Shown in pieces: positions 1 to 63,395 of a stretch of 63,395 bases of DNA. Every line of letters starts with the position of its first letter. Position 1 is the stretch's first letter. The stretch spans positions 1-63,395 of the forward strand of contig JAADJD010000025.1 in the NCBI GenBank assembly GCA_013150955.1, written 5' to 3'. Under the pieces are notes generated by a model. It had not been told where the DNA came from and did not search any database. It worked only from the letters and a program-made list of their open reading frames with translations. The position numbers were made by a program, and so were the translations under genes. The DNA comes from Calditrichota bacterium. Its GTDB lineage: Bacteria; Calditrichota; Calditrichia; RBG-13-44-9; J042.

Positions 1-196
1 ATTCTCAACCCACCATAAGTAAGTAAGAGGGACAATCCCATGTCAAAGAACCACTTCCAATGCGTCGTTTAAGTTAATACCTTTTCTATATTCAGTCAAT
101 AACGTTTTTATTTTGCCTCATCCTTGAAGCCTTTGCTCTCCCTGAGCGGCGCAAAATTTATCGGCATTTTTTATGATTATCAAGAGAAAAAATATT

Positions 197-2572
197 TTAT
201 CGAAACGGCGTTATTTTAAACGCATATAAAGGCTTCCAGGTTCTGTTCATATATACTTTTTGAACCTCTCCACGGATCCATGCTTCCAGACGATTGGCAT
301 AAAATCGGGAAAACGGATTCCCACTATTTCCACCAGGAAGCATGCTGTAATAAACTTCCGGCTCCCCCCAATCCACGACAAAACGCATGGAGGGCCCCAA
401 TACCACCCCAAAGGGATCCGCGTATCGATAGCCCGCCACGTTCACAGTAAAAACCGAACCCGCTACCGGATAAGGCCCAACATTAAATATTCGATCCAGC
501 GCCCAGACCTCCCCCAGTGCATGCTTCAAATACAGTTGATGCATTCGCCCCCATCGCCATTCGGCAACATCCCTACCCAGTTCTTGCTGAAGGGCTTCCA
601 CCGCCTTTTGGAAACTGTGCTGGATCAATGGCCGCTTCCCTCCCAACGGATGCCGGGTAAACCATGACGAGTGTTCTCGTTTCATCAATCGATGAAAAAT
701 CTGAAAGTAAAACGTAATGTTGTCTGTCAATAGCTGCATCCCTTCTTCCCCGATAAAAGGCGAAAACAGCTCCCGAATCATTTGATGCATCCAATACTCG
801 AATATCGTCGCGGCAATGGACTCGGTGTCCATGCGATAATCCCAATTTTCAAAAATCTGCAGAATATCTTCCAGAAGCGATTCTCCCGCCTTCCACTCCA
901 TCGCTTCCAACGCCTCCAGCCATTCCGGAAGCAGGTCTCGCGCCAGCAAGTTGTCCACATCCAACTGGATTCGCACCATGTCTGCCACATCGAATCCCTC
1001 CTTTTGCTCCAGCAACATTTGGGTAATGCGCTCAGCCCGAAACGGCGGCTCCCAGATCTGCGAAATGTAAAAGGTATGATCGATTTTGTTATTTGCGGTC
1101 ACAATGAATCCCCATTCGGGATTGTACAGATGGGGCAATTGCTGGAAAGGTCGATATCCCTTCCAGCGAAAGGCCTCGCGATCTCCTGGAACCGGAAGCA
1201 ATCCCGTGGCATAACTTCGCACCGGTATGGCCCCACCAAGCTGGTAACCGATATTTCCCATCTGATCGGCATACACAAAATTTTGTGCAGGGGCCCAGTA
1301 ATAAGCAATCGCCTGACGAAAGTCCTCCCAGTCCTGCCCACGTGCCAATCGAATGAATGTTTGCAGTTCATCAGACAGATCCCAACCCGTCCATTTCACA
1401 CTCAAGGCAGGTAACTTCTGTCCTTCTGGCAACAAACTGTTCACAATGGGGCCATTGTCGGTAAAGTATACCGTAAATTTCTCCACCCGATTTTTAATGC
1501 GAATTGGAATTTCCTTCTGTTTTAACGGCCGGGGTTCACCATTCTGGACATACGTTTGTTGCTGCCAGTCTACACGCTCTAAAAAGAAGTCCGCATCGTC
1601 GACCATGGCATTGGTCATCCCCCAGGCAAAATGTCGATTCCGCCCGATAACAATTCCGGGGGTTCCGGGAATGGAGAATCCAGCCACTGTCCACCGGGGG
1701 CATTCCAGGTGCAGTTCAATCCAGATGGAGGGAATCGAGAGAAAGAGATGGGGATCGTTGGCCAGTATGGCCTGACCACTACGAGTTCGCTTTCCATTGA
1801 TGACCCAATTGTTACTACCAAACCCCGTTTCGGCGATTCCCCAAAACCGATATAATTGCTGTTGCGTTTCATAAAGTCCCTTCATTAAAGATAGAACAGC
1901 CTGTGGCTTCTGAAAAATGGTTGGGGTATAGGCTTTGTCATCCGGCAAAAGGTCGGTGAACAGCTCGGGTGATAATTTTTGACTGAGCCAGAAATAAAGA
2001 TAATCCGCTCGCCAGCTAATGTTCAAAATCCAGGCCATAACCCGCTCAATCATTATGCTATGTTGGGGGAGCCAGGGCTCCGCTTTCAGCTGAAGGATTT
2101 GAAATTCCAGCGGCAACTCATCCCCCGCCGCCTGTATGTACGCATTGACCCCTTCGGCGAACCATTCCATCCACTGGCGAGATTCCGGAGAAGCGGATTG
2201 ATACAGCCGATCACTCAAGCCTTCCAGATCAATCATCTTGAAGAGCCGATCAATTTTCAGGGTCGTATCGCCAAAAATCTCGGAAAGACGACCACTTCCA
2301 GTACGGCGCATCAATTCCATTTGCCACAATCGTTCCGATGCCACATAAAATCCCTGCGCCTTGATCAGGTCGGATTCGTTTTCTGCAAACAGGTGTGCCA
2401 CCCCGGCGCTATCGATCTGCACCGTGACCGGCGAATTCAGCCCCGGGAAGACGTAATCCCGCTGATAATCGGGTCTCAGTTCCCGGTATTGAAAATAGAG
2501 GAACAGCGCAACGATCGCCGCAATACCAATCAGCCCAATCAAAATACTGGAGAGAATCGTTTTTCGGGTCAT
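197..2572 (-). CDS. Penicillin acylase family N-terminal-serine hydrolase
   Basis: This 791-residue protein belongs to the penicillin/acyl-homoserine-lactone acylase family of Ntn hydrolases, which hydrolyse amide bonds in the periplasm after cutting themselves into two chains. A hydrophobic N-terminal segment (about residues 6-26) looks like an uncleaved signal anchor. The self-cleavage site is visible as GFG-SNNW, making Ser253 the expected catalytic N-terminal nucleophile. The conserved ANDPHL motif follows at about 271-276. Length is normal for an unprocessed precursor. It is divergently transcribed from clpC, with about 220 bp between them. The substrate cannot be told from sequence: penicillin, acyl-homoserine lactones and other acyl amides are all used in the family. 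Confidence in the family is high; substrate is unknown. Confidence 0.93.
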   Translation of the reverse strand: MTRKTILSSILIGLIGIAAIVALFLYFQYRELRPDYQRDYVFPGLNSPVTVQIDSAGVAHLFAENESDLIKAQGFYVASERLWQMELMRRTGSGRLSEIFGDTTLKIDRLFKMIDLEGLSDRLYQSASPESRQWMEWFAEGVNAYIQAAGDELPLEFQILQLKAEPWLPQHSIMIERVMAWILNISWRADYLYFWLSQKLSPELFTDLLPDDKAYTPTIFQKPQAVLSLMKGLYETQQQLYRFWGIAETGFGSNNWVINGKRTRSGQAILANDPHLFLSIPSIWIELHLECPRWTVAGFSIPGTPGIVIGRNRHFAWGMTNAMVDDADFFLERVDWQQQTYVQNGEPRPLKQKEIPIRIKNRVEKFTVYFTDNGPIVNSLLPEGQKLPALSVKWTGWDLSDELQTFIRLARGQDWEDFRQAIAYYWAPAQNFVYADQMGNIGYQLGGAIPVRSYATGLLPVPGDREAFRWKGYRPFQQLPHLYNPEWGFIVTANNKIDHTFYISQIWEPPFRAERITQMLLEQKEGFDVADMVRIQLDVDNLLARDLLPEWLEALEAMEWKAGESLLEDILQIFENWDYRMDTESIAATIFEYWMHQMIRELFSPFIGEEGMQLLTDNITFYFQIFHRLMKREHSSWFTRHPLGGKRPLIQHSFQKAVEALQQELGRDVAEWRWGRMHQLYLKHALGEVWALDRIFNVGPYPVAGSVFTVNVAGYRYADPFGVVLGPSMRFVVDWGEPEVYYSMLPGGNSGNPFSRFYANRLEAWIRGEVQKVYMNRTWKPLYAFKITPFR

Positions 2573-2670
2573 CCCGGTCTCCTTTTCTAACCATTTGCTG
2601 AAAACAGGCGAACCTTCTCACGCCTTCAGAGTTTATTAAGGAAGTTAGGGATTTTTCAAGAATTTATAAA

Positions 2671-2757
2671 TAGTTATCGGTTAATATTTTTGTTGATTGC
2701 TTACGATAATGAAACTTGATTGAGGAATGGGAATGGGTTATATTAGTTATCGGTTAA
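2671..2757. promoter_or_regulatory. Two 14-bp direct repeats in the acylase-clpC divergent promoter region
   Basis: TAGTTATCGGTTAA occurs at 2671-2684 and again at 2744-2757, a 73-bp offset (about seven helical turns), in the AT-rich region between the divergent genes. Each copy is followed by a T-rich tract. This is seen directly; that it is an operator for a stress regulator of clpC is inference. It does not match the CtsR heptad operator. Confidence 0.4.
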
Positions 2758-2793
2758 GAATTTTTAATCTAACTCAACTGGAGCTTTAAATAT

Positions 2794-5268
2794 ATGTTAG
2801 GATTTTCGATGCGAAATAATTTTACCAGCCGAGTGCAGAAAGTCATCCGGTATTCGAAAGAAGAGGCGATGCGTCTGGGTCATGATTACATTGGCACGGA
2901 GCATCTGCTATTGGGCATATTAAAGGAAGGCGAAGGCATTGCGGTAAAAATTTTGCGGAATCTGGGGGTTGACCTGGAAAAACTTAAACAGCGTCTGGAG
3001 GAAGCCTCTGGCCCGGCCGGGGGCATGATGACCCTGGGGAATTTACCCCTCTCGAAACGTGCCGAGAAGGTCTTAAAAATCACCTACCTGGAAGCCAAAA
3101 ATTTCAAATCCGATATCATTGGAACCGAACATTTATTGCTCTCGCTCTTAAAAGAAAAGGAGGGCCTGGCGGCCCAGGTGTTAATGAGTTTTAACGTGGA
3201 CTACAACCTTGTATACAACGAATTAAAAAATATATTAGAGGGAAAACCATCTATGTCGTATGCATCACAACCCAGCCAGAAGGTCAAGACACCCGCACTG
3301 GATCATTTTGGCCGCGATTTGACCCAGCTGGCCATGCAGGGTAAGCTGGATCCCATCATCGGTCGCGACCAGATCATCGAACGCGTGGCACAGATTTTAA
3401 GCCGCCGGAAAAAGAACAATCCCGTACTGATTGGGGAGCCCGGTGTGGGGAAAACCGCCATCGCCGAAGGACTGGCCCTGCGGATTATCAATAAAAAAGT
3501 GCCCCGGGTGCTACACAATAAACGCATCGTGGCACTGGATATGGGAAGCATCGTCGCCGGCACCAAGTACCGGGGACAGTTCGAAGAACGCATGAAAGCC
3601 ATCATGGCGGAGCTGGAAAAAGCAAAAGACGTCATTCTTTTTATCGATGAGTTGCATACGATTGTGGGTGCGGGTGGGGCGTCTGGCTCGCTGGATGCAT
3701 CCAACATGTTTAAACCCGCTCTGGCTCGAGGGGAATTGCAATGCATTGGCGCCACCACGCTGGATGAATATCGCATGTACATCGAGAAGGACGGAGCGCT
3801 GGAGCGCCGTTTTCAAAAGGTGATGATTGAACCCACCACACCGGAAGAAACCCTGGAAATTTTACGCTGCATCAAATCGAAATACGAAGAACACCATCGA
3901 GTCCGGTACACCGACGAGGCTCTGGAGGCCACCGTGCGGTTATCGGAACGTTATATTACTGATAAATTTTTCCCGGACAAGGCCATCGACGTGCTGGACG
4001 AAACCGGATCGCGGGTACACATTTCCAGCATTGTGGTACCCAAGGAAATTCTGGAACTGGAACAGCGCATCGAGAAAATCCGCCAGGAAAAAGAACTGTA
4101 TGCTAAAAAGCAGGACTTTGAACGGGCTGCAAAGCTACGCGACATTGAACGACGCCTGCAGGAGGAACTGATCTACGAGCGCAACAAATGGGAGCGGGAA
4201 GAGGAGTCGCACATTGCCACGGTGACGGAGGACGACATTGCCGAAGTGGTGGCCATGATGACCGGCATCCCGGTACAGCGGGTTGCCCGCAGCGAATCCG
4301 AAAAGATCCTGCACATGGAAGAGGAGTTGAAAAAGCGCGTCATCGGACAGGACGAAGCCATTGAAACCATCAGCCGGGCTATTCGCCGGACACGAGCCGG
4401 CCTCAAGGATCCCAATCGCCCCATTGGGTCGTTCATGTTCCTGGGGCCCACCGGGGTGGGGAAAACCCATCTGGCAAAGGTGCTGGCGGAGTATCTGTTC
4501 GAACGCAAGGACGCACTGATCCGCATCGATATGTCCGAATACATGGAAAAATTCTCCGTATCCCGTCTGGTGGGATCGCCACCGGGATATGTGGGCTACG
4601 AAGAGGGTGGACAGTTGACCGAAAAAGTGCGCCGTCACCCCTACTCGGTCATCCTGTTTGACGAAATTGAAAAGGCTCATCCCGATGTCTTCAACATCCT
4701 GCTGCAGGTGCTGGACGAAGGCCAACTGACCGATAGTCTGGGACGACGGGTAGATTTCCGCAACACCATTTTGATCCTCACCAGCAATGTGGGAACACGG
4801 GACATCAAAAAGAACGTGGCCTTTGGCTTCAGCGAGGATCGTCAGGAAGATGATCACAACATCATGCGGGAAAAAATTGAAGCCGAACTGCGGCGCATGT
4901 TTAACCCCGAATTCCTCAACCGATTGGACGAGCTCATCTTCTTCCGCAAGCTGCAGAAGAAGGAAGTGGTGAAGATTGTGGAACTGCTGATTCAGGAAAT
5001 GGCCGACCGTTTAATGGAACGCAACATTACCCTGCAATTGACCGAGGGGGCCAAGGAATTTATCGTGGAAAAAGGATACGATCCCATTCTGGGTGCCCGT
5101 CCCCTGAAGCGTGCCATTCAGCGCTACATCGAAGATCCTCTGGCTGACGAAATCCTGAAGGGACGCTTCTCGGAAGGTGCGGTGATAAAAATCAAAATGA
5201 AAAACAAAAATGAGCTGAGTTTCACCGAAGTAAAGAAAAATATCGATATCAACGAAAGCGAAAATTGA
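2794..5268 (+). CDS. clpC: AAA+ unfoldase ClpC
   Basis: This is the HSP100 unfoldase that feeds proteins to the ClpP peptidase in the cytoplasm. The 824 residues show the full ClpC layout: two Clp-N repeats (about 5-145, each with the GTEHLLL signature), AAA+ domain 1 with Walker A GEPGVGKT at 214-221, a UVR-type coiled insert near residues 430-460, and AAA+ domain 2 with Walker A GPTGVGKT at 551-558. The UVR segment and the N-domain separate it from ClpB. The start at 2794 has a GGAG at suitable distance; an in-frame ATG five codons later is an alternative. A strong terminator follows the gene, so it is probably a single-gene unit, perhaps controlled by the direct repeats just upstream. Confidence 0.97.
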   Translation: MLGFSMRNNFTSRVQKVIRYSKEEAMRLGHDYIGTEHLLLGILKEGEGIAVKILRNLGVDLEKLKQRLEEASGPAGGMMTLGNLPLSKRAEKVLKITYLEAKNFKSDIIGTEHLLLSLLKEKEGLAAQVLMSFNVDYNLVYNELKNILEGKPSMSYASQPSQKVKTPALDHFGRDLTQLAMQGKLDPIIGRDQIIERVAQILSRRKKNNPVLIGEPGVGKTAIAEGLALRIINKKVPRVLHNKRIVALDMGSIVAGTKYRGQFEERMKAIMAELEKAKDVILFIDELHTIVGAGGASGSLDASNMFKPALARGELQCIGATTLDEYRMYIEKDGALERRFQKVMIEPTTPEETLEILRCIKSKYEEHHRVRYTDEALEATVRLSERYITDKFFPDKAIDVLDETGSRVHISSIVVPKEILELEQRIEKIRQEKELYAKKQDFERAAKLRDIERRLQEELIYERNKWEREEESHIATVTEDDIAEVVAMMTGIPVQRVARSESEKILHMEEELKKRVIGQDEAIETISRAIRRTRAGLKDPNRPIGSFMFLGPTGVGKTHLAKVLAEYLFERKDALIRIDMSEYMEKFSVSRLVGSPPGYVGYEEGGQLTEKVRRHPYSVILFDEIEKAHPDVFNILLQVLDEGQLTDSLGRRVDFRNTILILTSNVGTRDIKKNVAFGFSEDRQEDDHNIMREKIEAELRRMFNPEFLNRLDELIFFRKLQKKEVVKIVELLIQEMADRLMERNITLQLTEGAKEFIVEKGYDPILGARPLKRAIQRYIEDPLADEILKGRFSEGAVIKIKMKNKNELSFTEVKKNIDINESEN

Positions 5269-5291
5269 TTGGAAACAACCAGCCATTGAAG

Positions 5292-5323
5292 AAAAAGCCC
5301 GAGCCAAACGGTTCGGGCTTTTT
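5292..5323 (+). terminator. Rho-independent terminator of clpC
   Basis: A 14-bp stem (5292-5305 pairing with 5310-5323, one G-T pair) closes a 4-nt AAAC loop and runs into T's, 23 bp after the clpC stop codon. The A-run on its left side would also let it work in the opposite direction. Confidence 0.92.
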
Positions 5324-5404
5324 GTTTAAAGGATTTCACCACGCTCAAGTACACACACTTACAAATTCAGCATACGGAATCATCCTTTTCCACGACTCTG
5401 GATG

Positions 5405-5817
5405 CATTCCCGTTATTCCCAAATAATGCATTAAACCGCGAATCATGCGAATGAAACCAAAAAGTATCCGCAAAATTGCGAATAAACACTGAAACAAATT
5501 TTCATCCAGAAATAATCCAAAGGATTTTATAATTTTTACCCGTTGTGCTAATTAAGGATAAAGCAGGTATTTAGAAAAACCGTTAAAACGGTTAATCATC
5601 AATTGGTTACGTTATCCGTTCTCCTGGCTGAAGCCAGGAGTTAATCGAAATTATTATTCATTAACACCCAGATTTATCTGGGTGGACAATTCCTATAGTA
5701 ACAATAAATTAAAGTACCGTTTTAACGGTTTGGGGTGTCTAATTCGCACAACAGGTTATATTTATTAGTGTTAATTCGTGCAATTTGTGGTTTAATGCAC
5801 AATCTGGCTTAATCGCA
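5405..5817. repeat. Dispersed palindromic intergenic repeat, copy A (interrupted)
   Basis: The left part (about 5415-5535) and right part (about 5759-5817) match the family found at ten or more intergenic sites in this window: AATGCATTAAACCGCGAATC at one end and GTGTTAATTCGTG with TTTAATGCACAATCTGG at the other. The two parts are separated by a 223-bp element with its own inverted ends. No gene is seen between clpC and the rhomboid gene. Confidence 0.75.
5536..5758. mobile_element. MITE-like element with 19-bp inverted ends and four perfect hairpins
   Basis: The ends are imperfect inverted repeats (5536-5554, TTACCCGTTGTGCTAATTA, and 5740-5758). Inside are four separate hairpins: AACCGTT-AA-AACGGTT (5578-5593), CTCCTGGCT-GA-AGCCAGGAG (5621-5640), CACCCAGA-TTTA-TCTGGGTG (5665-5684) and ACCGTTTTAACGGT (5716-5729). 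It has no coding capacity and interrupts a copy of the dispersed intergenic repeat. A non-autonomous transposon is the likeliest reading; a structured RNA is possible. Confidence 0.6.
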
Positions 5818-5888
5818 GTCAAAAATTTTTACGCATGCTTGCCTGGCGAAATTGCAATTCAGTCGTTTGGAATCGAACACCGCAATTA

Positions 5889-6536
5889 TCAGGAAAACGG
5901 ATCTCTTTTTCGAAACAGATTTTTGAAGAAATCCTGCCCAATTCCCCAGTGCTTGTATCGATTCCGCAGGTAAAAATAGCCAACGACCATCCCACCCAGA
6001 TGGGCGATGTGCGCAATGCCGTCCTGGTTATACATAGAAAGAAATTCGATGGCCCCCAGGATGATGGCCAGGTACTTCATCTTTATGGGGAATAAAAAAT
6101 AAAGGTAGACATAACGATCCGGGAAGAAGAGCGCATACGCGGCCAGGATTCCGTAAATCGCTCCCGAAGCCCCGATGGTAGGAACGTATGATCCCCAATT
6201 CCACAACAAACTGGAAATTCCGGCAGCGATTCCGGTAAGGAAATAATATTTTACAAACTCTCGCGTTCCCCAGGTTCGCTCCAGCTCGGAACCAAACATC
6301 CACAAGCCAAACATATTGAAGAAAATGTGGCCGAAGCTTCCATGTAAGAACATGTAGGTCACCAGCTGCCAGATGTACAGTTTAGAGATCACATAAGCGG
6401 GTACCAGCCCAAAGATATCTGCCCGCACGAAGAAGGGCAATAAAATCTGGGCCACAAAAACCACGATGGTGGCCATCAGGAGGTTTTTTACTCCCGGCCC
6501 CATCCCCATAAATCCAAACGATGAACGATAGTACAT
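5889..6536 (-). CDS. Rhomboid family intramembrane serine protease
   Basis: This 215-residue polytopic membrane protein carries the rhomboid active site: GASGAIYG with catalytic Ser124 and the partner His179 in AHIAHLGG, plus the HGSFGHIFFNM segment (about 65-75) typical of TM2. Rhomboids cut transmembrane segments of other proteins inside the inner membrane. About six hydrophobic helices can be seen, the minimal bacterial form, with a short basic C-terminal tail. An AGGGGA lies just upstream of the ATG. It lies 27 bp downstream of proS on the same strand and may be cotranscribed with it. Substrates are unknown. Confidence 0.95.
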   Translation of the reverse strand: MYYRSSFGFMGMGPGVKNLLMATIVVFVAQILLPFFVRADIFGLVPAYVISKLYIWQLVTYMFLHGSFGHIFFNMFGLWMFGSELERTWGTREFVKYYFLTGIAAGISSLLWNWGSYVPTIGASGAIYGILAAYALFFPDRYVYLYFLFPIKMKYLAIILGAIEFLSMYNQDGIAHIAHLGGMVVGYFYLRNRYKHWGIGQDFFKNLFRKRDPFS

Positions 6537-6563
6537 AAAGGGATCCCCTGTTTTGATCCAAAT

Positions 6564-7994
<1,431 letters not shown>

Positions 7995-8250
7995 TCACTC
8001 CCGCTGATATTTTTTCTAATGAGCTTTTAAATTAAGAATATTTAAATTACTTCTGCAAATTAATAATGATTTTTCAGCCATTTGGATGGTATGGATGAAT
8101 ACCCTAAAGAAACCGGGTTGCCAGTGGCCATTATCCAGCGAACCGGTGATTGCTGGTTACTTCAAGAGGTAATGAGGGGTTAATCGGCTTGAAATCGGAT
8201 TTTCCCGGAACCCTGCAGACAAATGCGCATTGAAGGATGTATACTTTAAA

Positions 8251-10290
8251 ATGCCGGGGTGGCAGATGGTCAATCAAAAAACGATTCTGGGATGGTACTG
8301 GTTGGTGGGGTTAATTTTAATCATCGCATCCGGCATGTGGGCAAATGAAAACAAAAAGGACGTTCGACAAACATTGAAAGATATCCGCCAACGCCTGCAT
8401 ATTCGTGCCCCGGAACTTCCCACCCATTTCCAGTGGCTAAACGTTTCCCGGCCGCTTACTACCGAAGACTTACGGGGACGGGTGGTTTTGCTGGATTTTT
8501 GGACGTATTGCTGCATCAACTGCATGCACATACAGCCAGATTTGAAATATCTGGAGCGAAAATATGCCGATCAACCCTTTGTGGTCATCGGGGTGCATTC
8601 CGCGAAATTTTACAACGAACAGGACGTGGAGAACATCCGGCAGGCCATGCTACGGTATGAAATTGAGCATCCGGTGGTGATCGATCAAAACTTTCAAATC
8701 TGGCAGCAATACGGGGTTCAGGCATGGCCCACGCTGGTGTTGATTGATCCCGACGGATACATCGTCACCTACTTATCCGGCGAAGGCCATCGAAACAAAC
8801 TGGATCTGTACATCCGCATCTTACTGGACGAACTGGAAGGGCACGAAAAAAGCAACACCGCTCCGTTGCCCATCCGCCTGGAAAAACATTACACACAAAA
8901 GCATTTTCTTCATTTCCCCGGAAAGATTACTGGAGATCCCCAGAAGGGCCTGCTGTACATTACAGACAGCAACAACCACCGGATTGTGGTTGTGGATACA
9001 GCCGGATACCTGCAAATGATCATCGGCTCCGGGCAACCCGGTCTGCAGGATGGGGATTTTTCATCCGCACGTTTCCGCCGTCCCCAGGGTGTTACCCTAT
9101 ACACCCCGGATATTTTGTTGGTTGCCGATACAGAAAACCATGCCATCCGCAAAATCGATTTGAAACAGCGGGTGGTTCGCACCATTGCCGGCACCGGTCA
9201 GCAGGGATTTTTTCGTAACATCCGGGGAAGTGCCCGCAAAGTGGCGCTTAACTCTCCCTGGGATCTCACCACGATTGGCGATTCCTGTTACATCGCCATG
9301 GCGGGTTTCCACCAGATCGGGCTCCTTCATTTGAAAACGGGCGAGTATCAGACGTACGCGGGAAGCGGTCAGGAGGCCCGCCTGGATGGCCCCCTTCATC
9401 GCGCGGCATTTGCCCAGCCTTCGGGTATCACCCACGACGGGCAATACCTCTACATTGCTGATAGCGAAATCAGCTGCGTGCGCCGTATCGATCGGAAGAC
9501 CGGGATGGTGGAAACCCTTGTTGGAGGCGATCTGTTTGATTTCGGTGATCGAGATGGAATCGGCAACCAGGTTCGCCTGCAGCATCCCCTGGGTATTTAT
9601 TTTTACCAGGACTGGCTCTACCTTGCTGATACGTATAATCATAAAATCAAACGAATATCTCCCACCACCCGGAGGGCAATGGGTTTTGCAGGAACCGGAC
9701 AGCGGGGTTTTCGGGATGGAAAGCAGGCCCAGTTTTACGAACCCGGCGGCGTGTTTGCCATGGGAGATTACCTGTATGTTACCGATACCAACAATCACCG
9801 GATTCGGCGGGTGCATCTAAAAAGCGGTGCGGTTCACACTTTGAACATTCGGTTTGGATCCAAACCCTGGACTCATGCCGGGCCGCTGCTGGTGGCCAAT
9901 TTCCCGAACATTCAAACCCAACATCTGCCCACACAATTGTTATCGCCCGGCAATGGCACCATTGAAATCCACCTTCAATTGCCCGCAGATCAAAAACTGA
10001 ATCCCGACTCGCCCATTCAATATGTGTTGACCACACCGGACAGTTTTATTTCCAGCCCTGTTCTGGGGCGAATCCAGACCCTGAACGAACAACTGCTCAA
10101 ATGGGAAATTCCCATTCATGTGGAAGAGTTGCCGCGGAAAAGCCAGCTGGATCTGGAACTGCTTTATTATTATTGTGATAAAGCCTTCGAAAATAGCACG
10201 TGCAAGGTGCGGGCCGTACACTATCGCCTGCCAATCCAGTCGGGACCCGGTGGACATTCGAGAATCGTCATCACCGATACCGTTCAATGA
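8251..10290 (+). CDS. Thioredoxin-like/NHL beta-propeller protein (NHLRC2-like)
   Basis: An N-terminal signal anchor is followed by a thioredoxin-fold domain (roughly residues 50-190) with the motif CCINCMHIQPDLKYLE, whose CINC pair sits where a redox CxxC would be. A long run of NHL repeats (about 210-545, with recurring YITDSNNHR/LYLADTYNHKI units) and a C-terminal beta-rich domain follow. This order is that of vertebrate NHLRC2 and its bacterial relatives. It is probably exported and acts outside the inner membrane. A TTG at 8230 would add seven codons; 8251 and 8266 are in-frame ATGs, so the exact start is uncertain. Function is not established; thiol-disulfide chemistry is inference from the CxxC. 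Confidence 0.88.
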   Translation: MPGWQMVNQKTILGWYWLVGLILIIASGMWANENKKDVRQTLKDIRQRLHIRAPELPTHFQWLNVSRPLTTEDLRGRVVLLDFWTYCCINCMHIQPDLKYLERKYADQPFVVIGVHSAKFYNEQDVENIRQAMLRYEIEHPVVIDQNFQIWQQYGVQAWPTLVLIDPDGYIVTYLSGEGHRNKLDLYIRILLDELEGHEKSNTAPLPIRLEKHYTQKHFLHFPGKITGDPQKGLLYITDSNNHRIVVVDTAGYLQMIIGSGQPGLQDGDFSSARFRRPQGVTLYTPDILLVADTENHAIRKIDLKQRVVRTIAGTGQQGFFRNIRGSARKVALNSPWDLTTIGDSCYIAMAGFHQIGLLHLKTGEYQTYAGSGQEARLDGPLHRAAFAQPSGITHDGQYLYIADSEISCVRRIDRKTGMVETLVGGDLFDFGDRDGIGNQVRLQHPLGIYFYQDWLYLADTYNHKIKRISPTTRRAMGFAGTGQRGFRDGKQAQFYEPGGVFAMGDYLYVTDTNNHRIRRVHLKSGAVHTLNIRFGSKPWTHAGPLLVANFPNIQTQHLPTQLLSPGNGTIEIHLQLPADQKLNPDSPIQYVLTTPDSFISSPVLGRIQTLNEQLLKWEIPIHVEELPRKSQLDLELLYYYCDKAFENSTCKVRAVHYRLPIQSGPGGHSRIVITDTVQ

Positions 10291-10395
10291 CCAGAACGCG
10301 GGTGGCTTCACCAGTAATTTCAGGCAATTCTTTGATTTTCGGCAATGGCAATATAATTTACCACCCAGATGATCGTTGACAAGGAGGGAATCCCC

Positions 10396-11589
10396 ATGGC
10401 AAAGTTTGATTTATCGAAAGCGCATTTTGCCACCCTTTGCGTACACGGCTCCGGCGGTGTCGATCCCCAGACCGGAGCATTATCCACGCCAATCTATCAA
10501 AGCTCGACTTTTGCATTTAAAAGTGCCCGCCACGGCGCCATGCTCTTTCAGGGTGAAGGCGAAGGCTACGTTTACACCCGACTGGGCAATCCCACACAGG
10601 CAGCTCTGGAACGGGAGATGGCCTTTCTGGAAGGAGGCGAGGCCGCTCTGGCGTTTTCTTCGGGTATGGCGGCCATTGCCGGGGTCATCCTCAATCTTTG
10701 CCGTTGCGGAGACAATCTGGTCTCCAGTGATACAATTTACGGCGGCACTCACAACCTTTACAAAGAATCCCTTCCTCTCTGGGGCATCGAGGCACGCGAG
10801 GTGGATGCCACCGATCCTTCGAAAATTGAGGAAGCCATTGACAGCAAAACCCGTTTGATCTTAATTGAAACCCCGGCGAATCCCACCCTGGAAATCATCG
10901 ACATTGAGCGGTGTGCGGAAATTGCGCATCGGCACCAGATTCCCCTGGTGGTGGACAACACCTTTGCCACCCCCTATTTACAACGGCCACTGGAAATGGG
11001 GGCCGACATTGTGGTACACAGCGCCACCAAATATATTGGGGGACATGGCGACACCGTGGCCGGCGTGGTGATCGCCAAAAAAGATTTCATCGATGAGCTG
11101 CGTGCCCGGATTCTCCGCGATCTGGGTGGGGTCATCAGTCCACTCAACGCCTGGCTGTTGCTGAGGGGATTAAAAACCCTGCCCGTCCGAATGGATCGCC
11201 ACTGCAGCAACGCCCTGGAAATTGCCAAATTCCTGTCCTTTCATCCCAAGGTAAACTGGGTGCGCTATCCCGGCCTGACCACTCACCCACAGCACGAACT
11301 GGCAAAGCGCCAGATGCGCAATTTTGGGGGAATGATTGCCTTCGAGGTAAAAGGTGGGCGCCATGCGGGCGAAAAACTGATCGACAATGTGGGTTTAATT
11401 ACCCTGGCCGTTAGCCTGGGAGATTGCGATAGCCTCATTGAACATCCGGCGTCGATGACTCATTCCACCTACAGCAAAGAAGAACTGGCTGAAGTGGGAA
11501 TCACCGAAGGGTTAATCCGCCTGTCCGTGGGGTTAGAAGATCCAATCGATTTAATCGAGGATTTAAAACAGGCGCTGAGCAAAATTTAA
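10396..11589 (+). CDS. Cys/Met metabolism PLP-dependent enzyme (methionine gamma-lyase / cystathionine gamma-synthase type)
   Basis: This 397-residue fold-type I PLP enzyme acts on sulfur amino acids. The family signature HSATKYIGGHGD contains the PLP lysine (Lys212), and YTRLGNPT and SSGMAAI phosphate-binding segments precede it. The ATG at 10396 has AAGGAGG nine bases upstream and is preferred to the ATG nine codons earlier. Methionine gamma-lyases have a characteristic Cys after the LYG segment; here the sequence is TIYGGTHNLY, with Gly there, so cystathionine gamma-synthase/lyase or O-acetylhomoserine sulfhydrylase activity is equally possible. No other sulfur genes are adjacent, so the reaction cannot be fixed from context. 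Confidence 0.92.
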   Translation: MAKFDLSKAHFATLCVHGSGGVDPQTGALSTPIYQSSTFAFKSARHGAMLFQGEGEGYVYTRLGNPTQAALEREMAFLEGGEAALAFSSGMAAIAGVILNLCRCGDNLVSSDTIYGGTHNLYKESLPLWGIEAREVDATDPSKIEEAIDSKTRLILIETPANPTLEIIDIERCAEIAHRHQIPLVVDNTFATPYLQRPLEMGADIVVHSATKYIGGHGDTVAGVVIAKKDFIDELRARILRDLGGVISPLNAWLLLRGLKTLPVRMDRHCSNALEIAKFLSFHPKVNWVRYPGLTTHPQHELAKRQMRNFGGMIAFEVKGGRHAGEKLIDNVGLITLAVSLGDCDSLIEHPASMTHSTYSKEELAEVGITEGLIRLSVGLEDPIDLIEDLKQALSKI

Positions 11590-11592
11590 TCC

Positions 11593-11752
11593 AAATTATG
11601 CGATAGCCTACGAATTACACGAATTAACACAAATAAAACCAATAAAATGCATTGGATTGTGTATGGATGAAAATGTGGGCCAGAGTTTTTTCGCGATTTT
11701 GTAAATATTTCGCGTGATTTGCGGTTTAATACATTATTGGTTAATTCCACCC
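11593..11752. repeat. Dispersed palindromic intergenic repeat, copy B
   Basis: Shows the family's order: CACGAATTAACACAAATAAA on the left, GGATGAAAATGTG in the middle, GATTTGCGGTTTAATACATTA on the right, the two ends being roughly complementary. The remaining 11753-11865 holds nothing recognisable. Confidence 0.75.
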
Positions 11753-11865
11753 TGACGTGATCGAGCGGGGATTTAATATGAAAGCCCGTTTATTTCCAGT
11801 GGAAAATACCCCAGCTATTCCATGTAACCTGAGCGATTTTAAACTTCGGGGTGGGGTAACACCCA

Positions 11866-12105
11866 TCATTCAATATCCACAACCAGGCAGGTAGTGGTAT
11901 CGCGGACGCCATCCAGATTCTGAATCTCGGAGAGGATCAATCGGCCCAATTCCTTAATGTCTCCCGCTTCCACATAAGCAATGCCATCAAAAGGGCCGGT
12001 AACCGCATGGGCCTGCAAGACCCCTTTCATTTGCTGGACGTGCTGGATCACTTCTTTGATCTTGTTGGGATACATCCGGAATAAAACATAGGCCTGCACT
12101 TTCAT
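11866..12105 (-). CDS. Stand-alone Lrp/AsnC ligand-binding (RAM) domain protein
   Basis: This 79-residue protein is just the AsnC_trans_reg (RAM) domain of Lrp-family regulators: beta-alpha-beta-beta-alpha-beta with VQAYVLFRMYPNKIKEV at the start and the GPFDGIAYVEAGDIKELGRL core. It has no helix-turn-helix, so it cannot bind DNA by itself. Such single-domain proteins assemble into rings and are thought to sense small molecules or pair with full-length Lrp proteins. The start is supported by GGAGGG seven bases upstream. It is isolated between dispersed repeats, so partners are not evident. Confidence 0.93.
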   Translation of the reverse strand: MKVQAYVLFRMYPNKIKEVIQHVQQMKGVLQAHAVTGPFDGIAYVEAGDIKELGRLILSEIQNLDGVRDTTTCLVVDIE

Positions 12106-12181
12106 TGCCTATCCCTCCATTTTTTCAAAAAATACACGCCCTCTATGGGATATGCAATAAAAAATCTGGTGGCAACATATT

Positions 12182-12362
12182 TATCCCAGATTATGCAATA
12201 AACCACGAATTACGCGAATTAATCCCAATAAAAATGATAAAATTCACTTGAGTCAATCTGGATGAACATATTTTCCCGGATATATTCGCTATTTTGTTGA
12301 TGTTATTCGTATTCATTCGTGTGATTCGTAGGATAATACATTATCTGGATTTAATTGGGTTC
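12182..12362. repeat. Dispersed palindromic intergenic repeat, copy C
   Basis: Begins CCCAGATTATGCAATAAACC and ends with ATACATTATCTGGATTTAA. The core holds AATCTGGATGAA and ATATTCGCTATTTTGTTGAT. It fills most of the gap between the RAM-domain gene and cdd. Confidence 0.8.
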
Positions 12363-12399
12363 ATCAGACCTTTGTTGGAGAGATAACCGCCATCAGAGA

Positions 12400-12789
12400 T
12401 TAGCGGATGAGCCGGTCTTTGTTAAATGCGTAGGGAAGCAAATCGCGTAACGGGGCCCGGCGCACGTCTCCCGACGCCCCCACCATGATGACCTCGATGT
12501 CGGGCGCATAATCGAATAACACCTGACGGCAGGCCCCACAGGGGGGGCAGGGCGCATCATCATCGCTCATGATATAAATTGCCTTAAATTTCCGGTGCCC
12601 TTCGGAAAGGGCTTTAAATAAGGCCACCCGTTCCGCGCAAATGGTTAAACTGTAAGAACTGCTTTCAATATTGAAACCGCTGATTTCTTCCCCGTCCTGA
12701 GTAACCAGGATGGCCCCAACGTGGAAGTTGGAATATTCCGCCAGCGCGCGAGATTTAATCTGTTGCAGCTTGCGAATGATCGTCTCCAT
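12400..12789 (-). CDS. cdd: Cytidine deaminase
   Basis: This homotetrameric-type cytidine deaminase (129 residues) converts cytidine/deoxycytidine to uridine/deoxyuridine for pyrimidine salvage. The zinc site is clear: CAE near residue 67, with Cys and the catalytic Glu, and PCPPCGACRQ near 98-107, supplying two Cys ligands. FHVGAILVTQDG is the usual N-terminal substrate segment. The ATG has GGGGA upstream. The terminator at 12814-12848 separates it from the upstream barrel gene on the same strand, so it should have its own promoter between them, which I could not place. Confidence 0.96.
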   Translation of the reverse strand: METIIRKLQQIKSRALAEYSNFHVGAILVTQDGEEISGFNIESSSYSLTICAERVALFKALSEGHRKFKAIYIMSDDDAPCPPCGACRQVLFDYAPDIEVIMVGASGDVRRAPLRDLLPYAFNKDRLIR

Positions 12790-12813
12790 AACGTCCCCTG
12801 ATTGATTTTAGAG

Positions 12814-12848
12814 AAAAAAAATCCCTCAACATTGTGAGGGATTTTTTT
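12814..12848 (-). terminator. Terminator downstream of the outer-membrane barrel gene
   Basis: TCCCTCA (12822-12828) pairs with TGAGGGA (12835-12841) around a 6-nt loop, flanked by A7 on the left and T7 on the right. On the minus strand it is a stem followed by a T run, 30 bp after the barrel gene's stop codon. Confidence 0.9.
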
Positions 12849-12878
12849 ATCGAGACATGAATGTTTACATCAGCAAAT

Positions 12879-14033
12879 TTATTTACCCTGTTCCTCCAGC
12901 AACTGCCGCAATTCTTCCAGTTCCTTCTCGGCCTGTTCGCGCTCCCGACGCAATCGCTTCAGTTCTTCCTCGATGGTACGGGCTTTTTCTTTCTCCTTCA
13001 GCAATTTTTCGAAGAAATCAACTTTTTCCCGGATGGTGGCACCTCCGCCTACCGAGCGTCGCGCCCGTTCTGCACCCTGATTTAATACGAATCCCATGCC
13101 CAGGGTCATTCGCCAGGAGGGATAATTGGGCAGGGTTAAATTTCTCACCGGATCCGGCAATGCAGGCGCGGACTCATTCTTATCAGGAGAAATTCGGATA
13201 TCCAGAGCCAGGTCAAAGTTCAGCCACCAGCGGGGTTTAAAACGAACGGAAGGCGTAACGTAAACATAATTTTCCCGGCTATAAGCCATGGAATCGGGTT
13301 TGGAAATGAAATTATTTCCCCACAACTCCAGATTGATGTCAAACATTTCGGTGGGATAGGAAAATCCCAGCCCAAACCGCAATGCGGTGGCGTTGTTGCC
13401 GGCGCGATATTCCCGAATCACCTCGCCCTGGGGATTCAAGCGCTGATACAAAATTTTCCCAGCGTCGTTGTGGTTATACCATCCCAGGTTGGCGTGAATG
13501 CTGATATCGCGATCCGGAAGGAAGGGATCCTTGTAATAAGAAAACAATCCGGTTAAGCCAAATTCCAGTGCACCCGCTGTATACGGTTCAAATGGATAGT
13601 TGTGAACTTCGCCGGTGGGAAAGCGGAAGGACAGAATCCCCCCCACCTGAATGCGATCATTCATGAAACCAAAGGAACCGCCTTTGATGTCCAGAAAAAT
13701 GTCATCAGGGCTGTTGTATTCGTTCTTTTTATGCGTATCCTGATACACGCGGGTCATTAAGGTAATATCAAAGTTATTCATTACCCCAAAGCTCAACAGG
13801 GCATTCCCTTGCACCAGCCAGTAATTCACCGCGGTAAAATCTGCCGGTTTGTTCTGCCCCAGATAATCACCCACCTTGGAAAAGAATCGCATATCCGATC
13901 GGAGTTCCAGTCGTCCGGGCTTTAATGTGGATGCCTTTTGTACATGTAACAAGCTTTTGCTGCCGAACACCGCACCCAACACAAAAGATGGGATGAGCAA
14001 AAGAACTACGAGCAATGCGTAAGACTTAGACAT
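12879..14033 (-). CDS. Predicted outer-membrane beta-barrel protein with C-terminal coiled coil
   Basis: I do not recognise a named family. The 384 residues start with a signal peptide (hydrophobic 4-20, cleavage probably after FVLGA). A body of about 300 residues with alternating aromatic/polar strands ending in beta-turns (for example RLELRSDMRFFSKVGDYLG, WWLNFDLALDIRIS) is typical of a transmembrane barrel. The last 45 residues, after NQGAERARRSVGGG, are highly charged heptads (KEKEKARTIEEELKRLRRE) predicted to form a coiled coil. It is the last gene of the minus-strand envelope cluster and is closed by a terminator. A barrel ending in a coiled coil is unusual; the tail might reach the peptidoglycan or a partner (inference). 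Confidence 0.75.
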   Translation of the reverse strand: MSKSYALLVVLLLIPSFVLGAVFGSKSLLHVQKASTLKPGRLELRSDMRFFSKVGDYLGQNKPADFTAVNYWLVQGNALLSFGVMNNFDITLMTRVYQDTHKKNEYNSPDDIFLDIKGGSFGFMNDRIQVGGILSFRFPTGEVHNYPFEPYTAGALEFGLTGLFSYYKDPFLPDRDISIHANLGWYNHNDAGKILYQRLNPQGEVIREYRAGNNATALRFGLGFSYPTEMFDINLELWGNNFISKPDSMAYSRENYVYVTPSVRFKPRWWLNFDLALDIRISPDKNESAPALPDPVRNLTLPNYPSWRMTLGMGFVLNQGAERARRSVGGGATIREKVDFFEKLLKEKEKARTIEEELKRLRREREQAEKELEELRQLLEEQGK

Positions 14034-14121
14034 ATGCGCCCTCCGCGTATGTTATATAATTTCATAAAACTTACTAACTATTCAAAGCAGAAGCAAGTAT
14101 CAATTCTTCCCAATTTTGCCG

Positions 14122-14604
14122 TTACCGAATACGCATTGCCAGCACAATCACATTGGCAATTATCGCCAGATCTCGCATCACACCCACGATTCTTCCAAAA
14201 ATATCGGAAATACTGCCAGAAACAATAATCACATCGCCCGGTTGGAGGGGCACCAGCAGATCCCGGTTTCCCGTTTTGATAAATTCTTCAATGTTTACGG
14301 TAATCACTTCCTGATTTTCCCGAATGATGCGCACGTCATTCAATCGGGCCGTCTTTAACGGGCCACCAGCGGAGGATAACAAATCGATAATGCCGAAATT
14401 ACTGGGAATGCTGTAAATACCGGGTTTTTTGACATGCCCCCACAGGTTTACCGTAATCAACAGCACGTCTTCGCTACCCAGAATGTACTGGGCCGGGCGA
14501 TCACCGTACTGAACCGGAAACTGAATCTGGGAATCCTGAGCATGCAGACCAAGAACCCCAGCAAGTATCAAAGAGCCTATTACCAATTTCCAGTATTTCA
14601 TCAT
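14122..14604 (-). CDS. Single SLBB-domain exported protein (polysaccharide-export-like)
   Basis: This 160-residue protein has a signal peptide (cleavage near GLHAQ), a short beta segment YILGSEDVLLITVNLWG, one SLBB domain (VKKPGIYSIPSNFGIIDLLSSAGG, then RENQEVITVNIEEFI and the PGDVIIV signature), and a hydrophobic C-terminal segment (about 135-158). SLBB domains bind soluble ligands and are found in polysaccharide export proteins (Wza/GumB) and elsewhere. It is shorter than Wza-type exporters and lacks their lipobox, so it is a minimal relative. It sits in the same strand run as the PorV- and PorU-like genes, 17 bp after the FN3 lipoprotein gene. Confidence 0.85.
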   Translation of the reverse strand: MMKYWKLVIGSLILAGVLGLHAQDSQIQFPVQYGDRPAQYILGSEDVLLITVNLWGHVKKPGIYSIPSNFGIIDLLSSAGGPLKTARLNDVRIIRENQEVITVNIEEFIKTGNRDLLVPLQPGDVIIVSGSISDIFGRIVGVMRDLAIIANVIVLAMRIR

Positions 14605-14621
14605 AGCTTCGCTTACGACCT

Positions 14622-15383
14622 TTATTTAACCACAAAGAATTCCCAGACCGACTCGGATCCCTGATATTCCATCGATCCCACATTATCTATTCGCCAACGA
14701 TACCTCCCTGTAGGTAATGGGGTGGAAAGCCCTTCCTCAGACAACCTGGACAAACTCCAGTCTTGATTTACTTCATAATCGGTGATATTGGTGATATGTT
14801 TAGTAAAAAAATTAACATAGATGTTCTGGGTAACCTCCCGTTCTAACCGGAAAATAAAGCTTACCGGAAACCCGCTCGCAAAATCCCACTGAAATGTCCC
14901 GTTACCGCCATCAAATTCGGCATCTCGAATCGGAAAATGCAGATCTGCCCAGGGAATTAACGAGTACTTCACCACCTCCGAGGGATCTCCCTCCTGCCCA
15001 GCTTCATCTACAGCGGTGACGTAATAGTAATAATATTTAAGATTGGGCGCCACGTTTTGATCCAGATAAAAAGTATCCTGCACCTGGGCGATGCGGACAA
15101 AGTCCCGAACGGAATCCACTTCACTGCGATAGATACGATATGCCACAATATCCTCTTCCTGCAAGGGGTACCATTCTATATAAATGCCATTTGCCACAAT
15201 ATCCCCATCCGGGCCGGGAATGGCCTCGGCATCGATGCCGCGTTCCTCAACCGCATCTTCTGCCGATTTTTCCACAAGAATCACTTGAGATGGTGGTAGA
15301 TCCTGGTTTTCGACCCCGCTTTCGCAAGCGACCAAATTTAAAATAATAATCAGCAAAAGACAACATTTAAATTTCTGAAACAT
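14622..15383 (-). CDS. Lipoprotein with fibronectin type III-like domain
   Basis: The N-terminus FKCCLLLIIILNLVACES contains a lipobox (LVAC), so Cys20 should be lipidated. Residues 65-145 form an FN3-like fold (GIYIEWYPLQEEDIVAYRIYRS, YYYYVTAVDEAGQEGDPSEVV). The C-terminal 90 residues are beta-rich, ending in RYRWRIDNVGSMEYQGSESVWEFFVV. Such proteins commonly lie beside T9SS or surface-protein genes in FCB bacteria. It follows the PorV-like gene by about 15 bp and is probably in the same operon. Function unknown; a surface scaffold is inference. Confidence 0.82.
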   Translation of the reverse strand: MFQKFKCCLLLIIILNLVACESGVENQDLPPSQVILVEKSAEDAVEERGIDAEAIPGPDGDIVANGIYIEWYPLQEEDIVAYRIYRSEVDSVRDFVRIAQVQDTFYLDQNVAPNLKYYYYYVTAVDEAGQEGDPSEVVKYSLIPWADLHFPIRDAEFDGGNGTFQWDFASGFPVSFIFRLEREVTQNIYVNFFTKHITNITDYEVNQDWSLSRLSEEGLSTPLPTGRYRWRIDNVGSMEYQGSESVWEFFVVK

Positions 15384-15398
15384 ATTAATTTACAACTC

Positions 15399-16454
15399 CT
15401 ATAGTTGTATGGCCGTGCTGATGCGATGACTCCCACCCAATTCGTGTCCCTTAAACGCATAATCAAAACGAAATATAGATAACCGTAACCCGACACCTGC
15501 AGTAAATTGCCTGTTATCAATCCCGAATCGAATGGCCAATCGGTCGTAGTACACGTATTCCATGCCAAAATGATGGGTCCGTTCAAATTTAGAGGCCAGC
15601 GTATACGAAATCAACAACTGACTGCGTACATTGGGAATGGGCTGGAAATAAGCAGCGCCCAGGTACCAGCTCCGTTTAATCCGATCCACATGGCGCGAAT
15701 CGGTATCCCAGGTGATTTTGGTGTTCCAGACATCCTTTATTGCATATGCGAAAGAGATTTTCCCCAACCGACTATCGTCCATCAAGTCATCCAATCCAAA
15801 TTTAAGCATGGCCCCCAGATCCATTCCCACACCAGAAGCCTTTTGCTGAAACAGCGATTGCCGGATAAGCTTGAAATTAATCCCCAGGGGGATGGACACG
15901 GGGAGCACAAAATATTGCCATCCAAAATCTACATCAATGGTGTTTAGCTTGGACAGGGAGATGATCAGGGCATCGTTCTGAAAGTCGGAGTATCCCAGGG
16001 GCAAGTCGGTCAGACCGATTCCCATGTTCTGTAATTCCTGCCAGGTTTGGGCCCGCGTGCTTTCCGCAATCCGTTCTCCATAACTTAAGTTAAGATTCTC
16101 TGAATCATAATTGGCAATCGAGGGTACCGTAAAGCGAATCCAGTTTACCGATATCGCCCCGGCTCCGTAGAGGGGACGCGAAAATCCGATTTGAAAATGT
16201 TTGGCCAACGATTTGAAGATGGCGGCGTACATGCCGAACACCTCCGGTCGCAGCATGGTGGACACACCGGCGGGATTCCAGTAAAAGGCGGAACCATCGT
16301 CAGCCACCGCCACATATGCACCGCCCATGGCCATCGCACGCGAACCAATGCCCAGCTCCAGGAACGCCCCGGCATACCGCGTTTCTCCATGGGCCAGCAG
16401 GGGTAAAAACCCCATCCCAAAAATCAACAATCCGATGATAAAAATCCGTTTCAT
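15399..16454 (-). CDS. porV: PorV/PorQ family outer-membrane protein
   Basis: This 351-residue signal-peptide-bearing barrel belongs to the PorV/PorQ family, recognised by the N-terminal block LGIGSRAMAMGGAYVAVADDG followed by AFYWNPAG. PorV shuttles type IX secretion cargo from the translocon to the sortase PorU. The start codon overlaps the stop of the upstream PorU-like gene by 4 bp (ATGA), so the two are translationally coupled. The same porU-porV adjacency occurs in Porphyromonas gingivalis. The gene symbol is assigned from family plus context; PorQ-like or FadL-like roles cannot be excluded. Confidence 0.85.
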   Translation of the reverse strand: MKRIFIIGLLIFGMGFLPLLAHGETRYAGAFLELGIGSRAMAMGGAYVAVADDGSAFYWNPAGVSTMLRPEVFGMYAAIFKSLAKHFQIGFSRPLYGAGAISVNWIRFTVPSIANYDSENLNLSYGERIAESTRAQTWQELQNMGIGLTDLPLGYSDFQNDALIISLSKLNTIDVDFGWQYFVLPVSIPLGINFKLIRQSLFQQKASGVGMDLGAMLKFGLDDLMDDSRLGKISFAYAIKDVWNTKITWDTDSRHVDRIKRSWYLGAAYFQPIPNVRSQLLISYTLASKFERTHHFGMEYVYYDRLAIRFGIDNRQFTAGVGLRLSIFRFDYAFKGHELGGSHRISTAIQL

Positions 16455-19400
16455 TTCAACTTGGCCACTTTTAAGATGGTTTCTTTAACTTTCCCCTGAT
16501 ATTTGGCGCGAATAAGGGCAAAATACACCCCATTGGCCACCTCGTTGCCCTCTTCATCCGTTCCATCCCAGATCAGTTCGTTATATCCACTGGCACGCGC
16601 CCCATGGGGTTGATTGATGGTATTAATATCTTCCGTAATCACCCGTATCAACCGCCCGCTGACGGTGTAAATGCGAATTTCAAACTCATCCAGAACATCC
16701 GGACTGACATAATAAGCAAATATTGTCTGATCCTTAAAGGGATTGGGATAATTCCCAAAAACGTGGACATCAAATTCATCGCTCACCAGCAGGTCATATT
16801 CCTTCTCGGCCAGATTACCATTCACATCCTTTGCTTCCACCTTCATCCGGTGCTCTCCCACTTCCAACTCCGGATAAAGGGTAATGCCCAGTACATTGCT
16901 TTTCTGAACGGAATCCGGAATGAAGATTTTATCCTGCGGTACCGGTTTCCCATCGATGGTGATGGAAATTTGTTCTGGATGGATGATCAATCCGCTTTCA
17001 TCTTCAATCACCAGGTGCATGACCGGATTGGAAGACACCTGCGCCCGGCTCTGAAAGGGGCGACCGTCAACGGTCAATTCAATCCGTGGCGGTTGCAAAT
17101 CCCCCGATATAAACGGAGCAAACCATCCATCTCGATTGGCATGGGTCATCACAACCCCGGCATCCGTATCGACCTGCGTATCCACCGCCACCCATGGCTG
17201 GGACATCCCGGTCTTTCGATAAATGACCACCTCTTCCAGCGGAGAATTACCGTAATTGGCAATCGGGCGGGGTTTAATTTGCAAATAAAATGGCTGCACC
17301 CATTGCGCGGCCGGATTGCGCAAATGGATTTCCACCGCGTGGTATTGATCCTGAGCCACGATTGGAATCAATTGCAGGCCTTTTTGATCTTCCGGCGGTT
17401 CCGCCGTTTTCAATCGAAACGTCAGCACACTGGGCTGGCTGATTGCTCCCGGCGGGACATACAGCGTGACGTATTCTCCCAGACTCAGCGTATCGGTGGA
17501 AACCCCATCGTAGGTGGTGCCCAGTTCCGGGGTTACATTAAAAACCGTGGGTTGCAGGGAAATACTATCGGCATTATTGTTCCGGTTAAAATCGGGGATG
17601 GTTTCTGTGGGATCGGCCACCACGTAAATCCGAAATTGAGATTGGGCCAGGTTAAAGGGAAAATCGGCGGTAACATGCACACTGTCCCCCGGCGGAATGT
17701 CCAATGTTTTGGAAGCAAAATGCACCTTATTCCGAAAGTTGTTCCGTCCCTGATAAAAATTCACCAGCACATTGCGGGCCACAGATCGCCCTTTGTTCCC
17801 CAGCACCGCCACCACCGAAACCCGTTCCTGCCCGTCCAAACGGATGGAACCTTTTTCCACAAACACATCGGGCCGATCATCCAGAATGGTATAACTGCGA
17901 TTGCGAAACACACTCAGATTGCCATTGCTGTTCCGAACGTAAACACTGAAAAACACCGTCTGCAAAGCAAAAGTTGGGGGAATGGCCCGAATCGTCCGAT
18001 ACACACCCGGTTGAATTTCACGGGTATCGATGCGTTGTCGGATATTGGCCACCAGCAGATACACCTCCTGAATCCCCACCGGATCCTGCACATAAATCTG
18101 TAGATGAACGCTGTCATCGGCAGAGGGCTTTTCGGGGATTAGAACGATGGAATCCAGAACCGCATAATTCACTCCGATTGGCACCACTCCACTGGCGTCC
18201 TGTTGACCATCCGAGAGGTAGGCCCGCACCCGACCGGTGCCTTCGGGGAAGGTTGCCGGTATCTCCAGGGGGAAAGTCTGCGTGGTGCTACTGGTGTAAA
18301 TAGGCACCCGATTGATCACGTTATTCGCATAGTCGGCCAGTTCCAGATACCCCTCCGCAGACGCAAACGGCGCCCGGATGGTGACCTGAACGGTATCGCC
18401 GGGTTGCGGCAGGGAATTATCCAGACTCAACTCCAGCGTCCGCGGCACCGTCTCGAAACGGATATAGGGATCGCCAATCAGATTGTACTGGTGCACCATG
18501 TCCTTATACAGATAGTAATATCCGGGGGCGGTAAAAAGCGTGTCGTTGACAAAGTAATTGGCCCGGGAGGTGAGGTAGAAAATTTTGCCCAGGGTAACGG
18601 CTTCTCCCACCGTAAAATCCGGATTAAACAAAAATTGCCCCACTGACCACAGCATGGCAAAATCGTTATAGGCCCAACCCAGACCCGAAGATGCCAGCAC
18701 GCCGATGGCCCCTTTTTCCTTTGCCAGAACCAGCTTCTGGGCCAATCCCATATTGCCGGGATTATCGAACGATCCGGTAAAACAGGTCATGCTGGTAATG
18801 AAGGGATACATCCCCTTATTGTTTAACCGATCCACATCCCGCAAATTAAACAGATTCACATCGGCCCAGATGGCGCCTCCACCATGACCCAGGAAATTGA
18901 TGTAATACACCCCGTCATCGAAATATTCGATCAAATCCGTGGTGCCGCCAAAATTGGGGTCATAATCCTTGTTGGGATCCTTCACCGTGTTCAACCGATA
19001 GGCGGTGTGATGTTGCGGCAGAAGCACTTCCAGCATCCGCGAATTTTGCACCCGAAACAGCGGCCGGTTCCGGTAATCGAATTCGAATGTGGAGGCATCG
19101 TTACCGCTGATAAATAAAGCCTGATTGCGCCAGGGCCCCAGCACCGGATTTTGTTCGTATTCCATGATCTTTTCCAGAATCACCGTAACATCGCTGGCAA
19201 CCATCACGGGAATGCGACCCAGGAACACATCCGGGATGAGATCATCCCCAGATAACAGGCTATACGGATAATCCGTTGCCGCGGCGCCAAACTTGAAGGT
19301 TTGCAAGAAAAATGTGGGCACGAAGTCCGTAAACAGCGTGGATGTGGATTTGTAGTCAAAATTGGCGTCGCCCAGTAACAGGACGTATTTTAATTTGCGA

Positions 19401-21418
19401 TTCTGATTCCAGTTGTAATAGACGTATTTGAGGAATTTCTGAATGGCCAGGGGCGACTTTATGCCATAATTAAATTCATCGTAAATATCCTGAACCCGCA
19501 CCAATTCCACATCCAGTCCCTGAGAACGCCGATAGTCCCGCAGCTCCAGCGCGTTCCGATAGAAACGATCATGGGTAATGATCAAATATTCTGCCGAGTT
19601 GGAGGGATCCCGCAGAGTCAATTCCGGTCGCTCGGGATCAAAGGGTTCATCCAGCTCGATGCGCACAGGCTTCTTTTTCAAATCTTCCGTGATGGCAATG
19701 TACTCAATATCATCGGCAATGATATGATCCTGAAAAATGACCTTGTAGATTTTGCGCCCCTTAACCTCTTCGATCTCCAGTTTGTAATTGACAATTTTAC
19801 CAATCCCTTTCTTGTAAATCTGGATGTCCGATCGGGTAAATCCGTCAATTTCAAACTGAAACAGGTTGATGTTGGGGAAAAACACAATGGAGGGCTTTCG
19901 AAATTCGATCTGATTGCGATAGGCCCGATATTGGCGATCGTAGGTAACTTCAAACCAGTTTAACAAAACAATATCCGTTCCCACGGGAGGTTTCACCGGA
20001 AGCTGAACGTCCAGCACATTTTCTCCATGACGCAGATCCAGGGTGCGAATATTGGATTGTCCAATGTTGCTCACCGTGGCCGTGTCCTGATTAAACCAAC
20101 CCGGTCGCGCGGTGCCGACCAATCCATTGTTTAACCAGACCATCACCTGATGCGGTGAGCCTCCAATGGACTTGCCGGAAAACATGACCTTCACTTCAAC
20201 CGGGTTGAAAGAGGATGAATCGGGATAAATCAACTCAAAAGGATATTGCTTTTTGCCAATGGACTTGATTCCGGTATCAAAGAACCAGAGATCACGCGTG
20301 TAGGACAGGCTCCCCACATTGCCAAATCCCAACCGCTCGAAGTGGTTATCTTCCTCCACGTGCACCGTGTAGGAATAAAACGGGGCCGGGTTATAACGGG
20401 TAGGATCGGTGGTAACAATACCACCGCTTTCTTCCACCATCCGCACCCCGGGATTACCGCCCCACTCCAGCCAGTACACATTGTCATCGGTAAATGGATC
20501 TTTATAAACATCGGGATATTCTTTCAGAAACGTGCCATAATTGGGCTCTCCCAGAAACTCGATATAATCCTCGGGATCAAAACGTCCATCCTGTTCACCA
20601 TATAAAAGGAAAGGAACCTCACGGCCTTTGTTGGTCAGCCGGAAGGTGCGCGGATCCAGTTGATTCAGATCGATGCCATTCTCTTCCAGATCTGCACCGG
20701 TCACTTTATACACACCTTTTTCCCGAACAACAAATCGAATCCGCGGCTTAAAAACGTACGCCTGAGGATCCGTCTGTTGAACACCGAAGGTCTGATATCG
20801 GGTTTCCACAAAGCCGCTTAATTGATCATTGGCGATAAATTTTTTGAGAAGGGGCAGTTCCGATGCCCGGGCCGCCGTCGCCTGCCCTTTTCCCGAACCG
20901 GTCGCTCCCTTCAAACGAATGGTAACCGTAAATTTGGTAAAAAACCGTACTCCACTTCCCGTGGCCTGTACGGGAAAAACCTGCAGCGCATATATGGGAA
21001 AATCCCGAAACAATCCCTGATAACGAAGCTGAACAAATCGGGAAGGATACGGATAGGTAACCGGCTCCGGTGCACCAATTTGCAGGCTGTCGTTTCGGTG
21101 AATTGGGGGACGGACACCGGCAAACACCTTTTGCTTTTGAACCGCAATGACCGGGGGGCCTACTCCCCTGGGAAGATTGAGAGGCACCACTAATAGCGGA
21201 AGAAGCGGTTTGTTGGGTTCATAATTATAATTTAAACCGGGAATTTCCACACGAGTCCATTGACCATCGGGGTGGGTGACCATCTGGAGATCGGTAAAAT
21301 CAAATTCCAGAATAATTTTATCGGGCCCCTGGGTTTTGACCGTGTAATATTTTGAACTCGCCGCCTCACCAACCAGTACCGTTCCAATCAGCACCCAGAA
21401 AAGAATCCATTTCCTCAT
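16451..21418 (-). CDS. porU: PorU-like C25 (gingipain) family cysteine protease with T9SS sorting domain
   Basis: This 1655-residue secreted protein has a signal peptide, a long N-terminal beta-rich region, and a peptidase C25 domain (about 590-960) with catalytic His845 (LGHGGG) and Cys879 (MTCFTG). Several Ig/CARDB-like beta domains follow, then a C-terminal type A T9SS sorting domain (GNYPNPFKDQTIF ... GRLIRVITED ... NGVYFALIRAKYQGK). In T9SS the C25-family sortase PorU removes cargo sorting domains and attaches cargo to lipopolysaccharide. PorU of P. gingivalis also keeps its own CTD. Coupling to the PorV-like gene supports the sortase assignment, although a secreted gingipain-like protease is the alternative. 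It is longer than typical PorU (about 1150 residues) because of the extra C-terminal domains. Confidence 0.87.
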   Translation of the reverse strand: MRKWILFWVLIGTVLVGEAASSKYYTVKTQGPDKIILEFDFTDLQMVTHPDGQWTRVEIPGLNYNYEPNKPLLPLLVVPLNLPRGVGPPVIAVQKQKVFAGVRPPIHRNDSLQIGAPEPVTYPYPSRFVQLRYQGLFRDFPIYALQVFPVQATGSGVRFFTKFTVTIRLKGATGSGKGQATAARASELPLLKKFIANDQLSGFVETRYQTFGVQQTDPQAYVFKPRIRFVVREKGVYKVTGADLEENGIDLNQLDPRTFRLTNKGREVPFLLYGEQDGRFDPEDYIEFLGEPNYGTFLKEYPDVYKDPFTDDNVYWLEWGGNPGVRMVEESGGIVTTDPTRYNPAPFYSYTVHVEEDNHFERLGFGNVGSLSYTRDLWFFDTGIKSIGKKQYPFELIYPDSSSFNPVEVKVMFSGKSIGGSPHQVMVWLNNGLVGTARPGWFNQDTATVSNIGQSNIRTLDLRHGENVLDVQLPVKPPVGTDIVLLNWFEVTYDRQYRAYRNQIEFRKPSIVFFPNINLFQFEIDGFTRSDIQIYKKGIGKIVNYKLEIEEVKGRKIYKVIFQDHIIADDIEYIAITEDLKKKPVRIELDEPFDPERPELTLRDPSNSAEYLIITHDRFYRNALELRDYRRSQGLDVELVRVQDIYDEFNYGIKSPLAIQKFLKYVYYNWNQNRKLKYVLLLGDANFDYKSTSTLFTDFVPTFFLQTFKFGAAATDYPYSLLSGDDLIPDVFLGRIPVMVASDVTVILEKIMEYEQNPVLGPWRNQALFISGNDASTFEFDYRNRPLFRVQNSRMLEVLLPQHHTAYRLNTVKDPNKDYDPNFGGTTDLIEYFDDGVYYINFLGHGGGAIWADVNLFNLRDVDRLNNKGMYPFITSMTCFTGSFDNPGNMGLAQKLVLAKEKGAIGVLASSGLGWAYNDFAMLWSVGQFLFNPDFTVGEAVTLGKIFYLTSRANYFVNDTLFTAPGYYYLYKDMVHQYNLIGDPYIRFETVPRTLELSLDNSLPQPGDTVQVTIRAPFASAEGYLELADYANNVINRVPIYTSSTTQTFPLEIPATFPEGTGRVRAYLSDGQQDASGVVPIGVNYAVLDSIVLIPEKPSADDSVHLQIYVQDPVGIQEVYLLVANIRQRIDTREIQPGVYRTIRAIPPTFALQTVFFSVYVRNSNGNLSVFRNRSYTILDDRPDVFVEKGSIRLDGQERVSVVAVLGNKGRSVARNVLVNFYQGRNNFRNKVHFASKTLDIPPGDSVHVTADFPFNLAQSQFRIYVVADPTETIPDFNRNNNADSISLQPTVFNVTPELGTTYDGVSTDTLSLGEYVTLYVPPGAISQPSVLTFRLKTAEPPEDQKGLQLIPIVAQDQYHAVEIHLRNPAAQWVQPFYLQIKPRPIANYGNSPLEEVVIYRKTGMSQPWVAVDTQVDTDAGVVMTHANRDGWFAPFISGDLQPPRIELTVDGRPFQSRAQVSSNPVMHLVIEDESGLIIHPEQISITIDGKPVPQDKIFIPDSVQKSNVLGITLYPELEVGEHRMKVEAKDVNGNLAEKEYDLLVSDEFDVHVFGNYPNPFKDQTIFAYYVSPDVLDEFEIRIYTVSGRLIRVITEDINTINQPHGARASGYNELIWDGTDEEGNEVANGVYFALIRAKYQGKVKETILKVAKLK

Positions 21419-21503
21419 ACAGACCCAGTCCGATAAATTTTCGTTACCATTTGATTTCGCAAAATTTATATTGGGTTGGAGGCCTTCCCAATGATTTTTT
21501 TAG

Positions 21504-21538
21504 AAAGGCGACAATAGCCAGACTATTGCCGCCTTTCC
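21504..21538. other. Strong hairpin after the giant T9SS cargo gene
   Basis: GAAAGGCGACAATAG pairs with CTATTGCCGCCTTTC around a 5-nt loop. It lies between the cargo gene and the PorU-like gene, both read leftward. Neither side has a proper T run in that direction, so it is a weak terminator candidate or an RNA-stability element. Confidence 0.55.
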
Positions 21539-21567
21539 TGAAAAAATGGATGCGCTTATACCTGTGT

Positions 21568-24500
21568 CTATTTCATGTAGATCATCTTTCGCACCTGTCG
21601 GAAACTGTATTCATTCACTGTGAAGACGAAATAGTACACCCCATTGGATACCGCATTGCCAAAATCATCCCTGGCATCCCAGGTAAATTCATCGTACACA
21701 CCGGGTTCAAAGAACCGATTCTCGAAAATCGTGCGCACCTTCTGACCCAGCACGTTGTAAATCACCAGACTGGCCTTGCTGGGTTTCGCCACCGAGAACT
21801 TGAACCGGGTGGACGGGTTGAATGGATTGGGATAGTTCTGGGCAATCTGGAAGACCTTTGGCAATGGCATGGGTGTAGCACTGACTATTGTCGCGTACTC
21901 ATGAATTTCACCCGTAAAATCCCGGGAAACCAGCTTGTAGTAGTAGGTCTTGTTTCCTTCCACGTCCTTATCCACGTATTCATAGGAAGAGCTTTCAGTC
22001 GTGTTGCCCTTACCGGGGATAATACTGGAATTGATCTGAACATATTCGCCACTGATCTCTTCCGCACGGTAAATGTAGAACCCTTCGTTGTTAATTTCCG
22101 AACTGGTTTCCCACCGCAGGATGACCTTGCCATAATCTTCTTCCGCCTCGAACAATGAGAGCGTTACGGGCAGAGCATTGTCCTGACCGCCGGCGGCATC
22201 ATCCCCAAAGGTGAAGTAATTTCCACCGCCAACGACCGTTGTGGAGGTGATGGTTCCAGAAGAAGACGTACCGGTTCCATCGCCACCAATGCTCACCCAT
22301 TGCGATCCATCCCACTGGGCCACGTCCAGCGCGGTCAGATTGGTAATACCATCGTTGGAATTCCAGGTCAAGGTAATGGTTGGGCTGCTTGGGGTTCCAC
22401 CAGCTCCATCGATCAGCCAGTAGCGCACGGTGGAAATCGCACTTAAACTGGTATTGTCGATGGCGCTACCCACAGCAGTATGGGGATCTTCATTATATTG
22501 TTCCACGGTCACCGAGTAAGCGGCGCTCACGCTGGCAAAATTAATGGTAACGGGGAGATATTCACCCCCCTTTCCGGTCGGGAATTCGAAACTCACATTG
22601 GTGGCCGCAGCATCAAAATCTTTCACCATTCGACCTTCGATGTAGCTGTTGGAACTGGCACCCGAAACGGTTGCCGAGGTTCCCAGCGTGAGGTAATTGC
22701 TCCCCGTGGTTACCACACCGCTGGTGAGTGTGAGTGTACCTTCCACTTTCGGATTCTGGCTCAGCGTAATGCCATTGGAGTTATTTACTGTTAAATTGTA
22801 GAAGGTAATGTTCGTGGTACCGCTGATGGTCTGTGCGGCGGTACCGTCCAGAATCACCGTTCCGGCAGTGCTGCTAAACGAACCGCCATTCCCTACCAGA
22901 TTCCCCTTGACGTGGGTGTCGGAATTGGGCGTGATGGTACCCGAGGTCAGCGTCAGGGTACCGTTAAAATTCACCACACCCGTTCCGGTAATGTCCACAT
23001 TCGCATTGTTATCGAAGGCGGCAAAGGAGTGCGTTCCGCTGCCTCCCAGCGTGAGGGTACCGGAATTGGTGGTCGTCCCCGAAACGCTGATGGCACCGGT
23101 GCTGCTGGTGGCCAATCCACCATTGTTCGTCATATCGCCACCCACACTCAGCGTACCGCTGGTGATGGTTACCGAAGAGGCGTTGGAATTGTTTTTCGTG
23201 AAATTGTTGTTTACGGTAAAGCCAGACACGCTCAGATCGCCAACGGGATCCAGGGTCAGGTTACCATAGGTTTGCGCCTGGAAACCCAGGTAATTGGCCG
23301 ACCAGGTAAAGGAAGATCCTGACGCGTAGGATTGCTGGGTCACATCCAGGCTACCTCCAGCGCCGTTTCCAAATCCAAGATTGTTCGCTCCGCTGAAGGA
23401 GATGCTGGCACCACTGCCCACGCTCACCGTTCCCGATCCGGTGACGTCAATCACCCGGCCCTGAGAGGACGGATTGGTGGTGGCGTTCAATTGCGAACCG
23501 GTGCCCGTAATGTTTAACACGGTACCGCTGCCACCGTCCAGGGTCAGCGCCGGAGCCGCCGTGGTCGTAATGGTTACCTGCGCCCCACCGGAGATGGTGA
23601 GGGTACCCCAGGTAAAGCCGGTATCGATATTTACGGTATAATTTCCGTCAATGGTCACCGCATCGCCGGCACCGGGTACAACATCGGGATTCCAGTTGGC
23701 TGCCGTGCTGGCGTTATTGTCTGCACCGCCACCATCCCAGGTGTAGGCACCCTGGGCTTCAGCAACCGTGAAGTTCAACCGGGTCGCATCCGGGGTCACC
23801 GCATCCGCTGTGACCAGATCATTGGTCGTATCAATGGTTGGCGTGGAGTCAATATCTTCCCAGTTGGTGGAACCGCTGGTTCCGCGCAAAATCCGCATGA
23901 AACTTTCATTTCCGATCGTAAAGCCGGGATCGGTGTACACCAGGGTAATGTTGTACTGGGTAATTCCCGAAGTATGGCTAATCGTCCATTTTCGGGTATT
24001 AGAGATACTCTTGATGCCGGCTGGTGTGTTGCCCACCTGCGGATCCGCGGTCTCATAAGTAACGGTAACACTTCCGGTACCGCTGGTGACATTCACCGTG
24101 GTAGGCCGATACGCCGTGCCATCACCGACGGGAAATTCAAATGAACCCGTGGCGGCATAATCCTTGGTCATGGTACCGGAAAAATAGCGCGCGCTGCTGG
24201 CGCCCGAAGTGGTACCGCTGCTACCGATGGTCAGGGTATTGCCTGAACCAGACAAAATTCCATTAATAAAGGTAAGCGTTCCGTTAACGGTTAAGTTCCC
24301 GCCAAGGCTTACACCACTCCCATTATCAATGTCCAGATCCTGAACCGAGCTGATGCCCGCCGGAATGGTTTCGGCGGCGGATGTTCCGTTGAACACCAGC
24401 TTACCATTAATCGTGTAGGTTCCAAAACCTGCCAGAGAGGTCCCATTGGTTTCCAAGGTTGCTCCAGAAGCCACGGTAAGCGTGTTGCTACCGGGGAGGC

Positions 24501-26526
24501 TTAAGCTGGCACCATTCATCTGCAACGTTCCGGCCTGCACATTAATAGCCGATCCAGTTCCCAGCGTCACCGTGCCACCGCCACTGGCGAAGGCCGCTAT
24601 GCTACCGGACTTATTGACGGTAATATTTCCGTAGGTAATCCCGGTTTTAATCGTTTCGTTGGTGGATCCATCGAAAATAATTTCGCTGGAAGCATCCAGA
24701 TTATAGGTATCAAAGCCTGTAATGTCCACCCCACCGGTTTGCATCTTACCATTGGCTCCCATGGTCAAAATATGGGTACCTGTACCGGTTCCGGCCAGGG
24801 TCAACTGCGTGCTGGAACTGAATACCAGCGTTCCAGTGGTAATCGTCAGGGTGCTGTTGTCAGCCGCAGAACCCTTGTCCATCTTCAAAATTCCACCGCT
24901 CTGAACGGTTACCGTCACCGATGCACTGGCCTTATTGATAGTCAGGTTCCCCACCGAAAAACTTTCCGAGATGGTGATATTGGTGGAGCTGGTACCGTTC
25001 AGCACAATGGTCCCCCGCGTACTCACGCCGTAAGAACCGGAACCGCCTACAATATTCCCATGAACCGTCAGGGTGCGACCGGCTTCGGCGTGGACCAATT
25101 CCCCGTTGGTCAGGGTTAAATCGCCGTTGATCTCGCGATCCCCTGCCGTACCGGTTCCCGCAATGGTGACGCCGGAAGCATTATTAATGGTCACATTGGG
25201 TGGATTCAAAGTGCTGGTCCATTCATCCCCGGTGGTCTGTGCCGAAGAACCGCTGTAAACCAGCGTTGCCGAAGAACCATAGGCAAACGTACCACTGGTA
25301 ATAGTGAGCGTCCCATTGGAACGGGTCAGCGTACCGGTCACGGTAATGGAGGCGGAGGAATTATTAATCGCAAACGATCCGCCACCGCTGAGGGTTAAAT
25401 TGGTTACCGAACGGGTGGCCGCACTGCCAAACGTGATGGTTCCCGTGGTGTTTACTTCCACGGTGTAAGGCCCGCTGGTGGAGGGCCATTCATCAATGTC
25501 GATGGTGCGACTGGAACAGGTATACAGCAACTTTCCGGTTGCCCCATAGGCCAGGGTGGCATTGGTCAGGGTAATCTGGGCACCCTCAATGGCCTGTTCC
25601 AGCTGGGTATTAATGGTAAACGTCACCGTCCCGCTGAACTCCAGCACATTGGTGTTCGAACCCTGGGAGTTAATCTTAATCGTTTCAAATGTGGCATTGA
25701 TTGAAGAAGAAATGGTAACCGTTGCAGCCACAAAATTGTCGAAATCATAGCTCATGTTGAATTCGAACACGCTACCGCTCTGTGGCGAAAAAGTGGTACC
25801 GGCTCCCAGAGTTAACACGGTGCGGGCCTGTCCGGTTACTGTGGTTGTGGAAAAGGTGTTGGACGGAGCGAAGGTCCCCGCCGTTAACGTCAGGGTGCGA
25901 TAGGTAATCTGGCTCATGGTGTTGGAAAGCGTTCCACCAGATTTATTGATTGTTACATCCCGGAAGGTAACATTGGTGCTCCCGTCGATGCTCTGATTTC
26001 CGGCCCCGTCAAAGGTTGGGCTAATGCGCCCCGCCGTGGTGGCCCAGGTTCCATTCACCGTTAACGACCCTTCCAGCAATAAAGTAGAAATTGCCGCCGC
26101 AGAAGACTGCACCGTTCCGTTGGCATCCACCGTAAAATTCCCGGCAACGTCTGCCGTACCGCCATTGAATTCAAACGTACCGTTGGTTACAGTAACATTC
26201 CCTCCTACCGTCAGCGTATTGGTATTCAGGTCAATCGTACCGGTGTTGGTCCCGTCCCCGATGGTCAAGCTCGCACAAGCCTCGTTGGCCGTTAAGGTAA
26301 CCGTAAACCCACCGGCAATTGTTACCTGATCATCCGCATCGGGAATACCATCAGCATCTGTACCAGATACAATAGTCCAGGTAGCTTGATCGTTCCAGTT
26401 CCCGGTCGCCGCCGCCGAAAAGGTTGCCTGGGCGAACGAACTGGTTACTATACCCAATAGCAAGAGGACCAAAGGCAGCGTCATCCAGATCCGCCTTTTA
26501 TGGTTAGATGTAGCCCATCGCTTCAT
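21568..26526 (-). CDS. Giant repetitive secreted beta-helix protein with T9SS sorting domain
   Basis: The ATG at 26526 has TGGAGGA 8 bases upstream and opens on a clean signal peptide (MKRWATSNHKRRIWMTLPLV..., cleavage near SFAQA). It is preferred to the ATG 15 codons earlier. The mature protein of about 1620 residues is Gly/Ser/Thr/Asn-rich with many repeats of the type GTLTLTSGTITPNS, NLTINKS and VTINNASGVTI. These are short strands expected to form a parallel beta-helix, as in autotransporter-like adhesins. The C-terminus has a fibronectin-like domain and a type A sorting domain (NYPNPFNPSTRFKFSV ... YNVLGQKVRTI ... NGVYYFVFTVNEY). It is a probable cargo of the neighbouring PorU/PorV pair, exposed on the cell surface. 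Adhesion is inference. Confidence 0.9.
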   Translation of the reverse strand: MKRWATSNHKRRIWMTLPLVLLLLGIVTSSFAQATFSAAATGNWNDQATWTIVSGTDADGIPDADDQVTIAGGFTVTLTANEACASLTIGDGTNTGTIDLNTNTLTVGGNVTVTNGTFEFNGGTADVAGNFTVDANGTVQSSAAAISTLLLEGSLTVNGTWATTAGRISPTFDGAGNQSIDGSTNVTFRDVTINKSGGTLSNTMSQITYRTLTLTAGTFAPSNTFSTTTVTGQARTVLTLGAGTTFSPQSGSVFEFNMSYDFDNFVAATVTISSSINATFETIKINSQGSNTNVLEFSGTVTFTINTQLEQAIEGAQITLTNATLAYGATGKLLYTCSSRTIDIDEWPSTSGPYTVEVNTTGTITFGSAATRSVTNLTLSGGGSFAINNSSASITVTGTLTRSNGTLTITSGTFAYGSSATLVYSGSSAQTTGDEWTSTLNPPNVTINNASGVTIAGTGTAGDREINGDLTLTNGELVHAEAGRTLTVHGNIVGGSGSYGVSTRGTIVLNGTSSTNITISESFSVGNLTINKASASVTVTVQSGGILKMDKGSAADNSTLTITTGTLVFSSSTQLTLAGTGTGTHILTMGANGKMQTGGVDITGFDTYNLDASSEIIFDGSTNETIKTGITYGNITVNKSGSIAAFASGGGTVTLGTGSAINVQAGTLQMNGASLSLPGSNTLTVASGATLETNGTSLAGFGTYTINGKLVFNGTSAAETIPAGISSVQDLDIDNGSGVSLGGNLTVNGTLTFINGILSGSGNTLTIGSSGTTSGASSARYFSGTMTKDYAATGSFEFPVGDGTAYRPTTVNVTSGTGSVTVTYETADPQVGNTPAGIKSISNTRKWTISHTSGITQYNITLVYTDPGFTIGNESFMRILRGTSGSTNWEDIDSTPTIDTTNDLVTADAVTPDATRLNFTVAEAQGAYTWDGGGADNNASTAANWNPDVVPGAGDAVTIDGNYTVNIDTGFTWGTLTISGGAQVTITTTAAPALTLDGGSGTVLNITGTGSQLNATTNPSSQGRVIDVTGSGTVSVGSGASISFSGANNLGFGNGAGGSLDVTQQSYASGSSFTWSANYLGFQAQTYGNLTLDPVGDLSVSGFTVNNNFTKNNSNASSVTITSGTLSVGGDMTNNGGLATSSTGAISVSGTTTNSGTLTLGGSGTHSFAAFDNNANVDITGTGVVNFNGTLTLTSGTITPNSDTHVKGNLVGNGGSFSSTAGTVILDGTAAQTISGTTNITFYNLTVNNSNGITLSQNPKVEGTLTLTSGVVTTGSNYLTLGTSATVSGASSNSYIEGRMVKDFDAAATNVSFEFPTGKGGEYLPVTINFASVSAAYSVTVEQYNEDPHTAVGSAIDNTSLSAISTVRYWLIDGAGGTPSSPTITLTWNSNDGITNLTALDVAQWDGSQWVSIGGDGTGTSSSGTITSTTVVGGGNYFTFGDDAAGGQDNALPVTLSLFEAEEDYGKVILRWETSSEINNEGFYIYRAEEISGEYVQINSSIIPGKGNTTESSSYEYVDKDVEGNKTYYYKLVSRDFTGEIHEYATIVSATPMPLPKVFQIAQNYPNPFNPSTRFKFSVAKPSKASLVIYNVLGQKVRTIFENRFFEPGVYDEFTWDARDDFGNAVSNGVYYFVFTVNEYSFRQVRKMIYMK

Positions 26527-26570
26527 ATGCGTTCCTCCAGTAATTATTTTTGATCTTTCAAAATTTATCA

Positions 26571-27383
26571 TCAGGCTTCCTCTCCCCAGCTAAGCGATTC
26601 ACTAAACATTTTTTTCTTTTCGATCTTGGGGGCAAAGGCTTCATTCAGGCGTTTTCGTAAACTTTCTTCGGTTAGACCGCGGGTCAGGACACCCGTTTCG
26701 GCCATGGAAATCATCCCAGTCTCCTCGCTCACCACCAGGACGATGGCATCGGTTTGTTCGGATAATCCCAGTGCGGCGCGGTGCCGCATGCCCAGGGTGG
26801 GATCCAGTTTGGGATTTTGCGTCAGGGGAAGCTGGCATTTGGCCGCCAGAATAACATCGCCCTGGATAATGACAGCGCCATCGTGAAGGGGGGAACGGGG
26901 GTTAAAGATGGAAAGCAGCAGCGGTTTGGATACCCGGGCGTTAATCGGGATCCCCGTCTCGATAATACTTTTGATTCCCGTATCTCGAAGCAACACGATT
27001 AAGGCCCCAAAATTTTTGCGCGATAAGTCCATTACGGTGCTGATAACCTCCTCAATGAAGCGCGGTGTTTCCACATGCACCAGCTTCTGAAGCACCGGGT
27101 TCTGCCCAATGTATAATAACAACCGGCGGAATTCCGGCTGGAAGATGATCACAAACGCAATGACCCACACCGTTTTTAAATTGGAGAAAATCCACGAGCT
27201 ACCTGCCATATTTAAAATATCGGCCAGTACCGACAACAATAAAATGAGTAACAGGCCCAGCATCATTCGGGCCGCCATGCTCCCGCGAATGAATTCGTAG
27301 ACCTTGTAGAAGATATAAGAAACAAGGGCGATATCCAGAATATCAATGACCGTAATCGACAGAAACCCTATCTTAAAAAGCAT
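26571..27383 (-). CDS. cdaA: Membrane diadenylate cyclase CdaA
   Basis: This enzyme makes cyclic di-AMP from two ATP at the inner membrane. Three hydrophobic segments (about 10-30, 36-57, 68-83) precede the DAC domain with both signature motifs: DGA at 168-170 (SPLHDGAVII) and RHR at 200-202 (GMRHRAALG). Its 270 residues are the usual CdaA length. In Firmicutes cdaA is followed by cdaR and glmM. Here neither is adjacent: folP lies upstream, and the giant T9SS cargo follows, its longest possible start codon overlapping the cdaA stop. GGGGAAG precedes the start codon. Confidence 0.96.
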   Translation of the reverse strand: MLFKIGFLSITVIDILDIALVSYIFYKVYEFIRGSMAARMMLGLLLILLLSVLADILNMAGSSWIFSNLKTVWVIAFVIIFQPEFRRLLLYIGQNPVLQKLVHVETPRFIEEVISTVMDLSRKNFGALIVLLRDTGIKSIIETGIPINARVSKPLLLSIFNPRSPLHDGAVIIQGDVILAAKCQLPLTQNPKLDPTLGMRHRAALGLSEQTDAIVLVVSEETGMISMAETGVLTRGLTEESLRKRLNEAFAPKIEKKKMFSESLSWGEEA

Positions 27384-27442
27384 ACAGCTTCCCCTTGATT
27401 GCCAACATTATCGAACGGTTTTGCTAAAACCTTAATAATTTT

Positions 27443-28636
27443 TTACATAGCTTTAAAATGGGAAACGCCCTCCAGAATCTGCAACGTCTGTCGGGTTTCT
27501 TCCACATCGTGAACGCGAAAGATCCGGGCGCCGCGGTGATATGCCGCCGCCACCGAAGCCATGGTGCCCACCACGCGCTGCTCCGGTGGAAGATCCAGTA
27601 AACGTCCGATAAAAGATTTCCGCGATGGGCCAATCAGAATGGGCCACCCCAGCCCGCGAAATTCCTCCAGCCGCCGGATGAGCTCGTAATTATCCTCCCA
27701 CCGCTTGCCAAAGCCAATTCCGGGATCCACAATAATCTGATGGACGCCCCCGGAACGGGCATCAGTCACCTGCTGTTCCAGAAAGGCATAAACTTCGTCC
27801 ATTAAATTGGTGTAAGTGGGATTCTTCTGCATGTCCCGGGGCGTACCCTTGATATGCATCAGAATAACCGGTACGTTATGGGAAGCCACCACCTCCCGCA
27901 TCTGCGGATCAAAGGTCAGCCCACTAATATCATTCACCACGTGGGCTCCATGCTCCAGCGCCCGACGGGCAATTTCACTCTTATAAGTATCCACCGAGAT
28001 GACAATGTCTTCCTGTTTGTTCAGTCGGTTCAGAACCGGCGCAAGGCGCTGCCATTCTTCTTCCAGAGGAACGGGATCCGAACCCGGCCGGGTGGATTCG
28101 CCACCAATATCAATCCATTCAGCCCCCTGTTCCCGCATCTCCATCGCCCGCCGATAGGCAGCCTCGGGCTCAAAGAACTTGCCCCCGTCGCTGAAAGAAT
28201 CCGGGGTGACATTCAACACCCCCATGATAAGGGGACGATCGATAGGAAGCGGCTTCCCCTGTGCCTGAAATTGCCAGCGCTCACAGCGGGCATTTTCCAG
28301 AATTCGCGAACAGGATGTCCCCACCTCCTGCAAAACGGGTTCAGAAGACTGGCTTAACTGCTCCAGAAAACTGCGCTGCCGGGTTGCGGGCAGGGCAATA
28401 ATGATCTGCACAGAAGCTTCTGTGCGAGACGGCTGAGCCAGTATCGCGCCACAATGTTGCGATAGAACCTCCCCCAAGGTGGGCAAAAAACGGGAAGGAA
28501 ATCCCACGATTTTAAAAAATAGGGTTCCCGGTTCCAGATAACCGGAAACATCGGATACGGTAATTCGGGGATCGATCTGCTGGAGTTCCTGCTGCCAGTC
28601 TTTTTCATTCAGGCCGCGGAGAAGCCTTATTACCAT
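27443..28636 (-). CDS. folP: Dihydropteroate synthase with N-terminal extension
   Basis: The C-terminal 260 residues are a complete dihydropteroate synthase, which joins p-aminobenzoate to the pterin pyrophosphate in folate synthesis: PLIMGVLNVTPDSFSDGG at 135-152, GGESTRPGSDPV, and ILIGPSRKSFIG near the end. Before it lies a 130-residue domain with its own alpha/beta pattern (SGYLEPGTLFFKIVGFPSRF, VQIIIALPATRQRSF). The frame has no internal ATG until residue 139, so the extension is probably translated. The start overlaps the upstream TPR gene by 32 bp. folE lies two genes upstream, so this is a folate cluster interrupted by the TPR gene. Confidence 0.94.
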   Translation of the reverse strand: MVIRLLRGLNEKDWQQELQQIDPRITVSDVSGYLEPGTLFFKIVGFPSRFLPTLGEVLSQHCGAILAQPSRTEASVQIIIALPATRQRSFLEQLSQSSEPVLQEVGTSCSRILENARCERWQFQAQGKPLPIDRPLIMGVLNVTPDSFSDGGKFFEPEAAYRRAMEMREQGAEWIDIGGESTRPGSDPVPLEEEWQRLAPVLNRLNKQEDIVISVDTYKSEIARRALEHGAHVVNDISGLTFDPQMREVVASHNVPVILMHIKGTPRDMQKNPTYTNLMDEVYAFLEQQVTDARSGGVHQIIVDPGIGFGKRWEDNYELIRRLEEFRGLGWPILIGPSRKSFIGRLLDLPPEQRVVGTMASVAAAYHRGARIFRVHDVEETRQTLQILEGVSHFKAM

Positions 28637-30269
28637 CAGACGCTCCTGCTTCTGGAATTGGAATGTTAAGCGCTTCCAGGCATTTCCGGATTCCCTTCAT
28701 CGCTTCCAGCGCATACTCATCATCGGGCCCGGTTTTATGGGCCACTCGATAACGAAACTCCTTTAACGCCTTTTCGTACTCTCCCCGCTCTAAATAAATT
28801 TCCCCAAGATACAGGTGCGCATCCAAGTAATCGTTGATGGCAATTGCCTTTTTGAAGTACGCCTCGGCTTTATTCAGCTCTTTTAATTTATGGTACACCA
28901 CTCCAATATTGAATTGAATCAAGGCATTTCCTGGATCCAGCGAATCGGCCTTAAAAAACGCCCGCAATGCCTCCTGATTTCGAAAGGTCAAATAATAAAA
29001 CTTCCCCAGCAAATTCCAGGCAACCGGCGATGCCGGATTCAATGCCAGATATCGTTGCAGGTAATCCCTTACCTTTAATGGTGGCTCTCCGTGGATAGGA
29101 CTAATTTTTAATAATCGTTCGACAAATTCAACCAGAATTTCCTCGTACAACGGACAATATATTAAAATCTTTTCCAGAATACCATTTTTTCCGCTGAATT
29201 TTAAATCTTTATAGCGGGATGGATGCAGATGGGACAAATTATCCAGGATCTCCACATCAAAGGGATTATCCGCATAGGCGCTTTTCAGGAAGACTTCGGC
29301 ATCTCCAAATTTTTCTTCAAGAATGAAGCTTTCGGCAATCATCATATTCAAATAGGTATCTCCCACATACATTCGGGTATTTTCTCGCAACATCAGCAAC
29401 AGGCGATTTCGTGCCTGTCGATTGATTTTTTCCCAGGGACGTTCCCGGAAATCGAACGGATTGCGCTTCTCACCGCTCAGCGCGCGCAAATGCTCGGCGT
29501 AGCGAATTCGCGCATAATGCACCCACTTCAAACGTTTGTCATCGATGCCCAACATCTTCAGTGATTTCTGATACAGTGAAATGGCTTTCTCCGGTTGCTT
29601 ACGAAAAAAATGATCCCGTGCCAGCGCAAACAGGGAATCATCGATAACCTGATCCATCTGGAAGAAATACTGCGGAATGAATTGGTGAATCCACTTCATC
29701 ACCGGGGACAGTTGCTCCCCGGGGTGCAGGCGATTGATCACCAGCCGATTTTCTGCCACCTTTCGGCGTCCCCGATCTTCGTAATACTGCAGGACAAGCT
29801 CGGTGTTTCTCCCATTGCGTTCGATCCGCCCCAGCACAAAACGGTGAATGGGAATCTTCTCGGCCAGCCGGTAAAACAGGGAATCCGACAGTGGTTGTGA
29901 AAAGTTGGCCAGGTAAAACCAGCGCTGCGGAAAGAAAAAAGACCGGGCACTTTCAAACGGCCGTGTCCGATCCGACACCTCGTCCCGGAAAAAATAGGCC
30001 AGCCAGCGATCCTGCGGACGCTCCGCAAAAAACACGATGCTGTATCGCTTTAACAGTTGGGGTGGGGGATGCTTGATCCATATCAGAGCGTAGATCAGGG
30101 TGAGCAAAAGCCAGCTCCCCAGAAACCAGAGACGGAAATGCTTTCCGGTAAACAGTTCGCTGGTGCGGTAAAAATAATAAAAAATGAATAGCAGGGTAAC
30201 CAGCAGCAGAAGATACAGGCCAATTCCACCGGGCACATTCCCGGAAAGCAGTGTAATCCATTCTTTCAT
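28605..30269 (-). CDS. Membrane-anchored TPR protein
   Basis: I do not recognise a named family. The 554 residues begin with two transmembrane helices (about 17-37 and 48-66) and then a large soluble part. Its C-terminal half has tetratricopeptide repeats, clearest at NALIQFNIGVVYHKLKELNKAE and DAHLYLGEIYLERGEYEKAL. Earlier, DHFFRKQPEKAISLYQKSL is another TPR-like unit. The topology suggests a cytoplasmic or periplasmic scaffold held at the inner membrane. It sits between folE and folP, 15 bp after folE and overlapping folP by 32 bp, so it is cotranscribed with folate genes, but nothing in the sequence ties it to folate chemistry. Confidence 0.85.
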   Translation of the reverse strand: MKEWITLLSGNVPGGIGLYLLLLVTLLFIFYYFYRTSELFTGKHFRLWFLGSWLLLTLIYALIWIKHPPPQLLKRYSIVFFAERPQDRWLAYFFRDEVSDRTRPFESARSFFFPQRWFYLANFSQPLSDSLFYRLAEKIPIHRFVLGRIERNGRNTELVLQYYEDRGRRKVAENRLVINRLHPGEQLSPVMKWIHQFIPQYFFQMDQVIDDSLFALARDHFFRKQPEKAISLYQKSLKMLGIDDKRLKWVHYARIRYAEHLRALSGEKRNPFDFRERPWEKINRQARNRLLLMLRENTRMYVGDTYLNMMIAESFILEEKFGDAEVFLKSAYADNPFDVEILDNLSHLHPSRYKDLKFSGKNGILEKILIYCPLYEEILVEFVERLLKISPIHGEPPLKVRDYLQRYLALNPASPVAWNLLGKFYYLTFRNQEALRAFFKADSLDPGNALIQFNIGVVYHKLKELNKAEAYFKKAIAINDYLDAHLYLGEIYLERGEYEKALKEFRYRVAHKTGPDDEYALEAMKGIRKCLEALNIPIPEAGASDGNKASPRPE

Positions 30270-30284
30270 ACGCCGCCAAGCCGA

Positions 30285-30839
30285 TTATTCGTTTCCACGC
30301 AGGTACCGCGTTATATTTATGGCGTCCAGAGGGACTTCTCCACGCACCACCTGGGTAACGGTTTGTACTGCTTCCTTGCGCAATCCCCGCATGGCCACGC
30401 ACAACTGAGTGGCCTCCACCAGCACCAGCACTCCACGGGGCTCCAGCGCATTCATGATCGCCTCTGCAATTTGATGGGTCAATCGCTCCTGAATCTGGGG
30501 CCGTCGGGAGATCACTTCCACAATCTTAATCAAGCTGGAAAATCCGGCAACTTTATGATTTTTGGGGAAATAAAACAGGTGAACCTTCCCAAAAAAGGGT
30601 AGCAAATGATGTTCGCACATGGAATAGAAAGGAATATTCGTGATGGCCACCAGGTCTTCCTGAATGTCGGGATCGTTAAAACCCACGTGCAATTCCGGCT
30701 GTTGATTGACACCGGCAAAAATTTCCTGACACATTTCCGCCACCCGCCGGGGCGTATCTTTTAATCCTTCGCGGTCGGGATCCTCGCCGATGCCTTCCAG
30801 GAGCAACCGAATGCCCTGCTCAATTTTTTGAAGGTTCAT
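30285..30839 (-). CDS. folE: GTP cyclohydrolase I
   Basis: This enzyme opens GTP to 7,8-dihydroneopterin triphosphate, the first step of folate (and tetrahydropterin) synthesis. The 184 residues include the zinc ligands Cys75 and His78 in SMCEHHLLPF, the HKVAGFSSL segment, and a second Cys in ATQLCVAMRG, all diagnostic of the FolE1 toroidal decamer. CAGGA precedes the ATG. It is separated from upstream ftsH by a terminator at 30879-30906, so it probably needs its own promoter or read-through. It heads the folE-TPR-folP-cdaA run. Confidence 0.97.
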   Translation of the reverse strand: MNLQKIEQGIRLLLEGIGEDPDREGLKDTPRRVAEMCQEIFAGVNQQPELHVGFNDPDIQEDLVAITNIPFYSMCEHHLLPFFGKVHLFYFPKNHKVAGFSSLIKIVEVISRRPQIQERLTHQIAEAIMNALEPRGVLVLVEATQLCVAMRGLRKEAVQTVTQVVRGEVPLDAINITRYLRGNE

Positions 30840-30878
30840 AAAAATCCTGACGCTCCGTTGTACTTTTCAGACAAAAAA

Positions 30879-30906
30879 GAATCGGGTTTTGACCAAAACC
30901 CGATTC
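30879..30906 (-). terminator. Terminator downstream of ftsH
   Basis: On the minus strand GAATCGGGTTTTG pairs with CAAAACCCGATTC around a very short loop, followed by six T's, 47 bp after the ftsH stop codon. Confidence 0.93.
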
Positions 30907-30952
30907 CAATATAAAAAAAATTTTTTCAATAAACTATAGTAAATACGAGAAT

Positions 30953-33082
30953 TTACTTCCCCGTGGGTTTGGGAGGTGGATCTACGGGAGGGGTATCCAC
31001 GGACGACGCTTTGTCCTGAGAAACTTCCTCCGCCGGGGTTTCTTCGGGCGCTTTCTCGGTAGCCTTTTCCGCCACCTGAGGTGCTTCTTCATCCTCTTTG
31101 ACTTCCGTTTTTTCCTCTTTAGACCCGTCCGTCTTCGATGGAGTGTATTTACGCCCCTGATTCCGTTCGGGCAGTGGCTTTCCTTCCAGCACCAGGTCAA
31201 TTTCCTGACCATCCAGAATTTCGCGTTCCAGCAGCGCCTCGGCCAGCCGATGCAACTTATCGATATTCTTGGACAGCAGCTCTTCTACCTTTTTCTCGGC
31301 ATCGGACACAATGCGGCGGATCTCCGCATCAATCTCTTCAGCGGTTTTTTCGCTAAAATCACGATGGGTGGCAATTTCCCGTCCCAGAAAAATTTCTTCA
31401 TCCTTCTTCCCGAAGGTCAATGGCCCGATCTTTTCGCTCATGCCCCATTCGCAAACCATCTTGCGAGCAATCTCGGTGGCGCGTTCCAGGTCGTTGCCAG
31501 CGCCGGTCGTCAATTCGTTTAATACCAATTTTTCCGCCACCCGTCCGCCCAGCAGATGGCACAGCATATTCTCCAGATAACTCTTGGAATAATTGTGCCG
31601 CTCATCGATGGGCAGGTAAGCGGTCAATCCCAGTGCCCGTCCCCGCGGAATGATGGTAACCTTGTGAACGGGATCGGAACCGGGAATTAATTTGGCCACC
31701 AGCACGTGACCGGCTTCGTGGTAGGCAGTGATGCGCTTTTCTTCTTCGCTGATGATCAGGCTGCGCCGCTCAATGCCCATCATGACTTTATCCTTGGCCA
31801 TTTCAAAATCTTCCATGGTTACCTTATCGCGATTGTTGCGGGCGGCGTAGAGGGCGGCTTCGTTGACCAGATTGGCCAGTTCGGCGCCGGCCAGTCCGGG
31901 CGTTCCCTTGGCAATCACTTTCAAATCCACGTCCTCCGCCAGCGGGATGTTCTTGGTGTGCACCCGCAGAATGCCTTCGCGACCGCGCACATCAGGCCGA
32001 TCGACCACAATCTGTCGGTCAAAGCGTCCCGGTCGCAACAGGGCGGGATCCAGCACATCCGGTCGGTTGGTGGCGGCCAGAATAATTACCCCTTCGGCCG
32101 TATCGAACCCATCCATTTCCACCAGCAGGGCGTTGAGGGTTTGTTCCCGTTCGTCGTGGCCACCGCCCAATCCTGCACCGCGCTGACGACCCACTGCATC
32201 GATCTCATCAATAAAAATAATGCAGGGCGCATGACGACGCCCCTGTTCAAACAGGTCGCGCACACGACTGGCGCCCACACCCACAAACATCTCCACAAAG
32301 TCCGCACCGCTCATGGAAAAGAACGGCACTCCGGCTTCGCCCGCCACCGCACGAGCCAGCAGCGTTTTGCCCGTTCCCGGCGGGCCCAGCAACAGGGCAC
32401 CCTTGGGGATTTTCCCGCCCAATCGACTGAACTTTGCCGGATTCTTCAGAAACTCAATAATTTCGCGCAGTTCCTCTTTGGCTTCGTCACAGCCGGCCAC
32501 ATCATCAAACGTTACCTTGGTCTCATTTTCCATCAGCATTTTGGCACGACTTTTCCCGAAGGAAAAGATGTTCCGACCGGCGCCACCTCCCTGCATGCGC
32601 CGCGCCAGAAAAATCCAGAACCCGATCAACAATACCCAGGGCAGAAAATTCCCCAGAATCAGCAGCCATTGACTGGACGGCTGGGCAAATTCAATGTCGA
32701 TTTTTTTCTCCTGCCACAATTTGACCGTATTCTCGTCCACAAAAGGCAGGATGGTCTTAAACTTCTGGTAGGTAACCTTTTTCCCGTTGGGCAATACATC
32801 GGTGAAAGGCTCTTTCAGCCAGCCAATGAATTCGTTTTCTTTGATGATGACCTTGCCCCGGAGGATGAGTTCGTTGTTCAGGAAATACAGATACTGGGAA
32901 TAGGGCACCTCCCGTTCGGCTTCCCGACCCAGAGGCAAGATGGTCGAAATGAAAATCAACCCCAGCAACAGAATGATCCAGAAAAGGATCGATCGGGAGC
33001 CTTTTTTCCATTGAAACTCATCGTTATCCGGCGGGCCTTCCGGTCGGTTCTTCTTAAAAAAATTGTTTTTGTTTTCTGCCAT
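30953..33082 (-). CDS. ftsH: ATP-dependent zinc metalloprotease FtsH
   Basis: This membrane AAA+ protease degrades misfolded membrane proteins and short-lived regulators. Order of parts: N-terminal TM (31-50), periplasmic domain, second TM (140-160), AAA+ module with Walker A GPPGTGKT at 233-240 and the SRH region ([19 protein letters not shown]), then the zinc motif HEAGH near residue 455 and the rest of the M41 domain. The last 75 residues form an unusually long acidic, Pro/Glu-rich tail ([16 protein letters not shown] ... VDPPPKPTG), probably disordered. It follows hpt by 28 bp. The tilS-hpt-ftsH order is a widespread bacterial arrangement. Confidence 0.98.
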
Positions 33083-33110
33083 AAAAAAACACCAGCCTCT
33101 ATCAATACGT

Positions 33111-33665
33111 TTATTTTTCTTCCACCAATTGATAAATGGCGTTTAAATTCCGTTTAATTTGTTTATAGTCCAATCCGTATCCGATCACAAAGCGATTTTC
33201 AATTTCAAATCCAATGTAATCAATCTTTAACTCGACTTTCGCCGCGCCTTTCTTTACCAATAATGATACAAATTTCAGGGACGATGGTTTCAGGCTGTTA
33301 ATCCGGCGCCGGAGATATTGCACAGACAGTCCGGAGTCCACAATGTCTTCCACCACGATCACATCGCGGCCGTGGAGATCGGCACTGAAATCCTTGATCA
33401 TGGTGATCTCGCCGGAAGAGACCCGCGCATTGCCATAACTGGAGATTTTGATGAAATCCATCTCGCAGTCAATGGACATCTCGCGAATCAAATCTGCCAG
33501 GAAGATGGACGCGCCGTTTAAGACCCCCACCATGATGGGAATGCGTCCCTGATAATCCCGCGAAATTTCTTCTGCCAGTTCCCGTACCCGGCGCTGCAAG
33601 CGCTCGGTATCAATTAAAATTTCAAATCTTAAATTGTCGATTTCAATAACTTTTTCGACCTTCAT
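33111..33665 (-). CDS. hpt: Hypoxanthine phosphoribosyltransferase
   Basis: This purine salvage enzyme joins hypoxanthine (and often guanine) to PRPP. The 184 residues show the type I phosphoribosyltransferase layout, with the PRPP loop VVEDIVDSGLSVQYL near residues 98-112, the flexible-loop region KISSYGNARVSSGE before it, and the base-binding IGFEIENRFVIGYGLDY near the C-terminus. Its start codon overlaps the tilS stop by 4 bp, which means translational coupling. hpt next to tilS and ftsH is a conserved bacterial neighbourhood. Confidence 0.96.
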   Translation of the reverse strand: MKVEKVIEIDNLRFEILIDTERLQRRVRELAEEISRDYQGRIPIMVGVLNGASIFLADLIREMSIDCEMDFIKISSYGNARVSSGEITMIKDFSADLHGRDVIVVEDIVDSGLSVQYLRRRINSLKPSSLKFVSLLVKKGAAKVELKIDYIGFEIENRFVIGYGLDYKQIKRNLNAIYQLVEEK

Positions 33666-35050
33666 AAGCGATGAATCTCTATTTTTAAAACATTCCGGGT
33701 TTGTGGAGTTACTTTATATTTTTCACTGATGCGGTAACCCAGGACGGCGACAATATCGTCCCGATTTACCAGAACCAGTTGATTTTTCTTTCGAGCACCG
33801 GAGATTTTTTGTTCCTGAAGGAAGTCGCTGACCCGCTTGGTACCGGCCAGCCCCAGCGGCTGGAATCGGTCACCCGCCTGCCAGCACCGTAAACGCAGAG
33901 GGAACACCATTCGGGAGGCATCCACAAATTCCACCCGATGATTGGAATGAAATTGCACGACTTTCTTATCCACCTGTTGACATTTAATTTTAATTCCCAA
34001 CTCCGGGATCGGATATTCCCGATCCGGATAGATTTCAAGGTCTATTGATACAATTGCTTCTTCTCTTTCAAAGATCAACCGTCCATCCGCTACCCGCACG
34101 GCAACGTTCCGGGTGATCTGAAACGGGCGCCCCGGCCGTTGCCGCTCCAGCCAATCCAGAAAATCTCGAAACTTCCGATACCCAAACCGAAACTCCGTTC
34201 CAGCCAACTGCTGGACAATCCGCTCCACCAGCCGAATTTGAATTCCAGAAAAATACCCCCGGAACGGAGACAATTCAAGGTAAAATTTATTTTCGCCAGC
34301 TTTCTGTACGGCTTCCTCAAATGCGCGATCCACCTGCTGTTCAACATACTGCACCCAGTCGGCCACTACAAAGCTCATATTTAAAAACGGCTCCAGGGAA
34401 CGCAGATGGAATGTGTCTTCCAGAAATGGCAGCAACCGGTGGCGAATTCGGTTTCGCAGGTAGCGCAGGTCGCGATTGGAGGCATCTTCGCGAAAGGTCA
34501 ATCCCCGCGATCTGGCATAGGCCTCAATTTCCCCGCGGCTGGCAAATAGCAGAGGACGAATAAACCGCCCTTTCTCCCGCCAGATGCCTGCCAGACCTTC
34601 GAAACCCGTCCCCGTCAGCAGGCGAAGAAAAATGGTCTCCAACTGATCATTCAGATGATGAGCAGTGGCAATCCGTTCGAACGCCTGTTGTTCGGCAATG
34701 CGGTTCAGTGCCGATTCCCGCAGTACGCGCCCGGCTTCTTCCAGAGACAGCCTGTGCTCCCTGGCAAAATCCCGCACTGGAACCCGTTCCTCATAAAATG
34801 GTAATTCCAATTTTTGGGCCAGTTCGGCTACAAAACGGGCATCGGCATCCGCGGCTGCCCCCCGCAGTCCATGGTGCACGTGGGCCACCCCCAGCCTTAA
34901 ATGCAACAGCGGTTGCCATTCCAGAAAGAGGTGCAACAAAACGACGGAATCGATCCCCCCACTTACCGCCACCAGCACCGATTGCCCTTCGGTAACCAGC
35001 CGGTATCGTCGCAGGAATTTCAGGAAAGCATGTTTAAGCGATGTGCTCAT
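33662..35050 (-). CDS. tilS: tRNA(Ile)-lysidine synthase
   Basis: TilS attaches lysine to C34 of the CAU-anticodon tRNA-Ile so that it reads AUA. The 462 residues contain the PP-loop SGGIDS at 30-35, the HHLNDQLETIFLRLLTGTG segment that shapes the active site, and the C-terminal TilS domain (PLRLRCWQAGDRFQPLGLAGTKRVSDFLQ). Full length relative to the E. coli type. Two CAT-anticodon tRNA genes lie immediately upstream on the same strand, at 35075 and 35223. They look like elongator and initiator Met tRNAs, so the adjacency may be coincidental. Confidence 0.96.
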   Translation of the reverse strand: MSTSLKHAFLKFLRRYRLVTEGQSVLVAVSGGIDSVVLLHLFLEWQPLLHLRLGVAHVHHGLRGAAADADARFVAELAQKLELPFYEERVPVRDFAREHRLSLEEAGRVLRESALNRIAEQQAFERIATAHHLNDQLETIFLRLLTGTGFEGLAGIWREKGRFIRPLLFASRGEIEAYARSRGLTFREDASNRDLRYLRNRIRHRLLPFLEDTFHLRSLEPFLNMSFVVADWVQYVEQQVDRAFEEAVQKAGENKFYLELSPFRGYFSGIQIRLVERIVQQLAGTEFRFGYRKFRDFLDWLERQRPGRPFQITRNVAVRVADGRLIFEREEAIVSIDLEIYPDREYPIPELGIKIKCQQVDKKVVQFHSNHRVEFVDASRMVFPLRLRCWQAGDRFQPLGLAGTKRVSDFLQEQKISGARKKNQLVLVNRDDIVAVLGYRISEKYKVTPQTRNVLKIEIHRL

Positions 35051-35074
35051 GGAAATGGGAGGTCAAAAAAGTAG

Positions 35075-35148
35075 TGGCGGCGCAGGGATTCGAACCCCGG
35101 ACACGCGGATTATGATTCCGCTGCTCTAACCAGCTGAGCTACGCCGCC
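35075..35148 (-). tRNA. tRNA-Met (CAT), probably elongator
   Basis: The minus strand folds into a full cloverleaf: acceptor GGCGGCG/CGCCGCC, D-arm with GCTCAGCTGGTTAGAGC, anticodon stem GCGGA/TCCGC with loop ATCATAA (anticodon CAT), and T-arm with GGTTCGAATCC. CCA is not encoded. The CAT anticodon could also mean tRNA-Ile2, the TilS substrate. The acceptor stem is more like elongator Met, but this is not settled from sequence alone. Confidence 0.93.
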
Positions 35149-35222
35149 ATTTCGATTGTTTTCTCTGACCAAAAAAGCGTCGAGAGGGATGCGCTCTCTC
35201 GACGCCTTTTCGGGAACCTTTG

Positions 35223-35296
<74 letters not shown>

Positions 35297-35409
35297 ATCA
35301 ATTCAAGCACAGTTAATATAATATGACAAAACAGTTTTGTCAAATACCATTTTATTTTTGCCGTCTCACTCACCATATACTCTAACCCCAACAGGAAGTT
35401 CCCCTTTTC

Positions 35410-36507
35410 TCAAACTTCCCGCGGCAACCGGGACAGGATTCCTTCCAGCCAGTTCACGAATTCCGGGAAACGATCCACTTCCAGTCGAATTTCCAGCACG
35501 GCAATGGACACGCTTTCCAGAATTTCCCTCGTGAAGTATTCCTGAATCCGCACCAGATCTTTTTCGGTGGTGATCCAGTGCCGAATTCCCCGGGAATGGG
35601 ATACCTCCAGCATCCGGTTCACATCCCGTTGCCGATAAACGTGATGATCCGGGTAAGCGAACCATTCCTCCGGGGAAATTCCCAGCGCAATCAGCGTTTT
35701 TCGGAAATGATTGGGATTGGCAATGCCGCAAAATGCCAGCCAGGGCACGGCACGAAACACTTCGGAATCGATTTGCTTTCCCGATGGCCATTGTCGTATG
35801 GCCACCGGCCGAATCTTCCCGCGGAACACCGGCGCGGGTGTGTGCCCGGCCAACCACTGGCCAACTCGTTCGATCGCTTTCTCCTGCCCCTCCCACCGGG
35901 TTAAAATCACCGCATCCACCCGCTTCAACGCGTCGGGTAGGTCGCGCAGGAAGGTGAAAGGAAACAGCAGCGGCCAGGGGTGCCATCGGGACACGTCGAT
36001 TAGGCAAATCTCCCCATCCCGAAACAACTGCCGGTGCTGCAATCCATCGTCCAGCAGGAACACATCCACATCCTGTTGCTGAAGCAACTGCATGCCCACG
36101 CGATAGCGGTGCCGTCCGACACCCAGGGCTCCCTTGCGCAGGCGCTGGAAAATCAACCAGGGTTCGTCCCCCACCATTTTCCAGTCTATTCCGCTCCGGA
36201 ACTCACCGGCGACCAGAACCACATCCGAACGCTCCCCTTTCCGGCGATAGCCACGGCTCAACACACCGACCCGGTATCCCTGGTTTTCCAGATATTCTAC
36301 CAGCGCCATGACCAGCGGGGTCTTACCGGTGCCACCCAGCTGGATGTTCCCCACACTGATCACCGGGCGGGGCAAACGAAACGTGGGCAGCACTCCCCAA
36401 TCGTACAATTTGTGACGCAACCACAACCCCAGCTGGTATCCAATAATTAGCGGGAGCAGTGGCCAGCGCAGGATGTTAAGGAGCCAGGGCATGTTGAGCA
36501 ATTTCAT
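35410..36507 (-). CDS. lpxK: Tetraacyldisaccharide 4'-kinase (lipid A)
   Basis: LpxK phosphorylates the 4' position of the lipid A disaccharide at the inner membrane. The 365 residues start with a hydrophobic membrane segment (about 9-25) and carry the P-loop GGTGKT at 58-63, the RGYRRKG segment and the LLDDGLQHR motif that are diagnostic for the family. Its presence shows the cell makes lipid A and has an outer membrane. Its start overlaps the end of the DUF374 acyltransferase gene by 32 bp, so the pair is coupled. Confidence 0.96.
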   Translation of the reverse strand: MKLLNMPWLLNILRWPLLPLIIGYQLGLWLRHKLYDWGVLPTFRLPRPVISVGNIQLGGTGKTPLVMALVEYLENQGYRVGVLSRGYRRKGERSDVVLVAGEFRSGIDWKMVGDEPWLIFQRLRKGALGVGRHRYRVGMQLLQQQDVDVFLLDDGLQHRQLFRDGEICLIDVSRWHPWPLLFPFTFLRDLPDALKRVDAVILTRWEGQEKAIERVGQWLAGHTPAPVFRGKIRPVAIRQWPSGKQIDSEVFRAVPWLAFCGIANPNHFRKTLIALGISPEEWFAYPDHHVYRQRDVNRMLEVSHSRGIRHWITTEKDLVRIQEYFTREILESVSIAVLEIRLEVDRFPEFVNWLEGILSRLPREV

Positions 36508-37153
36508 CCATTCGATTCAATCGTTTTTCCAGCAACCCACTCCATTCTTTCAACTGGGTCAGCGACAGATCAGGGGGCACCTGAAAGGGCTCATCAAAGG
36601 CGACGACCACCCGGGAAAACGGGTAGATCAGCCGGAAACGATCCCAGCTACCCAGGCGCCGGTAGCGGGAGGCGGCAATTCCCATGGCCACGATGGGCAC
36701 CCCGGTTTCCGAGGAGAGGCGAACCGTGCCCAGTTTGGCCTGTCGGCGTGGCCCGGTGGGGCCATCTGGGGTGATGGCCACCGAAACCCTTCCCCGGGAT
36801 AGCAACTCTCGAATCTGCCGATAGGCCTCCTGCCCTCCACGGGTGCTGGAACCCCGGATGGAGCCAAACCCGAGTGTCCAGAGCACCCGGGCAATGACCT
36901 CGCCATCGAAATGCTGGCTGACCAGAGCGTAGATGCGATGGCCACGCATGACCCACAGCGGCATCAACAAATTCTCGTGCCAGAGAGCCAGAATAAATGG
37001 CCGACCGCTGCGCCGGAATCCCTGAACCACCTGCCAGTTCCGCAATGTAATGCGTAATGACCCAAAATATAGCGCCAGCAGGGGATAACTGAAAATAACC
37101 GCTGCAAATAAAATCAGTTTTTGAACAATGCGCTGTCGAAACGCTTTTGCCAT
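36476..37153 (-). CDS. DUF374 lysophospholipid-acyltransferase-like protein
   Basis: This is a DUF374-family protein of the LPLAT superfamily. Visible signs are WHENLLMPLW (H-x4 type catalytic region), SQHFDGEVIARVL, RGSSTRGGQEAYRQI and the ITPDGPTGPRR motif, with a hydrophobic N-terminal helix. I place the start at 37153, after GGGGA, giving 225 residues, the family's usual size. An upstream ATG at 37315 would add 54 residues of poor quality. Next to lpxK it probably acylates a lipid A or phospholipid precursor, but the acceptor is unproven. Confidence 0.88.
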   Translation of the reverse strand: MAKAFRQRIVQKLILFAAVIFSYPLLALYFGSLRITLRNWQVVQGFRRSGRPFILALWHENLLMPLWVMRGHRIYALVSQHFDGEVIARVLWTLGFGSIRGSSTRGGQEAYRQIRELLSRGRVSVAITPDGPTGPRRQAKLGTVRLSSETGVPIVAMGIAASRYRRLGSWDRFRLIYPFSRVVVAFDEPFQVPPDLSLTQLKEWSGLLEKRLNRMDEIAQHALAP

Positions 37154-37339
37154 CGATTCCCCATTTGTCCCACGGGTCACGGATCGGCATTCCTTTTCTT
37201 CCGGCATCTGCAACCGGAGGCCACGGCTTTTCTGCCGATGAAAACAGAGGAAGTCTATTGCTACCCTTCCCAATCCGCGACACTTTTCCCGAAAATTGAA
37301 TATAAAAAATCCCATCTGAAAAAGCTTGCAAAATTGTTT

Positions 37340-37520
37340 AATCCCAGATTATGCATTATCCTACGAATGACACGAATGAACACAAATAAAACCAATAAAA
37401 TACTTTGGATTGTGTCTGGATGAAAATGTGTTCCGGGGTTTATTCGCGATTTTGTAGATTTTGTAGATATTTTTTGGTTTCATTCGTGTGATTCGCGGTT
37501 TAATGCATTATTTGGGTTAA
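37340..37520. repeat. Dispersed palindromic intergenic repeat, copy D
   Basis: Complete copy: CCCAGATTATGCATTATCC at the left, GTGTCTGGATGAAAATGTG centrally, ATTCGCGGTTTAATGCATTA on the right. The following stretch 37521-37829 holds no gene I can support. Confidence 0.82.
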
Positions 37521-37829
37521 TTCCCGGCACCCAACCCATGGGCTGTTCTCCAACCACTCCATCCCCCCTGAATTCCGCGGATCAAAAAAGTTTTCATTCC
37601 CCCAGCAAACTGGAAAATCGCTGGCAGCGGATTGGGCAAACGCATCCTCCATGCAGGACAGCCTGTTCTACCCTACCCATTGCCTCACCAGATGGCCGCC
37701 TGCTCATTCGAACGTTTCTTCCAGACAGGTTCATTTTTATTTTTTAAACGGAGCAACTTACCACTAAATTAACCGTAAAGCATGAGACGTAAATTTACCG
37801 GATCTACTAAATACAAGGAGCTTTACCCG

Positions 37830-39071
37830 ATGAAGAAAGCAGCGATCGCGGCATTGATGCTTTTGAGCATAATCGTACTCTCCTGTAGTAATACATCCAG
37901 CAAAAGCTCCGCTGAAAGAGCCGGAGCAGAAAAAAGCGAACGCAAAGGAATGGCCCGGGGTGAACGGTCGGGGCGAATGGGAACGGCATCGGCCATTCCG
38001 GTGGAAATTTCGTTTGTGGTTAAAGGCGACATTTCCAGTTATCTGATGTACAGCTCCACCCTGGAAACCGAACAGACGGTCAACATTTATTCCCAGATTG
38101 CGGGTCTGGTTGAGAAGCTGTTTGTTGAAGAGGGGCAGTGGGTGGAGAAGGGCCAGCCATTGCTGCAGCTGGAACAACGGGAATATCTGCTGGCGGCCGA
38201 AAAGGCAAAAGTGGCTTATGAAAAACAAAAGGCCGATTTTCAACGATTGACCGCATTAAAAAACAAGAATTTGCTGAGCGATGAAGAATACGAAAACGCC
38301 CGCCTGACCCTGAAACAGGCCGAACTGGACTGGAAGCAGGCCGAACTGAATCTGGATTACACCATTGTGCGCTCCCCCATCAACGGTGTGGTGGGTGAAC
38401 GACTGGTGAATCTGGGGGATCGAATCCAGCCCACAACCAACCTCTTCGTCATTTCCAACCTTTCTCAAAAAGTGGTGAAGGTGTTTGTGCCGCAAAACGA
38501 GATGGCCAAAGTATACCGGAATCAACCGGCGGTCATCACCAGCGATGTGTTACCCGAGGTGCAGTTCACTGGCTGGGTAAAGCGCATCAGTCCCATTGTG
38601 GATGCCCAGAGCGGCACGTTTAAGGTTACCGTTGGCGTGAAAGATCCGAAGGGACAATTAAAACCCGGCATGTTTGTCAACGTGCAGCTCATTGTGGATA
38701 CGCACCGGGACACCCCGATCATCCCCAAATCGGCGCTGATTTACGAAAATGAACGCAGCTACTTTTTCATCCTTAAAAACGATACGGCAGTAAAGGTTGA
38801 ATTGCAGCGCGGATTTGAGGACGCCGAGAAGGTGGAAATCCTGAATCCCATTCCACCGGGTACCCCTGTGGTGGTGGTGGGACAGAACGGGTTAAAGGAT
38901 GGGAGCCGGGTGCGGGTTATCGATGTATCGCGTTATGCCTGGCAGACCAACTGGCCGGAAGCGCTGGCGTTGCAATACAGCCGGCCGGCTGGCAAACCTT
39001 CCGCGAATTCATCTGGCGAGCGGCGTCCTTCTTCCGGGAAGCCCTCCCGGAAAGCCCCCGGCTCACAATAA
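37830..39071 (+). CDS. RND efflux periplasmic adaptor lipoprotein (HlyD/MFP family)
   Basis: This membrane-fusion protein links an RND pump to an outer-membrane channel. The ATG at 37830 has AAGGAG nine bases upstream and opens on a lipoprotein signal (LSIIVLSCSNTSS, Cys at about 15), so it is preferred to the ATG at 37782. Order: barrel-sandwich lipoyl half (VNIYSQIAGLVEKLFVEEGQWVEKGQPLLQLE), helical hairpin (about 95-150), second lipoyl half (TIVRSPINGVVGERLVNLGD), beta-barrel and membrane-proximal domains. The C-terminal tail is Ser/Pro/Lys-rich and probably disordered. It heads an operon with two RND permeases; no outer-membrane channel gene follows. Confidence 0.94.
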   Translation: MKKAAIAALMLLSIIVLSCSNTSSKSSAERAGAEKSERKGMARGERSGRMGTASAIPVEISFVVKGDISSYLMYSSTLETEQTVNIYSQIAGLVEKLFVEEGQWVEKGQPLLQLEQREYLLAAEKAKVAYEKQKADFQRLTALKNKNLLSDEEYENARLTLKQAELDWKQAELNLDYTIVRSPINGVVGERLVNLGDRIQPTTNLFVISNLSQKVVKVFVPQNEMAKVYRNQPAVITSDVLPEVQFTGWVKRISPIVDAQSGTFKVTVGVKDPKGQLKPGMFVNVQLIVDTHRDTPIIPKSALIYENERSYFFILKNDTAVKVELQRGFEDAEKVEILNPIPPGTPVVVVGQNGLKDGSRVRVIDVSRYAWQTNWPEALALQYSRPAGKPSANSSGERRPSSGKPSRKAPGSQ

Positions 39072-39115
39072 TCACGGATCGACAGGAATCACCCTAAAAA
39101 CGACAGGAACGCTGT

Positions 39116-42100
39116 ATGGCTGATCATACATCCATTCATCGGAGCATTTTCAAATTTACCACCACGCGACCGGTGGCCATCTTCATGATCGTCACCGGCA
39201 TCATCGTTTTCGGCTGGCTTTCCTACAATCAGCTTTCGCTGAATTTAATGCCGGATATTACCTACCCCTCGCTGACGGTGCGCACGGAATATCCCGGTGC
39301 CGCACCCGAAGAAGTGGAAACCACCATTACCCGCCCCATCGAAGAGGCGCTGGGCGTGGTGACTAACCTGGTATCCATCAGCTCCATCTCCAAGGCCGGG
39401 CAGTCCGATGTGATCCTGGAATTTAACTGGGACACGGACATGAACCAGGCCATCACCGAGGTGCGGGAGAAGCTGGATCTGGTATTTCTTCCTCAGGATG
39501 CGGAAAAGCCCATCATCCTGCGCTACGATCCTTCGCTGGATCCCATCATCCGACTGGGGCTTACCGGTGGCCCGGACTTGTTCTTTACCCGTTACGTGGC
39601 CGAAGAGACCATCAAACGGGCGCTGGAAACGGTGGATGGTGTGGCCGCAGTCAAAGTGATCGGGGGGCTGGAAGAAGAGATCCGGGTGGAGCTGGATGAG
39701 CAGAAAATCACCCTGATGGGACTGGACATTCAGCAAATTCGGCAGCGCCTGGCACAGGAGAACGTGAACCTGGCCGGTGGAGAATTAAAAGAAGGCCAGA
39801 CGGAATACATCGTGCGCACGCTTAACGAATTCCGCTCCATCGAAGAAATCGCCGACATTCGACTGGGCTTTCAGAGTGGCCGGGAACTGCGGTTAAAGGA
39901 CATTGGGCGCGTGTACCGTACCCATAAGGATCGCCAGATCATCACCCGTCTAAACGGTCAGGAAAGCGTGGAGCTGGAAATTTACAAAGAAGGCGATGCG
40001 AACATTGTGGAAGTGGCCCGGCGGGTGAAGGACAAGATCTTCGGGACGCCTCAGCAGCGTGCCTACGTGGCCCGATTAAAAGCCCGTGCCGATCAGCCCG
40101 AAAAACCGGAAGAGAAAAAAGCCCGTCCCGGAACCCGCATGACCCGCGAAGAACGGCGCAAAATGTTCCGGGAACAGATGATGAAGCGTGAAATGACCAA
40201 TTTTATTCAATACAACCTGCCCGAGGGGCTTCAGATTCATCTGCTGACCGATCAATCCATCTTCATCCAGAGCTCCATCGACGAGGTCAAAAAGACCGCC
40301 ATTCAGGGGGGGCTGCTGGCCATCCTGGTGCTATTCCTCTTCCTTAATAATATGCGCACCACCCTGATCGTTGCCCTGGCCATACCCATTTCCATCATCG
40401 CTACCTTTGCCCCCATGCGCCTGTTCGATGTGTCCCTGAATATCATGTCCCTGGGAGGTCTGGCGCTGGGCATCGGGATGCTGGTGGACAATTCCATTGT
40501 GGTCACGGAGAGTATTTTCCGCTGTCGGGAAGAAGGCGATGACCTCATCACCGCCGTCATTCGGGGAACCAGCGAGGTTGGCGCTGCGGTGACGGCATCG
40601 ACGCTGACCACCATTGCCGTCTTCTTTCCCATCGTTTTTGTGAAAGGCGTGGCGGGCCAGATTTTTCAGGATCTGGCATTGACGGTGGTCTTTTCGCTGC
40701 TGGCCTCTCTGGGCGTGGCCCTGTTTGTCATCCCCATGCTGGCATCGCGCAATTTTCAGCTAACCCCCATCGCCACGCGCGAATCGCCTGCGGATTTCCT
40801 GAAACACTTTTCCAGCATCCCGCAATTTCGCATGGCCTGGACAACCCTGCTTCTATCCCTGAAAAACGGTCGTCCCCTGCTTCGGCTACTGCGAATCCTG
40901 CTCTTTCCCTTTCGGGCTGGCTACATCCTGCTGCGCTTCATCATTTTCTTTGCGCTGAACCTGATCAGCAAGCTCATCACCTTAATGCTGTTTGCTCTGG
41001 GACTTCTGATAAAAGGCATCCTCTGGCTGTTACAAACCGTGCTTTCCCCTCCCACCCAATGGATTTTAAAACATTTCCAGAGGGGAATGCAGCGCATTTA
41101 CGCCATTTACCCGCGCATGATTCAGTGGGCACTGCAAAATAAATTTCAGGTTATTCTGGCTGCGCTGATCCCGTTTTTCCTGGTGCTGTTTGTGTTGTTG
41201 CCCCGCCTGGGGAGCGAGCTCATCCCCGAAGTGCATCAGGGAGAATTTAACGTGGAAATCACCCTGCCCGTGGGGACACCGGTGGAAACGACCGTGCAAA
41301 CCATCGCCCCCATCGAACAGATGATACTGGAAGAACCCCACGTGGAAAAAATTGCCACCGTGGCGGGATTCGATTTGACCAAGATTAACGATAGCGAAGC
41401 GGGAGAACATACCGCCAAAATCACGGTGACGCTGAAACCGGGTGGGGATCGCATTCAGGCGGAGGAAGAAACCGTGGCAAACATCCGTGAAAAGCTCAAT
41501 CAACTTAGCGGTGTTACCTACAAAATTTCCCGCCCCGTCCTGTTCAGTTTTAAAACGCCCATCGAAGTGGAAATCAAAGGCTACAACCTGCAGGCACTGG
41601 CCAGTTTGAGCCGCCAGGCGGTGGAGATCATGTCCCGGATTCCGGGCATATCCGACGTTAAATCCAACATTCAGTCCGGCAATCCCGAAGTCCAGATCAT
41701 CTACGACCGCCAGCGCCTGGCCTATTATGGCTTGAACATCTTGGAAGTGGCCAACATCGTTCGCAATAAAATTCGCGGGGATGTGGCCACCCAGTTTAAG
41801 CAGGAAGATCGCCGCATCGACATCCTGGTGCGCCTGCGGGAAGAGGATAAGGCCTCGCTGGATCAACTGCGGCGCATCAATGTCAATCCCAATGGAGATA
41901 TTCCCATACCGCTGGAAAGCGTGGCCCAGATTGTGGTGAACGAAGGCCCCAGCGAGATACGCCGCATCGATCAACAACGATCGGCGTTAATCCTGGCCAA
42001 TGTGGTGGGTCGCGATCTGGCCAGCGTTAGCGCCGACGTCTACGCCGCCCTGCAGCAACTGGATCTGCCCCCGGACTTTACCGTGGACATCACCGGGCAG

Positions 42101-42613
42101 AACAAAGAAATGGAGGTGTCCCTGAACAGCCTGAAGCTGGCGCTTTTACTGGCCATTTTCATGGTCTACATCGTGATGGCGTCACAATTCGAATCCCTGG
42201 TGCATCCATTCGTCATTCTCTTCACCATTCCCTTTGCGTTGATTGGGGTGGTGCTGGTGCTGTGGCTGATGGGAATTCCCTTAAACATCATGGTGTTCCT
42301 GGGGCTAATCATGCTGGCAGGGATTGTGGTGAACAACGCCATCGTCATGGTGGATTATATCAACCAGCTGCGGCGGCGGGGACTCCCGAAAAACGAGGCC
42401 ATTCAACAGGCAGGATTGGCCCGCCTGCGCCCCATTCTGATGACCACCGCCACCACCGTTCTGGGACTATTCCCCATGGCACTGGGACTGGGCGATGGCG
42501 CCGAAATTCGCACGCCCATGGCGGTCACGGTCATTGCCGGGCTCATCAGCGCCACCGTGCTAACCCTGATTGTCATTCCAACCGTGTATGCATTATTTGA
42601 AAGGGGAGACTAA
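39116..42613 (+). CDS. RND efflux permease, first of pair
   Basis: This 1165-residue proton-driven exporter of the AcrB/HAE superfamily sits in the inner membrane. TM1 is near residues 15-37. The first porter domain is followed by TM2-6 with the proton-relay region GGLALGIGMLVDNSIVV (the Asp in LVDNS). After TM12-side sequences comes MLAGIVVNNAIVMVDYI near residue 1065. An extra block of about 100 residues at roughly 550-650 is strongly hydrophobic (LLRFIIFFALNLISKLITLM) and adds membrane segments not found in canonical 12-TM RND pumps. The stop overlaps the next permease's start by 1 base (TAATG). Substrate cannot be deduced. Confidence 0.95.
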   Translation: MADHTSIHRSIFKFTTTRPVAIFMIVTGIIVFGWLSYNQLSLNLMPDITYPSLTVRTEYPGAAPEEVETTITRPIEEALGVVTNLVSISSISKAGQSDVILEFNWDTDMNQAITEVREKLDLVFLPQDAEKPIILRYDPSLDPIIRLGLTGGPDLFFTRYVAEETIKRALETVDGVAAVKVIGGLEEEIRVELDEQKITLMGLDIQQIRQRLAQENVNLAGGELKEGQTEYIVRTLNEFRSIEEIADIRLGFQSGRELRLKDIGRVYRTHKDRQIITRLNGQESVELEIYKEGDANIVEVARRVKDKIFGTPQQRAYVARLKARADQPEKPEEKKARPGTRMTREERRKMFREQMMKREMTNFIQYNLPEGLQIHLLTDQSIFIQSSIDEVKKTAIQGGLLAILVLFLFLNNMRTTLIVALAIPISIIATFAPMRLFDVSLNIMSLGGLALGIGMLVDNSIVVTESIFRCREEGDDLITAVIRGTSEVGAAVTASTLTTIAVFFPIVFVKGVAGQIFQDLALTVVFSLLASLGVALFVIPMLASRNFQLTPIATRESPADFLKHFSSIPQFRMAWTTLLLSLKNGRPLLRLLRILLFPFRAGYILLRFIIFFALNLISKLITLMLFALGLLIKGILWLLQTVLSPPTQWILKHFQRGMQRIYAIYPRMIQWALQNKFQVILAALIPFFLVLFVLLPRLGSELIPEVHQGEFNVEITLPVGTPVETTVQTIAPIEQMILEEPHVEKIATVAGFDLTKINDSEAGEHTAKITVTLKPGGDRIQAEEETVANIREKLNQLSGVTYKISRPVLFSFKTPIEVEIKGYNLQALASLSRQAVEIMSRIPGISDVKSNIQSGNPEVQIIYDRQRLAYYGLNILEVANIVRNKIRGDVATQFKQEDRRIDILVRLREEDKASLDQLRRINVNPNGDIPIPLESVAQIVVNEGPSEIRRIDQQRSALILANVVGRDLASVSADVYAALQQLDLPPDFTVDITGQNKEMEVSLNSLKLALLLAIFMVYIVMASQFESLVHPFVILFTIPFALIGVVLVLWLMGIPLNIMVFLGLIMLAGIVVNNAIVMVDYINQLRRRGLPKNEAIQQAGLARLRPILMTTATTVLGLFPMALGLGDGAEIRTPMAVTVIAGLISATVLTLIVIPTVYALFERGD

Positions 42614-45600
42614 TGGGACGTCCATCGTTTTTGCCACAACTTGCCATCAAACGGCAAATTACCATAGTTGTCTCGCTGCTGGCCATTCTGGTTGTGGGCT
42701 TTGTAGCCTATCAGCAGATCCCCATCGAGTTGTTGCCATCGGGATTTAGCCCGCCGTACCTGGGGGTCTGGATTCCCTATCAGAACGCCAATCCGCGAGA
42801 GGTGGAAGAACAGATCGCACGGCCGGTGGAAGAACAGGTGCGCACCATTCCGGGAATCCGCAGTGTATCCTCCTACAGCCACAGCAACGGATGCTGGGTC
42901 TGGCTGGAGTTTAACTCTGGTACCGATATGGATCTGGCGTACGATCAATTGCGCGACCGAATGGAACGCGCCCGCGCCGTATTACCCGATGACGTGGAGC
43001 GTTACTTCCTGCGCAAATTTGGCCGCAACGACGCCCCCATTATCTTCCTGTCCATTTCGCTGCCGGAATCGGTGGATGACCCGTACTACGTGGTTGATCA
43101 CTTTGTGCGGCGCCCCATCGAACGCATTGACGGGGTGGCCAGCATCGACATTTACGGAGCGGAAGAAAAAATCATCGAAATTCTGATCGATCAGGATCGC
43201 GTGCGGGCATATGGCGTCAACCTGTTCGAGTTGATTGGCTACCTGCGCAGTGAAAACTTTGCCATGTCCGCCGGATGGATTTACGAAGGGGATAAAAAAT
43301 TCATTGTCCGATCCATCGGGCGGTTCCGCACGCTGGACGACATTAAAAAATTGCCCATCAATCAAAAAGGGCTTCGGGTGGAAGACATTGCCGAAGTCCG
43401 ATACGATGTTCCCAAACGCAACTGGTACCAGCGGGTGAATGGGCGACCTTCCTTCAAGCTGGAAATCTTCAAGGAATCGCTGGCCAACACCGTGGCACTG
43501 AGCGATCGGCTCCGCCAGGTGATCGATCAGGAAATCCGCCAACATCCCCTGCTAAAAGATGCCGATATCACCATCCTGTTTGCCCAGGGCGATCTGATCC
43601 GCGACTCCATCCGCAATCTCATCGATACCGCACTCTGGGGTGGACTGTTTGCCATTCTGATCCTGTACTTCTTCCTCCGCCGCCTGCGCATGACGCTGAT
43701 CATGACCCTGGCCATTCCCATTTCCGTGCTCATCTCCCTGACGGTCACTTACTTCATTGGCTGGACGCTGAACACCATCACCATGATGGGCCTGATGATT
43801 AGCGTGGGGATGGTGGTGGACAATGCCATCGTGGTGCTGGAAAACATCTACCGCAAACAACACGAAGGCTTAAAGGCCAACGATGCCGCCATCTGGGGCA
43901 CCAGCGAGGTGCTACTGGCGGTTACCATGGCCACTTTGACCACCATCGTGGTCTTCCTGCCCATGATTTTGATCAAAGATGAACTGGGATTTTTCAATTT
44001 TTATCTGAAGCGCATCGGGCTACCGGTGATCTTCGCCCTGCTGGGGTCTTTATTTGTGGCGCTGGTGCTGATCCCCCTGGCCACGACCAAGCTCTACTCC
44101 CCCAAGCCAGTAAAAGAACTGCGCCTGATCACCTGGGCACGAAACCATTACAAACAGGCACTGACCTATGTTCTGAACCACCGGCTGGACACCGTTCTGG
44201 TACTGGCGGGCATTATGGGGATTACCTTTGCTTTCCTGATGCCCCGCACCCCCAAAGCCGACATGCAGCACGGGGGAATCAGCGATTTCCGCCTGATGTT
44301 TGAATTGCCCCAGAACTACCGCATCGAAGACACCGATCGTTTTTTCCGGGAAGTGGAAGACACCCTGTTTGCCAACGCCGAGCGCTACAACATCAAGGCC
44401 ATCGACACCCGCTTCCGCCGAACGTTTGGACGCATTCGGGTGTTTTTGAATCCCCCCGAACGCAGCCAGTGGTACCACACGGTTTACCGGGCCATTGGAA
44501 GCTGGCTGGGCTTTTACAATCAGGAGACTCTGGATCGGAACGAAGTGCTGGCGGATTTGAAAAAGCGCCTGCCGGAAAAGCCGGGGGTCAAATTCCGCAC
44601 CTCCTGGCGCAGCATGGGCGAAGGTAGTGAGGAAGGCACCGTTTCCATTTTACTGTATGGGGATGACACCGAAAAGCTGGCCCAACTGGCGGAAGAAGTG
44701 GAGCGGCGCATGCGGTTGATTCCCGGCGTGATCAGCGTGGAGACGGATCGGGAAGCCGGCGGCGATGAAATTCAGATTTCCATCGATCGTGCCATCGTGG
44801 AACGGAATGGGATTAATCCCAATCAGGTGGCATTTACCATCATGTATGCCCTGCGGGGCATAACGCTGCCGCGATTTCAGGCACGGGACAAAGAGATCCA
44901 GATGCGCATTCAGCTCAAAGAAGAAGACCGCCAGAACCTGGAGCAACTGAAAAATCTGACCTTCATCAATCAGAATGGGAAGCCCATCCCGCTGTACGCC
45001 ATCGCGCACTTTTCCATTAAAAAAGGGTTTGGGCAGATTCCCCGGGAAAACGGAAAAACCTTTTTAGCCGTAAAGGCCAAAACCACCATGGAAGATCTCC
45101 CCCGTATCTCCCGCTCAATCGATCGCGTGATGCAGGGATTTGAAATGCCCTACGGCTATAGCTGGCAGAAGGGCTCGCGTTTTCAGCGCTTTCGGGCACA
45201 AACGGCCAGTTTTCAGAACGCCATGCTGGTCTCGGTGATTTTCGTATTTTTATTGATGGGCATTTTATTCGAATCGTTCATCCTGCCGCTTTCGGTCATG
45301 ATTGCCATTCCCCTGTCCCTGTTTGGGGCATACCTGGCGTTGTACCTCACCCGGACGCCTCAGGACATTATGGCGGGCATCGGAATGATCATACTGGTGG
45401 GCGTGGTGGTGAATAATGCCATTGTGTTGATCGATATGATCAATCGGCGCCGCAAGGAAGGATTGGGGCGCACCGAGGCCATTCTGGACGCCGGACAGCA
45501 CCGCCTGCGCCCCATTCTGATGACCAGTTTTACCACCATCGGTGGATTGATCCCCATGGCACTGGGATCGGCCAACCTGCTGGGGGTACCGTACGCACCA

Positions 45601-45786
45601 ATGGGGCGAGCCATCATTGGCGGCATGTTGACCAGCACATTTCTCACCCTGCTGGCGGTGCCGGTTCTGTACACGCTGTTTGACGATATGAGCCAGTATT
45701 TGCAGAAGGTCTGGAGCTGGTTGCAGCAAAAGTCCTCTCCAGCATTGGGTGCACCGGACACCGAACCCGAGGATGCCACCGGTTAA
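42613..45786 (+). CDS. RND efflux permease, second of pair
   Basis: This 1057-residue RND permease has the standard architecture: TM1 at about 16-36, a porter domain, TM2-6 with MGLMISVGMVVDNAIVVLENIYRKQ carrying the conserved Asp, a second porter domain, and TM8-12 with IILVGVVVNNAIVLIDMINRR. It lacks the extra hydrophobic block seen in its neighbour. Two non-identical RND subunits after a single adaptor suggest a heteromeric pump of the MdtBC kind, though two alternative pumps sharing an adaptor is also possible. Last gene of the operon; dispersed repeats follow. Confidence 0.95.
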   Translation: MGRPSFLPQLAIKRQITIVVSLLAILVVGFVAYQQIPIELLPSGFSPPYLGVWIPYQNANPREVEEQIARPVEEQVRTIPGIRSVSSYSHSNGCWVWLEFNSGTDMDLAYDQLRDRMERARAVLPDDVERYFLRKFGRNDAPIIFLSISLPESVDDPYYVVDHFVRRPIERIDGVASIDIYGAEEKIIEILIDQDRVRAYGVNLFELIGYLRSENFAMSAGWIYEGDKKFIVRSIGRFRTLDDIKKLPINQKGLRVEDIAEVRYDVPKRNWYQRVNGRPSFKLEIFKESLANTVALSDRLRQVIDQEIRQHPLLKDADITILFAQGDLIRDSIRNLIDTALWGGLFAILILYFFLRRLRMTLIMTLAIPISVLISLTVTYFIGWTLNTITMMGLMISVGMVVDNAIVVLENIYRKQHEGLKANDAAIWGTSEVLLAVTMATLTTIVVFLPMILIKDELGFFNFYLKRIGLPVIFALLGSLFVALVLIPLATTKLYSPKPVKELRLITWARNHYKQALTYVLNHRLDTVLVLAGIMGITFAFLMPRTPKADMQHGGISDFRLMFELPQNYRIEDTDRFFREVEDTLFANAERYNIKAIDTRFRRTFGRIRVFLNPPERSQWYHTVYRAIGSWLGFYNQETLDRNEVLADLKKRLPEKPGVKFRTSWRSMGEGSEEGTVSILLYGDDTEKLAQLAEEVERRMRLIPGVISVETDREAGGDEIQISIDRAIVERNGINPNQVAFTIMYALRGITLPRFQARDKEIQMRIQLKEEDRQNLEQLKNLTFINQNGKPIPLYAIAHFSIKKGFGQIPRENGKTFLAVKAKTTMEDLPRISRSIDRVMQGFEMPYGYSWQKGSRFQRFRAQTASFQNAMLVSVIFVFLLMGILFESFILPLSVMIAIPLSLFGAYLALYLTRTPQDIMAGIGMIILVGVVVNNAIVLIDMINRRRKEGLGRTEAILDAGQHRLRPILMTSFTTIGGLIPMALGSANLLGVPYAPMGRAIIGGMLTSTFLTLLAVPVLYTLFDDMSQYLQKVWSWLQQKSSPALGAPDTEPEDATG

Positions 45787-45830
45787 GGCTTTCGAATGAT
45801 GGCGTGGCGATTTAGCGATTCCAGAGGTTA

Positions 45831-46082
45831 AACCCAAATTTTGCATTAGAGTACGAATTACACGAATGAACACAAATAAAACCAGATTATGCATTCGACC
45901 ACGAATGACACGAATTAACACTAATAGAATTACATTGGATGATTTCTGGATGAAAATGTGTTTCGAGGTTTATTCGCGAATTTAATTGATATTTATTGTT
46001 TTCATTCGCGTGATTCGTGGTCTAACGCATTATTCGGGTTCATTCGTGTCATTCGTAGGCGAATGCAAAATCGGGGATTAAA
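45831..46082. repeat. Dispersed palindromic intergenic repeat, copy E (double left end)
   Basis: Two left ends are stacked (ACGAATTACACGAATGAAC at about 45853 and again, as ACGAATGACACGAATTAAC, near 45901), followed by one core (TTTCTGGATGAAAATGTG) and two stacked right ends. This looks like one copy nested in another. It fills the gap between the RND operon and the glycosyltransferase gene. Confidence 0.8.
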
Positions 46083-46097
46083 CAGGAGAAAAATCCC

Positions 46098-47294
46098 TCA
46101 GTCCTGATAGCCCAGCACATCTGCCCACTGGAAATTCGGTTTCCGTTTCCGCAGCAGGTGCAGGTACAGCCTCTGGTATGCCCGCACCATGTGGGAAAGA
46201 TCAAACCGATCCTGCACAATCCGGCGCGCGGCGATTCCCATCTGACGGCGCTTCTCCGGATTCGCATATAACTGGTACAATCGTTCGGCCACCGCTTGCG
46301 GATCATTGGATGGCACCAGGTACCCATTCACCCCGTGCTGAACCACTTCCGGGTTTCCACCCACCGCGGTCACTACCGCTGGCAATCCACAGGCCTGGGC
46401 CTCCAGCAAAGAAAGGGAGAGTCCCTCGGAAAAAGAGGTTAGCACAAAGACATCAAATTGCCCCAGAAGCTTGCTCAGATCATCCCGGATCCCCAGGAAC
46501 ACAATATGCTCTTCCAGCGCCTTCTCCTTGCGGAAACGATGCAATTCCCGAATCAACGGCTGCTTCGACTCCGCGCTATCTCCCACGTCACCGCCAATAT
46601 GATACAGCCGCACATGCGGTATTCGCCGGCGCAGGTGGTCAATGGCCTCAAACAGGCACCGCAGATTCTTCACCGGCACCATCCGGCCCACCGTACACAC
46701 GCGAAAGTGATGGTTGCCTTCCGTTTGCACTGATGAGTGGGGTTGTTCATTAAACTTGCGCGTGTCCACACTGTTGTAAATCAACACCGGGCGCTTTGCT
46801 CCCCATTCCCTTTGCAGATAGCGCCGGGTCTCCGCCGAGCAGGCCACGACTGCATCGAACAACGGGATAAAGGTATGGCGCAACAGGCGGCGGATCCGAT
46901 TCTTGAACGGACGGGACTTCCGGGTCAATTCGTATTCCATCCCCTGCTGAACGTGTACCAGGGTCAATCGGGGATTGAACAACTTCACCACGGCGCCTTC
47001 CAGAAAATTCCCCCAATTGTGAACCTGCAACAGATGCAATCCATCCCGTTGTACCTGACGGATCATTCGCACCCAGCTGGACACATCCCGTCCGCTTCGC
47101 CGATGCAGATGGACAATTTTCACATCCGGCTTTAATTGGCCTAAAAAGGCCGGATCGCTCTTATAGTGAATATAAATATGGGGTTTAAATAAACCGCGAT
47201 CCAGCTGATTTATTAGCATCAGAATAAACTTTTCCATTCCACCGGGAACAAAATAATTCACAAAATATCCGATTTTTATCCGTGGCTGTTCCAT
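46098..47294 (-). CDS. Glycosyltransferase, GT4-type
   Basis: A retaining GT-B glycosyltransferase of about 398 residues. The N-terminal domain starts with the GYFVNYFVPGGMEKFILML glycine-rich acceptor loop. The C-terminal domain carries CTVGRMVPVKNLRCLFEAI and the nucleotide-sugar motif FSEGLSLSLLEAQACGLPAVV with the E-x7-E arrangement. The ATG at 47294 follows AGGGGGA; a GTG eight codons earlier is the alternative. It is probably cytoplasmic, acting on a lipid-linked glycan or exopolysaccharide. It stands alone, with no adjacent polysaccharide genes. Confidence 0.93.
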   Translation of the reverse strand: MEQPRIKIGYFVNYFVPGGMEKFILMLINQLDRGLFKPHIYIHYKSDPAFLGQLKPDVKIVHLHRRSGRDVSSWVRMIRQVQRDGLHLLQVHNWGNFLEGAVVKLFNPRLTLVHVQQGMEYELTRKSRPFKNRIRRLLRHTFIPLFDAVVACSAETRRYLQREWGAKRPVLIYNSVDTRKFNEQPHSSVQTEGNHHFRVCTVGRMVPVKNLRCLFEAIDHLRRRIPHVRLYHIGGDVGDSAESKQPLIRELHRFRKEKALEEHIVFLGIRDDLSKLLGQFDVFVLTSFSEGLSLSLLEAQACGLPAVVTAVGGNPEVVQHGVNGYLVPSNDPQAVAERLYQLYANPEKRRQMGIAARRIVQDRFDLSHMVRAYQRLYLHLLRKRKPNFQWADVLGYQD

Positions 47295-48141
47295 GGAATT
47301 ATCCCCCTGATGTTGCACCCACCAGCGAATGCCCCCAAACTTCCTAACATTGAATGAACGATCTGAATAAAGGCAATTCCGTTTTCAGCAGAACTTCGCC
47401 GGTCGAGGTGCCATCGTAAATGGTTTTCAAAGTACAGAATCCTTACCGGTTGCCATCTGGGTTAAAACCGGGCTCTTTCGTTCCACCCCCTGAACAATCA
47501 CCATCCCCCCAAATGGGTGGGATTCGTTTTTTTCTGTAGCAAAAGATTCCCATTTTACCCATTAAAAAATTCTTCAAGATTTTTCCCCAACCTCAGTCAG
47601 CCCCTTATGGCGGAAACACCCCATTTGCCAGATCCCCATCCTACAAACCAGAAGTGCTTTACAAAAAATATGCCACTAAAAAAACGAAAGGGATTTATCC
47701 CGGAACCCCTTTCCATTCAACCCCAATTGTGCTGTAAACCGCGAAACACGCGAATAACCCCGGAACACATTTTTCCTCCAGATATCGCCAAACGGATTTT
47801 ACGATTTTTGTTCGTGCGAATTCGCGTCATCCGCAGGCGAATGCATCATTGGGATTCAATGATTCACTTCAATAGGGTAAATATTGCAACATTCGGCGAT
47901 TTCATTTGTGGTAATCTTGCCACAATCCCATTTCAGCCGGAGCGATCGTTTGGCGACTCCTGGCGCTTTCCCCGTTTCTCAAGTTAATGTCGCCCATCTA
48001 ACCCATTTAAAAAGTAAACCGTTAGGCGGGAGACGTGAAGGAATATGACCCAACATTCAGGTCAATGGATGAGACGTGATATGTCAATATTTCCTGGCAC
48101 AATTTTTGAAGTAATTCTGTCACTGCGAGAAAGGCCATGAT
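47295..48141. other. Gene-poor stretch containing dispersed repeat copy F
   Basis: About 850 bp without a supportable gene. Copy F of the dispersed repeat is degenerate and lies at about 47720-47870 (CGCGAATAACCCCGGAACAC, then GAATTCGCGTCATCCGCAGG). The rest shows no RNA gene or strong hairpin. TGGCAC-N5-TTGA near 48096 resembles a sigma-54 site but lacks the essential GC at -12. Confidence 0.6.
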
Positions 48142-48588
48142 ATGGCACTCAATGAGCAAACGTTTTTTAAGGTGATTTTAAAAAAGATTGACAACCATTT
48201 AAAACGGCAGGGCAAAACGAGAATCCGTGTCAGGATTGAACAGAGGCCAATCATGAGAGTCGGGATGAACATACAGGCATTCGTATTGGGAAGCCTGCTC
48301 CTTCTTTTTCCGGCAGCGATCAATCCACAACAGCAAGCCGTGAAACCGGTTCAAAAAGGAAACGTTTCCCCTCCGGGGAATAGCGAGATCTGGAAACCAT
48401 GGAAACAACCGGCCCATCGATTTTATCCCCCTTCGCTGCGGAACCCCTTTTTACCCCGGTGGGAAAGAAAACTTCCCCATCCTCTGGTTCGCCCCCGGAA
48501 GCAAAATGGGTTCATCAAAAACCTGGAGACCCAAAAGCCATCCACTCCGGAAGTTCCCGACTCCACCCTCGCCCCGCCAAAGCGGTAG
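48142..48588 (+). CDS. Possible small secreted protein, unrecognised
   Basis: An ORF of up to 148 residues. From an internal ATG at 48253 it would begin with a signal-peptide-like stretch (NIQAFVLGSLLLLFPAAINP) followed by about 85 Pro/Lys/Arg-rich residues with no recognised domain (PPSLRNPFLPRWERKLPHPL). GAAAGG lies before the first ATG at 48142; no good ribosome site is seen for the internal one. The composition is unlike its neighbours and the ORF lies in a gene-poor stretch between dispersed repeats. It may not be a real gene. Confidence 0.35.
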   Translation: MALNEQTFFKVILKKIDNHLKRQGKTRIRVRIEQRPIMRVGMNIQAFVLGSLLLLFPAAINPQQQAVKPVQKGNVSPPGNSEIWKPWKQPAHRFYPPSLRNPFLPRWERKLPHPLVRPRKQNGFIKNLETQKPSTPEVPDSTLAPPKR

Positions 48589-48629
48589 GGAGAGCTTTTC
48601 TATCGATGATCAATACACCCGATTCTATA

Positions 48630-48985
48630 AACCCAGATTAAGCAATAGTCTACGAATGACACGAATGAACACAAATAAAATCCCATTGGATTACATCTGG
48701 ATGAAAATTTGTTTCGGGATTTACCCCGGATTATGCATTTGCAACCGGTTCATTCATGATTTAATCCCAGATTATGCATTAAAACCACGAATTACACGAA
48801 TGAACACCAATAAAAATAATAGAATACACTTGATTCGATCAGGATGAAAATGTTTTTCTGGATATATTCGCTATTTTGTTGATTTTATTCGAATTCATTC
48901 GCGTGATTCGTGGTTTAACGCTTTATTTGGGTTTATTTGTGTTCATTCGCGTCATTCGTAGACCAATGCATAATCCGGGTTAAAA
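48630..48985. repeat. Dispersed palindromic intergenic repeat, copy G (compound)
   Basis: Two overlapping copies: one left end at about 48632 (CCAGATTAAGCAATAGTC), a second left end at about 48768 (CCCAGATTATGCATTAAAA), one core (GATATATTCGCTATTTTG) and two right ends finishing TGCATAATCCGGGTT. No gene is present. Confidence 0.82.
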
Positions 48986-48986
48986 A

Positions 48987-50258
48987 TCAGGGAAATTCGA
49001 TCCGGGGTACAAATGCACCACTACTCAATTTGGTCAGAATCATTTCATAAATTTCTTTCTGAGTGAATCCCATGACCTGGGTGCCCACATCTAACAGAAA
49101 TTTCATTTCGATATCCCGGATCTTCCCATCCGCAAATGCCATTTCAATCAGGAAATTAAACATGGGGTGCCGTTCGCTGGCATCCAATGAAAGTACCCGC
49201 GCAGCACTTTCCACAAAGACTTCAAACAATTCATCACCCGACTGGATTTCTGCCAGAACCTTCTGAATATAATTCTGTGGATACGGTCGAAAAATGGCCA
49301 GGGTTTGGAGTATTTTGTCCTTTTCTTCCGGCCGTATTTCTTGATCCAGTGTGGCGACCACCATACCACCAGTCACAATGAACAATTGCCGATAATAATC
49401 CAGCTCACTATCCTGACGCGCTTCTAACAATACGGTTAACTCGTCCATCTGGCGTTGCAGATCGGGATCTGGTGACATAGCCCGTTTCCCAAATTGGCGC
49501 ACCAGTTTGGATTGGCTAAATAACTCCAGCGCCCGCACGCGAATTGCGGGCAATGGATGGGTCTCCATTTGCCTTACGCTATGGGTGTCGATGTGCTGGA
49601 GAATCTTACGATTCCGATCAAGGTAACGGGACAGGTCAAACCGCTGAAAATTTAAATTCACCCCGGAAGCCAACTTAATTAAACTGGTAATGCAACTTTG
49701 TAAATCGCCACAGGCCAGATACCCGATTCGATCCGCCGAAATCTCGTGAAACTTGTACCACAGTTGAACCAGATTCCGCAATGCATAGGATAACGTGGTT
49801 CCCCCTTTGTAGGCCAGATTCAGGGTGCGTTGTAACCGGTAGGTACCGAACAAAAGATGACCCAGTTCATGCCCAACCACAAATTGAAATTCAGCAGGAG
49901 ACAAGATCTCGATCAACCGGGAATGAAAAAATATCCCAAACCGTCCTTCTGGATCCTGCTCCATGGAAGTAAACGCATTCATGGTGGGCTGGCTTAAAAT
50001 GTAAAAATCCACTTCCAGTTGACACGACAATCGTTGGAGCACCCTCTGAATTTGTTCCCACAATTGGGGCGTAACCTGAGGATGCAATTGCACGCCCTGT
50101 CCCATAATCACCACATCGCGAAAAAAATGCCGCCGATGCAGAGCCATTTGATCCCCAAGCTTTAGAATAATCGGCGCATGGAGAACCGATTCCAGCATAC
50201 GGGTTAATTCCCGTTCTCGCTGAAATCGAATAATTTCCCAGGGAATGGATGGTGCCAT
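48987..50258 (-). CDS. M48-family metalloprotease with C-terminal TerB-like domain
   Basis: A zinc peptidase of the M48 (HtpX/Ste24-like) family, about 423 residues from the ATG at 50258, which has GGAGG upstream. The zinc motif is VGHELGHLLFG, with the downstream acidic ligand expected in EISADRIGYL. Unlike HtpX, no clear transmembrane helices are seen, so it is probably soluble and cytoplasmic. After about residue 345 comes a TerB-like helical domain (RHPMFNFLIEMAFADGKIRDIEMKFLLDVGTQ), the acidic fold known from tellurite-resistance proteins. It is a single gene; its targets are unknown. Confidence 0.88.
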   Translation of the reverse strand: MAPSIPWEIIRFQRERELTRMLESVLHAPIILKLGDQMALHRRHFFRDVVIMGQGVQLHPQVTPQLWEQIQRVLQRLSCQLEVDFYILSQPTMNAFTSMEQDPEGRFGIFFHSRLIEILSPAEFQFVVGHELGHLLFGTYRLQRTLNLAYKGGTTLSYALRNLVQLWYKFHEISADRIGYLACGDLQSCITSLIKLASGVNLNFQRFDLSRYLDRNRKILQHIDTHSVRQMETHPLPAIRVRALELFSQSKLVRQFGKRAMSPDPDLQRQMDELTVLLEARQDSELDYYRQLFIVTGGMVVATLDQEIRPEEKDKILQTLAIFRPYPQNYIQKVLAEIQSGDELFEVFVESAARVLSLDASERHPMFNFLIEMAFADGKIRDIEMKFLLDVGTQVMGFTQKEIYEMILTKLSSGAFVPRIEFP

Positions 50259-50582
50259 TGAAGGGATCCTCCATTTTTGAGTTGACGGATGACTTTTCGT
50301 CCACTGAACTGTCAAATTTTGTTGACACCTGCCGGTTAAAAGACCAGGAAAACCTCCCTGTACAACACTCCCAATTTCCTTGCCTGTTCTCCCTCGGTTT
50401 ACAACGATTTGGGACTATCCCTAAAAAATCAGAACGATGGCATGACACCCTATATGTGGATGGGTACTCTATAATAACGGTTTTCACCCCTCTCCGTTCA
50501 CATGTTACCTGGCATTTGTTTTGCGAATAAATTTTTGCAATTTATATGCCGATTGAACAATCCGCAAATGGTGGGCTTTTAA

Positions 50583-50945
50583 ATTTAATCCCAGATTATG
50601 CATTCGCTTATGAATTACATGAATGAACACCAATAATAAACCCAAATTATGCAATAAACCGCGAATCACGCGAATGAAACCAAAAAATATCTACAAAATC
50701 GCGAATAAACCCTGGAACACATTTTACCCTGGAACACATTTTCATCCAGACACAATCCAATGTATTTTATTGGTTTTATTTGTGTGAATTCGTGTCATTC
50801 GTAGGCTATTGCATAATCTGGGATAAAATGTACTTGGTCCTAACTGGATGAAAATGTTTTCCTGGATATATTCGCTATTCTGTTGATTTTTTTTCGAATT
50901 CATTCGCATGATTCGTAGTTGAATGAATCATTTGGGTGAAAAGGT
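50583..50945. repeat. Dispersed palindromic intergenic repeat, copy H (compound), abutting CRISPR leader 1
   Basis: At least two interleaved copies, with ends CCCAGATTATGCATTCGC at about 50589 and ATTGCATAATCTGGGAT at about 50808, then a further half copy (GGATGAAAATGTTTTCCTGG to GTAGTTGAATGAATCATTTG). The last half copy runs straight into the CRISPR leader and is duplicated with it at 58216-58335. The preceding 50259-50582 holds no supportable gene. Confidence 0.8.
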
Positions 50946-51201
50946 AGACATATTCAAATTGACGAGGATCGAATGTGGGGTTTCGAGAATGTTAAAAAAA
51001 AAGAAGTTATCAATAATATTTTCAACAGGTTAAATGTTATTGAGATCCTCGACATACCATCAACATCAGGAAAAACAATGATTTAACTTCAAATCGAAAC
51101 TTGACAATTTTGGGCCAATTTCGTATATTGGGGGAAAATGGGGTGAGGTCCTCGGAAACCGGTGTTTCGGGCCTTATGGGACAAGGGTTTCAGAGGCCGC
51201 T
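50946..51201 (+). promoter_or_regulatory. CRISPR leader 1
   Basis: A 256-bp AT-rich leader ends CAGAGGCCGCT directly against the first repeat. It is nearly identical to the leader of array 2 (58336-58597), differing by a few substitutions and a small indel near ATGATTTA. It contains a near-perfect inverted repeat, GACGAGGATC (50961-50970) and GATCCTCGAC (51044-51053), that could position Cas1-Cas2 or bend DNA (inference). Confidence 0.85.
51101..51129 (+). promoter_or_regulatory. Promoter of CRISPR array 1
   Basis: TTGACA (51101-51106), a 17-bp spacer, and TATATT (51124-51129) form a near-consensus housekeeping promoter inside the leader. Transcription would begin near 51136, about 65 nt before the first repeat. 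The same promoter is found in leader 2. Confidence 0.85.
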
Positions 51202-51776
51202 GTTTGAAATGGGCCTGTCGGCAGGCGATTGAGACGCAGCGTGCCAAGTGTCACCCAGCGCGTCCTGATCAAGTTTGAAATGGGCCTGTCGGCAGGCGAT
51301 TGAGACTTGTAAACGGGTGCCCGGTCCAATTGACCACCACCGCATGTTTGAAATGGGCCTGTCGGCAGGCGATTGAGACTCTATGGCCACTTCCGTGCGT
51401 CCATTTAACTGATCTCGTTTGAAATGGGCCTGTCGGCAGGCGATTGAGACACTGCAGACGCGGTAGAGTTGGGAGAAAAGACTGTCGCCCAGTTTGAAAT
51501 GGGCCTGTCGGCAGGCGATTGAGACCTTTAGCGCAGCCTTGCGCTCGCGACGGGCGGTCTCCGTTTGAAATGGGCCTGTCGGCAGGCGATTGAGACCAGG
51601 ATCCAGCCCTTATCGGTTGTCGGACTGCCTTCGCGTTTGAAATGGGCCTGTCGGCAGGCGATTGAGACAGCCGCAAGATGTGTTTTCCCCGTGCCCACAT
51701 CTCCAGTTTGAAATGGGCCTGTCGGCAGGCGATTGAGACATGGGCACTGGCCGCTCATCCGACTTCACCACCGTCG

Positions 51777-51872
51777 GTTTGAAATGGGCCTATCGATAAA
51801 ACAAACGGAAGCTTGATTCTTGTCCCTTGCCCCTTGCTATCTTGATGGGGCCTGTCGACAGGCGATTGAGAC
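51777..51872. mobile_element. Interrupted CRISPR repeat, array 1 unit 9
   Basis: This 96-nt unit is a 34-nt repeat carrying 62 extra nt. The left part is slightly decayed (GGGCCTATCGA), followed by ACAAACGGAAGCTTGATTC, heptamers of the CCTTGNN type, and a restart at GGGCCTGTCGACAGGCG. Confidence 0.9.
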
Positions 51873-51989
51873 CGCATGAAGTCATCATCTATCACCACGT
51901 CCGTATGGTGATAATTTGTTTGAAATGGGCCTGTCGACAGGCGATTGAGACAAAATTTCAGAAATCAGAAAATTCATACCGTTCCGCTC

Positions 51990-52085
51990 GTTTGAAATGG
52001 GCCTGTCGACAAAACAAACGGAAGCTTGATCCTTGTCCCTTGCCCCTTGCTACCTTGATAGGGCCTGTCGGCAGGCGATTGAGAC
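51990..52085. mobile_element. Interrupted CRISPR repeat, array 1 unit 11
   Basis: Same 96-nt length and site as unit 9. The left part ends GTCGAC, then AAACAAACGGAAGCTTGATC and the heptamer tract, with the repeat resuming at GGGCCTGTCGGCAGG. Confidence 0.92.
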
Positions 52086-52195
52086 AGTAGGCCGAATTGC
52101 GCCCGGCCGGGGACTTTGACAATCTGTTTGAAATGGGCCTGTCGGCAGGCAATTGAGACGGCAAAATGCGTTCTTTTTAGGTTAGAACCTCCCCG

Positions 52196-52291
52196 GTTTG
52201 AAATGGGCCTGTCGACAAAACAAACGGAAGCTTGATCCTTGTCCCTTGCCCCTTGCTACCTTGATGGGGCCTGTCGGCAGGCGATTGAGAC
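52196..52291. mobile_element. Interrupted CRISPR repeat, array 1 unit 13
   Basis: 96 nt, with an insert almost identical to that of unit 11 although the flanking spacers differ. Confidence 0.92.
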
Positions 52292-52478
52292 GGAAGCACC
52301 ACGTCGCCAGATTCGTCGGCTAGTTCAAGCAGTTTGAAATGGGCCTGTCGGCAGGCGATTGAGACAAAACTCCACTTTCACTTCCACATCAACACTAACA
52401 TTCGTGTTTGAAATGGGCCTGTCGGCAGGCGATTGAGACCTTCTGTGAAGCGGGTCATATAATATCATGAATAAAAAT

Positions 52479-52574
52479 GTTTGAAATGGGCCTGTCGACA
52501 AAACAAACGGAAGCTTGATCCTTGTCCCTTGCCCCTTGCCACCTTGATAGGGCCTGTCGGCAGGCGATTGAGAC
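52479..52574. mobile_element. Interrupted CRISPR repeat, array 1 unit 16
   Basis: 96 nt, same insert with one change (GCCACC for GCTACC) before the repeat resumes. Confidence 0.92.
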
Positions 52575-52611
52575 ACAAATCTTATCTGCTACAGACTTTA
52601 GCTCAGAAAAA

Positions 52612-52830
52612 GTTTGAAATGGGCCTACGGTAACGGCTGATGGCTGCTCAATTTTTTCCTTGTCCCTTGACCCCTGGCCCTTATTCCTTGAATGGGCCTG
52701 TCGGCAAATAAACAGAAGCTTGATCCTTGTCCCTTGGCCCTTGCCCCTTGTTCCTTGATCCTTGTTCCTTGATCCCTGCCCCCCTGCTACCTTGAAGGGG
52801 CCTGTCGGTAAGGGGCAGCGAAAAACCACC
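52612..52830. mobile_element. Terminal, doubly interrupted and decayed repeat of array 1
   Basis: Two inserts lie in series. The first has an unrelated head (ACGGTAACGGCTGATGGC) before its heptamers. The second has the usual head and an expanded tract of about nine CCTTGNN-type units. The repeat hairpin segment GGGCCTGTCGG appears after each, but the final copy drifts into TAAGGGGCAGCG and lacks the 3' handle. Confidence 0.85.
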
Positions 52831-53134
52831 TCAATTACCTATTCCGGCGCATCTCTTTTGATTGAAAAAGGCCTGTCAATGGGCGATGCGAATGATTTAA
52901 AAGGGAAAAATTGCCCCCACTTTTTACTTTACGAATTACCCGGACGAACACAAGTAATAAACCCAGATAATGCAATAAACCACGAATCACGCGAATGAAA
53001 CCCAAAAATCAGAAATAGAGCCCTTTAAAAACCCTAAAAATTTGGAAAAATGGAACCCAGTTCCTACTTTTACTTAAGCAAACAAATTGGGAATTTCAGA
53101 AAATAAACGCTGTATTAAAAACGGAGGGATGCCG
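52831..53134. other. Post-array region with repeat remnants
   Basis: Holds a possible relic of the repeat (GGCCTGTCAATGGGCGAT at about 52871) and a short piece of the dispersed intergenic repeat (about 52965-53000, copy I). No gene is seen before the CARF protein. Confidence 0.5.
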
Positions 53135-53848
53135 ATGAAAAACTTCTGGATTCTGTTACTGGCGGCAATCGTATTCACAGGTTTTTATTTAATTGGAAGT
53201 CTACTCCCCACAGAAATTATCTCCTCACTGGATCGGGCCGGGATTATACTGGGGTATTTGCTATCCTGCCTATCCATTGGAGCCGTCATTGTGGTCTACT
53301 TTAACAGGTTCCGGATTAAACGCTGGTTTCTGAAAAACAATTACGACAACATCGGGGAAAAATTTCACATTCCGGCGGAGGATATCGAAGCCATGGTCAT
53401 TCCGGTAAGTCGCAGAGAGCAACCAGAATGGATTCTTCGCTGGTTGAAGCCTCAAAAGGTTTCCCTGTTGTACTCTCAAAAAACCCTGCCAGATGCCAGG
53501 GAAATCATGGAAACATTTGACAAACAAGTCGAATTCTTTCCCCCGAAAGATTCCCTGCAAAATAATGAATACATTCTCCATAATCCTTTCGACCCTCACG
53601 ACAGTTACACATTAACCAAGCAGTATATTCGGAGATTTCTGGAAATTGGAATTCCCCCAAATAAAATCTTTGTCGATGCCACGGGCGGAACCGTGCCCAT
53701 GTCCATTGGTTGCTTTCAAGCCGGAGAAGAAATGGGTGTGTCATCCATTTACGTAATTGGTACAGACAACGGGTTCATCACGAATCCTACAAAAAAGGAA
53801 CACGGGATACCAATCTTCTTAAGCGATAAGACGGGAGTACCCCAATAA
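53135..53848 (+). CDS. Membrane CARF protein (candidate cyclic-oligoadenylate receptor)
   Basis: The ATG at 53135 has GGAGGG six bases upstream and is preferred to a TTG at 53087. The 237 residues have two transmembrane helices (about 3-22 and 32-53), a basic linker, and a Rossmann-like CARF domain. The signature CARF loop is DATGGTVPMSIGCFQAGEE from residue 181, and the first strand is AMVIPVSRREQPEWILRW. In type III CRISPR systems CARF domains bind cyclic oligoadenylates made by Cas10 and switch on an attached effector. Here the only other part is the membrane segment, so a ligand-gated membrane effector, like the CARF-membrane protein Cam1, is inferred. No nuclease or protease motif is seen. 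It lies between array 1 and the adaptation genes on the same strand. Confidence 0.85.
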   Translation: MKNFWILLLAAIVFTGFYLIGSLLPTEIISSLDRAGIILGYLLSCLSIGAVIVVYFNRFRIKRWFLKNNYDNIGEKFHIPAEDIEAMVIPVSRREQPEWILRWLKPQKVSLLYSQKTLPDAREIMETFDKQVEFFPPKDSLQNNEYILHNPFDPHDSYTLTKQYIRRFLEIGIPPNKIFVDATGGTVPMSIGCFQAGEEMGVSSIYVIGTDNGFITNPTKKEHGIPIFLSDKTGVPQ

Positions 53849-53854
53849 TCTTTA

Positions 53855-54120
53855 ACCCCAATTGTGCGTTGGACCACAAATGAAAATAAACCCAGATGAT
53901 GCATTAGCCTACGAATGACACGAATGAACACCAATAAAAATAATCAAACACATTAGATTAGATCCTAACGAAAATTTATTTCGGGGTATATTCGCGATTT
54001 TATGGATATATTCTGGATGAATGCGTGTGATTCGCGTTTAATGCATCACCTGGGTTTAATGAATTATATAGGTTTAATTCGTGTGATTCGTAGGTGAATG
54101 CAAAGTCCGGGTTTATGTAT
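53855..54120. repeat. Dispersed palindromic intergenic repeat, copy J
   Basis: Compound copy: CCCAGATGATGCATTAGCC near 53891, ACGAATGACACGAATGAAC, a core with TATATTCGCGATTTTATGG, and two right ends finishing GTAGGTGAATGCAAAGTCCG. Confidence 0.78.
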
Positions 54121-54253
54121 GAGATCCCGTTTTTCAGGGATTGGGGATGATTCATTGGAATGATTGTTCATTCCTCCTGCAAATGAATTATTAGGGATAA
54201 AATTTCTTTATGAGCAGCAACCCCCATGGGAAAGCAAAGCTGAATACGTTATC

Positions 54254-54377
54254 CCTGTCAAATATTTTTGACAGTTTGTAATCATTCCCAATAAACGTTA
54301 AATCAAATACAAGTTTATTGAAAAAAATAGAAAAGGCAGCTGAGTATACAGCTAAGCTAAGAATTTTCTAATTCTTA
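54254..54377. promoter_or_regulatory. Two perfect palindromes upstream of the RING-like gene
   Basis: CTGTCAAATATTTTTGACAG (54254-54273) and TAAGAATTTTCTAATTCTTA (54358-54377) are each 8-bp perfect inverted repeats around 4 nt. They lie 240 and 136 bp upstream of the start codon. Neither has a following T run, so operator or activator sites are likelier than terminators. Confidence 0.45.
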
Positions 54378-54461
54378 ACTTGACGGAAACGTTTGCTACT
54401 TCGCATGATTTCCCTATTCTTCAGACCCGGTCTCATTAAATATTGCCGGCTAATGTACTTT

Positions 54462-54476
54462 TGGCACATAAATTGT
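54462..54476 (+). promoter_or_regulatory. Possible sigma-54-like promoter of the RING-like gene
   Basis: TGGCAC-N5-TTGT has the -24/-12 spacing of a sigma-54 promoter but with TTGT where TTGC is usual. A start near 54488 would fit the ribosome site at 54499-54506. TTGACG-N18-CATGAT (54380-54409) is an alternative housekeeping promoter. Tentative. Confidence 0.25.
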
Positions 54477-54512
54477 AAAATTTTCTAAACTGAGAAAAGG
54501 AGGAGGTAAACG

Positions 54513-54671
54513 ATGGCCAAACGAGTGTGCGTGGTCTGCGGGAAGGAAAAAGAGCTGCTGGGCGGGAAAACCTGTCCCAAAGGCCACTTTGTGTGTCGAG
54601 GCTGTATTTTCCAGGGATGGATTATTGGTCGGAGAACGCAGTGTCCAATCTGCCAATCGAAACTAAGCTAA
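54513..54671 (+). CDS. 52-residue RING-pattern zinc protein in the CRISPR locus
   Basis: A short ORF with a very strong ribosome site (AGGAGGAGG seven bases before the ATG). Its eight metal-ligand residues are Cys6, Cys9, Cys21, His25, Cys28, Cys31, Cys44 and Cys47. The spacing C-x2-C-x11-C-x3-H-x2-C-x2-C-x12-C-x2-C falls inside the RING-finger (C3HC4) consensus, and CPIC closes the last pair as in many RINGs. It has no other domain. A cross-brace fold binding two zinc ions is expected; it could equally be two unlinked zinc knuckles. Function unknown: RING domains can recruit ubiquitin-type conjugating enzymes or mediate protein contacts, but no such enzymes are seen here. It sits between the CARF gene and Cas6-RT-Cas1, same strand. 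Confidence 0.8.
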   Translation: MAKRVCVVCGKEKELLGGKTCPKGHFVCRGCIFQGWIIGRRTQCPICQSKLS

Positions 54672-54894
54672 TCTAATCAATTATGGGACGGTTAACCTAC
54701 AGATCTGAACATCAGAAATACTTGAAAAAATTAAATCTTTTCTTAAAAAACCAGGAAAAAACCTTTCATAAAACAAACCAGAATATTACTTTTTTACCAT
54801 CTAAATGGTAAAAATCCGTGCCTTTTTGAATTCAGCATTTTGAATAAATAACCATTATCTTTTAAAATTTGGAACATCGGTTTTAGGGGTATAA
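54672..54894. other. Intergenic region before Cas6-RT-Cas1
   Basis: AT-rich, no gene. TTTTTACCATCTAAATGGTAAAAA (about 54785-54811) forms an inverted repeat. TATAAT at 54890-54895 sits only 9 bp before the ATG at 54904, so transcripts from it would be nearly leaderless. Confidence 0.4.
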
Positions 54895-56511
54895 TTGAAC
54901 CGAATGAAGACGCCGTCCATCACCATGGAATCCAGTTACCTGACCCATCCATCGTGGGGCACCCTACTGGAGATTCCTTTACAAATTGTCCGTGTCGAAC
55001 TGGAGGTCACCCAGCCTGTACGATTTAAACATTTTTACCACGGAAACGTCATCCGTTCTCTGTTGTTGCATTTGTTCAAAGAAGAAGAGTTGCAAGCGGA
55101 TCATAATCTACCTGCCGGTGTGGTACCTGTCCCCGTGGAGAACGGATATCTTCACTATCAGCCGGGCGATTCTTATGTATTTGGTATTGTATTAATTGGC
55201 CATGCAGAAAATTTTCTGAATCGAATCCATACCCGATTAACCCGAAAAACCCACACTTCCAATGGTGTGCTTCGTTTGGGGGAAACGGTTCAATTACAGC
55301 AGTTTTATTCCCAGGCAGTCAATCTGGGGGAATTGTGTGATCGTATTATTGGAAAAAAAATCCAGCAATTTCGCATTCGCCTGCTCACGCCGGTCTGGAT
55401 AGACCGGGAAGCGCCGGATCGAGTCCCCGGACACAGCCGTTACGATCGCCAATTGTTCCGATTCGACATGATGATCAAAAAAATATTCGATCGACTCCGC
55501 AATTTATACCAGACGGGGACCCTATCCACTGCGGTCCCTCCAGCTCCGGATCCGGCATTTCACGCGTCGTTTAAAATTCACCATCAATATTTGACCTGGG
55601 TTGAATTACCCACTAAGAAACGACGTCACAATTACGGTGGGGTTGTGGGACAACTGCAGGTAACCGGTCCGCTGAACGAAGTTATCCTGCCACTGCTCCT
55701 GGGACAATTCATTCATATTGGAGAAAAAATCAACTTTGGTTTTGGCTATTACGATCTACCCGACCTATGCCCGGAACTCAGCCAATTCTGGCGTCCGGCG
55801 CAAACATTCGTCCAACGCATGGTGCAACCTGCGGTACTGGATGCCGCCTTTCGAAAATTGAAACAACGTAGCAAAATGCCAGGTGTGGATCAAATTGCCC
55901 TGGACGATCTGGAAGCGTTATATCCACAGTGGGAGTCTTTTCTAAGGGAGTATCTGTTTAAAGAAATATATAAGAAAAATTCTTTATTGGAACTTTTGCA
56001 AAAGGACTCTAAGCGAAGGTTGAATGATATATCTCTTATTGTACTTCTCGACCGCTGGTTACAGAACTCCTTACTGGTAGTTATGGAACCTGCAATAGAA
56101 ACGCTATTGGAAGACTGCAGCTATGCGTATCGCAAAAACTACAGTCGCCAGCGGGCCCGCGAAGCGTTGCGCCTGGCCTACAACGAAGGATACCGCTATG
56201 TACTGGAATCGGATATTGAAAACTTCTTTGACGTGGTGGAATGGGACATTCTTTTTCAAAAAATACAGGCCCTTTACCCTTACGATTCGATCATTGACCT
56301 CATCAAGCAATGGGTAACGGCCCCGGTTGATTTTCGAGGGCAGTGCATTCAACGGGAGAAAGGCCTACCGCAAGGGGCGGTCATTTCTCCACTACTTTCT
56401 AATCTATACCTGGATGAGTTCGATGAAAAGCTGCAACGCCTGGGGTTTCGCATCATCCGTTTTGCCGATGATTTCGTCATCTTGTGTAAAAATCGGGCGG
56501 AAGCCGAATAA
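54895..56511 (+). CDS. Cas6-reverse transcriptase part of Cas6-RT-Cas1, ended by an in-frame TAA
   Basis: The first 538 codons of a Cas6-RT-Cas1 adaptation protein. Residues about 1-290 form a Cas6-like RAMP region, with the glycine-rich loop GEKINFGFGYY at 276-286, which would cut the CRISPR transcript. Residues about 310-538 are a group II intron-like reverse transcriptase with the motif A segment LESDIENFFDVV, motif B GLPQGAVISPLLSNLYL and catalytic FADD at 523-526. The frame is stopped by TAA at 56509-56511, thirteen codons after FADD. The same frame then runs on for 438 sense codons into Cas1 with no other lesion. TTG at 54895 and ATG at 54904 are both possible starts. In intact relatives RT-Cas1 lets the system acquire spacers from RNA. 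Confidence 0.93.
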   Translation: MNRMKTPSITMESSYLTHPSWGTLLEIPLQIVRVELEVTQPVRFKHFYHGNVIRSLLLHLFKEEELQADHNLPAGVVPVPVENGYLHYQPGDSYVFGIVLIGHAENFLNRIHTRLTRKTHTSNGVLRLGETVQLQQFYSQAVNLGELCDRIIGKKIQQFRIRLLTPVWIDREAPDRVPGHSRYDRQLFRFDMMIKKIFDRLRNLYQTGTLSTAVPPAPDPAFHASFKIHHQYLTWVELPTKKRRHNYGGVVGQLQVTGPLNEVILPLLLGQFIHIGEKINFGFGYYDLPDLCPELSQFWRPAQTFVQRMVQPAVLDAAFRKLKQRSKMPGVDQIALDDLEALYPQWESFLREYLFKEIYKKNSLLELLQKDSKRRLNDISLIVLLDRWLQNSLLVVMEPAIETLLEDCSYAYRKNYSRQRAREALRLAYNEGYRYVLESDIENFFDVVEWDILFQKIQALYPYDSIIDLIKQWVTAPVDFRGQCIQREKGLPQGAVISPLLSNLYLDEFDEKLQRLGFRIIRFADDFVILCKNRAEAE

Positions 56512-57828
56512 GCGCAACAGGCAGCCCGTCAGGCCCTGGAAGCGCTGGACCTCCAGATGAAGGAAAGTAAAACGCGCATCACCCACTTTGACGAAGGCTT
56601 CCACTACCTGGGCTATCTGTTCTGCCGCTCCGTCATCCTGGAAACGTCCAAACAAGACCCTGACGATCCGTTCCGCTGGGAATTACTGGATGAATCCCGC
56701 ATTCCACCCAACAGCTGGCCGGCCCGCTGCCGCATTTCTGGCAAACCGCTCTCAGAATTCATTCAACAAACCCGATTCAAGCGCTTTAAGGAACTGTTTG
56801 ATCGACCGGCCACATTGCCAGACATTCCGGGTCTAAAACCGGTTTACCTGGGGAACTACCAACAAAAACTGCGGATCAAACACCAGAGCCTGCGCATCGA
56901 AGATACCCAGCAGCGATTGGCCGTTGCCCGCTATCCCATCCATAGTGTTCAATCGCTGGTGTTGCTGGGAAGCATACCCGTTAGTATGCCAACCCTTTAC
57001 CGATTACTCCGCAGGCAGATTCCGGTATTTTTATGCAATCGCCTGGGGGAACCCCTCGGGTTCATTCAACCGCAAGCCTTTATCCAGCCCGAACTATGGG
57101 TAAAACAGCAGCAACACTTTACCCAACCCGAATTTGCGCTTCAATTCAGTCAGGAGATTGTGAAAGCCAAAATTCACAATTACCTCCAGTGCATCCGTTT
57201 TGAGGAATCGCCCGAGATACAGGATATTTGCCACCAGCTGCTTCAACTTCAGCACAGTTGCGAAAATAAAACCACATTAAATGGGCTGCGCGGTGTGGAA
57301 GGACGTGCAGCAGCCCTTTTCTACCAGGCCTTTCAAATGGCAATTGGAGACGATTGGTGTTTCACCGGAAGATATCGACGGCCACCAACGGATCCCGTTA
57401 ATGCACTCCTTTCGCTGGGATATACGATTTTGTACCATCATCTGACCCTGATCATTTTACAATCCGGCCTGAATCCCTGGCAGGGCATCTATCACCAAAG
57501 CCGAAAAAATTATTGTGCCCTTAGCAGTGATATTCAAGAGGAGTTTCGTTTTCTGATTGACCGACTGATATTAACCTTGATTCGCCGTAAGCAACTAAAA
57601 CCCAGCGCTTTTCCCGCCCGGGAAAAAAGTGGCGGATATTACGTTTTGCCCCGGAACCAGAAAGCCGATTTCATTCAAAAAGTGGAAGCCAAATTTCTGG
57701 AACGCATCCGCTTGCGTCAGCCAGAGGGTGAATTTTCCTATCGGGAAGTGATGGTGCGGCAGGTTCACCAATTAAAACAAATTGTTCTGGGAGAACGATT
57801 GGAATACCAGGCATTCAGGAGACGATGA
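56512..57828 (+). CDS. cas1: RT tail and Cas1 integrase part of Cas6-RT-Cas1, downstream of the stop
   Basis: This continues the same reading frame after the TAA: the end of the RT (AQQAARQALEALDLQ ... HFDEGFHYLGYLF) and a complete Cas1. Catalytic residues of the integrase are present: Glu802 in GVEGRAAALFYQAF, His867 in GIYHQSRKN, and Asp879/Glu882 in SDIQEEFRFLI (numbering along the fused frame). The first ATG after the stop is at 56557, but no convincing ribosome site precedes it, so separate translation would be weak. The Cas1 moiety looks free of decay. Either the stop is recent, or it is read through, or the isolate's base was misread. The stop codon overlaps cas2's start (ATGA). Confidence 0.92.
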   Translation, partial: AQQAARQALEALDLQMKESKTRITHFDEGFHYLGYLFCRSVILETSKQDPDDPFRWELLDESRIPPNSWPARCRISGKPLSEFIQQTRFKRFKELFDRPATLPDIPGLKPVYLGNYQQKLRIKHQSLRIEDTQQRLAVARYPIHSVQSLVLLGSIPVSMPTLYRLLRRQIPVFLCNRLGEPLGFIQPQAFIQPELWVKQQQHFTQPEFALQFSQEIVKAKIHNYLQCIRFEESPEIQDICHQLLQLQHSCENKTTLNGLRGVEGRAAALFYQAFQMAIGDDWCFTGRYRRPPTDPVNALLSLGYTILYHHLTLIILQSGLNPWQGIYHQSRKNYCALSSDIQEEFRFLIDRLILTLIRRKQLKPSAFPAREKSGGYYVLPRNQKADFIQKVEAKFLERIRLRQPEGEFSYREVMVRQVHQLKQIVLGERLEYQAFRRR

Positions 57829-58115
57829 GCATGCATTATCTAATTTGCTATGACATCGAAGACGATCGGCAGCGGAGCCGAATGGCACATCTTCTGGAAG
57901 GATTTGGTGAACGCGTGCAGAAATCAGTATTTGAGTGTCAACTGGATCCCCCGGGAAGGCAGCGGTTGCTCAGGCGGATTCAGCAAGAGTTTGAACCACA
58001 GGGTCGGGATTCGATCCGAATCTACCCGCTCTGTGCAGACTGCTGTCGCCGGGCACTGGGGATGGGGCACGTTCCTTCATCTCCGTTGGCCCGGGTGGCA
58101 TACATTCACCTTTAA
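57825..58115 (+). CDS. cas2: CRISPR-associated endoribonuclease/integration factor Cas2
   Basis: Cas2 dimerises with Cas1 to form the spacer integration complex. The 96 residues have the ferredoxin-like fold, with catalytic-position Asp10 in LICYDIEDDRQRS and the typical RVQKSVFECQLDP strand, ending in RIYPLCADC. ATG at 57825 overlaps the cas1 stop; a second ATG two codons later is equally close to the CAGGAG ribosome site. Immediately followed by a dispersed repeat and leader 2. Confidence 0.96.
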   Translation: MSMHYLICYDIEDDRQRSRMAHLLEGFGERVQKSVFECQLDPPGRQRLLRRIQQEFEPQGRDSIRIYPLCADCCRRALGMGHVPSSPLARVAYIHL

Positions 58116-58335
58116 ACCCAGATTTTATTAATGGCTACGAATTACCCGAATGCACACGAACAAAAAAATAAACCCAGATGATGCATTAAACAACGAATGA
58201 CACGAATGAACACCAATAATAAAATGCACTGGATTCTATCTGGATGAAAATGTTTTCCTGGATAAGTTCGCTATTCTGTTGATATTATTCGAATTCATTC
58301 GCCTGATTCGTAGTTGAATGAATCATCTGGGTGAA
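58116..58335. repeat. Dispersed palindromic intergenic repeat, copy K, abutting CRISPR leader 2
   Basis: Left ends at about 58120 and 58172 (CCCAGATGATGCATTAAAC), then a core (TATCTGGATGAAAATG) and a right end finishing GTTGAATGAATCATCTGG. From about 58240 on it is nearly identical to the half copy before leader 1. Confidence 0.8.
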
Positions 58336-58597
58336 AATGTAGACATATTGAAATTGACGAGGATCGAATGTGGGGTTTCGAGAATGTTAAAAAAAAGAAG
58401 TTATCAATAATATTTTCAACAGGTTAAATGTTATTGAGATCCTCGACATACCATCAACATCAGGAAAAACAATGATTTATTTACTTCAAATCGAAACTTG
58501 ACAATTTTGGGCCAATTTCGTATATTGGGGGAAATGGGGTGAGGTCCTCGGAAATCGGTGTTTCAGGCCTTATGGGACAAGGGTTTCAGAGGCCGCT
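58336..58597 (+). promoter_or_regulatory. CRISPR leader 2
   Basis: Near-identical duplicate of leader 1, including the inverted repeat arms GACGAGGATC and GATCCTCGAC and the final CAGAGGCCGCT. It holds a small insertion (TTTATTTACTTC for TTTAACTTC). Confidence 0.85.
58498..58526 (+). promoter_or_regulatory. Promoter of CRISPR array 2
   Basis: TTGACA (58498-58503), 17 bp, TATATT (58521-58526), identical to the array 1 promoter. Confidence 0.85.
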
Positions 58598-59326
58598 GTT
58601 TGAAATGGGCCTGTCGGCAGGCGATTGAGACACAGCTCCTCTCTCTTCTCGAGAAGCTCCCATGCCTCCTCGGTTTGAAATGGGCCTGTCGGCAGGCGAT
58701 TGAGACAATCAATCGTCCACAAGGAGGCAAACTTTTGGCAACTTCGTTTGAAATGGGCCTGTCGGCAGGCGATTGAGACTCATATAAACCTCCTCGCCCC
58801 GTGAGATGCGTCAGCTATCTCAGTTTGAAATGGGCCTGTCGGCAGGCGATTGAGACGATTTAACTTTAAATCGCTCCATTACAAGGTCGTAATAGAGCGT
58901 TTGAAATGGGCCTGTCGGCAGGCGATTGAGACATAGACGTCTCTTGCATCCTCCCCTTTGTCGTCGGCAGCTGTTTGAAATGGGCCTGTCGGCAGGCGAT
59001 TGAGACTTCTTGCCATGATAACCTCCTTTTTTAGGAGGTTTTGTTTGAAATGGGCCTGTCGGCAGGCGATTGAGACTCAGAGCTCAACTTGGGAAGGTCG
59101 CGGTAAAGCTCGTTTGAAATGGGCCTGTCGGCAGGCGATTGAGACACGAGGCGATAGTGCCATCCGGCCCAGTAACGGTTCGTTTGAAATGGGCCTGTCG
59201 GCAGGCGATTGAGACCTTTGCTGACCAGGCAAAGCAGGATGGAGTAACCCCGCGTTTGAAATGGGCCTGTCGGCAGGCGATTGAGACGCTCAAAATTATA
59301 AATCTTAAAAATATCTGAGCGAGTAA

Positions 59327-59421
59327 GTTTGAAATGGGCCTGTCGGCAAATAAACGGAAGCTTGATCCTTGTCCCCTGTCCCTTGCTACCTTGATGGGGC
59401 CTGTCGGCAGGCGATTGAGAC
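59327..59421. mobile_element. Interrupted CRISPR repeat, array 2 unit 11
   Basis: 95 nt. Breaks after GGGCCTGTCGGCA, then AATAAACGGAAGCTTGATCC and heptamers, resuming at GGGGCCTGTCGGCAGG. Confidence 0.92.
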
Positions 59422-59461
59422 GTTTTTTTCCGCCTCGCGGGCAGAGAATTTCCGCCCGCAT

Positions 59462-59560
59462 GTTTGAAATGGGCCTGTCGGCAAACAAAAAGAGGCTTGA
59501 TCCTTGCTCCTTGTCCCCTGCTCCTTGAAATAAATGGGCCTGTCGGCAGGCGATTGAGAC
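59462..59560. mobile_element. Interrupted CRISPR repeat, array 2 unit 12
   Basis: 99 nt. Head varies (AACAAAAAGAGGCTTGATCC), and the repeat resumes after CCTTGAAATAA at ATGGGCCTGTCGGCA, showing a duplication of 15 nt. Confidence 0.92.
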
Positions 59561-59605
59561 GTTCAAGGCAGGAACAACAGAGGGGGAAGTAGAAACAACT
59601 GTAGC

Positions 59606-59707
59606 GTTTGAAATGGGCCTGTCGGCAAATAAACGGAAGCTTGATCCTTGCCCCTTGCCCCCTGCCCCTTGCTACCTTGATGGGGCTTGTCGGCAGGCGA
59701 TTGAGTC
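59606..59707. mobile_element. Interrupted CRISPR repeat, array 2 unit 13
   Basis: 102 nt, with one extra heptamer relative to unit 11 and a decayed right half (GGGGCTTGTCGG, ATTGAGTC). Confidence 0.9.
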
Positions 59708-59981
59708 ACAGATTCGCGGGACAGGATGGGCCCAAAAACAGTGAGGAAATAACGCTTTTGCAAGGATAAGAGGGACTTTTTAAATGCCTCTCTTCCTTGC
59801 CCGGGGGAAGGGGATGATCAAATGATTTTTATTGGCATGTATCGTAATGCTGATTCTGTTGGGAACCCCAAATTCGGGTAAAAACAAAGGAAGAAGGAAA
59901 CTCAACCAGGAGGGGTAAACGTATTTGGATCGATATGGTGGAAGGATGATTAAGATAAGAATAACCATTTGGGAGTAGTCT
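59708..59981. other. Intergenic region before cas10
   Basis: No gene. A GGGAG ribosome site lies seven bases before the cas10 ATG. No clear promoter could be placed; read-through from array 2 is possible. Confidence 0.4.
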
Positions 59982-61679
59982 ATGGCTTTCATTGTGGCTT
60001 TCGACACCGATAAGATTAAACAGTACATTTTTGCCACCAATAAACTCAAAGAAATCCGTGGGGCCAGTGCCATTCTGGATGAGCTGAATGAATATGAAAC
60101 CCTCAACCTGCTTCCCAAGGGGAAAGGGAATTATGATTTTGACCGCAACGAAAACGTTTGGAAATGGAATGGGAAGGATATGAAAACAGATGACTTAGAA
60201 TGGGAGGTTATTTTTGTTGGGGGTGGATCGGGGATGGTGGTATTTAAAAACAAAAATACGGCCACTAAGTTTTGCAGCGATTTGGAAAAAAGATACTATA
60301 CCTTTAGTGAAGGTGGAGCATCGATAACAACAGCAATTATTGAAACCGACGATCTGACTAATTTTCAATTACTTTATCAACGCCTTCAATTCAAATTACG
60401 TCAAAATAAAGATGCCAGGTATCAAATCTCTCAAACCTTGACCCATCCATTTTTTAGATATTGCGATAGTGATGGAAATTTGTATGCAGAAAAAACCGAT
60501 GGGAAAATTGCTTTCCGCGATGAATATTTTTTATCTGCTCAAATTAGAAGAAAAAGAGAATATGCCAAAAAAGGACGCGTTATATTTAAAAAATTCATCC
60601 AATTTCTTTTGAACGACAAAAACCAAAACTTTTCAAATTGGAGATATCTTGAATCCAATCTTAACAAAATTTTCAAAAATTTTGAGAATGTTATTTCAAG
60701 TAAAAATGGATATAAAGATATTCCCAATTCTTTTCCTGATGACATCACCGACCTTGAAGATGATCGAGGTTACATCGGTTTGATCTATGCAGACGCGAAT
60801 CGAATGGGTGAGCGCTTAGAGCAAATAAAAAGTAAGGAAGCTTACTCGTATTTCAGTAAAACCATTAAATATTGCAATGAAACGGCAATCTTTAACGCAT
60901 TAGCCAATTATATTAAACCAAAAATAATATCAACGAATAAAGGTTATAAAATTGAACTCATACCTTTTGAGATTTTCCTCCTTGGTGGGGACGACATCAT
61001 CCTTGCTGTTCCTGGTACTTGTGCATTGGAGATAGCAAGATCATATTTAGATAATTTTAAAAATTTTACAGCTAACAATTTAAGTGGCTACACTAAGGGC
61101 AATGATTTTAATAACCCATTTTTCGGAAATGGCATATCCATGTCTGCAGGTGTGGTCTTTGCTCATGGAAATTACCCTTTGCATCTCTTACTCAAATACG
61201 CCACTGAATTACAAAAGAGTGCAAAATGGAAGAGCAGGGAGATGCAAAAACAATCGAACAAAAATGGAGAAGAAGTGAATTGCATAGATTTTGAAATTAT
61301 AAAACAAAGTCTACTTCCAGATATAAAAAGCATTAGACAAACCTTTGAAGATAAATTTACAGGAAAAAGTCTCAATTTGTATAAAAGACCCTATACAACT
61401 GAAGAAATGAATGAGTTAATCAGTGAAATCCATTGTTGGAAGAAAAACTCTTTCCCAAAGAATAAGCTAAATGAAATGTATGACTTGCTACATAAAGGAC
61501 GAATGCAAGCACAAGTTGGGTTTTTGAGGATTCTTCGTCGACTCCCGGAAGAAATTCAAAAACATTTGATTCACAATTATGTAATGAAGAACATATTTCC
61601 ATGGGAAAAAAACGAGGCAGGACAGTATACTACCCCATTTTTTGATTTAATCGAAGTTTATGAATTCATATCAGAATGA
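59982..61679 (+). CDS. cas10: Cas10, HD-less, with GGDD polymerase/cyclase motif
   Basis: The large subunit of a type III interference complex. The 565 residues begin directly with the first Palm-like domain (VAFDTDKIKQYIFATNKLKEIRGAS), and there is no N-terminal HD nuclease. The second Palm domain carries YADANRMGERL from residue 269 and the active-site GGDD at 335-338 (LLGGDDIILAVPG). In the family GGDD makes cyclic oligoadenylates when target RNA is bound, while HD cuts DNA. This protein should therefore signal but not cut DNA. The membrane CARF protein upstream is a fitting receptor. The gene is visibly more AT-rich than Cas6-RT-Cas1 and is followed after 32 bp by the RAMP gene. Confidence 0.93.
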   Translation: MAFIVAFDTDKIKQYIFATNKLKEIRGASAILDELNEYETLNLLPKGKGNYDFDRNENVWKWNGKDMKTDDLEWEVIFVGGGSGMVVFKNKNTATKFCSDLEKRYYTFSEGGASITTAIIETDDLTNFQLLYQRLQFKLRQNKDARYQISQTLTHPFFRYCDSDGNLYAEKTDGKIAFRDEYFLSAQIRRKREYAKKGRVIFKKFIQFLLNDKNQNFSNWRYLESNLNKIFKNFENVISSKNGYKDIPNSFPDDITDLEDDRGYIGLIYADANRMGERLEQIKSKEAYSYFSKTIKYCNETAIFNALANYIKPKIISTNKGYKIELIPFEIFLLGGDDIILAVPGTCALEIARSYLDNFKNFTANNLSGYTKGNDFNNPFFGNGISMSAGVVFAHGNYPLHLLLKYATELQKSAKWKSREMQKQSNKNGEEVNCIDFEIIKQSLLPDIKSIRQTFEDKFTGKSLNLYKRPYTTEEMNELISEIHCWKKNSFPKNKLNEMYDLLHKGRMQAQVGFLRILRRLPEEIQKHLIHNYVMKNIFPWEKNEAGQYTTPFFDLIEVYEFISE

Positions 61680-61711
61680 ATTGAAAGTTCAATCGAGGAG
61701 ATGAAAGACCA

Positions 61712-62347
61712 ATGATCTATTCCATTACAATTGAATTTACATCCCCCCTGCATATTGGTAGTGGGATGGGAATGGGAAAATTAATAGATTTGCGTATTGT
61801 TCGAGATTCGAATAATAATATTTACTTGCCCGGTTCTACCGTAAAAGGTGTGCTACGGAGCGCCTGTAATCGCATCGCTCTGGAAAATCCTGCAGAGTTT
61901 AGCTCACGTCCCCCATGCAGTGGAAAGGATTCTGAGGGCATTTGCAAAGAGGATCCCTTTTGCACTATTTGTATCCTGTTCGGAACACCGTTTATCGAAG
62001 GTAAATTACGGTTTTTCGATCTGAATTTTGAAGCTGCTGATATGTTATTTCATGATATTCTGAAATTGGACCCTTTGAAGATTTATCCAGCTCAAATTAA
62101 GACGTCAACCAAACTTTCCCGTTACTTTCACACAGTTAGCCCAAAACAATTGTACAGTTATGAAATGACACCGCGAAATGTGATATTTAAAGGGAAACTT
62201 GAAGCACGTGGTAGCCTTTCCCCCCAGGAAGAAAATTTGTTAAAATATGCCAGCAAATATCTGTCTCACATCGGTGGTATGAAATCTCGCGGATTAGGAC
62301 GGATTAAAGAATTTAAAATTGTAAAGACCGAGGGTTATTCACAATGA
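61712..62347 (+). CDS. Csm3-like Cas7-group RAMP protein
   Basis: A 211-residue backbone subunit of the type III complex. Features: RAMP N-terminus ITIEFTSPLHIGSGMGMGKL, a candidate target-RNA-cutting Asp26 (LIDLRIVRD), the SxxKGVLRSA segment, a four-Cys zinc region (Cys69, Cys78, Cys84, Cys87, ending CILFG), and the C-terminal glycine-rich loop GGMKSRGLGRIKEF. GAGGAGA precedes the start. The stop overlaps the next gene's start (ATGA). Subtype III-D complexes carry several Csm3-like subunits, so more are expected past the window. Confidence 0.93.
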   Translation: MIYSITIEFTSPLHIGSGMGMGKLIDLRIVRDSNNNIYLPGSTVKGVLRSACNRIALENPAEFSSRPPCSGKDSEGICKEDPFCTICILFGTPFIEGKLRFFDLNFEAADMLFHDILKLDPLKIYPAQIKTSTKLSRYFHTVSPKQLYSYEMTPRNVIFKGKLEARGSLSPQEENLLKYASKYLSHIGGMKSRGLGRIKEFKIVKTEGYSQ

Positions 62348-63395
62348 TTAGAAAAGTTCTCCACATTCATTTAAAAGAACCTATATTAATTCGAGATAAA
62401 AAAGGTGTGGGGAATGTTCTTCAAAGCAAAGGTTACATTCCAGGAACGACACTGCGTGGTGCTTTGGCATTTGCATATTTAAGCATGAACGGAAAGTCCG
62501 CCAATGATGAAAACTTCAGGGAGTTTTTTCTCGCAAACAAAATCCGGTACGGACATGCCTATCCGGCTAAAACAGGAAAAAACTATCGTTCCCTACCCAT
62601 ACCGGCTACCGCTCGTTCATGTAAGTACAATCCCGGATTCATTGTGAATCCTTTCATCCAAAAAGATGATCCCCATGGTGTTATGGATATACTGTTTCCC
62701 TGGGTATTTTATCTATTGAATGAAAAAAACAATATCGATTTTCCACATCAATATCGGAAGTGTTTGCCAGACAGATGGAATCTAAACATCCATTGCGAGG
62801 CACCATTAGAACCTTTTGAGGGTTTTTATCTCATTAATGGGACCAATAACTATGAACGCATAGAGATTAAAAAACGCTTAGTTCAACGTACTGCGATTAA
62901 TGAATGGACTCAAACTGCCTGGGCCAACAAGTTGTATTCGATTGAATTTATAGAAAGGGGACAGGAATTTATATCGGAAATGTTAATTGATGATTCCTTG
63001 CTGAAAGATTTTGAGCAATTTATTAATGATAAAAGTGAAATTTTTATTGGAGGTAAAAAAAACATAGCCTCTGGAAGAGTTAACATTGAGCTCAAAGATC
63101 CTACACCATTTCCGAACCGAGAGGAATTGGAACAACGATTTAGAAATATGGACAAGGCATTTACAGATTTCTGTCAAAAATACGGAACAAATTCAGGAAA
63201 TAAATTTACGTTTTTTACAATTACCCTTCAATCCGACACGATCATTCAAGATAAATGGTTTCGGTACAAAAATTTCATCGATATCGATGATCTTAAATCG
63301 GCTGTTAAAAATGAGGATCCATCAATTTTAGATAATTTTAAACTTTTTCATGCCTGGATAAATACTGATACGGTTGCAGGATGGAACTTAGCTCC
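62344..63395 (+). CDS. csx10: Csx10-like RAMP protein, truncated by the window end
   Basis: The frame is open from the ATG (overlapping the Csm3-like stop) to the last base, about 350 codons so far. Recognisable Csx10 blocks are PGTTLRGALAFAYLS early on, RTAINEWTQTAWANKLYSIEFIERGQ in the middle, and the glycine-rich GGKKNIASGRVNIEL. VAGWN near the end of the visible part also fits. Csx10 marks subtype III-D, where it caps the complex as the Csm4/Cas5-like subunit. Incomplete because the window stops, not because of damage. Confidence 0.9.
   Translation, partial: MIRKVLHIHLKEPILIRDKKGVGNVLQSKGYIPGTTLRGALAFAYLSMNGKSANDENFREFFLANKIRYGHAYPAKTGKNYRSLPIPATARSCKYNPGFIVNPFIQKDDPHGVMDILFPWVFYLLNEKNNIDFPHQYRKCLPDRWNLNIHCEAPLEPFEGFYLINGTNNYERIEIKKRLVQRTAINEWTQTAWANKLYSIEFIERGQEFISEMLIDDSLLKDFEQFINDKSEIFIGGKKNIASGRVNIELKDPTPFPNREELEQRFRNMDKAFTDFCQKYGTNSGNKFTFFTITLQSDTIIQDKWFRYKNFIDIDDLKSAVKNEDPSILDNFKLFHAWINTDTVAGWNLA

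Follow-up and report, generated by a model that had tools for sequence, protein, structure and literature searches.

The Cas6-RT-Cas1 gene of this Calditrichota genome is best explained as a naturally damaged type III adaptation gene (probability about 0.6), in which the reverse transcriptase (RT) has been removed by a nonsense codon together with a scrambled fingers block, Cas6 has been kept, Cas1 is lost or made at very low levels, and spacer acquisition is frozen or nearly so. Most likely this is a case of RNA recording lost naturally, not of a new mechanism, and the nonsense lesion is probably both natural and recent.

Interruption of the Cas6-RT-Cas1 gene

In the sequence as given, codon 539 of a 977-codon Cas6-RT-Cas1 frame (54895-57828, + strand, as are the domains, cas2, effector genes and two arrays of the window given below) is a TAA at positions 56509-56511 of the window, which is the whole 63,395-nucleotide stretch of DNA analyzed. 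This codon lies 13 codons past the FADD motif of the RT active site (amino acids 523-526, 56461-56472) and is the only stop within the frame. Instead of one uninterrupted coding sequence there are thus two. ORF1 (54895-56511) encodes Cas6 and most of the RT in 538 amino acids, starting at a TTG with a ribosome site or, by comparison with a relative of the same genus, at ATG 54925. The frame past the stop is open for 438 codons, within which ORF2 (56557-57828), counted from the first in-frame ATG, encodes the RT tail (RT6-7 region) and Cas1 in 423 amino acids. Both ORFs share one frame, open on either side of the TAA. A preliminary description of this DNA had reported both the position of the stop relative to FADD and the continuation of the same frame through the rest of the RT and Cas1, and the sequence bears this out.

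When the frame was read through the stop, Pfam and PADLOC matches placed Cas6, RT and Cas1 in that order, with Pfam boundaries at amino acids 161-286 for Cas6 (PF10040, 55375-55752), 371-574 for RVT_1 and 651-931 for Cas1 (PF01867, 56845-57687). The catalytic aspartates of the RT (D440, and D525 and D526 of FADD) are present, as are the Cas1 residues that are invariant among relatives (E802, H867, D879, and E882), among them the conserved catalytic residues of that domain. A cas2 gene identified by Pfam (57825-58115) overlaps the end of cas1; linked to the gene are CRISPR arrays on both of its sides and, downstream, type III effector genes, cas10 (59982-61679) and a csm3-like Cas7 gene (61712-62347). 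An in-frame TAA amid these domains, cas2, the arrays and the effector genes indicates that the stop is real in the given sequence.

Comparison with relatives

The relative of the same genus (contig WFTQ01000019.1) has one uninterrupted 970-amino-acid gene that shares 65% identity and carries a sense codon where the stop is here. The gene is whole, too, in a relative of the same class with 35-36% identity, and the protein of that relative matches one on a contig labeled Calditrichota. In a survey of 385 genomes with an RT-Cas1 model, all ten of the other fused RT-Cas1 frames were free of stops. The one further stop in that survey, a TAA in another genome (G103), was rejected as an ordinary boundary between RT and cas1 genes after RT7. 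The TAG in each of two other genomes (G022 and G023) was also rejected, being the ordinary stop of cas6 before cas10 in the same frame. The preliminary description had proposed comparing the codon in relatives; the comparison yields a sense codon in the closest one and a stop shared by none. Since the residue at the stop site is variable among homologues, the side chain there is unimportant, and only the stop matters.

As a stand-in for a whole-genome count of broken genes, matches to two unrelated domain families were examined in this genome, and none of the 93 contained an in-frame stop, which indicates that the assembly is not littered with false stops. Among the options that the preliminary description had listed, a recent nonsense knock-out fits best with these stop-free matches and with the intact relatives. 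No paper naming Cas6-RT-Cas1 together with a stop codon turned up when the open literature was searched.

The position of the stop also bears on its origin. Where RT and Cas1 are encoded as separate pairs elsewhere, the RT ORF runs to amino acid 582-587 and Cas1 starts near amino acid 645-666, so that the gene boundary falls between RT7 and Cas1; the boundary here is at amino acid 539. Because the stop is away from this joint, a lesion is favored over an evolved fission, and from its placement in the sequence the TAA looks like the former.

A scrambled block in the RT fingers

The preliminary description considered the protein otherwise intact, with a single lesion. That premise fails, as a second RT defect lies about 460 bases upstream of the TAA, which makes loss of the RT the first consequence of the damage, with Cas1 separated as well. 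In codons 347-385 (55933-56049), corresponding to the RT0/RT1 region of the fingers, the sequence is scrambled and AT-rich (GC 25-33%). A codon-by-codon alignment with the relative of the same genus gave 15-25% amino acid and 37-40% nucleotide identity in this block, versus 55-100% amino acid identity in the adjoining stretches. Differences at codon positions 1, 2 and 3 were 0.79, 0.49 and 0.69 within the block, compared with 0.20-0.33, 0.07-0.26 and 0.50-0.66 elsewhere. Four of the five block residues that are invariant in six outgroups have changed here, and none has changed in the relative.

With leave-one-out profiles, the block scored 3.8 bits, versus 29.1-75.7 bits in 17 other RTs, while the RT block that follows it scored highest of all the RTs, at 87.1 bits, and the block reaching to the stop scored 98.7 bits. 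An RT0/RT1 arginine found in 17 of 17 distinct homologues is missing, as is a proline found in most of them. The earlier statement that every catalytic residue is present is borne out for Cas1 and not for the RT, where this conserved fingers arginine is lost. An alternative alignment puts R375 in the role of the lost arginine, with two residues inserted; in that case the block may have diverged and not be dead. In a lineage-specific rate test, the block was significant with two of three single outgroups, and the patch against the rest with only one; the profile score is the stronger evidence for a defect. Structure models have fingers strands in the protein of the relative and none here, which may lend weak support to a defect, the models being of low confidence (mean pLDDT 67 and 62).

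Paired frameshifts were rejected as the cause of the block, because clear homology is confined to the actual frame, without a match in any other frame or on the other strand. No copy of the block was found in this genome and no match in plasmids or phages, so that a diversity-generating template was not seen either. Outside the block, the RT shows good conservation and no general decay, which counts against the reading as a damaged gene.

Consequences for Cas6 and the RT

In the Thiomicrospira enzyme, the substitutions D540A and K574A each abolish RT activity and spare Cas6 processing (numbering of the paper, from which that of the PDB chain is offset by three; PMC8102632). By alignment, the equivalent of K574, a lysine of the RT helix whose role is known from that study, is K559 (56569-56571) here. 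The TAA falls between FADD and this essential lysine, inside the RT palm, so ORF1 should keep Cas6 and have no RT. By analogy, Cas6 should still be made from ORF1, and we infer that the RT, along with RNA-spacer capture, has very probably been lost. The nonsense codon in the palm and the scrambled fingers block together would prevent reverse transcription and the capture of spacers from RNA, and the Cas6 domain supplied by ORF1 would allow crRNA processing and interference to continue.

Production of Cas1

Cas1 is no longer part of the fusion. The first in-frame start past the TAA, ATG 56557, is 45 nt downstream, with a predicted ribosome pairing of -3.3 kcal/mol, near the local background; the starts of cas2, cas10 and csm3 have values of -6.2 to -8.7. 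The relative of the same genus carries the same methionine internally in its intact protein, which indicates that this ATG was inherited and not selected as a start. The preliminary description had listed reinitiation at 56557; coupled low-level reinitiation is possible over such a distance, but the inherited methionine and the near-background pairing speak against it. Judged from the sequence, Cas1 would be lost or weak unless translation restarts at this ATG, and with Cas1 lost or very low, acquisition would be frozen or nearly so. If made, the ORF2 product would consist of Cas1 and a stub of the RT, and it could be functional, since Marinomonas Cas1 without its RT domain takes up DNA spacers (PMC11014452).

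At conserved sites, Cas1 has not changed significantly more than its counterpart in the same genus, a pattern compatible with a stop of young age as well as with a Cas1 that is still used. The lack of further decay in the Cas1 and cas2 frames is similarly compatible with a Cas1 in use and is a point against the preferred reading. The cas1 in ORF2 is the sole complete one found in the genome. A candidate second copy was rejected, as only an N-terminal fragment of another cas1 was found (contig C12, L002:83-274), with the remainder of the gene not following.

Arrays and neighboring genes

Three arrays with one common repeat and a conserved leader of about 240 nt were found in the genome. Array 1 (51202-52808) has eight perfect repeats at its leader end and array 2 (58598-59707) has ten, and all of the repeat damage in these two is at the far end. 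The pristine leader-end repeats indicate that spacers were being acquired until recently; this agrees with a young stop but cannot date it.

The far-end repeats (51777-52808 and 59327-59707 in the window, and L059 on contig C34) are split by roughly 50-nt inserts in which CCTTG heptads abound (AAACAAACGGAAGCTTGATCCTTGTCCCTTGCCCCTTGCT...), flanked on both sides by part of the repeat (GGGCCTGTCGGCA). The inserts resemble a small repetitive element that invades CRISPR repeats. Array 3 (L059, contig C34) has the same repeat and leader, with a broken cas2 remnant upstream of the leader, the vestige of an adaptation cassette that had been duplicated. Upstream of the adaptation gene, a CARF protein of the membrane-helix type is encoded at 53087-53848 (CARF8-CARF_TM model, E = 1.4e-29). 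On contig C17, the stretch L060:2068-4792 contains a separate, stand-alone Cas6 followed, as read by eye, by a Cmr1-like ORF, with a C-terminus resembling a nucleotidyltransferase (MNT) domain, and by a small HEPN-like ORF.

Alternative explanations

The gene may instead have been split into two working parts, an explanation that we regard as unlikely though deserving of attention. Coupled reinitiation at ATG 56557 would produce an RT-less Cas1 that acquires DNA spacers with Cas2, ORF1 would serve as Cas6, and the system would have changed from acquiring both RNA and DNA to acquiring DNA alone. In favor of this, the distance to the restart is short, the RT has two lesions whereas Cas1 is without excess changes at conserved sites, the Marinomonas Cas6-RTdelta-Cas1 protein acquires DNA spacers (PMC11014452), and RT point mutants retain most DNA ligation (PMC8102632). 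However, the ribosome site at the ATG is weak and the methionine is inherited rather than new, and a stop inside the palm, off the natural joint, would leave Cas1 carrying a stub of unfolded RT. It is doubtful that the locus represents a natural switch to DNA-only memory, in which the RT was lost by two lesions, acquisition was kept via a Cas1 encoded by the gene's second half, and Cas6-RT became a free crRNA maturase.

A base-calling or assembly error as the source of the TAA seems improbable. A single base would account for the stop, with everything downstream intact, and the true gene would be one open frame with its fingers block still scrambled; but no stop was seen in the 93 other domain matches, and the error would leave unexplained the block, which cannot itself be a single-base error. 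Programmed or leaky read-through of the TAA, which would give some full-length protein and had been listed in the preliminary description, is very improbable. The long open frame past the stop is what such a mechanism would need, but the stop is conserved in no relative, and the RNA downstream of it folds no better than shuffled sequences (z = 0.05), so that neither a conserved stop nor a stimulatory structure was found. A TAA followed by G, as here, is an efficient stop context and not a leaky one.

Comparison with known systems

RT-Cas1 modules are few, and why the RT is kept in them is not settled. With Cas6, Cas1 and arrays that look healthy and an RT damaged at two sites, this locus offers a natural test of whether a system that keeps its other parts can do without RNA acquisition. 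Should the lesion simply be recent, it would show a route of module decay in which acquisition is lost before interference.

The Cas6-RT-Cas1/Cas2 of Thiomicrospira (PDB 7KFT, 7KFU; PMC8102632) is like the gene described here in its three-domain order, FADD motif, RT-helix lysine and cas2 partner. However, the Thiomicrospira protein is continuous and its RT is active, whereas the present frame is interrupted between FADD and the lysine and its fingers block is unmatched. Marinomonas mediterranea MMB-1 has the same type of fusion (PMC11014452), and the closest parallel to a Cas1 that goes on acquiring from DNA without an RT is the laboratory deletion of its RT. In that engineered variant, Cas6 and Cas1 stay in one protein, whereas here the damage is natural and the gene is divided. 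The gene of the same-genus relative (WFTQ01000019.1) agrees in domain order, and after it come cas2 and an array whose repeat is almost identical; it differs in being uninterrupted and in having a normal RT fingers block. In Gloeothece, Microcystis and Nostoc plasmids, RT and Cas1 are also on separate ORFs before cas2, but the division there comes after RT7 and not inside the palm. In the RT-Cas1 gene of Rhodococcus ruber plasmid pYYL1.1 (L067:1100-1525), the RT part is likewise broken by in-frame stops, and Cas1 is open and annotated; the interruption there consists of a short duplication located between RT1 and RT2, an independent event.
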